Below are positions 1-64,000 of a DNA stretch of 64,000 bases, one piece after another. Source of the stretch: Zopfochytrium polystomum (lineage: Eukaryota; Chytridiomycota; Chytridiomycetes; Chytridiales; Chytridiaceae). Within the stretch, counting starts at the first letter, position 1. Every line of letters begins with the position of its first letter. The DNA is taken from contig JAIVFJ010000029.1 in the NCBI GenBank assembly GCA_025765615.1, positions 397,434-461,433 of the forward strand. Direction: 5' to 3'. Both the position numbers and the translations under genes were made by a program. The notes below the pieces were generated by a model that was not told the DNA's origin, did not search any database, and worked only from the letters and a program-made list of their open reading frames with translations.

Positions 1-183
1 CCCTCCCTGTCTCTTTGACTGGCAGTCAAAGGGCAGTCAACGGGTTGTCTGTCTTGCCCTCTGTCTGACTCTGTATGTTGGCTGTTGATGGAAAAGGAAT
101 AAAATTGTCTGCAATCTCTCACTCTATCTCTGTCTCTATCAAGCTGGGGGGGTTGAAGGGGGAAGGCATCCCCCACTGGGGGG
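1..183. repeat. Degenerate repeat copy flanking the retroelement (left)
   Basis: This stretch and the stretch at about 5717-5895 share a run of matching words in the same order: a CCCTCCCTGTCTCT start, AGTCAACGGG units, GTCTGTC or TCTGTC words, a CTGTTGATGG/CTGTTAGTGG step and a G-rich run before a C-rich run. They are clearly related but diverged. I see no coding potential. It is probably an old dispersed or subtelomeric repeat into which the retroelement inserted. Confidence 0.5.
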
Positions 184-188
184 CTCAG
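184..188. repeat. Target-site duplication (left), CTCAG
   Basis: CTCAG lies immediately outside the left LTR and is repeated exactly at 5494-5498 outside the right LTR. A 5-bp duplication is the usual signature of Ty3/Gypsy integrase. Confidence 0.95.
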
Positions 189-541
189 TGTCAGGAACAG
201 GGCAGGACAGGGCAAGGCAGACAAGGAACTGAGAGGAGTGATGATTGTATTGGAAACAATAATTCACTTGAGGGATGGGACAGGTCCCCCATCCCCCTTT
301 TATACCTTTTGAGAGTGTTCCTTGTCAAGACTCCAAGAAAGTTCCAGAAAGAGCAATTAGTAATACAATGATACCAATGATACCAATGACAACAAGACAA
401 GTCAGGAAAGCAAAGAAGGTTCCAGAAGGTTCCACAAGGTTCCATGAAGGAATGTTCTAGAAGGTTCCAGAAGGTTCCAGAAGGTTCCATGAAGGAATGT
501 TCTAGAAGGTTCCAGAGGTTTCCAGAGGGTGATTCATAACA
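189..541 (-). repeat. 3' LTR (353 bp)
   Basis: It is identical to 5141-5493. In element orientation it is the downstream LTR and directly follows the pol stop codon. It carries the same heat-shock-element array (337-512) and TATA box as the 5' LTR. Confidence 0.95.
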
Positions 542-3500
542 TCATCTCCCCCTTTTAGGCCTCTTCTGCAACTTGGTGGGGTACCTGGTCTTGAACTCGA
601 GCAGAAGGTCTTGGCAGTGAGTGAGGTTTGACTCAGGCTCCCAGGTGTTGTCAGCATCTGAGTAACCTTTCCACTTAACAAGGAACTTGAGTGTTCTTCC
701 AAACCACTTGGCATCCAAGATTTGTTCAACCTCAAATTCCTCTTCACCTTCTACCTCAACTGGAGGAGGAGGAGGAACAACTCTGCCTGGAATGGAATTG
801 GCCACAAACTTCTCTAAAAGGCTGACATGGAAAACTGGGTGGATCTTCATGGATGCAGGGAGATCCAGCTTGAAGGTGACTGGATTGATTTGCTCCAAGA
901 TCTTGAAAGGACCCAACTTGAGGTTGTCTAGCTTGGGACTTGGTCTTTTGGTCTGCAAGTTCTTCCTCAGAAGCCAAACTTGCTGACCCACAGCAAGGTC
1001 ATGGTCCATTCTGTGAGTGTTGGCAAATCTTGAGGCATCTTCTTGGGCTTGCTTCAGGGTGGAGTCCAGGAAGGAGTTGATGATCTTGAGCTTATGTAAG
1101 TGTGAAGCCGCAGCAGGAGCTTGGACATTGGATAGGGTCTCTTGTCCCAGAAGATCTCCTCTTGGATTGAAGCCATAGGTTGCAAAGAAAGGAGATAGCT
1201 GGGTGCTTGAGTGGAGAGAATTGTTGAGAGCAAATTCTGCCAGTGGAAGGAGGGTGGGCCAATCATCCTGTTGATAGCTGACATAGCACCTCAAATACTG
1301 CTCCAGAGTCTGGTTTGTTCTTTCTGTTTGTCCATCAGTCTGAGGGTGATAAGCAGTTGACAGTTGAGACTTGATTCCAAGGGCTGCTGTGAGTGCTTTC
1401 CAAAATTGAGATCTGAACTGTGGTCCTCTGTCACTGACGATTGACTGAGGCAGCCCATGGAGCCTGAATATGTGCTGCAAAAACAGGTCTGCTGTTCCTT
1501 GTGCATCTATATTCTCAGTGCAGGGGATGAAATGGGCCAACTTTGTCCTTCTGCAGATGACAACAAGGATAGAGTCAAATCCATGGGATGGGGGCAGTTT
1601 CACAATGAAGTCCATGGATATTGATGACCAAGGGCTGATGGCAATTGGGAGGGGCTCCAGAAGTCCATAGGGCTTGTGTCTGCTGGATTTGTTTCTTTGA
1701 CAGGTTTCACAGCTGCTGACATAGTTCTTGATGTACTTCCTCATGCCTGGCCAGTAGAAGTCTCTGGAAACAAGCTCATATGTCTTGTGCTCTCCTGGGT
1801 GTCCAGCTGTTGCTGCATCATGCCTTGTCTTGAGTATCTCAAGTTTTTCCTCTTCTTGGCTGATTTGAATCTTGTGAGGCTTGGGGTCCTTGGAAATAGC
1901 ATGGGCCCACACACTGTCAGGAAGCAATGAAAGGTGTGTCTTGGATGGTGGGGTGAAACCATCTCCCCCTTCAGGTGCAAGGTCTGTTCTTCTTGACAGG
2001 GCATCAGCCACAGTGTTAAGGTGGCCAGGAGAATAGCACAGCTTAAAGTCATACTCAGAGAGCAGTTCAGCCCACCTGGCATGCCTCTGCTTGAGCAACC
2101 TCCTTGCCCTGAAGAAGGTGAGGTTCTTGTGATCAGAATAGACAGAGATGCCTTTAGAACCAGCCAAGTAGTGTCTCCAGAATTTGAATGCTTCCACAAT
2201 TGCAAGCAACTCCTTGTCATGGACTGTGTAGTTACACTCAGCACTGTTCAGCTTCCTGGAGTAATATGCCACTGGATGCAGAGGAGCAGAGGGTTCCTGA
2301 GAGCTTGGCTGGGACAGAACAGCGCCAAGGGCATAGTCTGAGGCATCAGTTTCCAAGGTGAAGGGAAGCAAGGGATCCACATGCTTAAGGAGTGGTGCAC
2401 TTGTGGTTGCTGTCTTAAGAGCTAGCCAGGCTTGCTCTGCTGCTGGGGTCCATTCAAACTTGGTGGTCTTCTTGGTGAGATCAGTGAGAGGCTTGGCTAT
2501 GGCAGAATAGTTGGCAATGAAGGTTCTGTAGAAGTTGCAAAATCCAAGGAAGCTTTGTACATCCTTGATGGAATTTGGAGCCTTCCATTCAAGAATAGTT
2601 TGGATCTTGTCTGGTGCCATGGAGATCCCTTTGTCAGACACAATGAACCCCAAAAACTCAATGGAGGTCTTGTGGAATTCACACTTCTCCAGCTTTGCAT
2701 AGAGGTGATGCTGTCTGAGTCTCTCCAAGACAGTCTTGACATGTCCCATATGGCTTGCAGTGTCAGATGAAAATACCAGGATATCATCCAGGTAGACAAT
2801 GACAAAAAGGTCCAGAATATCCCTGAAGATGTCATTCATCATGCCTTGGAAAATAGCTGGAGCATTGGTAAGTCCAAAGGGCATAACCAAGTACTCAAAG
2901 TGACCGTATTTGCATCTGAAGGCAGTCTTCCATTGATCCTGGGGCTTAATTCTGACCAAATTGTAGGCACCTCTGAGGTCAATCTTGGAAAATATCCTTG
3001 CATGGCTCAGTTTGTCCAGTAATTCAGAGATGAGAGGCAGTGGATAGCGGTTCTTGACTGTCATCTCATTGAGATCTCTGTAGTCCACACAGGGTCTCAG
3101 TCCCCCATCCTTCTTCTTGACAAAAAAGATGGGAGCTCCAGCTGGTGACTTGGAAGGTTGGATGAATCCCTTGTTCAGCATTTCTTCAATGTATTCTTGG
3201 AGGGCCTTGGCTTCTGGTGGAGAGAGGTGGTACAGTGGCTTGAAAGGTGGGCTGCAAGTTTCATCCTTGAGTGGGATTTCACAGTCATAAGGCCTCTGAG
3301 CTGGTAGCAGGTCTGCCTTGGTCTTGGAAAACACATCAGCATAAGGGAGATATTCTTTTGGTAGCTTGGATGCCAGCAAAAGGTCTGATGGGTCCAGGTT
3401 GTCGTGCTCCTCAGCAGTGGGGCTTGAATTCTTGACTGGGAACTGTGATTCTTGAATCTTTGACTGAGAGTTCTGTTCTTGGCAAAGACTGTGAGCTGTG

Positions 3501-4261
3501 GAACTTGAATCTTGAATGTGGACTGTGAACTGTGGTACTTGAATCTTTGACTGTGGGTTCTGTGAACAAGAGTCATGGCCATGACTGTGAGCTCTATGAG
3601 CTCTACTTGAATCTTGACTGTGAACTGTGAACTGTGGAACTGGAGTCTTGGCTCGCTGTGAATCTTGAATCAAGGGCTTGAGAGCATGAGACTTGGGGGC
3701 TTGACTTGAGTTTTGGGTGACTGTTCCAATTGGTGGAGGTTGGACTTGACCAGTGACCCAATCAATGGCAGGGTTCTGGGCTTGCAGCCATGGTAATCCC
3801 AGGATGACAGAGAATGTGGGTGAGCCAAGGTCCAATACTTCCAGATTGACCATGGATGGTGGAAAGTCTTGGATGTGGAGGTTTAGCTTGGTTTCATGGC
3901 TGATTTCCTTGAACAGAGCATGATTGGCAAAGTGGACCTTGAGGGGTGTGGATTTCTTGATCGTAGGAATGGCACAAGACTTGGCAAGGGTGGCATCAAT
4001 GATGTTGCAGGATGATCCAGAGTCTATAAGGGCCTTGGTTGTGATGGTTGACTTGGGTGAGAGTTGAATCTTGACATCCATGGTGAGTTGGTGGGGCTTG
4101 GAATCTGAGGTGTTTGTGGTGCTGGTGGTGGTGATGAAACAGGGGCAGCTTGGAGGAGGGTCCAGGGAATTGCCCCTCAGTGAGCCTGGACCTGGGAGTT
4201 TGGGTGCTTCTTCCTTGGGCAGTCCTTGACAGCATGCTCCTTGGAGCCACAGTAAAAACAC
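542..4261 (-). CDS. pol: Pol polyprotein: protease, RT, RNase H, integrase, chromodomain
   Basis: About 1240 residues in one open frame. Order of domains: aspartic protease (DSG near residue 80), reverse transcriptase (catalytic YLDD in VYLDDILVF, near 495), RNase H (TDASDYALG), integrase with an HHCC zinc finger (HPG...H, C-x2-C) and the D, D, E core (MDFIVKLP, SDRGPQF, QTDGQTERT), and a C-terminal chromodomain (about 1175-1235, KFLVKWKGY and NTWEPE). The chromodomain defines chromoviruses and is known in relatives to guide integration to modified histones. The frame opens just after a TAA about 57 nt upstream of 4261 and lies -1 to gag, so expression probably needs a -1 frameshift or re-initiation. 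4261 is a GTG, not a true start. Confidence 0.93.
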   Translation of the reverse strand: MFLLWLQGACCQGLPKEEAPKLPGPGSLRGNSLDPPPSCPCFITTTSTTNTSDSKPHQLTMDVKIQLSPKSTITTKALIDSGSSCNIIDATLAKSCAIPTIKKSTPLKVHFANHALFKEISHETKLNLHIQDFPPSMVNLEVLDLGSPTFSVILGLPWLQAQNPAIDWVTGQVQPPPIGTVTQNSSQAPKSHALKPLIQDSQRAKTPVPQFTVHSQDSSRAHRAHSHGHDSCSQNPQSKIQVPQFTVHIQDSSSTAHSLCQEQNSQSKIQESQFPVKNSSPTAEEHDNLDPSDLLLASKLPKEYLPYADVFSKTKADLLPAQRPYDCEIPLKDETCSPPFKPLYHLSPPEAKALQEYIEEMLNKGFIQPSKSPAGAPIFFVKKKDGGLRPCVDYRDLNEMTVKNRYPLPLISELLDKLSHARIFSKIDLRGAYNLVRIKPQDQWKTAFRCKYGHFEYLVMPFGLTNAPAIFQGMMNDIFRDILDLFVIVYLDDILVFSSDTASHMGHVKTVLERLRQHHLYAKLEKCEFHKTSIEFLGFIVSDKGISMAPDKIQTILEWKAPNSIKDVQSFLGFCNFYRTFIANYSAIAKPLTDLTKKTTKFEWTPAAEQAWLALKTATTSAPLLKHVDPLLPFTLETDASDYALGAVLSQPSSQEPSAPLHPVAYYSRKLNSAECNYTVHDKELLAIVEAFKFWRHYLAGSKGISVYSDHKNLTFFRARRLLKQRHARWAELLSEYDFKLCYSPGHLNTVADALSRRTDLAPEGGDGFTPPSKTHLSLLPDSVWAHAISKDPKPHKIQISQEEEKLEILKTRHDAATAGHPGEHKTYELVSRDFYWPGMRKYIKNYVSSCETCQRNKSSRHKPYGLLEPLPIAISPWSSISMDFIVKLPPSHGFDSILVVICRRTKLAHFIPCTENIDAQGTADLFLQHIFRLHGLPQSIVSDRGPQFRSQFWKALTAALGIKSQLSTAYHPQTDGQTERTNQTLEQYLRCYVSYQQDDWPTLLPLAEFALNNSLHSSTQLSPFFATYGFNPRGDLLGQETLSNVQAPAAASHLHKLKIINSFLDSTLKQAQEDASRFANTHRMDHDLAVGQQVWLLRKNLQTKRPSPKLDNLKLGPFKILEQINPVTFKLDLPASMKIHPVFHVSLLEKFVANSIPGRVVPPPPPVEVEGEEEFEVEQILDAKWFGRTLKFLVKWKGYSDADNTWEPESNLTHCQDLLLEFKTRYPTKLQKRPKRGR
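545..556 (-). other. Polypurine tract, overlapping the end of pol
   Basis: On the minus strand AAAAGGGGGAGA lies 3 nt before the 3' LTR. The same bases encode the last residues of Pol, and the pol stop codon TGA (544-542) fills the gap up to the LTR. Confidence 0.85.
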
Positions 4262-5100
4262 AGTCCCTGCTGGGCCCTCCTTGTTTTCTCCTCTTGGCTC
4301 AGAGGACCCTTAGGAAGTGTCTCAACTGCATCCACTTGCATGGGTTCAGGAACTGTAAGAGCTTGAGGGACTGGGGTAGGTCTTGATGTAGTGCCTACTT
4401 GTCTTTGCTTCAGCCTCTTGGAGTAGAGTCTGTTGTCAATCTTGATGGCAAGGAGAATGTACTCTTCCAAGGTCTCAGGGATGTGCAGAGACTGGGAGAG
4501 CATGTCTTGGATAGACTCATGGAGACCATCATGGTACAGCTCCATCAGAGCTGCATCATTGTATCCAGAGTCTCTGGCTAGTTGCTTGAATTGGTTGGTG
4601 TAGGCCACACAAGATTGCTTTCCTTGCTTGATATGCTTGAGCTTGGATCTTGCTGTCCAAGATGCGTAGGGGTCACCAAAGGTAGCTTCCAGCCCCTCCC
4701 AGAGCTCTTGCAGGGTGGTGGGTGTGCTTGGGAGAGATCTGAACCATGATTGAGCTTGACCAGACAGGAGGGTGCTTGTGAAAAGAACCTTGACTTGCTC
4801 ACTGGGAAATCTTGAAGGTTGGAGAAGGATGACATTCTCCACAGTGGCCATGAAGTTCCTAAGGTCTTTGGCCAGCCCAGTGAACTTGTCAGGGCTGGGA
4901 ACCTTGGGCTCTCTTGCTTGGTTGGCTTGAGGCAGGGGAAGAGCTTGATGTTCTTGTTGGTGAAGTTGTTGTTGAAGCTGGTGCTGCTGGTGAAGGACTT
5001 GTTCTTGAAGTTGTTGTGTCTGTCTTGAAAGGGCTTGTAATTGGTCCATCAAGGCTTGGAAGGCAGTTGCATCAGGGAAGGTGTTGTTTGGGTCAGACAT
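4177..5100 (-). CDS. gag: Gag-like nucleocapsid protein
   Basis: Structural protein of the retroelement, expected to build the cytoplasmic virus-like particle and bind element RNA. It is 307 aa and starts at an ATG 41 nt inside the 5' LTR. The N-terminal part (about 20-60) is a glutamine-rich coiled-coil stretch. The middle (about 65-200) has the shape of a Ty3-type Gag domain, with W-F-R and W-E-G-L motifs. A CCHC zinc knuckle (C-x2-C-x4-H-x4-C, CFYCGSKEHAVKDC) sits about 30 residues from the end. The pol frame overlaps this 3' end in the -1 frame. No stops or frame breaks were seen. Confidence 0.9.
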   Translation of the reverse strand: MSDPNNTFPDATAFQALMDQLQALSRQTQQLQEQVLHQQHQLQQQLHQQEHQALPLPQANQAREPKVPSPDKFTGLAKDLRNFMATVENVILLQPSRFPSEQVKVLFTSTLLSGQAQSWFRSLPSTPTTLQELWEGLEATFGDPYASWTARSKLKHIKQGKQSCVAYTNQFKQLARDSGYNDAALMELYHDGLHESIQDMLSQSLHIPETLEEYILLAIKIDNRLYSKRLKQRQVGTTSRPTPVPQALTVPEPMQVDAVETLPKGPLSQEEKTRRAQQGLCFYCGSKEHAVKDCPRKKHPNSQVQAH

Positions 5101-5127
5101 GATGGCAGAGAGTAGTGGGAGAGGGTG

Positions 5128-5138
5128 AAGTGAATTAT
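5128..5138 (-). other. Self-priming primer-binding site
   Basis: Two bases inside the 5' LTR, the minus strand reads ATAATTCACTT. It does not start with TGG, as a tRNA-primed site would. It is perfectly complementary over 11 nt to AAGTGAATTAT at 5221-5211 in the LTR, where the RNA should begin. Tf1 of fission yeast primes reverse transcription with exactly such an 11-nt RNA 5' end, so self-priming is the natural reading. Confidence 0.8.
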
Positions 5139-5248
5139 GATGTCAGGAACAGGGCAGGACAGGGCAAGGCAGACAAGGAACTGAGAGGAGTGATGATTGT
5201 ATTGGAAACAATAATTCACTTGAGGGATGGGACAGGTCCCCCATCCCC

Positions 5249-5256
5249 CTTTTATA
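5249..5256 (-). promoter_or_regulatory. TATA box of the retroelement (TATAAAAG)
   Basis: On the minus strand the sequence is TATAAAAG followed by a G-run. The presumed transcript start, near 5221, is 35 bp downstream, a normal TATA-to-start distance. Confidence 0.75.
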
Positions 5257-5288
5257 CCTTTTGAGAGTGTTCCTTGTCAAGACTCCAA

Positions 5289-5464
5289 GAAAGTTCCAGA
5301 AAGAGCAATTAGTAATACAATGATACCAATGATACCAATGACAACAAGACAAGTCAGGAAAGCAAAGAAGGTTCCAGAAGGTTCCACAAGGTTCCATGAA
5401 GGAATGTTCTAGAAGGTTCCAGAAGGTTCCAGAAGGTTCCATGAAGGAATGTTCTAGAAGGTTC
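5289..5464 (-). promoter_or_regulatory. Heat-shock-element array in the LTR promoter
   Basis: Alternating GAA and TTC triplets occur at exact 5-bp steps, the HSF1 binding pattern. Runs seen: three units at 5289-5301 (GAA, TTC, GAA), a run at 5367-5394 with one mismatch, eight perfect consecutive units at 5402-5439 and four at 5447-5464. The whole array lies about 35-210 bp upstream of the TATA box in element orientation, where a promoter activator site is expected. The other LTR has the same array at 337-512. HSF regulation is inferred from the motif only. Confidence 0.75.
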
Positions 5465-5493
5465 CAGAGGTTTCCAGAGGGTGATTCATAACA

Positions 5494-5498
5494 CTCAG
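5494..5498. repeat. Target-site duplication (right), CTCAG
   Basis: Exact copy of 184-188, directly abutting the right LTR. Confidence 0.95.
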
Positions 5499-6091
5499 GG
5501 GGCGGGAGCCTCCATACAGAGAAGCGTGATGTGGCTGAACCCCGCCCCCCACCAAACTAAAATACTATTTCTGCTTATAATTTTGCAAAGTCAACTGGGC
5601 TGTTGTTTCTATTATTCAAGGATTTGTCACTCTCTGAAAGTGGCAGGGAAATTCAAAAAGGAAGGAAGTCAACAAGCTGTCTGTCTATCTGAGTGGAAGT
5701 CAAAGGGTTGTCTACCTCCCTCCCTGTCTCTGAGTCTGGGAGTGGCAGTCAACGGGCAGTCAACGGGTTTTCTGTCATCCTCTATGTCTCTGATTCTGGC
5801 TATTGGGCTGTTAGTGGACAAGTTATCAAATCAGCCGCGACCTCTCTCTTTTGAGTGGGGGGGTTGAGTGGCGTCAGTCCCCCCACAACCCCCTGACTCG
5901 AAAACAATTTTCCCTCATCCCTCTACATGGCGTGCCACTGCATTCATTGTGGACTGCCACACTCTTCAGTATCTTCTTTTTTTCTCCTTTTTTTTGGGGG
6001 GAAGGATTGTTTACAAGTCAACGGGCATCCCCTAGTGATGTAATAAAACAACAACAAGAAGAAAAGAACGACAAGGATTTGCAATCCCATA
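5499..6091. repeat. Intergenic region with the right-hand repeat copy (about 5717-5895)
   Basis: It begins as a continuation of the repeat interrupted by the retroelement (G-rich then C-rich words around 5499-5550). It contains the diverged second repeat unit at about 5717-5895 and ends as the upstream region of the first zinc-cluster gene. No gene is seen. The word AGTCAACGGGCATCCCC recurs near 6015. Confidence 0.4.
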
Positions 6092-9000
6092 ATGATCAAT
6101 GCCGTTGTTGCCACCCGCGGCAACGAGGGGGCCGAAGGCGGCGCAAGAGCCGGCGACCGCAACGGCGTCCTCCTCTCCTCGCCCACTTTCGACTCTGCCT
6201 GGGCTGATCCGGGACCGGCTTCTTCGGTCCATGCCGCAACTGTCCCCACCGCACCCGCACGAGGAGCAAACCACCGCCGACCCCCCTCAGTCTCGAAACC
6301 CACCAAAGCCAAAGTGAGGACAAAGCCGAACGGTCCGGCGCGAAGGTGCACAGCTCTGGTTGCGTCCCCTCCCCCCCCTTACTCCAGAATGTGAAAATGC
6401 GAGCTGTCCAACTGACTTTGCAATTCCAAGGTCTTGCGAGACCTGCCGAAAGCGAAAGATTCGCTGCGACGGCGTCCGTCCGACGTGCGGATTCTGCCTC
6501 CAGAAAATGACCGTACCGTGCGTGTTCGAGAGCTCCAAGAACCGCGTCGAAGACGACCTGGCGCGCCAGTTTGAGGCCGAGCGACGCAGACGCCGCATGT
6601 TCGACGGGGGCAACGACGCAGACCGTCCAGCCAAAAAGAGGAGCAAGCTGACGTCTGGACTCAACGCGGCAGCGGCAACCGTCGCAAGTTCCATTTCAGC
6701 CGCCTCTGCAGCGCCGACGCCGCTCCTGCTCCTGGAGGAGCAGCAGGTCACGCATCTTTTAACTCCGATACCAGTGGGTCCGGCCGGCGGTTTCGGCTTT
6801 GGGATGCGCATTGGCGGTGAACAATCACCCGCGACGTGGCGGGCTGCACCAGAGAAGCTGGAGCAGGGAGAGTTTTCGTTCAACCACCGCCCGTCCTCGT
6901 CGTTCGCCGGTAGTGTCCCCCCTTTGGCCTCACCTTCGCTTTCGGTCCAAACAACTCCGCTGCCACCGAAACCGATCGATTGGGACGATCCCGACCACCG
7001 GCGCCCCGGCTCCGCCCCTGGCGAACAGTACGCCTTGGCCGTGATGTACTTCTAATTTTCAACGTTCTCTGCCGTTTACCTCCACAGAAGGAGCATTCTG
7101 AAAAACTTTGGATCCATCAACCCTTTGCTACGGTACTCTCATTCAATTCTTGGTTCAACTATATTTAACACAAAGTTGGGCTGCGTCGCATTCGCAGATT
7201 GGCTATTTGTGCAGTGGGAGCGTTGACACCACTGACGAGTGCTTTGAGCAATGATGTATCGGAGTGGTATTACGAACGAGCGTTGTCTTTGACCGTATCC
7301 GCGATGGATGCCCCAACAATCGAGACCTTTCAAAGCTTAATGCTACTAATTGAAGTTGCTTCAGGTGAGCGGGTGACATTCTTTTCTTCCAGAAACGAGC
7401 AGGAGATAACGCGCTTTCAACGTCTTTCACAGCTACTGGACTGCGTTCGACGTGGTGGGGGCGTGTTCGACTTGCCGCTTCATTGGTGCGTAGCAGCCAT
7501 CATCACTTGAGAATAAATTCTAACTTTGGCGAGACAGGCAATCACGTTGAATCTGAATATCGACCCGGATCTTCTTCCACCCAGTGAGCTGGCAGAAGGG
7601 ACTTGGTTGGAAAAGGAGACGAGGCGAAGGTGCTGGTGGGCATTCTACTTGGTGGAGCGAAGTACGTGCATACTTTCAGTCTACGCGATTCAATTGAAAG
7701 CGACTGATCCATTTTCACCAGCTTTGGCAGACACATTTTTTCAAGCTTCGCTCATCAGTAATAACATTTGCTCAGTGCAGCCCATGTGCTCCGACGAAGT
7801 ATGGTTCAGCCCAAAGGACCCCGCAAGTCTGGAGCATTTATACGAATCCACACGCAGTCCTCGAGCTAACCTGTTCACGTTCCGGATCAAGCTGAGCAGC
7901 CTTTGGAACGAAATCGCCGTGTGCGCGAGTCCAGAGCCATTGTATCAAGTGGACATTGAGGCGATACGTATGACCGAGAGACGCCTTGAACAAGAACTCG
8001 ATGAATACCGTAAATCGTTTCCGTCGGAATTCTCCGTGCACCTGAACGAAGACTGGATTTTCGAGACACAGGACACGGACCAGTACCAGTTCCACTCCAT
8101 TATCAATCAGTTCATTTCATACCACGGTGGTCGCTGCCATCTAATGCGACGCCGGTCTCTTGTGCATTTGCGGGAAGTGTCGGCCTCGCTCGCTGGCTCG
8201 AGGCTGGCCCCGGACGAAGAGAATCGCGCCGCACTGCAAAAGGGCCTCGCATCTGCCGTGGCGATTGGAAGGCTCCTTTCACTCCTCTTGAAGTCCCCTG
8301 GCGCCATCCAGCGCTTCCCAATTTTCCTCACATTGCCCATCATCCAAGGATGCACCATGCTCCTGATGGCCGACGGCCTCGTCCCAGCCTTTACCTCGGG
8401 CACCCCCGCAGGGCTCGACGCGTCTCCCGTGACGGGTGCGGATATTGACCCAGCCGAGCTGCCCAAGCTGATTGACAGCTACACCCAGCTGCTACGCACG
8501 CTCGGCGGCCGGAACCGCGCCATCAACAACCACGCCGGGGTCTTCGAGCAGTTCCGCGCGTGCGAATGGAACGACCTCGAGAAGCTGTGCAACGACCCTG
8601 CAAAGCTTCTGAGCGTCGACTATATGGGCGACGGCAGCGAGCCGGACCTGGACTCGATCGGGCCGTGGCAGCGGCGCGTCAGGATGCTGTCGGCCGTCGC
8701 GAGAGAGTTTCTGTCGGGCCTGCGAGCTGCGCGCGAAATCAGCAGCCGCATGACACCGCCGCAGCCGCCTGTCGTGGTGCCGCGCGTCCCGGGAGGAAAA
8801 GTGAGCAGGGCGCTGATGGCGTCTTTGAATTGGGCGGACCTTGTGGAACAGCAGCACCAGCAACAGCACCAGCCGAGCGGAAGTCGCTTCCTCCCAAGCC
8901 CTCTGGTTGCCGTTCCGTCGACTGTGTCCGACGCTGCTTCTTTCTCTTCGTCGCCGGAGTTGTTTGGTTCTGACGGCGGGGCTGAAGCAGAAAGCACTGG

Positions 9001-9112
9001 ATCTGATTCTTGGTTTGACAGCGAGGCACCGTTGGCAGATAATCCCGATGACGGAGACAACGCCATGGTGCTCTTGGACTGGCTATTCTCTTCCGAGCAG
9101 TCCGTTCTATGA
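6092..9112 (+). CDS. Zn2Cys6 fungal transcription factor, copy 1
   Basis: A nuclear DNA-binding regulator. Seven exons join in frame to 882 aa: 6092-6345, 6431-7045, 7088-7132, 7198-7364, 7433-7485, 7538-7661, 7722-9112. The zinc cluster is C-x2-C-x6-C-x6-C-x2-C-x7-C from Cys87 to Cys115, split from the N-terminus by intron 1, and is followed by a basic RRRRR stretch. The rest matches a fungal_trans (MHR) regulatory domain (PMCSDEVWFS, GGRCHLMRRR). The last 25 residues (PLADNPDDGDNAMVLLDWLF) are shared with both neighbours and look like an acidic-hydrophobic activation motif. Intron 6 is 60 nt and in frame, so retention is possible; copy 2 supports splicing. Target genes are unknown. Confidence 0.88.
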
Positions 9113-9603
9113 TGCTTTTGCCCGGACTTTTTGAAAATGAAAAGTCTCGATTTACACCCTCAAGTTAGAATCCATTTCCCCATTGAGCCCCACTCGTTCA
9201 GCACCTGTAAACTGACCTGCACTTGCGATGCAATAAAACTTTTGTCGTGCCCATTTCTGTCGTTGGCTTTGTAGGTACTTCGATTTTCGCTTCCTGGCTC
9301 CTTTACTCGCGTCGTGTGCGGGGTTTGCGTGCCCGTCAAGACCGTGGGTGGGGTCACACCGCGTAGCGCCCACATTGATTGAGTTGGAGAGAGAAAAAGG
9401 CGATCCAGGATGACGTTTCCCGGTGCCGCCTACGTTGTGTCTTTTTTGTCCGTTCAATCCCGGCGCCTTCTTCATTTGGAAAGGTTGGGGATATCAAAAA
9501 AAAGAAACGAAAACTGGAAGAACATGGAGAGAAAAAAAGAAAAAGAAAAAATAGGAAAAACGAAGAAAAAACAACGGACCTCGTCGTCGGTTCCGTTCAC
9601 CCA
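9113..9603. other. Intergenic region before transcription factor copy 2
   Basis: No gene is seen. It ends in a purine-rich A/G tract (about 9495-9575), probably 5' UTR of the next gene. Upstream in-frame codons continue to 9379 but contain no ATG, so I take 9604 as the start. Confidence 0.4.
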
Positions 9604-12600
9604 ATGTCCGTCGCTCCGCTGCCGCCCCTCGACGACACCACCCACGCCCTCGGAGGCGTCTCCATCGACGACGACGACCGCCTGCCGCCACCACCCCCCC
9701 GCCACCCCGCCGCCGCCGCCGCAGCCGCCGCAGCCGACCACGAAGATGGCGACGGCGGGGACGAAGTTGGCGGTGCCCCACTCTCTATGCTGCCATTGAC
9801 GACGGATCGAGTCCCTCCTGCGAAACCGCCGTCCTCCTCCAGCCGCAACGGCCCGGCCCGCAGATGGTCCGAAGAAAAGCGTGTACACAGTCCCGCCGCT
9901 TCTCATCCCGATCCTTTCTTGCTCCACCATCATCAACCCCTGTCCTCCCCTTTTCCTACGTCGCGCGACAAATCCCAAAAAATCAATCCACCACACAGGT
10001 CGTGCGAGACGTGCCGGAAGCGCAAGATCAAATGCGACGGGATCAGACCGACGTGCGGCTTTTGCGCCCGGAAAAACATACTCCCTTGCGTGTTCGTGGG
10101 AACAAAGGATCGCGCGGACGTGGATCTGGCTAGGCAGTTCGAGGCAGAGCGGCGTCGACGGCGACTTATCAAGCAGATCCTCGCGGCTCCCGCCGTCCCG
10201 GCGCGAGCTGTAAAGAAGACCAAGTCGACACCGTCCATCGGCATCGGTGCCCCGCCGGGTTCTATTGCCGCGAGTCCCCCGGTGTCGGTTTCGGAGAGTT
10301 CCGGTTCCGACGCTCACTGGGGGATTCCAAATTCATCGTTCCTCGGCCTTGCAACTCCGATTTTGAACGGCTATGGACCGTCAAGCAGTCTGCCCTCCGC
10401 GCCCTTCCATAACCAAACGCTGCCTTCATTTTCACCGAGTACCCTCCCGTCCACATTTTCTGCCAAAAACCCCGCTGCTTCCAGCTCCACGCCGATGACT
10501 CCAGTTTCGAAAGGACCTATGGGAGCACCTTCCAGTCCGTCAGATTGGGACGATCCGGCGTTTAGGCGTCCAGGCTCCGCTCCCGGCGAACAGTTCGCTC
10601 TGGCACTGATGTGCTTCAAGTTTCCTTCGATTGTTGTCGCTTTTGTGCATCGGAGGACGGTCCTGAAAAACTTTCGAACCATCTCTCCGTTATTGAGGTG
10701 CGGTTGAGTAAGGAGTCTTGCATTTTCCAACGCTGCTCTTTGTTTGTACCTGTAGGATGGCTATATGCGCAGCAGGTGCCCATGAGTCGTGGACGAGCAC
10801 TACAAGTGAAGAAGTCGCGCAGTATTACTACGACCGAGCCTGTAGTTTGACCGGAGTAATATTTCAGAACCCATCCATTGAAGCATTCCAAAGCTTGCTG
10901 ATTCTAGTCAAGATAGCGACTGGTATGAACCGCTGCTTAAAGTGATCTCTCTCGTTGCAGACTTCTGAACATTATGAATAAGGCATCGGACAGCGCTCAA
11001 TGTGGACTGACAAACTTCGAATGGCCGTGTCAATGGTGAGCCAACAACAGTATTTGAGCCCACTGACGCGCAACACAGGTTTTCTCCTTAAACTTGAACC
11101 TCGATCCGGACACTCTTCCAGTAGGGCTTTTATGCAACAACTCTTGGGTTGAAAAAGAAACGAGAAGGAGATGTTGGTGGGTTTGCTATCTGATTGAGAC
11201 AAGTAGGAGGTTTGCTCTTTTCGATTCAACGACTAATTCTGCATATCTCCAGCATTGGCCGCAATCTTTTTCCAACCCCCTCTACTGACCAGAAATATTT
11301 CCACGGTTCAACCAATGTGCAACGACGACCTTTGGTTCAGCTCAGTCGATCCGATTAAGCTCGAGCATCTATACAATCAGGATCGCCGGCCCGAGAAGAA
11401 TTTGTTGACCTTTCGCACCCAATTGGCCGACATCAGCAACCACATTTACGCTGTGTCGACGCCTGAGCCGTTGAAAACGATGGATTGGAGTGCAATTTCC
11501 GCTGTGGAACGTCGACTGGAACAGGATCTCCAAAACCACTGGGGCAATCTCCCACCGGAATTCAAGATGGAACTCACTGAAGACTGGCTCTTTGAGACAA
11601 TCGACAGAGACTTTTATCTATTTGACAGCGTTGTAGGCCACTTTATATCATTTCACGGCGCTCGGAGTCACTTGATGCGTCGGCGAGGACTCCTGTACTT
11701 GCAGGAAGTTTCTGCATCTCTCGCTGGTGCTCCCGTCTCACCAGACGACGCCAACCGCGTTGCCTTGCAAAAGGGCTTGTCTTCGGCGGTTGCAATGGCC
11801 AAGCTATTGGAGTTGCTGATGAACACGCCCGGCGCCATTCATCGCTTTCCAAAGTTCAGCATTTCCACGGTAGTGCGGGGCAGTACGATGCTTTTGATGG
11901 CAGAGGGCCTCGTTCCGGCCTTCACTGACAGTCCCAGGATTGGAGATATTGCCAATGACGTTAATCCCGCCCACATACCAAAGCACATTGATACGTACGT
12001 CGCTTTTCTTCATGCCATGGCAAGCCGAAGCAAGATGGCGACCAGCTTGTTGGACGTGATTCAGAAAATGCGCTCTTCGGACTGGAATGTGATTGAAACG
12101 CTTTGCGCTGAACCAAGCAAAATTCATTCTATAGACGTGACTGTCGACGGCCTGGACCAAGATCCGGCATTCATGGGCGTGTGGCCGCGTCGCGTGAGGG
12201 TCCTATCACTAGTGATTCGGGATTGTCTCAGTAGCATCCGCACTGCGCGTACCGTGAGTGACCGAATGAGCCCATTGGCTGCTGCAAGTAGCCTTGCCAA
12301 GGGTGCGACAGATGTTGCAACGCGAGGACACGGACCTCCGTTTCGACCGCTGTCAGCCTCCCGCAGCTGGGGCGACGTGCCGCTGCTGTCGCGCCCGCAG
12401 TTTTGGGGTATGGGAAGCGGACTGTCGTATTCATCGCAAGCATTCGGCGGACCCGTTTCCCAAGAGCCGGAGACGTTCAGTTGCGGGGAGGAGGACGTTG
12501 GCGGAACAGGCGACGCCGCCTGGCTCGAGAACGAGCCTCCTCTCGCGGACAACCCCGACGACGGAGACGATGCGATGGTGTTGCTGGACTGGCTTTTCGC

Positions 12601-12622
12601 AACTGACCCGAAGACTGACTGA
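9604..12622 (+). CDS. Zn2Cys6 fungal transcription factor, copy 2
   Basis: Tandem paralogue of the gene at 6092-9112. Six exons join in frame to 920 aa: 9604-10610, 10656-10697, 10756-10922, 10983-11035, 11079-11202, 11253-12622. Five introns sit at the same places and phases as introns 2-6 of copy 1, and three internal exons have identical lengths (167, 53 and 124 nt). The zinc cluster (Cys134 to Cys162) has the same spacing. The N-terminal 130 residues hold low-complexity alanine, proline and acidic runs. The intron found before the zinc cluster in copy 1 has no usable splice pair here, so that stretch is read as protein. The C-terminus carries the shared PLADNPDDGDDAMVLLDWLF motif. It is probably a nuclear regulator of unknown targets. 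Confidence 0.88.
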
Positions 12623-12683
12623 AGCACTGTGCAAATCGCTCTTCGTTTGATGGGTATATTTCTGTTGAATTTTCCCGTAATAA

Positions 12684-12729
12684 TAATATGGTATGGAGTC
12701 GGATTGTAATATGGTATGGAGTCGGATTG
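12684..12729. repeat. Perfect 23-bp tandem duplication
   Basis: TAATATGGTATGGAGTCGGA plus 3 bases occurs twice in direct succession (12684-12706, 12707-12729), about 60 bp after the stop of copy 2. It is probably a local replication-slippage event. Confidence 0.9.
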
Positions 12730-12829
12730 TCAGCAAATGTCTTCAATGAATAGACGCCGTCAAAGCATTTTGCTCCTTATGGAAGCGAGACACTAAAATT
12801 GTCGTAAACTGCTATTTGCCTGCACTTAA

Positions 12830-13400
12830 CGTGGAGTGGGTTGTCGACTTGCGGCTTCGTTGGTGGATGGTATCGCTGTCATCTTCCAATATTTCTGTTC
12901 AGACGTTGGCGAAGGCAACTACTTTGCGTTCCAATTTGGACCTGTGCTTTTCCAGTTGGCAGAAGGAACTTGAAAAGTGACCAGGCGGAGGTGCAGGTGG
13001 GCATTAAACTTGATGAAGCGAAGTAAGTGCGCCGTTTCAGAAGACGCAATTCAATCGAAAGTCACTCAAACAAAACACCAGCTTTGGAAGACGCGTTCTT
13101 CCAACACTCACCCATCAGCAATATTTTTGCTGGACAACGGGCGGTTCAGCCCGAAGGATCCCCAGAGTTTGGAGAATTTGTACAAAACCACTCCTGGTCC
13201 TCGGGTAAACCTGTTCACGTCCTGGACCACATTGAGCAGCGTAAGGAACGAAATCGTCGTATGCGCGGGTCCACAACCGTTGTAGCGAATAACATGGAGG
13301 CGATTCGAGTGACCGAGAGGACCTTGAACAAGAAGTCGATGAATTCCGAAAATGGATTCCAACGGAATTCTCCGCGCACATGAACGAAGATTGATATCGG
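12830..13400 (+). pseudogene. Decayed 5' fragment of a third zinc-cluster regulator
   Basis: The DNA aligns by eye with exons 5-7 of copy 1 (about 7450-8050): the TCGACTTGCGGCTTCGTTGG block, the CGGAGGTGCAGGTGGGCATT block, the ATCAGCAATA and GGTTCAGCCCGAAGGA blocks, and the codons for MEAIRVTER. Reading frames change repeatedly, TAG and TGA stops occur in frame, and there is a deletion where PMCSDEVW should be. It ends at AACGAAGATTGA near 13395, before a GC-rich joint. No zinc cluster remains upstream. It is more like copy 1 than like the ORF that follows. Confidence 0.75.
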
Positions 13401-13477
13401 CCGCGGCCCGCGGGGAAGATGCGGTAAACTTGATTCAATTCATTCAAGTATATTCGAAGCGAAAATCACGCAGATGA

Positions 13478-14578
13478 TTGCCACTAATGGAACTCCCACA
13501 GCCTCGTTGGTCTTTGGGACAAGAGTTGGAAGATTTCAAGAACGCGCTACCCGAGGGCAGTGTCTTGCAACTTGACCGCCAGTGGATGTACGAGACTATG
13601 GAGACTGATTTGTTTCACTTCAATGGAGTGGTGGGCTGTTATCTTCTCTATCAAGGAGGTCGTTGTCTATTGATGCGGAGGCGAGCCCTTCTGTACTTGC
13701 GAGAAATGTCTGCAGCTTTGGAGGGATCCAGACTTGTTCCCGACGAGGCAAACCGAGTAGCGCTACAAAAAGCGCTTTCGTCTGCGGTTTCGATGGCGCG
13801 ATTTATCGCCGCGCTACTGAAGTGGCCCGGAGCAGTGCAGCGCATCCCCAACATCTTTATCCCGCCCATTGTTCAAGGTTCCATGACCCTTGTCATGACT
13901 GATGGCTTGATTGCCCCTTTCACTCGAAGTCCCGACTTTGGAGAAATGTCAGTGAGTCTCAATCCAGGCGAGATCCCGCAGCACCTTGAGAACTACCTCA
14001 CACTCCTTCGCGGCATCAGCAGCAGGTATAAAACCGTCACAAATATGGGATGTTTGTTGGAAAAGTTCCGCTCGTCTGACTGGCAGGGCCTTGAGACACA
14101 TTTCCAATCAGACAATCTGATGAAACTGGATAGGCTTGGGCAAACACTCGGAACGGATGCGGCGGCGGCAGGCGTCTGGCAACGACGCGTGTCGATCTTG
14201 TCGGATGTCATACGAGACTTCCTTTCAAGCGTCCGAACGGCTCGTGAAGTCAGCAAGCGTTTGTCTCCCCTGTCCGTGAGCGATCTCCAAGTCGGTGATG
14301 GCTCCACTCCACCTCACCCAAGGCAGCTCTTTCAGCCGGTACCGAGCTGGGCCGATATGCCTGGGATGTGTCAGCCGCACTGGCTCAAAACCCAGCAATT
14401 CGTGGTCCCAAACGGTTTCGTGCCCGACCGTGACGGGGACTACCCCTCGGTGACTGCGACAGACACCTCTGGTCAGTGGTACGAAACAGAGCCTCCTCTT
14501 GCGGACAACCCCGACGATGGCGACGATGCCATGTTACTTTTGGACTGGCTGTTTTCATCGGACCCGCTTCCGTCGTAA
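13478..14578 (+). CDS. Truncated regulator ORF lacking the DNA-binding domain (copy 3)
   Basis: An intact 366-codon frame (first ATG at 13487) homologous to the last half of copies 1 and 2. It has the GGRCLLMRRRALLYLREMSA segment, the DWQGLE segment, and a C-terminus with PLADNPDDGDDAMLLLDWLF. It begins within the region equivalent to residues just after MTERRLEQEL of copy 1, and CTCCCACAG at the start could be an old splice acceptor. The zinc cluster and linker are missing. Its start overlaps in homology with the end of the preceding decayed fragment, so the locus is a joint of two copies rather than one eroding gene. It may be a relic, or a protein able to act without binding DNA; the open frame alone cannot decide. 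Confidence 0.6.
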   Translation: MPLMELPQPRWSLGQELEDFKNALPEGSVLQLDRQWMYETMETDLFHFNGVVGCYLLYQGGRCLLMRRRALLYLREMSAALEGSRLVPDEANRVALQKALSSAVSMARFIAALLKWPGAVQRIPNIFIPPIVQGSMTLVMTDGLIAPFTRSPDFGEMSVSLNPGEIPQHLENYLTLLRGISSRYKTVTNMGCLLEKFRSSDWQGLETHFQSDNLMKLDRLGQTLGTDAAAAGVWQRRVSILSDVIRDFLSSVRTAREVSKRLSPLSVSDLQVGDGSTPPHPRQLFQPVPSWADMPGMCQPHWLKTQQFVVPNGFVPDRDGDYPSVTATDTSGQWYETEPPLADNPDDGDDAMLLLDWLFSSDPLPS

Positions 14579-15122
14579 ATTTTGTTTCGGGAGTTGGGGT
14601 GCTTGTCCTTTTTTTTTTTTTTTTTTTTTTTTTTTCTTTTTTTTTTTTTCCTTTTCTTTTCACTTTCACGATATAAGGACTTCCCTTACCACTATGGCGT
14701 GCTTGTATATATCACTGAATTCCAATTTAAAAAAGCTTTCCTTGTCACGGAGCGGAGTTTCAAAAGTAAGAAAGGATTGAAATCGAAAGAAGACCAGGTG
14801 AGCCGAGTTGATGCCCCCCTCACTCCTCTCCCCACGGCCCTCCCTACCCATCTCGGTGGTGCCGCTACCAACCAGCGCTCCATCGATTGTACCTCGAGTG
14901 ACTGCTGTGGCGCAGATAGAGAATCACGCCTGTGAAAATGCAGCGATGAGGACGCGCTCCACAACGTGGAGGCGTGCCGGTCGCGAGACGGTTGAACGCC
15001 AAATACAGTTAATCCCAGTCGTGCGGTGCTTTTTCGAAGGATCGAAAGAGAATGGTCGCGCCAGCATAGTTGCTGAACCCTCTTTTTATTTCCATACTTC
15101 CATCTAGAGAGACAGTTCGCAA
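14579..15122. other. Intergenic region with a long T tract (about 14609-14650)
   Basis: Thirty nt after the stop of copy 3 there is a run of about 40 T interrupted by a single C, followed by T/C-rich sequence. No gene is seen in the remainder. It could be a microsatellite or the poly(A) trace of an old retroposed transcript on the minus strand. Confidence 0.5.
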
Positions 15123-17501
15123 ATGCAAAACGCCTCGCACATACCACCCACATACGCTTACGCGGCGCAACCCCGACGAGTGCCACTGAGCGAAAGTTCT
15201 CAACCAACCGGACAAAGAGCTTTTCCCGGTCATCAATACGCTCCCGCTTGCGGAAGGGAAAACGTGCCGTACTCATTTGAACCGCCTCAGATCGATCTCG
15301 TTTTGAGTAGCCTAGTAATAAAGCTGGACAGCCTGCAAAATGAAGCCTGGCAACAGCGCCACCAAGTGCTGCCACAGCTGGCGCATCTGCGAGACCAAAT
15401 GGATTCGCAGTCCAGGGAACTCGCGCGGCTGCGCGAGGATAACAAATCCCTCGCCGCTTTGGTTCAAAGTCTCGCGGAGGTGGTTCGGAATGGATTTTCC
15501 GAGATCCGAGAGAGGAGCAACGCCCACGGTTTCCCAGCCGCTATCAACAGTTCAACGGAACGGCGCCCTTGCTCTTCTACCTCGACATTCAGCAATGATG
15601 TGATTTCGGCTCATAGACAAGTCGTTTCAGTCGTGCAATCCGCCACTGAATGCTCTTCGAACGCAGCGTCGACTGCAGAACAAGCCACGGCGTTGCTGAC
15701 GAACGTTCCTGAATCCGGACCGCCAGGAGAGCGAGCCTGCCGCGGACTGAATAAGGATGTTCCAGCAGCCCCATTAATTTCCAATGAGCTTGCCAAAGGG
15801 GCCAGCTCGACCATTGCAGCGAACAGTGGAAGCGACCAAGTTGCCGCAAAAGAATCAAACAGCTACCGGCTATTTAATTGGAACTCACAGGAACCGCGAA
15901 AGTACAACTGGCCGACGTTTCAGCTTCAAGAGCTGACCGGCTCGGAAGAAGAACTCGCAAAGATCTTGGAGACGCCTCCGCACCAGCGGCGATTGCTTGC
16001 TCGAAAGAAACCGGAAGTTGAGGAAAATGGCCCTGTCGAGATATTCGTTTCGCCGCAGTCGAAGCAAGCCGCGGTCAGGGCAGCGGACTCTATGCAAATG
16101 ATTGTTGAAGTCAACAAGGTCGACGGGTTCCCATTTGCTGACCCTGCAATCATTCCTCCCTCGTCCGCTCCGTGTGCTACACTGGTCGACACGCCGGCTC
16201 CGAGGAAGCCTGCAAATAACATTCAACCGCTAGAGTCCAGGGTCTCAACACATGCCTTATCCACCGCAGCAGAACCCGCGCCGCAAGGCAGCTCACAGAA
16301 AGCTGGACCCTCGTCCCTATCGACTTTGGCGGTTAATCTTTCCGCTACTCGCGACACGCCTGCTGAGTCGGTTGAATCTGGGGACAATTCGCTGCCCAGC
16401 AAAGGAAAGAATCCCGCCGTGCCTTCATTGACTGCAGAAGCAATGCCCGCCGCCTCGCACGCAAGCGACAGCGGCGTCCGCGTTGAAGGCACGGAGAGCG
16501 CTAAAAGCGAGGCACAAGAAATCGCGGAACTCTTTTCTGGTTTGCGAAGGAAGTCGATCCTGTATCTCGTTGATCCCAAGGAGCCGCCCCTAGAGTGGAA
16601 CAATGTCTGGATATTCCTTCGAGGCTGTTTCACTCAAGAACACGTAAAGAAGCACGGCGGGCAATTCAAGGGGGAGAGCGAGTACCTCCAGAGGAGAACA
16701 CTGTGCAAAGTTCAAATTGGAAAGTTCCGCTGGAACTCTGCTATCACGCCTTTCGACCCGGACGCGATTGCAAAATATGCACCGTCGTTCGCGAAGTCAA
16801 AGGTTTCCAACCCAAACGCGGCCGTGGATCTCGCGCCGTCACGTTCAGAACATGAAACGCACACGTCGAGTTCTGTTCCCTCCGAGCCTCCTGCGAAGAA
16901 GACAGATCAAACCAACCCACCAACCCCTTCTAGCGCCGCACCCGTCCACAAATGGGTCCCGATTTACTGGATAAGAGCGCTAGACCACGAAGGCAACCTC
17001 TTTTTTGAACACGCAATCACCGACAAAACCTTTGTGGACGCTCTTGCGGACGACTGCCTTGAGAAGCAATTTAACATGGATACTCAAGGCGGCCACGGCG
17101 GCCGCACAGATATGCCTCTGCACTTTTGGCGGGAAGACGGCGTGTGCCCAGAGTCCAGGCTGGACGAGTGCTGCCGCGCACTTAAACTCGATTTTGACAG
17201 GTCGCGGTTCAAGGAGAAACCCGAGGACTGGAAGGACATCCAGTTTAGCGAGGACGGCAAGCCGACCATCCTCAGCTTGCGCAAGCTGGAGGGCGCCGTA
17301 TTTCGCTATCACTTTGTCGGCGAGGAACAGCGCGTCACAGATATCTACCAAACAATTAAAAAAGCGCGGGCGCACTATTTGAGGAGTTATCCTGTCGGGC
17401 ACCCGGCGCGCCCGGGCGCGCCCGAAACACCAAAGAGGAAAGCGGATGAGGCTTTCTTGGACAGTGGTCGTGCGAAGATTGCAAGGGTTGAGCAGCCTTG
17501 A
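15123..17501 (+). CDS. Uncharacterised 792-aa protein, intronless
   Basis: I do not recognise this protein. It is a single long exon, unusual in this intron-rich window, and starts at the first in-frame ATG. Residues about 60-140 form a likely coiled coil (heptad-like LDSLQNEAWQQ, LAHLRDQMD, LARLREDNKSL, LVQSLAEVV). About 140-470 is Ser/Ala/Pro-rich and probably disordered. Two compact regions follow: about 470-560 (LYLVDPKEPP, WIFLRGCF, KVQIGKFRW) and about 610-760 (WIRALDHEGNLFFEHAI, LDECCRALKLDF, RKLEGAVFRYHF). The C-terminus has KRKADEAF and might be a nuclear localisation signal. There is no signal peptide or membrane segment. It could be a lineage-specific chromatin or scaffold protein, but that is a guess. 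Confidence 0.75.
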   Translation: MQNASHIPPTYAYAAQPRRVPLSESSQPTGQRAFPGHQYAPACGRENVPYSFEPPQIDLVLSSLVIKLDSLQNEAWQQRHQVLPQLAHLRDQMDSQSRELARLREDNKSLAALVQSLAEVVRNGFSEIRERSNAHGFPAAINSSTERRPCSSTSTFSNDVISAHRQVVSVVQSATECSSNAASTAEQATALLTNVPESGPPGERACRGLNKDVPAAPLISNELAKGASSTIAANSGSDQVAAKESNSYRLFNWNSQEPRKYNWPTFQLQELTGSEEELAKILETPPHQRRLLARKKPEVEENGPVEIFVSPQSKQAAVRAADSMQMIVEVNKVDGFPFADPAIIPPSSAPCATLVDTPAPRKPANNIQPLESRVSTHALSTAAEPAPQGSSQKAGPSSLSTLAVNLSATRDTPAESVESGDNSLPSKGKNPAVPSLTAEAMPAASHASDSGVRVEGTESAKSEAQEIAELFSGLRRKSILYLVDPKEPPLEWNNVWIFLRGCFTQEHVKKHGGQFKGESEYLQRRTLCKVQIGKFRWNSAITPFDPDAIAKYAPSFAKSKVSNPNAAVDLAPSRSEHETHTSSSVPSEPPAKKTDQTNPPTPSSAAPVHKWVPIYWIRALDHEGNLFFEHAITDKTFVDALADDCLEKQFNMDTQGGHGGRTDMPLHFWREDGVCPESRLDECCRALKLDFDRSRFKEKPEDWKDIQFSEDGKPTILSLRKLEGAVFRYHFVGEEQRVTDIYQTIKKARAHYLRSYPVGHPARPGAPETPKRKADEAFLDSGRAKIARVEQP

Positions 17502-18099
17502 TGTCTACGCGACATATGCCCTTTCGTCTTTGTGCGCACTTGGCGAATTCTGCTTGGTGCCTTAGTTGATTTCTTGCTTGTGTGTTTGATTCGTGTTATT
17601 AGGCTTGCAGTATGTTTTTATATTTTGTTTTCGTGTTTTTATGATCGTCATTGTGAAGTGAAGGCTTGTAGAAGGTTTTTACATTTGTTTACGCGTTATT
17701 ATGATCCCTGTTGTGAAGTGAAGGTGGGGTTTCCCTCCGGTGCTGTCAAATATTGAGCTTACTTTAATACAACAACAATCTCAGCCATGTCTTCTTCGAA
17801 CTCGCTTACGCAAGGACTTGCCGTGATTGCCGGAGGTCTTTTTGTGGAAAGAGCCAAATAACTGCGCGGCAACAACGATTCCTTTTATTACTCTAGGTTC
17901 GTGTAGGAATCTGAGACCACAGGCAAACAGTCGGTACCAGAGACGGCGACTGCAAGACAATCAGTCGTGGTAGGAGAGAGTTCAGACAATAGGAAGTTGT
18001 GATAAGAGAAGGGGGATCCCCCCTCATCCACCAAGCATAGTTTTTCAAACATTCTGAAGAAAAGAAAAGGATTGCACCCGAGCGAGAACCGCCCAAGCT
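17502..18099. other. Intergenic region with a short imperfect direct repeat
   Basis: Two copies of a roughly 34-bp word (CGTGTT or CGCGTT, then TTATGATC, then TTGTGAAGTGAAGG) lie at about 17632-17665 and 17692-17725. No gene is seen. This is the 3' flank shared by the orphan gene and the convergent multicopper oxidase. Confidence 0.5.
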
Positions 18100-20161
18100 C
18101 TAGTATCTGGCCTCTCGCGGCCAGTGCGGTAAGTCGTCGAGGCCCTCAGCAAACACCACCATCATGCCCATGACCATGTGCGAGGGAATGTGGCAGTGGA
18201 ACGGCCACACGCCCGGGTTGTCCGCCACGAAGCGGATCCGCTTCCATCCGCACGGCGCGGCCGCCGCGAGCGCGGTCTGGAAGTACGCGCCTCCGTACGG
18301 GTATACGGCCACCACGTCTCGGTAGACAGGGTTCTCCGGGAGCGTCGCGGACGTCGAGTTGGCGTCGTAGTAGCCCGGGCCGCCACCGAGGTCCCAGAAG
18401 GAGTGGCCTGAGGTGGGTTGATTGAGCGGTTATAGTGAGCAGAGAATGGATGTATACAGGCAGCAGCAAGCCAAGCCTCCTCTCACTCACCATGCAAGTG
18501 CCACGGATGAATCTCACACACGCCGCTCGGCCCGGCCAGGTTCTGCACAATCACGTCGACCACGCCGTTGGACGGCAGCGTGATGACCGCGGTCTCGCGC
18601 GGCAGCGCCGCCAGCGTCTTGGAGTACGCCGACTCGAGCAGCGAGACGTCCCTCGGCAGCGCGTAGCTCACGTTGTTCATCGCCCACCGGAGGAACCCGT
18701 CCGCCGTGCGCAGCTGCCGCGCCTCGAGCACCAGCGTCAGGTTGGCCGGCCCGCGCGGCATCACCCGCTTGCGGAGCGTCGGGTGGGCCGTCAGGTTCTG
18801 GCCCCACTCGAGCGCCTCGGGCGGCCCGCGCACCAGCGTCGCGGGCGCCGGCGCGGGGACGGTGGCGGGCGTCGCGGCGCCGCTGTACCGCAGGATCGAC
18901 AGCCCGTTGCTGGGACCCGATGCGCGCCACCGCACCGACGCCGTCATCCAGTAGTCGCCGACGGGCTGGTCCGTCTTGACCAGGACCGAGAAGCGCATCC
19001 CCGGCGCGACCTCGAGGTGCGAGACGACGGTCGGCGCGACGTACGTTCCGTCGACTTCGATGAGCGTCAGCGTGTGGTTTGGCAGGACGAACGAGAGGTA
19101 TCCGAGAGTCGTTGCGCCAATGACGCGCAGCCTGTAGGTTTTCCCCGCGTCGACGGGGATCACGGCGTAGTCCGTGTTGTAGAGCGCGGTCGCGTTGGTC
19201 GCCGACGTCGGCGTACAGTTTGCGAAGCGGCCCTGTCCGTTCACCAGCAATGACTGCGCGTCACCGATCCAGCGGAACGTCTTTGAGGACAGCAGTCCTA
19301 TTGTTTCTTCTTGTGCGGTGGAGTGCCACCAGTCCTGGAGGAGCACGGTGCGCTCGTCGTCGTACTTTAAGGATTCCTTGCTCCGCGGTCCCGTTCCGTC
19401 GATGATGAGAGGTCCGTCGGCAATGAGGAGCCCAGTGTGCGCGTGGTACATGAAAGTTCCGGCATCCCCAACTGATGTTTTCGTCTTGATTGTGAACGAG
19501 TTTCCGGGGAGAATAGGATCCTGAGATACGCGGCCCACCCCGTCATAGAACGGGGTGCCGTGCTGGTCGAGGCCGTGAAGATGGATGCTGAGAGAATCCG
19601 TGTACTGGAGTGCAAAATGGGTGAATTTTGGTCGCTTGTCTGGTAAAGTTGACGGGAAAGGGTTACCAAAAAGTTCCGGTAGGTAATCTGGAGGATCTCG
19701 CCCTCGTTTATACGAATCTCTGGTCCCTGTTTCCAACGTTGTGCTGGTCAGCTTGACGGGTGTTTTGCACCGAACGGTGGCGTCAGGCTTACAGGAAACT
19801 GCCCGTTGATCAGAATGGTGGGTTTCTCGAAGCAGTCTGGGCCCGCGTACACCTCGGTGAAGTTCAATTCTTTTTTAGATGCAGGATGTACGTTTGAATG
19901 GAGGGGAGGTCAATTGAAAAGTCAGATTGGCTTGAGCGAGAGGGCGAGCTTGAAAGCGAGGGTGCGCTCACCAAAGACACGGACAACAGAAGTGCGACGG
20001 TCAAGCTCCACATATCTTGCGCCGTCCACACCACCACCATCCTGTAGCGCCGAACCGAACGCTTGCTGGGGACGGGCGGATGCTGGCGCGGCAAGCGCGG
20101 CAAGAGCGAGGAGCAGCGCATGCAGGACCCCCGACAGCACCTTTGCGCGATGGGACAACAT
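18100..20161 (-). CDS. Secreted multicopper oxidase (laccase-like)
   Basis: A copper enzyme that oxidises phenols or metal ions and reduces O2 to water; the substrate is unknown. Five exons (20161-19972, 19869-19793, 19726-19667, 19604-18491, 18407-18100) join in frame to 582 aa. The N-terminus is a signal peptide (basic start, LLLALAALAAP core, cut near ASA), so it should be secreted. All four copper-ligand motifs are present: HLHG, YHAH (usually YHSH), HPWHLHGHSF and HCHIPSHMVMGM. The residue ten after the Cys is Met, which in this family goes with a lower type-1 copper potential. Many N-x-S/T sites fit glycosylation. It could equally be a ferroxidase or ascorbate-oxidase relative; there is no C-terminal membrane anchor as in Fet3. 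Confidence 0.9.
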
Positions 20162-21121
20162 TTTTTTCTTTTTTAGGCTGACCTGAAGCGGGCGGCGGCG
20201 GCAGGCGAGGAGAGAAGAAGAATGCTGGCGGACGGGGGCTGATCGGAGAAGAAGGGGGAGGCGGGAAGACGGAATGATTCTACTCTATAACTGCAATCAA
20301 TATACTGAGCGGCAGTCGATTGCTTGCTTGTTTGTGTGTTTGCTTGTTTCAACAACGCGTTTGCGTTCATTATGCGCAGTGTTGTTGTTGTTGTTTGTTT
20401 GCTCCGTCGCCCGACTGCAATCACCCAAACACGGAAACGGAAGAAAATAAAATAAACAAGCTGTTTGGTCGCTTTTCCCAATAAGGGGTCGACACAATAC
20501 TATAATTCATCCGCCGGAAAACGGAAAGAAAAAAAAAATATATAATATAATATATTAATGGCACAGGATGAACTCTCTCGAGAACGAGCACGAAGACGAA
20601 ACAGACAGACAGGCGGGAGCTTCGATGACAGCGATAGCGATCAGGCGGACGAAGGCCGACCGAGCTCGGAGGTGCCCCCCCCCCCCCATCGCATCTCGAA
20701 TTCGCACGGAGATGAACGAAGCTCGACCCACACCCCCACCCGCGTCGAGCACGGACGGAACGGAAACAGAGCGGGCGCGGGTTTGCCGTCGTCTCGTCTT
20801 TGCCCGCTTTGGTTTTCTCTGCGCGTCGCGTGACTCCCTATTCCCCTATTGAAGGTACGGATGGACACGCTTGATTCAACTTTACCTTGCGAACGCTTAA
20901 GCGGGCGGCCACTTCTTGCGTGATAAACGTGTCGTTCGCGCGTGTTGATGATGGTGGGCTGCGCATTACACGGTATTTATGTATGAGAATTTGGAGCAGT
21001 CGATGGGATTGCGCGGCTGCAGTGGCTGCGGCGATCGGCGCCGTTAATAGAGGCGGACGGTGGCTGGGCGTGGAGTGGAACGGGATCTATTTAATTCCAC
21101 GTGTGAGCTGCTTCATAGCGT
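20162..21121. other. Intergenic region with AT-rich and poly-C tracts
   Basis: Promoter side of the multicopper oxidase. It holds GTT repeats near 20382-20400, an A-run and TATAATATAATATATT tract at about 20529-20556, and a run of C at about 20675-20688. Short overlapping frames at 20558-20870 have skewed composition and no ATG-supported homologue; I do not call a gene. Confidence 0.4.
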
Positions 21122-22200
21122 TCACTGCTTTTCCTTCTGAAGACCTTTCACCAGATCATCTAAATTCTTGGTCGCCTCTTCATCCACAGCCAACCCTCCG
21201 CCGTCAACCCCACCGCCGCCAACGCCTCCAGCTTTTGCGATAGCCAGAGCGTCGGCAGCAGCCCCGCCAACTGTCTCGATCATCCACTCGAAAGCTTCGG
21301 TCCTGTCGTCGACCTCGGGGTCCACGTAAAGCCGGACAGGTTTCCCCGTGTTCCCGCCTCCCGCAGCCGGAGCAATCCAGTTTGCGAACCGCGACGCGGC
21401 GGGCGCGGGGCGCAGTGCGGCGACAGGGGCCTCTACGGACCGCGTGAAGCCGAGGAAAGAGCTTGTTTCGATGCGCGCGATTGGGCCGTCGGTTTCCGCC
21501 CCGGACGCCGGTGGATGCAGCTCGATCGTACCAACGTAAGGTGTCGTGCAGAATTGTATCAGGGCAGTGGAGAAGCTTGACAGAACGAGGGCTGCGGGGA
21601 GCAGGTTTTGTTTCCATGTTCTTGCTTGGTTAGACTATTGTTTTCCACAGGGAGGGGCAGCGGGGATGCGCCCAAGAGAAAGTAGAGATGGGGTGGTGAA
21701 GAGGCGCAGGAAAAGTACTCATCACACGCACATCCTCCAAGGACTGCAATCGCGGCTACCGAGCCGTCCGACACAAATAGAGGTGAGGCACCGAAGGCCA
21801 TCACGAGTGTGCCAACACTGACTCGCTTTTGTCGCGGAAACACGTTGCATTCAAAAACAACATCAGCGAGAGCAAGTCAGTGGAAGTGGAGAGGGTGGTA
21901 AGCGGCAATAATTTATTGTAAAACTGGAGTTAGAAATGGACGTACCTTGAGCAGTCGGATTCTCTCGAATAGAGGGCCAGTGTAGACGACGAATGGACTT
22001 TCTAAGCGTGCCAATCGATTCCAGGGTGCAGCGGTTGCAGATGAAGGATGAGTCGCGGAAACAAGCGTTGCAGCAAATGCTGGAGAAGTTAAAGAGGAGG
22101 CGCCTGATAAGGAGGGAAACGTTACGGAGGGCGACCAAGTCGTTGCCTTCCTCCTCAGACATCCCCCCAGCGGTAGCAGCAGCGTTGTCCTGGCGGCCAT
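21122..22200 (-). CDS. TMEM70/TMEM186-like mitochondrial membrane protein
   Basis: Three exons (22200-21946, 21825-21732, 21591-21122) join in frame to 272 aa. The N-terminus is basic and Ser/Thr/Leu-rich without acids for about 40 residues, as in a mitochondrial presequence. The core has the family pattern: a VVYTGPLFERIRLLK motif before a first membrane segment (VSVGTLVMAFGASPLFV), then a second (LVLSSFSTALIQFC) ending in TTPYV, then a soluble tail with FLGF and a VRLYVDPE motif. Animal members help assemble ATP synthase and complex I in the inner membrane, so a similar role is plausible here. The assignment rests on motif pattern only, and TMEM186 or TMEM223 cannot be excluded. Confidence 0.68.
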
Positions 22201-23190
22201 GGTAGTCGAGTTGTGCTGTGTGAAATCCTCAACGTAAGGTCTTCGCAAGCAGCTCGGCAATTTTGGGCAGATGAATCAAAACGAACGGCAATGATATATA
22301 TATCTGAGTGATATGCTGCATGACTGTGAGGAATCGAAAAAAAAATAATACAAAAAGGATAATGCTTCACCTCAAAAAGAGTTCCTGTTGAGAGTGGACG
22401 TGAGCCTGAATAAGCCGAAGGACGACTATGAGTGCCAGGAGGAAGTAATCCAAAAACAAATAAGGAGAAAGAATTATACAGTTAGAATCTTTGCAAGGAG
22501 CGAGGGCGAGGGAAACGGAGAGCTGGAGAGAGAATAATGTCGATGGCGGGAGGTTAGCCGCATGACAAGTTAATGATGGCTGCCGTCACGTGATTGTGAT
22601 TGACGTTCCTGTTCGATCAGTGAGAGTGGATTTTTAAATTATGTTTGAAAGTCGCGATCGCGATGGGCGGCGGCGGCCCCGCTGCTGCAGCAACGACGAT
22701 CGTGGATTTGGCAACGCCGCCGATGGAGGGATGGGGGCAGACACGGGGAGGGGCCAGACGGGGAGGATCGCGACAGTAGCCACACCTCCTTCAGAATAAC
22801 TAGGAATTTTCTGCACCATGTCACGCTTGCCCAAGCAGGAACATTGGGAATCAGCAGTAACCCTCCTTGCATGAACCCAAAGTTTTCCAGGGACACACCG
22901 CTTGCAAGGGGACCGCACTTCACGTAACACTTCTGCACAAACAGATCTAGTTTGCACGTGGGAAGTGAGTTGCGAACAATTTGCCAAGCATTTACTAGTG
23001 CGATAAAAGCTGGGCAATTATCAATCGATTCTGATTCAAGGATTTTTTTACTACAACTCCTAAATTCGTAAACGATCTTTTTCATTAGCTAACTGCGACG
23101 AGGTTGCGCCACGTTAATTTTGTCCTTCACGTTATGATTAAAAACATTTAGCAAGGGGTGCAAAAGATAAGTTAATACACAAAAGATCGA
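22201..23190. other. Intergenic stretch, no confident gene
   Basis: It lies between the start of the TMEM70-like gene and the end of the SelO gene. Overlapping minus-strand frames at 22634-23085 (up to 148 codons) contain several Cys but match no family I know and lose coding character in the GC-rich 3' third. They may be UTR or a remnant. Confidence 0.35.
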
Positions 23191-26100
23191 TCAAAGATCC
23201 TTCTCAGTGGTCTGTTTCGTACTGACCTTTGGGGGTGGCCCGCTCCATCTCAATGCTGCATCTGCATCCTCGATGTTATTCCATTCATGGCTTCGCGTGA
23301 TCTTGCCCCAGACATCCTCAACCAATATTTGCATACAACGGTCCATTTCCGGGAATGGCGTGAAGTCTCTCTTAGGTGAGCTTTCTTCGCTTGGTTGTAC
23401 TTTCTCTTCATCCTTATCCTTCCTCGGCCTTCAGTCTTTAAGTGGGGGAACTATGTGCCTTAACACGTACCTGGGCTGTTATTGGCGTTGAATTTGGGTC
23501 AGTCGCATCTTTGTGGTATGAGCGTCCTTGCTGATGAAGCTTGGTTGCCTCCAGTATTGATTCCAGATCGCGGCGAATTTTCTCCATATCTTGATCCACC
23601 GGCGCCAACTCTGCTTTGCTCGATAAACTTTTCACAACTTCGTCCAATATCCATCCCTCGTAATGTGAAAGTTGGGTTCACTTTTCTCATTCTCTCAGTC
23701 CGTCGGTTGTCCTCTGCGGCAATCTGCGAAGCAGACTTTGACGCGGCTTGCTCAATTAATAGCCGTGAACGGTACTGTCTCGCCCATCTCTGCCATCGGT
23801 ATCTGATTTCCTGTTCAGCTCGGCAGCCAGGGGCCAAAAAGATCATCATCGACATAGTCATCGTCTTCATCTTGAACTTCTTCTTGCTGCTGTTCCGGAA
23901 CAGAACTTGGGGATTGGGGAGCGTCTTTTGCTGTTGTATCAGCCTCGACTGTGGCTGATGGCACTGTGAGTGTTGAAACTCGTCGATATTCAGGTTTAAT
24001 TGCCAAGTAGCCATCGTCTGGACGAATGCTTCGACGGTTGCTTTGCAAGCTAGATTTGCTGTTGTCACCCGCAACCATTCCAATAGCGATTCCTACTGCG
24101 GCTGCCCGTAAATCTTGAGAAGGAATTCTGTGGCCCCGCGCATCATCTGCCCCTTGAGTATAAACCTCCAACTCCACTTCTGCTCGTAATCGAAGGGCGG
24201 CAGCTGACTTTAGGAGCATGTCGAGGCATCCAGACGACTCGACTGGCTCTGATCCGTCAGCTAGGTGATCAATGAAAACTGACGGTCTTCTGGCGGGGGG
24301 CCGCGAGAACAGCCCACGGCTGGAAACCGAAATGGAGGCTCTAGCCCGCTTCTGCTCTAACTTGATGTATGACTCTGGGAGGTTGACGCCTGTTGGAGGA
24401 TCCACGGGCGGTCCAAGCTCTTCGTCGAATGCCATGTCGCTGCTTTTGAAGCAGCACAGTCTAAGGAAGAAGCCGTTGTAGTCAACGCCAGCATCAGCCA
24501 TTATCCAGAGCAGCGGTAAAATCAAGTTTTCGAGATCTCCGTCCTTGGAGAGCCTGAGCCCGATTTTCTTGTTGCTGCGTGTTAGCGTTGAAAGCAACGA
24601 TTTCCGCACCTTTCGCATTAGATCAGTGTATTTTTCAACAAAAATTGGCTCGAACGACTCCAAGAGTTGCCTGATGACATCTTTACCGTCCAGAGGTGTT
24701 CCATCTCCATCAGCCATCGGTAGATCATTTGATTCATCCAATACGACCAGGTCAACGAGCGTGCGACCCAGCTTGCTTAAATTCCACAGAACCATTTTTG
24801 GTTGATTTTCAAATCGATATCTGCCAGTCTCATCTACTCGATAAGCAATGATATCGATAACGCCAATAGACTAACCAGATTCATTGCTGCAGGCCCACGG
24901 ATCGTAAACATCGAGAAACATGAAGGGTCCAAAGTCCAGCGTTATTCCTAGGATGGACATGTTGTCCTGGGCAATGCAAAAGCAGTGAGTTGAAATAGGA
25001 CAATGCACTTTACGTTACAGTGTTGAGGACACCGTGAACAAATCCAACTGCTTGCCAATGCGCAACTAAAATTGCTGTCCTTCGAACAACTTCGCGAAAG
25101 AGGCGTGCATATTTGTTCAATTGGATATCAACATTTCTAGTCGGTGCAAATGGCTCAATTATCACTCCCTGAATTTCCCCATTCAGGCTGTGTTCTTCGG
25201 TGACGTGCAGGTTTGGTCGAGTAACAACCGATATAGTATCTCTTCTTTGACGAACTTCAGTATCATTGGCATCCAGAGATGGTTTCAGGATGCCCTTCCA
25301 GTTTGGTTTGAGATCGTCAGCAGCTGTGCCTTTTTCATTTGGGGCCTCGGTTACGTTGGAACTGTCGGGGAGCTCAAGCGTCGGAAGCATATAGGCAGAG
25401 CCGACTCGCATTCTTGAGTCATGCCTCAGGAGCTGAGGAATCGGATCCCCATACAAGTTATCGATCTCTTTGGAAGAATTTTCTAGTGAAGGAAAGTGCC
25501 GTTTCACCACATAGTCTGCCAATTGCCGGACAAGATGGCGTTCTCCACGGTACCAAAACAACTCAAACGTTCCGAACCGTATGAAGCTTGGGGCCACCCG
25601 AGCAAGGCAGGCTCCTGATTCTACGCCATTTTCGCGGTAAACCGCTCGGCTGCCGCCAACAACCGCTAGCGACCGCGTAGTGGGAATGCCGATCGCAGCG
25701 AGGTATTCGCAAGCCAAAAACTCGCGAATTGTGGAGCTGAGAATTGCGTGGCCGTCTCCGAATCGAGAGTACGGCGTTTTGCCGCATCCCTTCAGCTGCA
25801 ATTCTTGGAGGCAGACAGCCTTGTCTGCGGCTCCTTCTATTGGAATTTGACCGAGTGAAATGCAGCGTCCATCGCCCAACTGCCCACTATAATAGCCAAA
25901 CTGGTGTCCTCCGTAGTTGTGGGCCCAAGGTCTGGCGCGGCTGGGTAAATGTGTTGCAAACAGGATTTGCGGTAATTGCTCATCGTCAACCTCCACCTGG
26001 AGAACTTCGCTTGCGACTTTTGAAGACAGAGCTACCAGTGTTGCATTTGGCATTGGCTCTGGGAGGACGAAGGAGTAAAAAGCGCTTCGAACCTGGCGGC

Positions 26101-26287
26101 TAACTCGCATCTCCTTGTCTGCGCTCGGATCGATGGGCACCATTTCGATGGACTGCAGGATGGACGAGCCACTATCTGAAGAGAAAACCTCACCGCGCTC
26201 TCCACGGTGTGCGCCTTGCAGATCGCCGGGTAGCTCCTCCGTGAAGATGTCATGTTGTCCAAGGAGTGTCGCAAGCCGTCTGGGCAT
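23191..26287 (-). CDS. selO: Selenoprotein-O family protein AMPylase (frame breaks near the 3' end)
   Basis: A pseudokinase-fold enzyme that transfers AMP to proteins, mitochondrial in eukaryotes (family knowledge). Exon 1 (26287-25019) has [33 protein letters not shown] and STIREFL; exon 2 (24966-24876) has [15 protein letters not shown], completing NTDNMS; exon 3 starts at 24833 with DETGRY. The region after 23860 falls into three frames: an acidic stretch ending GPWLPS, then [17 protein letters not shown] and NPTFTLR, then WILDEVV. Each switch equals one extra base, at a T5 run (23836-23840) and a G3 run (23655-23657). A last exon from about 23360 gives DFTPFPEMD and ends at 23191. The usual C-terminal Sys/Cys-Ser-Ser is not seen. 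Either a sequence error or early decay. Confidence 0.82.
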
Positions 26288-29200
26288 TGGTGTGATGTAA
26301 ATACAGTCCCGCCTTAATCACCGCAGACTGGCAAGGACTATCCACAGAAGAAAATCGGCTTATCGTTTCTCTGATTGATGACAGAGAGAGCAAGATGAAT
26401 AGAGGAGGAAGCTGACCGAAATGCTTTGTAGTTTCGAAACAAGATTGAAAAACAAAAGGTTAATCCTTAAAGTAAAACTCGAATTAGGGGATGGGGATCC
26501 TGGAGAGTAGTCAGTCTGCTGAAGGCGACAAGCGCAGGCGCAAGTGTTGTAAGAATTCGGGGCGGCGCACGATGAGGCGATGGCGATGGCGATGGGGATG
26601 GCGGCGGCGGCAGAAACCGCCGCAACCATTGGTGGTGGTAGGCTTTGGATTTTGTTGCTGTCTTCGCGGAGCAACGGTCGCCGGCATTGGCTGCGGTGAC
26701 GGAAATGACGGTAATGCCTTTGACCTCTTTTTCGCACCGGCCGCGATCCATGGGGATAACTCCATCGCCGATTGCGATGAATTTGCGAGTCGGCGCGGTG
26801 TAGACGGCAGGTAAGTCGGTTGGAATGGCGTTGGTTTGGCGGAGGGTGTTTGTGGCCTTGGGCCGCGGGAGCGATCCAGGCTGGATGGTGATAGCCGGCT
26901 TGCGATCTCGGATGCCTCTAGATCGCGAGGCGATTGTATGGGGGACGCGGGATTACACACACCTGTTTTCAAAAGAGTGGTTCCTGTCGAATTGGGGCGA
27001 GCGAACAACTGGGACAACTCTCCGCTTTACTCTAAACCCTCCTCCATCAGCGTTCACAACTCAAAGTCCTGAGGAACGTGCCCTTTCACGCAACCTTATC
27101 AATACCAAATTCTCTGCGACTTCAAACAATATCGATGAGCTTTTTGCACTCTTGAACACTTTGCGACTCGTTCTCGGGATCAAATTAGAAAGATGTTGTG
27201 CCCCATTGCGAGATCGCGTTGTTGGGTGCAGTGCCACACACGATGATGGTTCGGTTCCGTGCAGGCCCCTTTTTTGAATAATAATGCGGCTTTTGGAGCT
27301 GCAAAAAGAAAGGAATGAGAGCGGGTTAAGTGTGCGGCGAGAGGACGGAAGCTTGGGACATGAAAGAAAGGGGTTTTATCCTGCTTGTGATTTGTGTGCG
27401 CCCGAAAAAACAGAAAGAAAAAGCAATTGGGATTGAACTAATTCGGTGTCAAACGTTCAAACACTCGCGCATATGTGACAAGCAAACTCAAACCAGGCAA
27501 GCACGATCACACTTGCCCCGCCGCGCCGCTTCGGAAATTGAACTCGTGCTTCTTGCACGCTTTTTCAATCTCGTACTTGCCGACTGTCTGCTCGTATTTG
27601 AAGCCCGTCTCCGTTAATATTTCGGCCGAGCGGATTTTGGGGGGGGGGGGGGGGCCACGAAGGGTGGGTTCCAGGAATTTTCAGGCGGCATATTAGCGGA
27701 ATAAGAGTAGGGCTGAGTTAAACACGGAATCATGGGGGGGCGGAGAAGCGTTGCTCACCGCTTCCCCAGTCGATGAGCTCCGCCTTTGCGCCTTTGTACT
27801 GTGGTTTTGTCGCGCTTTTCACTTTTTTTTTCTTCTTTGAAATATCAATCGCTGCTCGCGCACGGGCTGAGCCAGAAGCCAGGCAGCCCAGCTGATTCCA
27901 TCACGATTCGGCTTAAAGCGGGTCTGGGTATTGCCACCCGATGGGACTCGGCCGTCGCGGAACTGGAGTTCCGTGAACCGCTTTTTATATCGCCTTGCGA
28001 GACGGAAAAAATATTTGCACCCCAAATTCAGTGGCTTGTTTGCAGGGAGCTCCCCTTGCCCAAACCAAACGGCAGTAAGTAAATCCGGGTTCACCGAAGG
28101 TTCCAACAAATACCGGAATAATGTTGTGAAAACGGTGTGAGAAGCTGGGTAGGACGATGAACGACGGGTGGCGGAAGCACTGGCGCATGAGCGCAGAATC
28201 ACCACAATTTATTGGATTTTCACAATGGCTTAAGGCAAAAAACAAGGAGTGGGCACGGCAAGGAAGAGATCAACAAATGTAAAGAATCAAAGCAGAACCG
28301 TGAATTCAGAGTCAGGGGCCCACCCAGTAGCGGAGCAAAACAAGCAGGGTTGAAGAGGGGTCGTGGAAGAATCACAGAGAGGCGAGCGACGGTGGCGTTT
28401 GCATTGAGCCGTCGCGACTCCGCCGCCGCTTTCGCCCGACGGCCTCCGCCGAGGGGGAGACGACCAGTCGGCGGTCTCGGCGTCGGCGCCAACAAATACG
28501 GGCGACGGGCCGGGGAACGTGCCAAAAATCGTCGTTCGACAAAGTGCCGCCGGCGGTGGGAGATGTGGTTTGGCGCGCTGATGAAACGCGTCACGCTGGT
28601 TACAATGTTTGGAGAACGATAAGACAGGCAATGCGCAAGGATTTTCAAGAATAGGAGGGTGAAGACGACTTACACGACGTTTGGAGTCGCAACAACCGTG
28701 CTGTTTACATGGTTGTCGAAGAAGCCAAAAAGGAACCCGCCAGCACACGGACTCAAATGTAGCAGAGGCTGTGAGACACGAGTGGTGAGTGTGGCGAAGA
28801 TGCTGAGGCGCGTCGCCCGCTGTGCCGATCCTGGAGAAGGCTTTCCAAGATTTTGGGAATATGGCACGGTCTGTCTGGACAGCCCGACAACTCCGCCTTC
28901 GTCTCATTCTCCTGTCGATCCACGGCTCGTCGTGAAGTACTTCGTGGATTCTTATTTCATCACTCTGTATCGAATTTTTGCAACTCGATAGTAGTTGTTA
29001 ACTTACTTGCGTCGCACTTCGACAGTTTGGTGAGCAGTTGCTTTGGAACTAAGTGGCGCAGTCGTGGCAGTACTATTTTATTTGTTGTTGCGGCTGCTGC
29101 TGTCTCCCTTGTTTCCTGAATGCACGCAGCGCAGGAGAGGAGCGGAAATTGAGAGTCGTCCTCGTGGTGTGAAATACCACGGTCAGCCTCCTAAATCGCG

Positions 29201-29498
29201 CCGAAATTATAAATCCTCGGTAAGGTGATTCCTGTTGGCAAATTTAACTCGCCCATTCTTTCCGGGAGGTACTTCAAAAAGCGGTAGGCCACTCCAGAAC
29301 CAAGCTGAAAGTCGGTAAAGGGAGGCGGGCAGAGTGAGAATACTCAAGCAATCAAAAGTACAGCACAGGATACAAAAAAGGCACGCACATACATCAATTG
29401 TCCCGCATTGCCCAAAAACGCAAATAAAAAACAACCAACTCGACACTGTTGGCTCATCGCTTTGCCAGAATTACAGTAAGAAAAACGAAGGAAAAGAG
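26288..29498. other. 3.2-kb stretch without a recognised gene
   Basis: The largest gene-poor stretch. It has a run of 17 G at about 27640-27656, a CGATGG/CATCGC repeat at about 26577-26605 and several short overlapping frames on both strands. The frames with most coding character are minus 26511-26900 (contains KFIAIGDGVIPMDRGRCEKE in one frame), plus 26825-27277 (150 codons from an ATG) and minus 28670-28867 (65 codons from an ATG, possible donor GTAAGT after it). None shows a known domain. Candidates are a fast-evolving gene with small exons, long non-coding RNA, or spacer. Confidence 0.4.
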
Positions 29499-31740
29499 TT
29501 ATGCAAAGATGGAGGGCTGACGATCTCTTCTTTGGGTCGTGACTTTCAAGCTGTGCGTGAAAGCCAAAAACCAAACGAGCGGGTCAGCGAACAAAGCAGT
29601 GGACGACGAGAGGACGACGCCAAAAATAAGCGAACGCTTACAGAATTTCCACTTGTGTCCGCAGTTTAGGCATGTCTGGTCACATAGGAAAAGGAGTGAA
29701 GAAGTGTGCGGCTCAGAAATGTGTCGATTCTCCGGGGGTTTTGAAAAAGTTGACTGGAGAGAAACAAAAATGTCGCTTACCACAAAAGTAGTCTGTGGAA
29801 AATCGAGGGAGCAATGAGTTAATAGACACAACGGATTGAGCAGGGCGAGGACAACAACAAAGGCATCACTCTCAAAAAAAAAAAAATAAAATAAAATATA
29901 CGCACCATCGGCTCGTCAGCGCTCCGCGTCTGTTTCTGATAGTATGTGCACTTTCTCTTGCCGCACTTGCCGCACCTGAATGCGTCTGTCTCCGACTCTT
30001 GGTTTCCAGCCGACACCGAGTAATGCATCGAGTGCTTCTGCGCTGCCTTGATCTTTTCCTTCATAGTGTCTGGTATGAGTTGCTTTTGGTTTTTGTGTGT
30101 GTTTTTTGGTACAAGGAGAGGAAGAACGAGGCTGTTCAGCAAACATCGAGGTGGATTGCAGTGAACGTTAAAAAAAGTCGAGTTCAACCTCTGGCTGCGC
30201 CGTCGCCACCTCTTTGGGCGTCATGGCACCGCTCAGGATGCGCTCCCGTAGCTCGACATTCGACTTGTCCTTGATGTTTGACCACAGGACGCGAAATTGA
30301 GCCTTGTAGTGATCGTTGACGCCATTGGTAGAACGGTACAGCGCTTCCTCCACTTGTGTCGCAACGTTCAGGATCGTTCTCGAGTCTTCAATTTGATCTT
30401 AGGTTAAACGCACAGCGTGCGAGGGAAACGATCATACAAAGCAAGGAAGAAAACGCAGAGAAAAACAAATACCGTTTTCAGACCCAAGGCCAATTGCCGA
30501 GTAAAACAGTTCTATCGTCTTATCGCGCGCCTTGTCGCCCACTGACCTCGCGCTGACCTTGTCGATCGCAAAAGTCCGCTCCTTCAGTGCTGGCGCCGGC
30601 GGAGCCGCTGGGGTGCTTGGCGAGCTTGTCGCCGGAGACATGGACGTTATCGAGTTTTGGCGCTCGACTGTAACTTTTGGGGTGGCAGGGAAGGGAGAAA
30701 GGGTAACAACATGAAGTTTGAACGCAGAGTTCTAATGAAGATCCGCCAGTATCCAGGGTAAAGAAAACCTACTTTTGGGCTTCGCGCTAGAGCCGTTCGA
30801 CGAGACGCTGTTTGATCGCAGCGGAACGGCAACGGGCGAGGGTGCGGCACCCTTGCTTACGGCCTTTTTCCACTTCATGATCAGGTTCTTTGCCATCTCC
30901 TGGGTTTCCTCGGTAATCTTTTCGTTTTTCCTAAGCTCATTGAGGTACAAACCAATTTTGGTTGCCTTCAGCATTCGTTCGGTTCAACGACGGGGTCGGG
31001 GCAAATGGTGGGAGAATGACGGTTAGGCAAGCACGAGTTTTGAGTTATTGGGCTTCTCACCCGTAGAGATTCTGCGGTCGGATTCCATCCGTCAAATCGT
31101 TGGAGGACCGTGATGACCGACTTTTCCGACAAGTGAGGAGGGGGGGGTGACAAAGAGAAAGAAAGAAAGTACTGTTGTCAACATATGGCGATAAAAGACT
31201 TGGGACAATTCATTCAAACTACTAAGGTGAACAGTGACGCACAGACCGTTCCCCGTCAAATGAGAAGTGAGCCGCGAGAGGGTGGATGAGGAGGGAGGCA
31301 GGGGGGAGAGGACCAGGGCAGGCAGGTAATTCACTTGCACTGCCACTGGGAGTCGTCTTGGATCGCACAGCGGGCAAACGGAGGATGGATGGATAAGGAC
31401 TATCGCTCGATCGAATAGTAGGAGACTGGTTCGAGGCAACCGCATCCGGTAGCAGTTGATGTGGGGTTGGCAGGGCGAGCCACACGAACGGCAACCAGGT
31501 CTCAAGAGGATGCAGCGGGCGGCGGACTCTGTCGCGCTCAAAGCTGCCGTTGGCAAGTGCTGCATACTCTGGGCTGGCTGCACAACTCTTCTCTGCGTCT
31601 CGTCTTCTCATGGCTCTCTTCCGTCCCGCTCCACTCGTCCGCCCTCTGATATTAACACTCACGTCCACTCGGTCGTCCTTCAGCAACTTGTCGATCTCGC
31701 GACGCCACTCAACCACGTCCGAGTCCTTGATGTTGACCAT
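29499..31740 (-). CDS. Transcription elongation factor TFIIS
   Basis: Rescues backtracked RNA polymerase II by stimulating transcript cleavage. Eight exons (31740-31663, 31120-31061, 30965-30773, 30673-30473, 30397-30189, 30082-29906, 29792-29781, 29675-29499) give 368 aa in frame. The N-terminal LW domain has ESLRATKIG and NLIMKWKK; the central domain has YKAQFRVLWSNIKDK; the zinc ribbon has CGKCGKRKCTYYQ, the catalytic RSADEPM acidic loop and TCLNCGHKWKFC. Exon 7 is only 12 nt and encodes TTFV, the residues needed between DEPM and TCL. The family normally ends at the final Cys; here the frame runs about 50 residues further, so a last intron (GTAAGC right after TTCT) may have been missed. 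Confidence 0.92.
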
Positions 31741-32095
31741 GTCAGACACCTCTCTTTGTGGCACGTGACTAGTGAGAGAAATTTTTTTCGATTTGTGTCA
31801 CGTGCCAACTGGTGTGAAAGATTGGAAGCGACGTTTCATTTATCCGTCTTCATCATTCACAAATCACCGGAGCCGGTAAGTACTTTCTGGACTAATACTA
31901 GTCTTTCCTCGAAAACGAAGGACTATGGAGAAGAAAATGGACTGAAAGAAAAGAAGGAAACCAAAGCAACACTAACCTCCGTCATACTGCAACCGACGGA
32001 AAAGAAAGAACAAAAAAAAAGGAACGACTCTCGAAACAGGGCAGAATAAATGGCATGAACAAACAGCACAACCCACGCCACGCGCAGAATCGCCT
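31741..32095. other. TFIIS upstream region
   Basis: No gene is seen. It separates the TFIIS start from the 3' end of the PMT gene, both on the minus strand, and should hold the TFIIS promoter. CACGTGAC and CACGTGCC words (31763-31770, 31799-31806) are E-box-like. Confidence 0.35.
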
Positions 32096-35000
32096 TCATG
32101 CCGCTTGGTCCACTGCAGGTGCTTCCACTGACGAGGACGGGGACGCCCTTTCCGTAGACACAGACGGCAAGGCGCCAGCCACGGTCGACGCCGACGATGC
32201 ATCGTCGTACAGGTTCCAGCTGCTTATCCACTTCCTGTCGGCGTACGCCGACGCCGGGCCTTCCATGCCGAAGGCAAAGTCCGCAAAGTGCACAAACACG
32301 CCAATAACCGCGGCAGTCAGGCCCCAGAGCAGGAGCGTGTGCACAACGCGCGGGAGTTTCGAGCCGATGTGGTCGGTCACATGGGCAAACAGGATGATGG
32401 CGAAGTAGAGGGCTGGGAAGTAGTGATGGATGCTGGTGGGCCGATGATAAAGAAAGGAAGCCGCGGAATCGATATTAGCCCACCCCAGAGCAACTTGATT
32501 GCCAAAATCTGTACTTACTACATCACGCGCCCCATAATCCAGAAGGGGAAGTAGTGTAAGAACCATCCAAGGAACCCAACTTTGCTCGCAAAGTAAAAGT
32601 CATCAAAGGCCTCTAGAAACGACGATGGGGTAACGGTCAGCTCTGAAAGATTTGAGGACGAAATACTCAACGAGGAGAGATCCAGTCTTTGTACTTTCGC
32701 TGGTACCGTAAGAGGTAGATTGCGCCAATCACAAAGAAGACAATGATGCTCGCAGTCGAACCAAGCCAGACAATTGGGTGGCCCGTCAGGTAAAACTTGA
32801 GCTCGTGGTCACCCCAGCCGCACATGCGCAGTCCAACCAGCAGGAGCGGCCACTGGTATGGCACTGAAGTGAGAATGTCGGGCTCCTTGTCCTTGTCAGG
32901 AGTGAGCGCGTTGTTCGACGTCCACATTGCCACATTCAAATCCACAAAGTCTCTCCAAAAGTTTGGTCTGAAGTCAGCAGCCCCACCGGGAGGGACTAAA
33001 ACAGTTGAGGTTGAAATTGGAGCAGTGAATAAACGCATCGGTCGTTTGATGGTTGAGTCACCCAAGGGAGAGGCGTTCTTTGGCCAGGGAGTGAAAGAAG
33101 CTTACGTTTTTCATTTCGGTGCTGCTCGACGTTCCAGATATTCGCAGGGTCTTTTGGGTCACCGTTCTTTTGACAAACAACCTCAATCTGCTTAAATCCC
33201 CATTCAGGCAGTGTCACACCGGTTGAGCGAAGCAGGCAGCCGGTAAAGACGTGTCGCAAGTTGAATCTCGTTGTGAGAGACTTAATCTGGCCCGTCTTAT
33301 CGCCGTGAAGATCCTATTATTGTTAAGTCTCAATGATCAGCTCCAAACGTTTGCCAACTGGTATTGCTCACATCGATAACCTCTATCCGCCAATAATCAT
33401 TAACATCGCCAAGAGTTTCATTACCGTATCCGCTGACTTCGTTTTGCAGTGAGGTGACTGGAGCACGAACATCGTGGCTGTGGAGATTTCGAGTCGTCTG
33501 CGAGTGAACTGAGGGTTCGTCAGAAACCAGCCTGGCCCACCCTGGTCCCAAAATTACCGAGGCGGATTGTATCATTATGCTTGACAAATACGATATCCTC
33601 CGGAAAAGGTTCTTCCCGTGGTTTTCGAATCTCCCAATCGTTGTTGGTGTCTTTGTGGTGGTAGCAAGTCACTTGCTGTTGCTCAGACCCTGACGGGTAT
33701 GTCTGAACATGGGAGTGAAGCAGTCCACCGCCGTGACCATTGTTTTTGATAGAGACGATCGATCCGTAGGCGGCATCTATTTTATGAACAAAGGCTGCAT
33801 GAGACGAAGACTGCACAGGCGTAGCAACTGGCAAAGTGGGGGTACTCACAAAGTGGGTTTTCATGGAAGTTATTTCCGGCCAAGTTCGCTTGGAACAGTG
33901 AGCTCATTTGTGCGTCGCCCGTGCCAGACCGGTTCAGAATATGGAAATGGAGAGCGAAGCAGATGACATAAACGCCAACGGGAAGCATAATCAATAGGAC
34001 TATTCGTGCGATCCAGTGGCGAAGGTAGACAATCTACGTTGATTGAAGGGTGCGGTCTTTGGTCAAATATCAATGCTCCAAAGCAAAGCGCATGACCCAC
34101 CCAAGGCATTTTGATATCGCCGAACATGACCCAAAGATCCTCGATTGTGTGCTATCGGAGGTGTTAACAGTCGAAGATATGGGAACCACCGACGTACCAG
34201 GCCAACAAGGGCGATCGCAAACAAGCCCACCCACTTCACGCTGAAAATCGACATGTTCAGATTTGGAGGCCAGCCATGAAATTGACAAACCTAGCGACGC
34301 ATCCGAGAGACAATCCTGTAAAAGCAAGCCACGCATACCATCTGAATGACAGAGGCCTGACATTTCATTCCTTAGACAATTTCTTCATTCAAATGGAAAT
34401 TGAACTTACTCTTTGACCTGGTAGTTCCTGAATTTGCAAAGGCAGTACGCAGTTAACGCCGTAAAGAACAACAGCATTGAATCAAGGAGAATGAATCGGC
34501 TGATGGCAAGCAGCGCGATGTCTGATAGGTGAAACGTCAGTCTCCTTCGTCCGCGTTAGCCTCACTGGGAAAACAGGGAGCCGTACCGCACAAGGCCATA
34601 ACCGCGAGGAATATGCTTGCACTGTGCGAAAGATGCAATTCCACGCCAGTATAGTAAGCGAGAGGGACGATAGCCGCGCCAACGATGGCCGGGAATGTCC
34701 TGAACCCAGCATAGTTCAAATCTTCTGGATATTTGTGGCCAGACTCAAACTCAAACGTTCCGTTAAAGCCAATAAAGTGTCCTGCCAACCCCAGCAGCAT
34801 TTTCCCGAGAGGAGGATGCACGTCAAAGTAGAAGGCGCGGGTGATATAGTAAGACGCAAATTTGCTATAAGAAGCACAGTTAGTTTTTTGTTTCGCCACT
34901 ACGATAATGTTCCAGTACCCGAAATGCGCCTCATCCCTTCGAAAGAAAAATCAGTCATCAAGTGTTTGGTAACCAACACACTCACCAAACCACGAAGTCA

Positions 35001-35425
35001 GCCCAGCCGATTTTGTACAATCGTGTCCACAGAGACAAGACCGTAAGCGTTACAGGAACCAGCCATAAGAAAGAGGACGTTGAGGAATCCTCGATGTCGG
35101 TTTGCTGGCTCCAAATATTAGATGTTCGTTGCCTTCGACGCGTTGTTCCCATCTTCTTCGACAACACTTTCGTTAACGAACTAACCAGCTTCAGGTCGGC
35201 CGCAGCTTTGGCGAGCTTATCGTCCAAATCAACCTCTTCTTCTTGAATGCCCTCATTCTTTCGAGATTTCGTGGGTTCCTCTTTGCGCGGTGAAGTCTCG
35301 GCGGCGACAGCGGCCGTCGCGTCAACTTTTTCTTTCGTGCCGTTGACGATCGCAGCGGTGTCAGGCTCCGGGGTGGCCGAACCCTTTTTCGGTTGCCGCT
35401 TTCGCAACCCTTGCTGATCCCCCAT
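32096..35425 (-). CDS. Protein O-mannosyltransferase, PMT2 family
   Basis: An ER membrane enzyme that moves mannose from dolichol-phosphate-mannose to Ser/Thr of secretory proteins. Many exons; the first ones are 35425-34986, 34936-34919, 34864-34587, 34521-34410, 34357-34291. The cytosolic N-terminus (about 140 residues, charged) precedes the first membrane segment ([17 protein letters not shown]). The catalytic Asp-Glu of loop 1 comes from an 18-nt exon (DEAHFG), followed by [22 protein letters not shown] repeats lie at about 33330-33860 (LHSHVQTYP and [10 protein letters not shown]). The C-terminus has multiple membrane segments and the family's FAFGMEGP motif. Start at the ATG at 35425. 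PMT2 subtype rests on the [13 protein letters not shown] segment. Confidence 0.9.
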
Positions 35426-36029
35426 TATCTCCTGGCTGGAAGAGTCGTTTAGATCAGGGTCTCCAGGAATGCATCTCGTGTCCCACGTCGAGTCTTCGCT
35501 GGACGGCGATCTCCTCCCAGTGCAGAACAGGCCAACCGACACCGCGCACTGGATGTGCCGGCTGGGACCGACAAATACTCGCTCTCGCGAGCGAAACACA
35601 CCTCTTCTCTGGTCGCGTTGCGAACTGGGGCTTTGATTGATCGGCAACAAGGAAGCCCTTGTTTTTAAATTTTTCCTTTATTTGTCCTGTCTGTCTCGGA
35701 GACATTCTGCGGCGTGCGGCGAGAGTGGGGTTCACTCGCGAATTACAATTCCCGTCACCTTTCGTTGTCACATACAGTCCGTTAAGCTGGAACTTCCACT
35801 CTGCTGTTCGTAATTCGGAAATACAGCCCAACCGCTGGTTCAACCAATAGGTCTGTGAGCTCAAGTGCAACATGCGACGACCGAAGATTCTCCAATATAA
35901 ACTTTTGAGCTAGAGAATTGTCAACCGCGCAAAGGTCGGCTGGCTACCTCCCACGGCGTCCTCACTCACCGATTCTTCGATACTCGAACGGGCTAAAATA
36001 GAAGAAAAAACAAACTGAACACAAATTTA
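35426..36029. other. Intergenic region between PAN2 and PMT
   Basis: PMT promoter side plus PAN2 3' flank. A TATAAA word lies near 35896. Frames here are short, and no gene is called. Confidence 0.35.
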
Positions 36030-39000
36030 TTATTGAATTGGTCTTGCTGTCTGGGGAGGCCGGAAGTTGTACAAACGGCCTTCTTCGTAGAGTGCATCCA
36101 GTGCCTCATCAAATTTTCCAGATTCTTTCAACTCTACATACTTCTCGTATAGAAGCAACGCCTACAGTACGGAAGAGATAGCGTGAACTTCAGAAAAGAG
36201 GAGGGAGGGTGTCCGTACCGTCCGTGCGTCTTCAATACTGTCGTGAGAATCCTGCTGAACATCCATCCGCAAGAGGCTCCACGCTAGGAATCTCAGAGAT
36301 AGTTTGCTAAATAACCAGTATTGTCAGCTTCCGTTGTTTCGACTGGAGGCAGTCATACCGTTGCCTCTCTTTCTTGAAGAAAATATCTACGGTGTCAATT
36401 ATCTGCTCTGGAGGAACAATGATATCTTGAAGCGCTATCAGCCATCGATTCCCTTTACTAGTTATATTAAGCTTACTTATTATCCGAAGATCCTTTTTCA
36501 GCCCATGGCCGACAAACTTGCATCCAAGATCAACCAACAATCGAAGTTTCTTGTATGCAACCTGATTCAATCCTTTCCAATAAGATGGCGAAAAACAATG
36601 GGCTGTACACTGAAAAAAAAAGTCACCTTCAATGGAACGAGGGGATAGCGAGAAGAGTGGGGATCTAAATCTCCGGCTGCGTTAAAAATGCGTATCAGTT
36701 TTGGTAGAAAGTTCCCTTGGAAAGAAACACACGCCTTTTATGCCAGAAAACTCGGTCAAGTAATCAACGATGGGCTCTTGAATGCTAATGTAGTCGTCAA
36801 TGAACGGAACCGCATGCAGCGGTCCTGGCTCTCCGCGTACAACGCTGACTCGAGCGAGAGCCTGACGAGATGGGCGAATTGTGAACTTTGTCCCATTGCT
36901 CCGCAGCTCGGTTTCTTCCTGATTATGCATGAACATGCCAATCAGTCAGTATAAAACATCATATTTGAGAGGTGCAGAGCTTACTTGGCTAAGAGCTACA
37001 AATTCTGAATCTATCGCGCAGAGAAAGCCGCCTTTATATTGCTCCGCTTCCTCGGTCGTCAACAGCTGGTACTTGAGAAGAAGATCGTTTCTCGTGCTTC
37101 AACAAGGAGGTAAATTTCAATCCGAATCAAACCCATGCTCCTCACTTGACGGTCGGGTTTCCCATCAACAATGTCAGACTCTTGTCCGCATTAAAAGCAT
37201 CGGGGGGAATGGAAAAACCATCTTTGACGTACTGCAAAATGGAGATGGTCTAGGTCCAAATGGTAAGCGGAACTCTGGTCCAGTAGGTTCTACGAGACCT
37301 TCCATTTCCGATTCTGCGTGGCTTCATCTACTGAAATTGGCTGAACCAAAAAGTCGTTGAACAGAAACCATTCGTTTTCTTCTGGTACTGGAATGGAAGC
37401 AAGTGAATAAAGACAACTCGCGTTCGCCTTTCCCACCCAAAATGTGCGCGACCAGGTGAGGTGGAGTCTTGTCATCTTTTATTTCTGCCACACTTGCCTA
37501 ACCCGCCAAGTTAGTTCAGTACGAAGGCCGGCATCATTGACAAAGCAAGCGCAACTCAACTCGCAGGCTATAACGCGTCACGTCAGCTTCATCGGAGAAA
37601 TAACCATCCGGGAAAGGATCTATACGTTCTTCAACTGACAATTTTGATCCCTCAAAAATAATGGCAATGCTTATGGCTGGTGAGAGATACTTATGCGAGG
37701 CAAGGAGCTCACTCACTGTAAGGGCGCGGTCCAGTCACCTTCAGTGAAAACACGGAAGGGTGGTTGATATAAATGTTAGTTCCGAGCTGACAGTCAGACA
37801 AAGTACCGTCACTGGAATCCTCGCCATTTTGAACGTTTACGGATAGGACATTTGGAGCTTCTCGGAGTGATCGCTTCTGAACCATCGGTTGATAGCGTGA
37901 ACAGTTGTTGCACCAGACACGTGAATTATATTCACGGTCTAGGCTTCCCAGTAGCCGTTCAGAAAACTTCGATTCCTGATCTTTGTTCTGACAGAACTTT
38001 TAGTTTTGCTTAAAGCGGGAAATTGAAGATTACTTTTGACCGAGGGACGTCTAAAACAAACGGAAAGGTGTCTCTCGTTTCCTGGCTTTTGCACTGGCAT
38101 GTATTCAAAGTTCGGATTTGGACAGCAAAGAGCTTCTGAAAGTTTGCAGCTCCATCCTCTGCTTCGACAAGTGTAGTTTCTTGATTGATCTGCTCAAGAA
38201 TGAACCGATGAAAGTTCTGAATCAACGTTGAGTAGGACAGAGTGGTACTAGATGATAACCCTCCAGTTCTTCCGCCCCCGACGACAGGTTCGAACAGACC
38301 AAGAGCAGCCGCTTGTGGAATTGAGCTGAAAACGCTGAGCAAATTCGTCGCTTGGCAGTTGGCACCGGAGGACGACTCAAGCATCTGAAACAGAAATCCG
38401 AGCTCGCAAGTGATGCATGCTGATCTTGAGCATGTCGACACGACGTGGGCGAAAACGACTTCGCGGATGGCTTGGTTGAAAAATAGGACCTGCAGCATTG
38501 CGTTGCAGTAAGAATTGGCAATGTGCGTTTCAAGTCCTCCGTAATGCGTCTTATTGTAAAATCCAAAGTCAAAGTCTTCCACTCCAAATCTACTGTACTT
38601 GATCTCGACCCGTCGATAGACTTTGGGAACTCCCTCGTCCTGTAAGTGCGAGCAACCATTGTTAGCTCTGATTATTCCAGATATTTCTCGTGTCACTGAA
38701 AACCAACCGTTGGCGAGAGAGTTAGGGATTCCAGCGACGAGCCACCATCTCTCTCTTGCTCTGATCGAAAACGAGGGTGGTCACGGCTTTTTTTGGGTGA
38801 CGGAGAGGCAAGAACTTGATTTCTGCGTATAGTGCTCGGTTTTTTGGCATAGCCAACAAAGTCTATCATTTTTACGTCCGCAAGAATCTCATCTGGTATC
38901 CTTGGTGCTGGGTTACCAGCTTCAAAAATCATCGTGGAAGGCCAAACCGACAATAATGGGCTGGTGTAGTAAGGCATTCCTATCCTGCTGAGAGGTCTGT

Positions 39001-40407
39001 AAAAAAAAAAATTGTGGGTAAAGCGGATGACGAGAGCTGGTGCAAAGTAGCTTACACATCTGACTCAACGGGTATACTAATGGAAGGGATGCTTGGGGCA
39101 TCAGGCATCTCAATTTCTTGGGAAAACAAATTGAATTTGATTTCATCCTTCTCCCCCATTACGGATAGCGATCCGTCTGATCCCGTTATAATGACATTCT
39201 CTCCCGTCGAAGAAAAATCGGCGGCAGTCAAGAAACCCTGGATGCTGGCCTGCGATGAAAATTGGTCAGCCTCCATTCCCTCGTTCAAATCATTCCAACC
39301 TGATAAAATTGAACGAGACTTGGGTTTCCAAGATCGCATATTTGGAACTCGCCCGATCGTGAACAAGCGAGTAGTTTCGAGGGAAGCGCTGGATTGAATT
39401 TCAAAGCAGACGCCCCCGTCGGAAAAGGAATTGGTGGAAGGTATTTGTGCATTCGAAGGTCGTATAACTTTAGCATCGGCTCCATTACCTGCTGGCCACC
39501 TCTGGCTCTTGTTGTCAGTTATGCGCGAGCTCGGCATTAGGAGAGACGTCGACGAACCTCATTCCGAACCCGCACATCACCATCGTTGATCCTGTTGCTT
39601 CGAGGACTGTCAAACTACCAGAATAAGCGTCCATGGAATGCTCTATTCGCAGGGACCGAGGATCCCGGAACTGAATGTGTCCGTTTGTGGCACCGCAACA
39701 CATGTATTTTGCGAGCTTCAAGAAAGTGACATTGCTGGCGTCGTCCATCTTGCAAAAGTTTAACGTTGAAGCATAGCCCTGGTCACCAAACCTGTCTCGT
39801 TGCGGTCCCGCGATACAGGTTTATGATCGAAAGCCGATTCTGATCCGACACGAGAAGTTCGGATTTCAAAGTGGTAAACCCTGCGGCAAGCATTGGGGTT
39901 CCATCACCACTGTGGAGCGCCGGTTTAGTGGTTGAAACGCGTCCAGCAAGTCTGGGAGATTGTTACTTGTAAATCCACTGACGGAGGCCCCGGCGGTGGC
40001 TCAGCCGAACGGATGAACCACCCACTGAAAAGACTCCTTGTTCGTTGACGAGGATTTGCCTCACTGCGCCATCATGGCCTCTGAAAGCGGTGTATCTACG
40101 AAGTGTACTCGCGTTTTGGACTGGAGCAGTATGGCTGGCATGTACTGGCGTGTACGACGATATATGGCCCTAAACAAATGTGGCAGACGAATCGAGCGGT
40201 CAGATGCACCGTGACATCCACACTGAAAGCTTGCTATAATGGATTGTGTGGGAGTGGGTTGCGATCGGCCGAGTACGAAGGTGGGGGGGAAGCACCCACC
40301 GTGTCGGAGCCGACCCAGACCAGTTCCTGCAAGGGATCAAAGGCGACCGCGGAAAGGGGCACACCAGGGGGCGTCGTTGTGGTGTGGAACCGCTCTGACA
40401 AGGCCAT
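36030..40407 (-). CDS. PAN2: PAN2, catalytic subunit of the PAN2-PAN3 deadenylase
   Basis: Trims poly(A) tails of mRNA in the cytoplasm together with PAN3. Many short introns; exon 1 is 40407-40300 and exon 2 is 40169-39967. Domains in order: N-terminal WD40 propeller ([13 protein letters not shown] at the start, [26 protein letters not shown]), linker, pseudo-ubiquitin-hydrolase domain ([30 protein letters not shown]; no catalytic Cys, as in the family), and C-terminal DEDD exonuclease. All four acids are visible: DSEFVALSQ (about 36990-37021), [16 protein letters not shown] and HDSIEDA. It ends [11 protein letters not shown]. Start chosen at the ATG followed by ALSERFH because the next exon joins in frame. 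Confidence 0.93.
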
Positions 40408-41125
40408 CCTTTTCCGTGCATGAGCCACCCACTCCCACGCCACAAGGTTTGCACCCAACGACGACGGCGACGCCTCTTGGTTCCCTTCCGAGCGAGCGGG
40501 CGGATTAGTGAGTGGGAGATGCCACTCCGGACGGACAACCGAAAGACTTGTTTTTCTCTTTTTTTCCACGCCTCCGGTGACATATTTGCGATGTTGGGTG
40601 GGGCGTTAGATTCGAGGCCTGTGTGGCTTGGCTGCGAAAGAGGTGGTGGAACTTCTGCTTCGTGTGCCGGGTCTATAAATAAATGCAGTTTGAAAATGTC
40701 TTCCCTCTTCCCAGCAAAGGAAAGGAAAAAAAGGGAGAAGAAATCAGCCAATCAAGAGAGAAAACAGTGAGTGAGCCAGTCAGGCACTCCCGCGAGAGGA
40801 GAGAGGAGCGCGTGGGACGGCGAGGCTTGACTTCACCGCCACCGCTGCCCCCATCTCCACACCCCCCCGAAACCGCCGCCCCGTCCACCTGCTCTCCCCC
40901 ACCTGCCGTCCCGCCGCGCCCTCCGTTTCTTCCATCATTGCGACCCCTTCGCGTCTCTCGACTCCTTCTGCGCGCACCACCCCACTATCCCCAGAACGCT
41001 CCTCCTCCTCCTCCTCCTACCCCTCTGTGTCCGACCTCCACTCGTGCCTTTTCCCCCACACCTTCGAGATCTTCGGCGAAAGCTGACACAATTACCTTCT
41101 CACAGCCAGCCACTCCAAAGTCCCT
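40408..41125. promoter_or_regulatory. Divergent promoter region between PAN2 and GFA1
   Basis: 718 bp separate the two start codons. A TATAAATAAAT word is at about 40673-40683. The GFA1-proximal half is strongly C/T-rich with a CTCCTCCTCCTCCTCC run near 41000, typical of fungal 5' UTR and core promoter. Long frames here (40683-41159) are compositional. Confidence 0.5.
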
Positions 41126-43684
<2,559 letters not shown>

Positions 43685-44071
43685 TTCAACCTTCCATTTG
43701 CAATCCTCTTTGCCCAACCCGTATTCGTCTTCTTTTTTTTAAAAAAAGTTCATTATCCGAACGTTTGTGCCGACGCGTTTGTGCTTCCGTGTGGTGGAAC
43801 TCCTCGTGTCTTATTGTTGTTCCTCCACAGTCCCTTGTACCTGCAGGCAAACCGTAACAATGCAAATACAGCGGTATCAGTCTTCCTCTCAATTTCTTCC
43901 AGGGTCCCTGCGTTAAACTGTCGCACTCATGTGGGTTCCGGGATATTGTGAGAGAGCTGGCCGCGTTGTTGTCTCCTTCTCCCGTCACTCTGTTGGAAGC
44001 AAGATCCTCTGCACTGGCTCCACAATTCGTTTCAACGCCTGCATGATGTGTCGTGTCAGCCAACTCTTCTC
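43685..44071. other. GFA1 3' flank
   Basis: No supported gene. A T8-A7 palindrome-like step (TTTTTTTTAAAAAAA) lies at about 43733-43747 and may be part of the 3' end signals. Confidence 0.35.
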
Positions 44072-44457
44072 TTAGCCATTCTCGAATCCCCAAAGCGCAT
44101 TCCGCTCGCAGTCATCGTCGTAGAATCGTCTCCCCGTGGGAAGCTGCCCGAACTGAAATCCCGCCTCAGGATGTGCAATGTACTCTAGCAGATCAACGGA
44201 GCGTATCGGACTGCAGGGGGTACAGCGGTAGCGTCCTGTCCCACTAACCGCAAAGAAGGAGCAGACGGCGTTGAGACGGTCATGTCCAGGGAAGAGCCAT
44301 GAAGCGAAATGGAGGGCCCGAGGCGTCCCCTGTGCGAGTCGCAACACCTCGAAGCATGATCTGATCTGTTGTCGGACCGGCCTGTCTGAATTTCTTGGTT
44401 CACCTTGTCATGGACCACGCCTCCCGGACACGATGCGCTTGCCTCCTCGTGAGACAT
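44072..44457 (-). CDS. Possible small gene, 115 aa, unknown
   Basis: Two exons (44457-44249, 44210-44072) with a plausible GTTAGT donor and CTGCAG acceptor join in frame from an ATG to a TAA. The product starts MSHEEASASCPGG and ends in a more regular segment (LLEYIAHPEAGF, RRFYDDDCERNALWGF). I recognise no domain. It lies between GFA1 and the next gene, facing away from the latter. Weak call: the frame could be chance, and the intron is only 38 bp. Confidence 0.3.
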
Positions 44458-44616
44458 CTGACATACCAAAAGCGCGTGGCTGAAAGGATTACTAGCCGCT
44501 GGCCGGAATGTAATGAATCGTTACGCTCAGTCACAGCACATTCATCTTATTCGTAAGATCTTCCATTTGAATCGTTTTCAGACGTAGCCCCGAGGATTTG
44601 CTTCCCACAGGTGCAA

Positions 44617-46021
44617 ATGAATTTGCATGAGCAAAGCGCAAAAGCAAGTACAAGGCCGTCACGCCTGAAAGCGACACAGAGCGGAAATATGGGCGCCAGC
44701 GCCTTAAATCGGAAAGAGAAACTCCGTCCATCGAAAAGGTAGTCTGTCAGGCCTCACATGAATAATTATTAGTAATCTAAACCTGTGGAAGTCAGGAGAT
44801 TATACCTGGAGGGAGCGAACACAGGTATTGACACTGTTATTGAGCCGTTCGCACCGGATTTATTCTTGGGACAGCGGTTCGGATTCGCCTCGTGCCAGCT
44901 CAGCAAAAACAAGCGCATCACAAACAAATCCGTCAAAGTCCACTCCACCTCAAGACGAATTGGATGCATCAAGGTTCCTCCTTGCAAATCTACTGTGAAA
45001 CTTTGATAGATTTCCATCAGTAGAACTCCCTCCCCATTATATTCAACTCGATTAAACCATTGGCACTAAATCGACGCTCCCTTTCCTCCAGTGTCAATCC
45101 CAAACGAAAGCCTTCCAGGAAGAAGGCGACTGGTACGACAGTCCGTACCCAGCCTGTCGAAGCACCAACCCATGAACAGCTGCAAGACGGATCTTTTAGT
45201 AAAGGGTGCCGCTTTAATTCGCCAACATTCATTCCTTATAGCTCCTTCAGAGATTTTTCTAAATCGCCTCAAACTGGGTCTGTTGCAAATCTCGGAGAAC
45301 CTTGGATTCAGAAAGCCGGTGATGATTTGGAGACTAATGTCACTCAAGAGAAGCGCTCGAAAGAATTAGATGGCCGAACGTCCCCAAAGTCAAGCCAGAT
45401 ATCCGCGCGGAAAACTAGAACAGCAAGGAAACCAAAGGAAGATGTGGCTACGCCAAAAGAGTACGTTGAAGTGGTTAGTGATGTGAAGAGTGATACTGAT
45501 CGCGAAGAATAAGTTCATCGTTCGACATCAAATCAACAGATGATAGCGTGGCCAGTGGGGACCAGTTGGGTCAACCCCAGATAAAAGTCAACCACACTGT
45601 TAGTCGACTCGTGAGACTTGAACCTCCGCGACCTGGGCGTAGCAAGAAATCTGTCAAAACCGCAATTGAATCGTCGTGAGGACCAAATTGTTTTCGTCTC
45701 GCAAGGCCTCATGCGGGACGCTTAAATGCTCCCACCAGCTCTGTCTCGGTCGTTTCTCCCCAGCCTTCCTCAGAGGACGAATCGAAGGAACCTGCAGAAG
45801 TCAAAAAGCGACAGTCACGGCAACGCAGGGATGTGAAGTCATCTTCACCTGGTGGAGATTTGGGCGACGCGATGATCGCTTCTGATGATCTCCAACCAAT
45901 TACGTTTGTGACCACCATGCCCCACTTTCTCGTTACCAAAGCTTCTTTTGAACTCAGGAATTCGACGAGAAATCAACTTCGTGCAACCGTTTCAACAATA
46001 AACACCGGCGATCAAAGGTAG
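44617..46021 (+). CDS. Uncharacterised disordered basic protein, 366 aa
   Basis: Six exons (44617-44738, 44792-44824, 44875-44973, 45092-45460, 45514-45675, 45706-46021) join in frame to 366 aa; that all six phases close supports a real gene. The product is almost wholly low-complexity: rich in Ser, Lys, Arg, Thr and Pro, with basic patches (NPKRKPSRKK, KKRQSRQRRD) and acidic-Ser patches (SSEDESKEPAE). The last 40 residues (ITFVTTMPHFLVTK, SFELRNSTRN) look more ordered. The composition suggests a nuclear or chromosome-associated protein, but no known domain is visible. The fifth intron would be only 30 bp, the shortest in the window. It ends 65 bp before the CCE1 start, same strand. Confidence 0.6.
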
Positions 46022-46086
46022 TGCTGTGTTATTTTGGGCAAACTTGATAATAAATAAGCCATCTCAAACCGCCCAGGACGAGTGTA

Positions 46087-47079
46087 ATGGAGAGAGCGAA
46101 CGCAGAGTAGGCCTCTTCTCTCGCATCGCTTCATTAAGAAAACGCCTTTAGACTGGGAAAATACACTCTAACCATTCTTCGTGATCGCCTTCGCCGTATG
46201 GGACTGACTTCGCTTGCGAGTAATCGGAAGAAAGACCTTGTCTCCCACCTTGTGAGCCATCTCCACCACCTCTGTTTCGATGGTGCATCTCAGGCTCGGA
46301 CCCCCATCATCGTTATCGCCATCGATATTGGGATGCGGAACCTCTCCCACGCGACGGTTCTATTGCCGGCGCTTTCCCTCGACCGTATCCACCCGCCAAC
46401 TGCCAGACTGATGGATTGGGCTCTTCACACTAGAAATCTAGATGGCGCCAGCAGCGGAACATATGATCCCATATCTGTCGCCGTGGCGTTGAGACCGGTC
46501 GTTGATAGAATATTCTCCAACGCTGAAGAAATAGCCGCGGCCATGAGCTCTGAAACAGCGCCGTCCATTCAACTATTGATAGAGCGACAGTCGTGGCGAT
46601 TCGCAACGGCGATGGCGATTCCGATTGTTCGGACTGCGGCGATTGAATCGATGATTGTGGCAATGTCTTTGGACCGGATGACTTGTGGTCCCGATATCCC
46701 GGGAAACCCTGTTTCCACAGATCGACTGCGAGGAAGAATACTCGGCGTTCAACCACGCGCGGTTTCAGATCACTTCTTGCAGATGGAGGGAGAATCCGCC
46801 GACAGCGGTGAGCTCAAAGAGGCGCGAATAAGGGGCGTGAAGCGAAGTTATGCGACCAAGAAACGAGATGCAGTAAAGCTTGTTGAGAGCTGGTTGGACC
46901 AGTGCAAGGATGGCTCCAAGGAGCGTCGAGTTGAAGTACCGGATGAGCTGGCTCGAATGTTTTTGAGGGAGTCAAAGCGAGATGATTTGAGCGATGCATT
47001 GATGATGGCTGTTGCATGGGGGGATTGGCGTATAAACTCCTGGAATTACGCCATGGATTTATTTCAAATTGAGAACTGA
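46087..47079 (+). CDS. CCE1: Mitochondrial Holliday-junction resolvase, CCE1/Ydc2 family
   Basis: Cuts four-way DNA junctions in mitochondrial DNA, resolving recombination intermediates. Two exons: a 20-nt exon 1 (46087-46106) and 46152-47079, 315 aa in frame. The N-terminus reads as a SAP-like DNA-binding motif (LTILRDRLRRMGLTS, KKDLVSHL), which needs the upstream exon to be complete. The RNase-H-like core has the catalytic acids: Asp in VIAIDIGMRNLSH, Glu in LLIERQSWR, and two Asp in SKRDDLSDALMMAVAW. A shorter model starting at the ATG at 46198 would cut the SAP motif in half. Yeast Cce1 acts in mitochondria; no clear presequence is seen here. Confidence 0.88.
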
Positions 47080-47637
47080 GTAATAGATTGGAAAGTGAAG
47101 AAAATGGGGGACCTTTTTTGCAATTTTATGGGAATATCGCTATGTGATTGCCGGTTTGCGTATCTCCCGTCACAGTATTCTGCATTCTTTTCCCGAAATC
47201 TCGAAATCTCCGAGCTCCTGGCCCAAAAGATATCACGAGTCCCTTTCACGGATTCTTAGGGTTCCCCATGGCTTGCAATATGTGTTTCTCGGGGAGACCA
47301 GGGAGCCACGGATGGCGACAAGCATTCTGCACCGACCAGACCAGCAGCTTGTATTCTGCAAAACAATAACCTTCCACGAACGCTCGGTCACCAAACCGCA
47401 CCACGCACAGTGTCTTACATCAAGCGGTTCGCTGCCCTTCCAATGCATTTTGAATTACAGCAGCGCCCTCGGGGGGAAGCAGCATCCTCGCCGCCATGTC
47501 GGAGTTGAAGACTGGGCCGCTCGTCAATTTCTTTGTTTTCAGGATTTTTTTTTTTTCTTCTAAATCAATCCGCAGGGGACACCGACCCGCCAGCAACCCA
47601 TCGCTAGTCTCCGCCGGAATACGATCTCAAACACACG
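47080..47637. other. Intergenic region between CCE1 and the proteasome alpha-4 gene
   Basis: No gene is seen. A T/C-rich stretch with a run of T at about 47545-47558 lies before the alpha-4 start. Confidence 0.35.
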
Positions 47638-49160
47638 ATGTCAGGATACGACAGGTGCGCAGCCGATTACCGCTCGCCCGATCTGCCTGCTCTCGCCTGT
47701 TCGCCTCGACGGGGCGAGTGCGACGGATCCGTCTCAATTGTTGGTCGCGAGCGCCGCGAGGCGCGAAGGACGCGTGGCCACATCCCATGGCACTGCCACC
47801 CGCAACGAACGCATCTTGTCTGATCCAAACCAACTCGTACTCTCCCCAGAGCCCTCACCGTCTTCTCTCCCGACGGCCACCTTTTCCAAGTCGAATACGT
47901 GAGTGGCATCAGCTGGCGGACACGAGTTTGTCCATATGCGAAAATCCGCGTTAACCCCAAACCCATTGTTCCCGTGAAGGCCGTCGAAGCTGTCCGGAAG
48001 GGGACCTGCGCGGTGAGTTTCACCTTGCAAGTGGCTTGGCTTGCCACACATTTAACGTTCTCCATCCCTTTTGAAAACCTACAGGTCGGCGTCCGCGGCG
48101 CCAACTGCGTCGTCCTCGGCGTCGAAAAAAAGTCTGTCCTCAAGCTGCAGGACCCCCGCACGGTCCGCAAGATCGCGCAGCTCGATGACCACGTCTGCAT
48201 GGCGTTCGCAGGTACGGTTTCCCGTCGCCTTTTCCCCTTCTCTCCGTTTTCTCTTTATGTGGGTTTTCGAGTGCCAACCTGGCTCTGCAGGTTTGACGGC
48301 CGACGCTCGTGTGCTGATCAACAAGGCGCGGATCGAATGCCAAAGCCACCGACTGACCATCGAGGATCCCGTGTCTGTCGAATACATCACCCGATACATT
48401 GCGGGAGTCCAGCAGGTGAGGGAATGCGCGGCGTCTTTGCTTCTTTTCCTTGAAAGCAAGCTAGTTTGATACGCGTTTCCCTTCTTCTTGCATAGAAATA
48501 CACACAAAGCGGAGGTGTCCGACCTTTTGGCATTTCCACCCTTGTGATTGGCTTTGACTCGGACAAGGTGCCCAAGCTGTACCAAACCGATCCTTCCGGG
48601 ATCTACTCTGCATGGAAGGTGAGGGCGGAAGTTTCGCCTATTGTTACCCCCAAGTTCTGGCTTGGAAATATTTTATGGTTAACACGTGGGGTTTTCTTTG
48701 AACCTAGGCCAACGCTATTGGCCGCAGCTCCAAGACGGTGCGTGAATTTCTCGAAAAGAACTACAAGGACGGCATGGACGACGACAGCACGATCAAGCTC
48801 GCTGTGCGTTCGCTGCTGGAGGTGCGTCGTCATCCAGGCAAGGTTTAAACCTGTACATTGACCAACCACTCGCGCCTGTTTCTTGAAGATTGTTCAAACG
48901 GGTGCGAAGAATATCGAAATTGCAATTATGGGACCGGATGCGAAACTTAAGGTGAGCGATATTGAGCGATACGGTCAATGGTTCTACGCTGAAGACGGCT
49001 TTCCTGTAGTCTCTCGATGCTTCAGAGGTTGAGGCAATTGTGGCGACGATCGAGCAGGAGAACGCGGCAGAGGTGAGATATTTTCTAATCCCCAAGGCAT
49101 GCCTTCTCAATGACAACGCTCAAGGCGGCAGCGAAGTCCTCTGGGTCCTCGTCCAAGTGA
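47638..49160 (+). CDS. 20S proteasome subunit alpha-4 (PSMA7/Pre6 type)
   Basis: Outer-ring subunit of the 20S proteasome core. Ten exons (47638-47654, 47850-47898, 47980-48012, 48085-48211, 48291-48415, 48496-48618, 48708-48821, 48889-48951, 49010-49072, 49125-49160) give 249 aa, the normal length (human PSMA7 has 248). The alpha signature [19 protein letters not shown] is at the N-terminus, followed by [52 protein letters not shown] and [16 protein letters not shown]. The short last exon gives [11 protein letters not shown], a Lys-ended tail like those of the family. The subtype call comes from the [17 protein letters not shown] segment. Confidence 0.95.
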
Positions 49161-49278
49161 GGCCTGTCGCCGTTGCGGCAATGCAATTTGTGGCACATCA
49201 TTCCGGTTGCAAATTTGGGAATAAATGTGGCGATGCAAAAAAAACAGTCTTTATTGCCAAAGCCATCTTTTCGATTAT

Positions 49279-51342
<2,064 letters not shown>

Positions 51343-51794
51343 TATGCGGCGCGGTGCGATCTCGTTTGTTTGACTCTGTTTTCCAAGATTTTCTTGAAAC
51401 TGGAATTTCGCGACCTTGACAAGGCACGGCGCCCAAGCAACTGCTGTTGGCCTCAGGGCTCGCTCGACCGCGCACAGCCCTGGCAAGGCGCGTCCAAATC
51501 GAAAGGTCGGAAGGGACCTCGTGCATTCATTTGCTCATTCTCTCCCATGCAACAACGGGCTGAGGTTGAGAAATGGGACCGTCTGCGGCTTGCCTTTGCC
51601 TTACTCCAAATGAACCCCAGGCAACGACACGGTGGAAGTAAATCAGTCCGCGTTTCGGAAGAAATGACAATTCTGTTTGTTGAAGGCGCAGGCCCAGCGC
51701 CATAAAATAACACACTCCCAGTCGACCCGGCTCCGCGGCGTCGATTGTCTTGGCTTCTTGAGGCTCAAATAGCCGTACCAACGCATCTGCCAAA
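51343..51794. promoter_or_regulatory. Divergent promoter region, RPT1 and LMBRD1-like gene
   Basis: 452 bp between the two start codons, with no gene inside. Long frames on both strands are compositional. Confidence 0.4.
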
Positions 51795-53743
51795 ATGATC
51801 AACATCGTCCTCATCCTCTTCTCGGCAGTATTCGCAATCCTCATCATCATATCGGCGATATACTTTCTCGTGTACTTCCAACATCCCGACGATAAATGGG
51901 TCGCATGGGTTCCAAAAGTTGTTGTGGTGAGGCTGCAGCCGGCAGACACGGAAAAAGAGGAGATATCCTGGCTGATCAAGCTATTACTGGCATATAGGTG
52001 TCGGGGCTCTCTCTTGCCGCATTCAATATCTTCCTCCTTCCGCTAGATGTTGGTAATCAGTCAGGCCAGCTTGTCGCTACCGGCGAAATCCCTATGGGAA
52101 AAATCACACTCGCTTTCTACATTATGTCGGTGCTAATGGTAGTTGTCGGGGTTCCGTTTACGGTCTTCTACTACGAAGGAGCCGACGACAATGACGAGTC
52201 GGATGAGAAGAAGTTAGGTGCCGCCAGTACCGCTGAGAAGGAGTCTAATGTGTATCTCGTTCAAAGATCAAACGCGAGCCAGATCGGATACGCGCTGAAA
52301 TGGCTTATCCCAACGCTTATCTTTGCTGGCGCGATTGTCGGTGTCATGTATTGGCAAGTGGGCTACGCCGACATCCCCACTACTCGAGTCACTGGAAAAT
52401 TCACAGAGGGCTTTGACCTCACATTCGACTTACTGTGCATTAGCGAGCGATGGGACCGCATCGGTATTTCATTCTCCATTTGTCATGGAATTAATTTGTT
52501 GCAAAGTGCCAAATGCAAGCTGGCTATAACCATCCATGGGTCTCGTGGCTCGTCTACGTCGTGGCAATGGTATCACTCATTGGCTGGGTCATCTTTTCGG
52601 TCTTTGGGGGAGTTGGCTTGATTTCACTACCTTATGACCTGTTGTGCGAGTTTCAAAACCGACCGAAGCCAATTACATCGGCGCAGTTGAGTTTTTTGTG
52701 TAATGCATCCACTTCGGACGACTTTCTCACGGAATCTCTTACAATCATAGGTATGCGGAGCAGAAGAAGGCAATCGGGCAGCAAGCCGAACTTCTCATGG
52801 AGGTTGGGAAGCAACTCAACGAGGAATTGAGAAACTCTTACCGGTCAGGAAGTCGCTTCAATCGGCGGTTTCGCAAACTACGGGCGCGGGAGGCCGAGTT
52901 CAGAAAGGATGTTCTCATCCTGGAATTCCATTACCGAAGACTGGAGGAGTGTTACAAACAGCAGGGTGGAAATATACTGCTTCAGTACTTGAAACTTGTC
53001 GGTGCATGCGTCGGGTAAGTCTCAATCGTTTTGATTCGCCAGGAATTGACAGCGCACCATCAGAACGGTCCTGTCATTGATGTGGATCGCCCACATTTGC
53101 ATCTATCTTCTTCCCTACATTCTCAAAATGACGCCGTTCTCGTCATTCTTGAATTCCTTTTTTGAGACCGTCAGCCCCGTTCCGTTCATCGGAACCGCAT
53201 TTTACGCGCTATTCTCGTTCTATTTGCTACTGTGTGTAATCAAGGGGAACTCAAAGCTCGGAATGCGATTATTTTTCATCACGATACACCCATTACGGTA
53301 TGTCGATCGAAATGACTTCGCGTCAGCAAAAGCGCTAACATAGGAGCAAGGATCGGAGAGACGATGATGAATTCCCTGGTGTTCAACACAGGCGTCATTC
53401 TGCTGTCGTCTCTTTCTGTGGCACAATTCTGCACACTTGCATTTGGGCGCTACGCTAAGTACACGGCCTCAAACTGTAAGAGTCTCATTGGCTTGGCCAA
53501 GCTTCACGGGCGAAACATAACGTACAAAAAGCTTTGTTTGGGGTACAAATTCAAAATCTTAGAGGAGTTCAGTACGCGTATGATGCGTTTATCTTCATGC
53601 TCCTTGCCTTCGCGGGTGTTACGATGGCATACAATATCTACCGGCCCTACAAGAAGCAGAGGGAGAACAGGTAAACGCTAACCTTTGGCCCGTATTTGGG
53701 TAACTGACCAGATTTCGCGCTTAGAATGAACTTTAAATGGTGA
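51795..53743 (+). CDS. LMBRD1-like multi-pass membrane protein
   Basis: Animal LMBRD1 sits in the lysosome membrane and works with ABCD4 in cobalamin export; a vacuolar role is inferred here. Exons 51795-51926, 51998-52463 and 52520 onwards join in frame. Membrane segments: residues 1-28 (VLILFSAVFAILIIISAIYFLV), a second near SGLSLAAFNIFLLPLDVGNQ, a third with LAFYIMSVLMVVVGVPFTVFYYE, then LKWLIPTLIFAGAIVGVMYW and VVAMVSLIGWVIFSVFGGVGL followed by LPYDLL and RPKPI, all in family order. A soluble helical loop (QQAELLMEVGKQLNEEL) precedes four C-terminal segments. A last small exon adds RMNFKW before TGA at 53741-53743. LMBR1/LIMR relatives are the alternative. Confidence 0.85.
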
Positions 53744-54031
53744 CGGGCCTCTTCCGATGACGAAGAAGTTGAAGTGGTTATTTATCATCATAATATTTCT
53801 CTGGCCCAAGCGGTCGATAAGAAAGTTGGAGTAGTTGTGCTTCAAGGGTGCAACGGGCTTCAAATGTTTTTTTTTCAACCTTCTTTCAGTTGTAGTGGGT
53901 GTCGGCGCTATTTTTGGTATCACCACTCCGTTAGCGTGTCGACCGCAAGCCCAAACCAAAGGCTGGCATCATAATCACGTCCTCTCCATCACGCCGGAAG
54001 GACTCTGTAAACACCGTCGTCGGTCCAGAAA

Positions 54032-56726
54032 ATGAAGGGATTGAAAAACCGCGTGGTGAGAAGTGGTCCCGATTTCCAGCGAATCCGGCAAACCAAATGG
54101 TAAAACGATGCTCATCTCCGAATAGCTCTCGCGAAACAAAGCACCCGCTCCCGACAGTGCATCAACATCGGTTGCGTCCAGCAGCTCATCGATTGCGGCC
54201 GCAGCTAAAGGAGTATCGCCTAATAAGATCGCCCCTGTTCCCGTGGCACAGCAGAAACTAGCGAAACCAAATGACCAGGTATCTCCTTTCGCGGCGCAGA
54301 AGCAATCCTCAGAACCTCGAAAGAGCGAGCCGAAGATCGACCCTGTGGTTCCAATCGGATCTGGCAGCGGCTCAGGATTTTTGGTGGGTGAGCTGTCTTT
54401 TATGCTTCTCGGGTGCTTACGGGCCGCAACTGCAGGGCAAAGATGGCATGAAAGGATCAACCAGCTCCGTCGGCAGTAAACAGACCGAGGCCAGTAGGGA
54501 AGTTCCCAAGAGCGGCTCCATCAGCAGGATTAAGAACTCGCCCAAGGATATGATTCCCCTTAGCAAGACAAAACGTCAAGGATCCTCCAGGTTCCACATC
54601 ACCGAACGCGTAGAACTGGAGAAATTGAACAGCTTCAAAGGTATAGACAAGAGACTAGGTAACCCAACTCACATGAGCGAGCCAGATGTGCCTCCGTCGG
54701 AACGGCAGGATCTCTTCATCAAAAAGCTTCAACAGTGCAGCGTTCTGTTCGATTTCAACGATGCACTATCTGACCTGAAAGGGAAAGAGATTAAACGCCA
54801 AACCCTCACAGAGCTGGTCGAATACATCTCAAATAATCGAGGAATCATCACGGATCCCATTTACCCGGAGCTAATCAACATGGTGAGCCCTCCGAGACTG
54901 TCTTCGCGTCTTGCAACTAAGACGTGCAAGAAAAGTTTGCAACAAATCTGTTCCGAACGATCCCACCTCAAATTAACCCTACCGGTGACGCGTTTGATCC
55001 GGAAGAGGACGAACCAGTACTTGAGATGGCGTGGCCGCACCTCCAGATCGTGTATGAACTGTTTCTTCGCTTCGTTGAGTCGCCCGACTTCAACACGAAC
55101 ATTGCCAAAAAGTACATCGATCAACACTTCATTCTTCAGGTGTGGGGACGAACTTCCAATATCGCATGGGTCATTCGATTGATGTTTTGTGGCAGCTTCT
55201 TGAACTCTTCGATATTGAAGATCCGCGCGAGAGGGACTTTTTAAAGACAACTCTTCATCGAATTTACGGAAAGTTTCTCAACCTGCGAGCGTTCATCCGA
55301 AGGTCCATAAACAACGTGTTTTTACAATTCGTTTACGAGCTCGAGCGACACAACGGAATTGCGGAGCTTCTGGAGATCCTCGGAAGGTGTGTCGCCGCTA
55401 ACGTGAAACTTCATTGGAGCCTGACCCGCTTTGCAGTATTATCAACGGCTTTGCACTCCCGCTGAAAGAAGAACACAAAACATTTTTGACTCGAGTGCTG
55501 CTTCCGCTGCACAAGGCGAAGTCCCTCACTCTCTATCACCCTCAATTGGCATATTGCGTCGTCCAGTTCCTTGAGAAAGATCCCTCCTTAACTGAAGAGG
55601 TACAGTTGATTCTATGACACTGAAACATTAGTAATCCCCCGTTGTCCCATCAGGTCGTTTGCGGTCTCCTGCGGTTTTGGCCAAAGACAAATAGTCCAAA
55701 GGAGGTCATGTTTTTGAATGAGGTGGAGGAGATTTTGGATGTCATGGAGCCCGAAGAGTTCCAAAAGATCCAAGTCCCTTTGTTTCAGCAAATTGCGCGC
55801 TGCGTGTCGAGCACCCACTTTCAGGTGAAGTGTACATTACATTCCTATTCGCTCAAACAATCGGAAAGGTTGCCGAACGTGCCTTGTGTTACTGGAACAA
55901 CGACTACATAATCAACCTGATCGGTGATAACGCCAGTGTAATCCTTCCGATTATGTTTGCGAGCCTGTATCGAAACTCCAAAACTCACTGGAACAAGTAC
56001 GAGAATTTTTTGGTAAAGCGGCCCGTCGTTTAACCATTGCTTTCAAACGAAAGAACGATACATGGTCTTGTTTACAACGCACTTAAATTATTTATGGAGA
56101 TAAGCCCCAAGTTGTTCGATGAGTGCACTAATGCCTACAAGCAAAATCGGCAACTGTAAGCCTTGTGAAAGCACAGCAATCTTACATCTCACTGCCCGGT
56201 CCCTCAATTTGATTCAGAGAACGGAAGAGGCAAAAAGACAGGGAGGAGATGTGGTCGAAATTGGAGTCAATGGCTTCTTCAAATGCTGCAAAACTGCCCT
56301 CTGCTGGGGTTGGATTGGTTCCTCGTGCACCAGCAGCGTCTTCCTTCTCTCCAAGAAGTAGGTTGCATTACCTTTTTTAGGAGGATAAAGGCGGCCTGGA
56401 AAACGGGCCACGTACTTTGTGTTTAACTTCCCTCTGTTTACCAGCTCCTGTCATGGGACAACAGGTGGACCAAGCAGTCGCCGACGACGCAGGAGAGGAC
56501 GACATTCCAGCGCAGGAATTGGTCAGTGGACACACACTTATCTTAGCCTCGCCAACTGTTTGAAAATCAGGCACACTTTGAAGGCCGTCCCGCACCTCAG
56601 CGATTCAGAAGGAAATCCGTGCTGCCAGTGGACGAACAGGTGCTCACAGAGCTTTCGCGGCACAAGTCCCTCGAGGATTTACTATCGAAGAAGAAGCAAG
56701 AGGTGGCCGCAAACGGCGAGGGATAA
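54032..56726 (+). CDS. PP2A regulatory subunit B56 (B')
   Basis: Directs the PP2A phosphatase to substrates; yeast Rts1 is the counterpart. Exon 1 (54032-54055) encodes MKGLKNRV, exon 2 starts at 54126, and a Ser/Pro-rich disordered N-terminus follows to about residue 150. The B56 HEAT-like core is clear: [94 protein letters not shown] (split over an intron), [21 protein letters not shown], and ALCYWNND. The C-terminus is basic and charged ([18 protein letters not shown]) and ends at TAA 56724-56726. About ten short introns. Substrate pockets were not checked residue by residue. Confidence 0.93.
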
Positions 56727-56870
56727 GAAACATAATCTCCGTTCTTCTCGTTGGGTGCTCGGATCCTATTATTGATCTCACTGCAGGACCTCCGAGCGAT
56801 TCGTGTTCATTTTAGAGCGGTTTTCTCTTCTTAATACACCTCAACCGACTGTAAATGAAGCAACTCCCGA

Positions 56871-57554
56871 TCATTTCAGTGCCACCGACCCCTCCATAGT
56901 CCACAGCTCGGGAGCTCCTTCTGTTTTCCAAATGTCGATGGAGGCCACCTCAACGACCGCTCCAACGACGCCTCCGCCGTCCCATCCCCCCAAAGCCCGT
57001 AATTCCTTCTGGACTCGAGCCTTTATGTCGGCCGAAAGATTTCCGTAAACCAAGCTGAGGTGTGGCCAATAGGGCTCTCTGCGGTCCTGCTCCGGCAGAA
57101 GGATATCGACGCATTCACGGTTCAGCTTCATCAGCGAGTCGCTCTCCTCAACTTTTGCCATAACGCACTGAAAGTTTGCAAGCAATGCCTTGTGAGCAAC
57201 TGCACAATGCGAAGAAATAAAGGCGGACGCAAACCTGAAAATACATATCCTTGACGACAATGTCTGTCAGCTGCAGTTTCAGCGGACCAGTACGACTCGC
57301 AACGTCGCGCAGCCGGCGCGCCGTCTCCGCCGCGTCGAGCGTTACCTGGCCCAGGAGAGTTATGTGCGGTGTCCACTGGTGTTAAGGCTGTCAGCGGCTT
57401 CATGGGGTACTCCAGACTCTAAAATAACCTTTGGCGTTCCCAGTTCGTTGGCGTACTTGTCGACAATGGCTTGAAGCCGCGTCGCGAGTGGTGAGCCGCT
57501 AGGCGGGCCGATCCACAGCGAGAGGCCCGGCGGCGAAGAGCCCGTCGAGGACAT
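56871..57554 (-). CDS. Cyclic phosphodiesterase of the 2H superfamily
   Basis: Opens cyclic phosphates, typically ADP-ribose 1'',2''-cyclic phosphate left over from tRNA splicing (family knowledge). Three exons (57554-57429, 57375-57235, 57167-56871) join in frame to 187 aa, the normal size. Both catalytic H-x-T/S motifs are present: PHITLLG in exon 2 and PHLSLVYG in exon 3. The N-terminus LSLWIGPPSGSP matches the family start. There is no targeting signal, so it is probably cytosolic. The start codon is only 44 bp from that of the next gene on the other strand. Confidence 0.9.
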
Positions 57555-57598
57555 GTCAGGCCAAATTGGTAGCACCCTTTTTCGGCTTCATCGCCACC
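57555..57598. promoter_or_regulatory. 44-bp gap between two divergent start codons
   Basis: The start codons of the cyclic phosphodiesterase (minus) and the CCDC90-like gene (plus) are 44 bp apart. Core promoters of one or both genes must therefore overlap the other transcript or its coding region. Confidence 0.7.
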
Positions 57599-58588
57599 AT
57601 GCTCTCACCGAGGTTGCAGTCAGCGACAAGAGCCGCCCCACGCACGGCTGCGATCACGGCAGGGCGGCGCAATGCGCTCTCGGACCGCCCGGCGCGCCGC
57701 TTTCTCTCTGCAGCGTCGTCTGCCTCCGGCGGCCGCCCATTTCACCACTTTGAAGAGGAAGACCAGGCGCCGTCGGTTCACTCGTTCGACACTTACAGGT
57801 AAAGGAAATCCTCGTCCCAACTGGGCGGCATCCGCTGATCGCTCTCGCGCGCGAGGAAATTTATAGGTTCGTTCAGCGACTGGAGGCGGACGGATTCACG
57901 CGGGAAAGTGCAGAGGCGATCATGAACTCGCTCTCCGAGGTTGTGAAGGAAAGGTGAGGCTTTAGGCGAAAGGTGATTTCAGTCGAATACTCCCAGCGCT
58001 AAATGGCTACCTCTCCTCCTTGACTTCGATGCGCCGCAGTATCCACGGTATCTCAGCAACCTCAATATCAAAGTCTGAATTTGAAAAAGTAAGACGCCCA
58101 CTTCAACGGATAAAAGATATGCGTTAACCTTTTCCGAACAAGACCATGTACATGAACACAGTCGACTTCAACCACTTCCGCAGCGAACTGCACCTCCGCG
58201 ACGCCAATGAAACGGCCGTCATCCGCGCCGAAGCCGCGCGCCTGAGCGCCGACCTCAATCGCCTGCGCCTGCGCTCCGCCGAAGAGCTCCGCCGCATCCA
58301 GAGCAACGTGCGGCTGGAGCTGGGGCAGGAGAAGGCCCGGATCCGAGACGAGATGAGCGTGCAGGAGATTAAGATTCGGGAGGCCGACGCGAGGATTGAG
58401 AGCGAGGCGGCCGCGGTGGCGACCACTTTGGAGGGCATACCGTGGGAACTGTTCAAGACCTTGTTTCCGCTATTTTGCGCTGCTGGCGCGCTGGCATTCA
58501 GTAAGTGCGCGACAACATTGGTTTTCTCGCAATGCGTTGACTGTCCGTCTTCTGTTGTCCTCAAGGTTACCTTCGTTTTATCCGATAG
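57599..58588 (+). CDS. Mitochondrial coiled-coil membrane protein, CCDC90/MCUR1-like (DUF1640)
   Basis: Animal members (MCUR1, CCDC90B) lie in the mitochondrial inner membrane and influence calcium uptake and respiratory assembly; fungal members include Fmp32. Five exons. The first encodes a basic presequence (RLQSATRAAPRTAAITAGRR), then the head motif LEADGFTRESAEAIMNSL, a short exon (SIHGISATSISKSEFEK), then a long exon with MNTVDFNHFRSELHLRDANE and an uninterrupted helix rich in Arg/Glu (58200-58430) that forms the coiled coil. A C-terminal membrane segment (FKTLFPLFCAAGALAF) ends in a very short last exon (YLRFIR, stop 58586-58588). This is the normal family order and size. Confidence 0.87.
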
Positions 58589-58765
58589 CAAACGTTTTTC
58601 ACCTCTTTCGCAAGCACATTCAGCCCGACTAATAAATTTCCATGCCCACCGCCTTCATTTTCGTTGAAGAGTATCTTCAAATATGTCAAAACTTTCGAGT
58701 TGGTACCACAGTGTATATGTATTGATGTTTCGTTGTTGGTCACCTCCTTAAATTAGACCTGAGAA

Positions 58766-60355
58766 CTATAGAACCTCGACCTCATCGTCCCAGCACCGGA
58801 CAATCTGCAAAGAGTGGTTTAGCAGGAACCAATTGCACTGAGCGGGCAGATTCATACCTCCTTCGAGGTGACCTCAACCTTGAGGGCAATGCCATCTTTT
58901 TTCTCCCTTATACTAAGAACGATCCCAGTTTTTCCTCTGTGGGGACAATCTTTCCGAATTTTCACTTGCGCTCCCTCCCGTAGCATGCGGCCACTGCGTC
59001 CGGCACCATTGTCTGATTTGCGTGGAGAGGACGCCCGCATTCGAGATGACGAAGATGAAGACTCCCCTTGTCGTGAAGGCGACGCGGCAGCACTGTCGGC
59101 GGGACTTCCACGGCGTGACGAGTGCGATTTAGTGTCGTCAACAAGACGCCGGTCTTTCTTGGATGGTTTCGGAGGAAGCGGCTTTGCACCCAACCCGAGC
59201 AGGTTTGGCCTCGGTTTCGGCATTGGCGGCGCATCGTTCCCGCTCTCGCCCGTCCAGCCCATTCCTCGCATCATTGCGTCTCCGAACGCTTCAATGGGGA
59301 TGGTCTCGTAATCCTCGGCTCCGGTCTAATTGTTTAATGACGAACGAACCCAAAACTGACGATTTACCGATCGGAATTTGAGAAAAAGTCGCAAATAGGA
59401 GGAACAAAAAGCAGGTCAAACTCACGTCTTCAGGTCGAAGGTTGTAGTCGTGCATATACTTTTCCTTTGCGTCGGTAATTTCAGCAATGCCCGGCACCGC
59501 ATTCTGCTGCAATATGGGGACAGCGGCAACCGTTGCAGTAGTGTGGCCGTTCGCCTCTGCATTCGAATAAACGTTGATTTTTCGAAAGCCAAAAATCTCA
59601 CCCATCATAATCGCCTCTATCGCTTCTTCCTCCAGTGACTTAGCTGGAACGGCAAGGTCTGGCGGGACCTCCACTGGCTGTGGCGTCGTTGGAGTTGGTT
59701 TTTTGGCCATAACGTTCAAGCCCCACTTCTTCTTCGGTTGGCATGCTCCTTCTTTGCTCCCGTGACCTGCGGCTTCATTCTTCCCCTGCACGGAAGACTG
59801 CGGAGAATCGGTTGTATGGGCAGACGGATATGGCGGAGGGGGAGGCTGCTGTGTGACTGGCTGCAATACAGGCGGCAAGACAAAAGGTGCGTCACGCCAG
59901 TTGTTCGTTCGAATAAGCGGTATGACATATGACGGTGCTTCCGGCTTCTTTGTCGTTGACTCCCTGCAAATTGTTAAGAATCAAACAGATGAGCCCGACA
60001 GAAATCGAAACTGAAGAGCACAGCATTCGCACCCGAAGTCAGATATCATTTCAATGTCAGAGGTACGGGATCGCTTCCGCGGATCATTGCTGGAGTTCTC
60101 GTCGTCATCGTCCTGGGCGAAGAGGGACGATCTCTTCGGGTTTGATCTTAGAGCCAACGTTGACGCTGAAGCGGCTGCGGCTCCGGACAGCGAGCGATTT
60201 CCATCAGATGAAGGCACCGAAGCCTGCCTTAATGCGGTCGGCCTGAGTGAAAAGGAAGTTCGGACCCCATTGGTACGGTTGGAAGTATGGGCATTCTGGG
60301 TATCGTTTGAGGTATCGCCCTTGTCACTGCTCGTGCCGTTCGGTGCTGAGGCCAT
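58766..60355 (-). CDS. G-patch/KOW spliceosome factor, GPKOW/Spp2 family
   Basis: Spp2/GPKOW binds and activates the DEAH helicase Prp2 through its G-patch during the first splicing step (family knowledge). It begins at the ATG at 60355 with a Ser/Arg-rich disordered region. Exon 1 ends after EMISDFG, and the next exon gives KPEAPSYVIPLIRTNNWRDAP. WGLNVM marks the family's central motif. The G-patch core is MMRGMGWTGE with NLLGLGAKPL, followed by a KOW domain (VKIRKDCPHRGKTGIVLSI). The final 39-nt exon (58804-58766) adds IVRCWDDEVEVL before TAG. It fits an organism with very many introns. Confidence 0.88.
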
Positions 60356-60439
60356 TGGTTTCCCCAAACCAAAAAAAAGTGGGACATCATCGGTTGGGAA
60401 TTGCTACCACAAAAATTAGCGCACGCGGCTGTCAGAACG

Positions 60440-60583
60440 ATGGCGCTCTCGGAGGCGCCGGGCATGTTTCAAACTCTTTCGTACAAAGAAAGGCGCAAAC
60501 GGTGGGAAAAATTGGGTAAGAACCGGCTTGCAGGGGTTGGGGAGCAATTTGCAATGAGAAAAACTGGAACAGAGGCAGAATAA
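60440..60583 (+). CDS. Possible 47-codon small ORF
   Basis: An ATG-to-TAA frame (starts MALSEAPGMFQTL, then basic SYKERRKRWEKLG) in the 302-bp gap between the GPKOW start (minus) and the J-protein end (minus). It might be a small protein or the first exon of a transcript, but there is no family match. A GTAAGA after TTG at about 60513 is a possible donor. Confidence 0.2.
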   Translation: MALSEAPGMFQTLSYKERRKRWEKLGKNRLAGVGEQFAMRKTGTEAE

Positions 60584-60657
60584 TAATACAAAGGGAATAT
60601 TGGGATGAGAGACTACAAGGAACAAAGAGGAGAAAAACTTTAACCTCCAAAATGGAG

Positions 60658-61650
60658 TCAGGTCGAAGAAGTGGAAGCATCATGCTCGTTGGTGGACGTC
60701 GGACCTCGTGTCGAGGACAGACCAGCCAACGTCCCCATCAAATGGAGGACTCCATTCGATAACCTACCAGCGAGCCGCCAGCGACCAGCAACATCGAAAT
60801 ACGAGAGTTGGCTGAGCTCGTGCTGGAGCTCCCATAGTCGTATTAGTTCGAACTTGGCCGCACCCCAACAGTCACCGCCCCAAAGGAAGAAGTCGCGCAT
60901 GGAGCTAAAGACACGACGCGCTTGGTCTTTGTTTATGCGGACATCAGGGTTGAGGCTGCACAATGAAGATAGTCTTAAACTTGGTTCCGTATTCAGAAAA
61001 GGGGGCCTACGTCTGAACCATCTCCAGCATTCGAAGGAGTGTATCGAATTGCCCGTTCAAAAACTCATCGAAAACTTGTGCGACAGTGTCACTGAAGCTT
61101 TGATCATTGCCATCGACTTGCCGGCCGTAACTAAGAATCACATGAGTTAGAAGACACTAAATGCAGGTCCACTGACAGATCGTAGTTTTGCCGAGTTGAG
61201 TCGGACTTGAGGGTTTGGTAGGCGTTCGACAACCCTGCACCGACCGAAAAATGTCAGCGGAAGATGCGAGCTTCAATTGGTTCGTTACTTTGAACTGAAA
61301 TTACAAGAAGAGCTGATTGTTAGAGGCAGTAGGAGGACGCGGGACAAACTTACAGGCCTCGTTTGCTTGAGGGTGGAGGCATCTATCAGGGTGGCAAAGC
61401 TGCCGATGGAGTTTAGCTATAGCAAATTGGTACTCCGTCCCACGTACCAGGCTTCTTCTCAGGTACGCTCTTCGTATGTCGTTGCTAGTTGCAGTGCGGC
61501 TAATACCGAGGCGCGCGTCTGGAACGCGTTTAAATTTGAAAACGGCGGCTTTTTCAGTTTTGAATAGAACAGGCGGAAACGGACGAACGCACAGAGATTG
61601 TCATGGTACAGGACCGAGGCAATAACCTCCTGAGGGTCTTGCTCTGGCAT
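60658..61650 (-). CDS. J-domain (DnaJ-like) protein with a fungal C-terminal module
   Basis: An Hsp70 co-chaperone. The probable start is the ATG at 61650 (MPEQDPQEVIASVLYHDN). The J domain is split by short introns: AIAKLHRQLCHPDRC carries the essential His-Pro-Asp, and LSNAYQTLKSDSTRQNYDL is the last J helix. Further exons give GRQVDGNDQSFSDTVAQVFD, then after an intron (acceptor GTGCAG near 60963) a C-terminal block LNPDVRINKDQARR, FFLWGGDCWGAAKFELIRLW and SYFDVAGRWRLAGRLSNGV. That block is not a zinc finger or a DnaJ C-terminal domain; I know it only as a conserved part of some fungal J proteins. Exons between 61450 and 61600 are uncertain. Confidence 0.72.
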
Positions 61651-62645
61651 CGCGCTGGTACTGAGGTTTGTAGAGAGGTGCACGAAGTACGATCCAAAAC
61701 TCTGGAGAGGGCCGGGGTCCGGCAGTTCGTGTGCAGGCGATCAGGGTGTTGGATCGAGGCCTGTGGAGGTTGTGTCGGATTCGTGTTGCGGCTTTGCTTG
61801 CGTAACGGGTCTGCTGCACACGGACAGTTGAGGCCGTCGAAAAGGCGAAATATGCTCCTTTAAAGGGGGTACTATTTTAGCGAGGGCAGAAAGGGAGGAC
61901 TTGTTTTGGTTCAAGGAGGGAGAGGGCGTGAAAAGAATGGGGTGCGGCTCCTGTGGAGAGTCCGTTGCGTCGGCGCCGCCAGGCGCGACCCACCCACCTC
62001 AGCGTTCCTTTCTCACTTTTTTTTTTTTTTGTTTTTTGTCTTATTTATTCTTTCTTCTCAATTTTCAACTGGACGACACGTACTACTCCTTCCCCTCAAT
62101 TGTGTTTGCGTCATCCAGCGTGAAGCGTTACATGTCAATAGAGCGAGCCTGCGTTGGCTTGCTTCCTCAAGAAGGGCACTCCGGAATTATCAAGGCTGGG
62201 CTCTTCATCAATCACTTTGCGTACACGGCGAAGCGGCTGTTGTCTCAGCGGCTTGCTATCGCCACTCCTGTTCATTCGTTCATTTGGGACGGCCCGGCCA
62301 AGGAGAATCAATCAATACTTCCGAAGCGTTCGCCGTGTCTCCAACCACAAATTGGTGGGCGCAGCATTCGCACACGCCTGAAGCCCAAAATTTGGCTGCT
62401 TTCCCTGTCAAGGTGGGTTTGACCCTCCCACCAACCACACGCCCTCACCGCCACTCTCGACGGGTCTTCTCTCGCAAATACACTGCCGCCTTCGTGAAGA
62501 GCGCAACTGTTCGCGCTCGTTCTATCGTCGCGCGGCAGACGAAATGCGTTTCTCCGCGATATTGCGCGCACAGCCATCAACCCTCAGCCCGCGTTTGTTT
62601 TAAAAAAAAAATCGACCAGGTCTCTGCAATCGAAGCGACGACACA
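61651..62645. other. Divergent region between the J protein and the kinase
   Basis: Contains a run of 13 T at about 62019-62031. Frames of up to 247 codons (61906-62649) exist, but they cross the T-rich run, change composition abruptly and lack a known domain. One short ATG frame (62154-62381, 75 codons) is basic and could encode a mitochondrial-type peptide. No gene is called. Confidence 0.35.
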
Positions 62646-64000
62646 ATGAGCATACAGCAGTTCGGGAAGAAATTTCCGATCCTGCTCCGGACTCCGTCGC
62701 CCAGAGGACAGGTCGAACTGCTTGAGACGATCGGCAAGGGAAATTACGGATATGTATACAAGGTATGCGGCGGGACAGTTCCGGAGGAATCGATCGTGAA
62801 TCGATGGGCTGTACCGTCTTGCTGGTTGCTCACACTCTCTGTGCATGATAGGGTCGCCTGATCGCTAGCAACGAAATCACGGCGGGATGAAAGTGGTGCA
62901 GTTGAAGGAGGACGAACTGAAAGAAACCCTCCTTGAGATGGAAATCATCAAAGCCTGCAACCACCTCAACGTCACAAGCTATATGGGATGTTTCTTGAAA
63001 GGGCTGGATCTATGGGTAAGTCACTTCGTCTGTTGCTCAATACCCACTGCCGATTCACCGCCAACGAATGAAAAGATTTGCATGGAATTCTGTGGCGGCG
63101 GAGCGTTGGACTCGTTGTACAGAGGTAACATATATCTGTGTCTCGGGCTCATGAAGTATCTCGCTTACGACTCGATGTCGAAACAGCAATAAAGAAGACG
63201 TTCTCTGAGGACCAAATCGCTGCGATCATTCATGACTGCCCTTGTGGCAAGTACCAAATATCCATTAACTGACTGTTGGATCTGACTCCTCCGGATTAGG
63301 GACTTGACTACCTCCACACTCAAGGTGGCGTTAATCCACCGCGAATTAAAGCTGGAAACGTGTTTCTTAACCGAAGACGGAGAGATTAAACTGGTTAGTT
63401 TGAACTGCATCCATGTTGAGGAATGTTGTATTTATCGACAATCGAAGGCGATTTCGGAGTTTCCGCCAAATTGAGCAACCCGAACGGACGGGCGCGAACC
63501 TTCATTGGCACACCGTAAGCTTCCTCCCTCACCTTTTCCGTTACCCCAAATAACATGTTTTTGTAGATACTGGATGGCCCAGAGGTCATTCGCTGTGATC
63601 CAGACAGTGCGTCCTCTCGCGACGCCTCTTATGACTACAAGGCAGATATCTGGTCAATTGGAATCACCGCGATTGAAATAGCGGACAAGAATCCTCCACT
63701 TTCTGACATTCATCCCATGAGGGCTCTTTATCTCATTCCAGACTCTGACCTCAATCTTGCAAAACCCAAAGCTTGGTCCAAACCTTTCGTCGATTTTATT
63801 GCGAACTGCCTTGTTAAGGACCCAGTGAAGCGCCCTTCCGCGGCGAAGCTGTTGGAGCACCCTTTTATGCAGAAGGCTCGGGGGTTGAATCGAAAAGGCA
63901 TAATCGCAGACCTCATCGTCAAGGCGAAGATTGCAAGAGACAGGAAGAAAGCAGGATACGATGTCGACGAAGACGACGAGGAGGATGAGAAAAAAAGAGG
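62646..64000 (+). pseudogene. GCK/Ste20-type protein kinase, several frame breaks, cut by the window edge
   Basis: The ATG at 62646 starts MSIQQFGKKF. Kinase landmarks follow in order: ETIGKGNYGYVYK (glycine loop), MKVVQL (the ATP-binding Lys), CMEFCGGGALDSLY (hinge), GLDYLH, catalytic loop, DFGVSAKLS, GTPYWMA, DIWSIGITAIEIA, KRPSAAKLLEHPF, then a Glu/Asp-rich tail leaving the window. Beyond normal introns the frame breaks by single bases at about 62884-62886 (G3), 63331-63334 (TTAA), 63343-63346, 63369-63370 and 63588-63590 (C3). In the uninterrupted local frame the HRD Asp reads as Glu. The last 430 bp are clean. So this is either a decaying kinase gene or a stretch with base-level sequence errors; the DNA alone cannot decide. 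Confidence 0.7.

What the first reader, a model, noticed from the sequence alone, without database searches (positions are those of the whole stretch)
5289..5464. Heat-shock-element array drives a chromovirus LTR
GAA/TTC triplets alternate at exact 5-bp steps, including eight perfect consecutive units (5402-5439) and a three-unit site nearest the TATA box. Known heat-responsive retroelements such as ONSEN in Arabidopsis are Ty1/copia; an HSE-loaded LTR on a self-priming fungal chromovirus would be a separate, possibly undescribed case of an element that has captured the host stress factor HSF1.
Basis: partly seen in the sequence, partly recalled or inferred. Interest (0 to 1): 0.78.

Follow-up and report, generated by a model that had tools for sequence, protein, structure and literature searches.

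The report
Heat-shock-switch array in a chytrid retrotransposon
A very abundant jumping gene in the chytrid fungus Zopfochytrium polystomum carries, in its promoter, a long array of the same kind of DNA switch that lies in front of the fungus's own heat-shock genes, so it is probably switched on by stress, although that has not been tested.

Summary
Both identical 353-bp LTRs (5141-5493, 189-541) of a minus-strand Ty3/gypsy chromovirus hold 19 perfect GAA/TTC units at 5-bp steps in runs of 4, 8, 4 and 3; 5000 shuffles never exceeded 4 units. Host: the chytrid Zopfochytrium polystomum. The array is family-wide: 2170 LTR anchor sites, 994+993 matches to a 7-unit HSE, 0 reversed. It is also a minisatellite whose 10- and 45-bp units vary between copies. 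Support for HSF: host HSF genes; 9 of 12 hsp20 promoters with near-perfect HSEs 16-75 bp upstream of TATA, 0 of 444 control segments; triplets vary less per site than spacers; less diverged copies have longer runs. The element is almost CpG-free (10 in 5305 bp), recalling ONSEN. Best reading: an HSF-driven LTR; binding and heat induction are inferred. Heat-activated fungal Ty3/gypsy elements are known (Tf1, MAGGY, TCN3); an array like this is a new variant.

The parts
189..5493 (-). Ty3/gypsy chromovirus with open gag and pol (self-priming type), 5305 bp
5141..5493 (-). 5' LTR, 353 bp, TG...CA ends, identical to the 3' LTR, no CpG
189..541 (-). 3' LTR, 353 bp, identical
184..188 (.). target-site duplication CTCAG (copy next to the 3' LTR)
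5494..5498 (.). target-site duplication CTCAG (copy next to the 5' LTR)
5447..5464 (.). HSE run of 4 units (distal, 5' LTR)
5402..5439 (.). HSE run of 8 perfect units (5' LTR)
5367..5384 (.). HSE run of 4 units (5' LTR)
5289..5301 (.). TATA-proximal HSE, 3 units (5' LTR)
   Evidence: genome-wide copies
5366..5482 (.). minisatellite, periods 10 and 45 bp, containing the 4-8-4 HSE runs
337..512 (.). the same four HSE runs in the 3' LTR (337-349, 415-432, 450-487, 495-512)
5250..5256 (-). TATA box (TATAAAA, LTR position 238)
   Evidence: sequence
5211..5221 (-). self-primer AAGTGAATTAT (LTR positions 273-283), 35 nt after the start of TATA
5128..5138 (-). primer-binding site ATAATTCACTT, exact complement of the self-primer
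542..556 (-). polypurine tract AAAAGGGGGAGATGA next to the 3' LTR
4177..5100 (-). gag, 307 aa (Retrotrans_gag, Ty3_capsid)
542..4261 (-). pol, 1239 aa: protease, RT, RNase H, integrase, SH3, chromodomain; another frame than gag

Best explanation
The LTR's U3 is a heat-shock-factor-driven promoter. Host HSF trimers bind the 3-unit HSE about 32 bp upstream of TATA and, cooperatively, the 4-8-4 unit array about 110-210 bp upstream of TATA. Full-length RNA then starts about 35 nt after the start of TATA, at the 11-nt self-primer, and is reverse transcribed without a tRNA. The element so ties its amplification to proteotoxic stress or other HSF activity. The array grew inside the family by slippage or duplication of a 10-bp unit (and a 45-bp unit, also a multiple of 5 bp) from short 4-unit proto-arrays. 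Its near-total lack of CpG would make the promoter hard to silence by CpG methylation. Shown by sequence: HSE geometry, family-wide presence, position relative to TATA and self-primer, host HSF genes, matching host HSEs, CpG loss. Inferred: HSF binding, heat induction, RNA start, selection for array length, escape from methylation.
For: 19 units against a shuffle maximum of 4. Genome-wide: 5-unit pattern 2229+2234 against 0+1 reversed, 7-unit 994+993 against 0+0, LTR anchor 1076+1094 against 0+0. 14 HSF_DNA-bind matches, 4 of them covering most of the domain in one open frame; the one read matches PDB HSF1 and HSF2 (E 1e-25 to 1e-23). hsp20 promoters: 9 of 12 with a 4-unit HSE at 11 of 12 letters, 16-75 bp upstream of TATA, 0 of 444 control segments. 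Proximal HSE in 1832 LTRs: triplets altered in 94 (9 sites), spacers in 103 (4 sites), i.e. 0.57 against 1.41% per site. Among distinct array decamers, changes fall on spacers more than triplets, 28 to 17 (p=0.002) or 20 to 13 (p=0.013) by tolerance. Longest run rises with LTR identity outside the array, Spearman 0.68, n=31. LTR has no CpG; host encodes C5-methylase homologues.
Against: No expression, ChIP or binding data. The array is a tandem repeat, so its many units are few independent events. Distinct single-base changes are not clearly fewer in triplets: 9 of 18 possible against 8 of 12, or 7 of 18 against 8 of 12 with the stricter tolerance. The 1832 LTRs share ancestry, so p=2.8e-10 is inflated. 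The age/length trend includes copies fetched because they match 4- or 5-unit patterns, and several long-array copies share one array haplotype. Three of 12 hsp20 promoters have no good HSE (best 7-8 of 12 letters); a perfect run of 3 or more was found in only 1 of the 13 hsp20 regions; none has an array. HSP70 and HSP90 promoters were not read.
Confidence: 0.7

Rival explanations
1. The array is a neutral minisatellite in U3 whose 10-bp unit happens to read as alternating GAA/TTC; it amplified by slippage and hitch-hikes on a successful element, without regulatory effect.
For: Tandem periods of 10 and 45 bp; copy number varies strongly between LTRs, array stretches of 29 to 164 bp among the 22 distinct ones listed; the chance that a repeated random decamer shows the geometry is 0.0026, small but not negligible.
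Against: A further HSE sits by the TATA box outside the minisatellite, and its triplets are altered less per site than its spacers; most hsp20 promoters read use the same geometry at similar positions. 19 of the 22 listed array stretches have lengths that keep the 5-bp register; the three of 63 bp do not, nor does L053, which has a 1-bp deletion there.
Confidence: 0.16
2. HSF does bind, but mainly for basal or developmental expression (for example in zoospores or sporangia), not heat; or the many arrays act chiefly as an HSF sponge.
For: Fungal Hsf1 also serves basal transcription (recalled). Up to about a thousand 7-unit sites in one genome could titrate HSF.
Against: Nothing here speaks for a developmental trigger; the matching host sites found are in hsp20 promoters.
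Confidence: 0.1
3. The repeat binds a different transcription factor or serves another LTR role such as polyadenylation or RNA packaging.
For: Tandem enhancers of other factors are common in LTRs (recalled).
Against: The units match the HSE consensus exactly; the array lies upstream of TATA, so it is outside the 5' part of the RNA (inference).
Confidence: 0.04

Closest known systems
ONSEN/COPIA78 and relatives, Arabidopsis (PMC3907296, PMC5059998; passages read)
   Same: heat-responsive element (nGAAn boxes) in the LTRs; strong 4P HRE that arose by duplication of a proto-HRE; [quoted passage not shown]
   Different: Ty1/copia, plant; cluster of four nGAAn motifs; HSFA2 binding and heat induction shown by experiment. 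Here: Ty3/gypsy, chytrid, 19 units in the window copy and up to 12 in one run in a sampled copy, not tested; CWG sites remain (14 in the LTR)
TCN3 and TCN12, Cryptococcus (PMC12810828; passages read)
   Same: TCN3 is a fungal Ty3/gypsy element with 5-bp TSD, recovered only at 37 C; putative HSEs in the LTRs (two in TCN3, one in TCN12)
   Different: few putative HSEs, no array described in the passages; the authors call HSF-type activation of TEs undescribed in fungi
Tf1/Tf2, fission yeast (PMC7175516; passages read)
   Same: Ty3/gypsy with self-priming; Tf1 primes with 11 nt and its transcription is induced by heat
   Different: no HSE is mentioned in the passages read
MAGGY, Magnaporthe (PMC3978060; passages read; Ikeda 2001 seen only as a citation there)
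   Same: fungal LTR retrotransposon activated by heat shock; that it is a chromovirus is recalled
   Different: the term HSE does not occur in that paper; also copper and oxidative stress
DIRS-1, Dictyostelium (PMC2685390; passage read; Zuker 1984 seen as a citation there)
   Same: retroelement with a heat-shock promoter in its terminal repeats
   Different: inverted terminal repeats; that it uses a tyrosine recombinase is recalled
Caenorhabditis Helitron HSEs (PMC6927752; passages read)
   Same: many, partly tandem HSEs spread over a genome by a mobile element
   Different: DNA transposon; HSF-1 binding shown by ChIP-seq

Membership tests
Ty3/gypsy chromovirus | gag plus pol in the order PR-RT-RH-INT | tested here: met
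   Pfam order in 542-4261 and gag 4177-5100
Ty3/gypsy chromovirus | chromodomain at the C-terminus of integrase | tested here: met
   PF00385 at residues 1176-1226, E 3.5e-16
Ty3/gypsy chromovirus | LTRs with TG...CA ends and a 5-bp target duplication | tested here: met
Tf1/sushi self-priming group | RNA 5' end complementary to the PBS | tested here: inconclusive
   11-nt exact complement found, but the RNA start is not mapped
Heat shock element | three or more contiguous alternating nGAAn units | tested here: met
   runs of 3, 4, 8, 4
HSF-driven heat-responsive LTR retroelement (ONSEN-like function) | HSE upstream of TATA in the LTR of family members | tested here: met
   31 of 31 usable distinct LTRs (a set largely chosen by HSE pattern); proximal HSE triplets intact in 1738 of 1832 LTRs found by anchors outside the HSE
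HSF-driven heat-responsive LTR retroelement (ONSEN-like function) | HSF binds the LTR | not testable with these tools
   HSF genes and matching hsp20 HSEs only
HSF-driven heat-responsive LTR retroelement (ONSEN-like function) | RNA or DNA copies rise on heat stress | not testable with these tools
   no expression data
ONSEN/COPIA78 itself | Ty1/copia pol order and plant host | tested here: not met
   gypsy order, fungal host

The most novel reading that the evidence does not exclude
A methylation-proof, HSF-addicted retrotransposon: a lineage that lost nearly all CpG while keeping open gag and pol, and lengthened an HSE array step by step, each gain raising stress-dependent transcription and family success, until its long HSE arrays (up to about a thousand) became the dominant HSF-binding DNA in the genome, acting as an HSF sink and rewiring the host heat-shock response.
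Probability: 0.2. Interest if true: 0.82.

Novelty: new variant of a known kind. Interest (0 to 1): 0.6.

Why it matters
A 2026 paper on Cryptococcus states that heat-shock activation of TEs through host machinery remains undescribed in fungi (PMC12810828, passage read). This family gives a clean test: about two thousand LTRs in one chytrid, arrays in sampled copies from 4 to 24 units in runs of three or more, a host HSF and host HSEs for comparison, and an almost CpG-free promoter. It would extend ONSEN-type capture of the heat-shock response to Ty3/gypsy elements and to an early-diverging fungal phylum, and let the dose-response of HSE number against element success be measured.

Tried and rejected
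Local minisatellite only: rejected as the whole story, because the array is in both LTRs and in LTRs across the genome; it remains a minisatellite by sequence.

LTRs of relatives in other genomes: the closest pol relatives by identity (P0001, 69% over 76% of the query; P0002, 61%) lie on short jgi contigs of 4966 and 3527 bases, and no metagenome scan was available; a viral-contig scan with P0001 found no relative. So conservation of the array beyond this genome is untested.

Non-family HSE arrays: a 4-unit pattern with another spacer gave 34+41 matches, 1+4 for the reversed control. Four odd ones were read: three are LTRs of this family, two of them diverged, and one (C189) is not an LTR of it.

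A first triplet/spacer count used a filter that favoured triplets; it was replaced by an unfiltered tiling, which gave a weaker result in the same direction.

HSP70 promoters: the search failed five times and was given up. HSP90 was not searched.

Rows dropped: 44 LTRs (window copy included) gave 32 distinct. Four of these are partial (L044_2029, L052_1, L048_9678, L042_1), have no array region and were left out; L068-L070 were added there, giving 31 and 24 distinct array stretches. L066 had no TATA box in its stretch, so 12 of 13 fetched hsp20 regions entered.

Full report
WHAT IS THERE. The window's first 5.5 kb hold a minus-strand LTR retrotransposon, 189-5493, with open gag and pol. The LTRs (5141-5493 and 189-541) are 353 bp and identical, begin TG and end CA, and are flanked by CTCAG on both sides. 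Gag is 4177-5100; pol 542-4261 reads protease, RT, RNase H, integrase, SH3 and a chromodomain and is in another frame than gag, so a programmed frameshift is likely (inference). A polypurine tract precedes the 3' LTR; the 11 nt AAGTGAATTAT at LTR 273-283, 35 nt after the start of TATA, are the exact complement of a site just after the 5' LTR, the Tf1-type self-priming arrangement (a passage on Tf1 in PMC7175516 also gives 11 nt).

THE ARRAY. Each LTR has perfect alternating GAA/TTC units at 5-bp steps in runs of 4, 8 and 4, and a separate run of 3 close to TATA: 19 units. In 5000 dinucleotide shuffles of the LTR the mean was 0.036 units in runs of three or more, the maximum 4. The rest of the window (5501-64000) has one 3-unit run, about what 20 shuffles give (0.85). 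The array is at the same time a minisatellite with periods 10 and 45 bp, both multiples of 5, so the number of units must not be read as that many independent hits; a single decamer repeated at random would show this geometry with probability 0.0026.

HOST AND FAMILY. The SelO ORF of the window is 100% identical, over the 47% of it that the local alignment covers, to a Zopfochytrium polystomum protein on a 461433-bp contig, the length of the window's contig C29; the species is a chytrid, Chytridiales. The genome has 80.2 Mb. An LTR anchor near TATA occurs 1076+1094 times at up to 3 mismatches, 0+0 for the reversed pattern. A 5-unit HSE pattern occurs 2229+2234 times against 0+1, a 7-unit pattern 994+993 against 0+0; one 8-unit run gives one match on each strand and longer runs more, so there are at most about a thousand such arrays. 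In 16 regions fetched around 5-unit hits the arrays coincide with LTRs of this family. All 31 usable distinct LTRs have a run of at least 4 units, but most were fetched because they match an HSE pattern, so this is not an unbiased rate. Not selected on the HSE: of 1832 LTRs with exact anchors on both sides of the TATA-proximal HSE, 1738 keep all three triplets.

IS IT AN HSE IN THIS FUNGUS? The genome has 14 matches to the HSF DNA-binding domain, four of them over most of the domain in one open frame. The one read (L072) contains SFVRQLNMYGF and matches HSF1 and HSF2 of the PDB. Of 13 hsp20 regions fetched from 33 matches, 12 have a TATA box in range; 9 of these 12 carry a 4-unit HSE with 11 of 12 letters right, such as GAATTGTCCAGAAACTTC, 16-75 bp upstream of TATA; none of 444 control segments of the window reaches that (26 reach 10); the other 3 score 7-8. 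A perfect run of three or more was found in only one of the 13 regions, and none has an array. Several of these promoters are close paralogues, so they are fewer than nine independent cases. The proximal HSE of the LTR lies about 32 bp upstream of TATA, in the same range.

SELECTION. At the proximal HSE the 9 triplet sites are altered in 94 of 1832 LTRs, the 4 spacer sites in 103: 0.57 against 1.41% per site (binomial p 2.8e-10). Because copies share ancestry and mutation spectra may differ, this is suggestive only. In the arrays, changes among distinct decamer variants fall more on spacers (28 against 17, p=0.002; 20 against 13, p=0.013 with a stricter tolerance), while counts of distinct single changes do not differ clearly (spacers 8 of 12; triplets 9 of 18, or 7 of 18 with the stricter tolerance). 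Copies more diverged outside the array tend to have shorter runs (Spearman 0.68 for the longest run, 0.59 for units, n=31), as if the array had grown in the lineage that now dominates; sampling by HSE pattern and shared haplotypes weaken this. The history proposed for ONSEN, duplication of a proto-HRE (PMC5059998, passages read), is similar.

CPG. The element has 10 CpG in 5305 bp (obs/exp 0.034), its LTR none, with TpG/CpA in excess (1.43); the window from 6000 on is at 1.07, and 115 of 115 500-bp windows there are at 0.6 or more. In the 16 sampled regions, of 180 500-bp windows outside this element 15 are below 0.2, 49 between 0.2 and 0.6 and 116 at 0.6 or more; the windows inside it are mostly below 0.1, some up to 0.30. 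The host has C5-methylase homologues (19 HMM matches, some with stops inside; none was read). This fits long exposure to CpG methylation and a present form nearly immune to it; ONSEN's promoter is described as free of CG and CHG (PMC3907296, passages). This LTR does keep 14 CWG sites. Methylation itself was not measured.

MECHANISM. I think it most likely (0.7) that HSF binds these sites and makes the LTR stress-inducible. Shown: anatomy, family-wide presence, host HSF and HSE. Inferred: binding, induction, benefit to the element. A neutral minisatellite (0.16) is the main rival.

NOVELTY. Passages read show that heat-responsive fungal LTR elements exist (Tf1, MAGGY, TCN3), that putative HSEs have been noted in Cryptococcus LTRs, and that HSF-type activation of TEs was called undescribed in fungi in 2026. 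The rows listed by library searches (titles and starts of abstracts; the lists of 26, 43, 62 and 63 were capped) showed no paper on an HSE array in a chytrid LTR; the library lacks most subscription papers. I file it as a new variant of a known kind: a longer array than the four-motif ONSEN HRE and the two putative TCN3 sites, in another superfamily than ONSEN and in a chytrid, with a nearly CpG-free element.

Noticed in passing
window 189-5493: Extreme CpG depletion of an element with open gag and pol (obs/exp 0.034) beside a host at 1.07; DNA next to sampled copies is often depleted less strongly.
   Followed up: partly
L040:3116-6298 and L054:2816-6006: 2.83-kb derivatives with the same HSE LTRs: gag is kept and RT, RNase H and the integrase core are missing; in L040 protease, part of the zinc domain, SH3 and chromodomain form one 531-aa ORF. 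Pairs of array matches about 2.8 kb apart recur elsewhere (C81, C220).
   Followed up: partly
G000:C6:359955-372704: Five LTR anchors on one strand at exact 3171-bp spacing, apparently a tandem array carrying the LTR.
   Followed up: no
G000:C6:235306-240513: LTR anchors in alternating orientation with an exact 1725-bp period.
   Followed up: no
window 1-188 and 5494-6000: CpG-poor flanks sharing a 63-nt repeat (4-66 and 5727-5789, 81%): the element may sit inside another repeat.
   Followed up: no
window 6978-14578: Repeated coding segments (9011-9100, 12521-12610, 14477-14566; 6978-7118 and 10543-10683) suggest tandem paralogous genes, one ORF with a Zn2Cys6 domain and one with a sub-threshold fungal transcription-factor match.
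   Followed up: no
L065: An hsp20-like gene whose promoter has a perfect 3-unit HSE instead of the common GAATTGTCCAGAA type.
   Followed up: no
G000:C17:412513 and C403:29912; C345:31694 and C34:226897: HSF domains in pairs with equal or nearly equal scores, perhaps haplotypes or recent duplicates.
   Followed up: no
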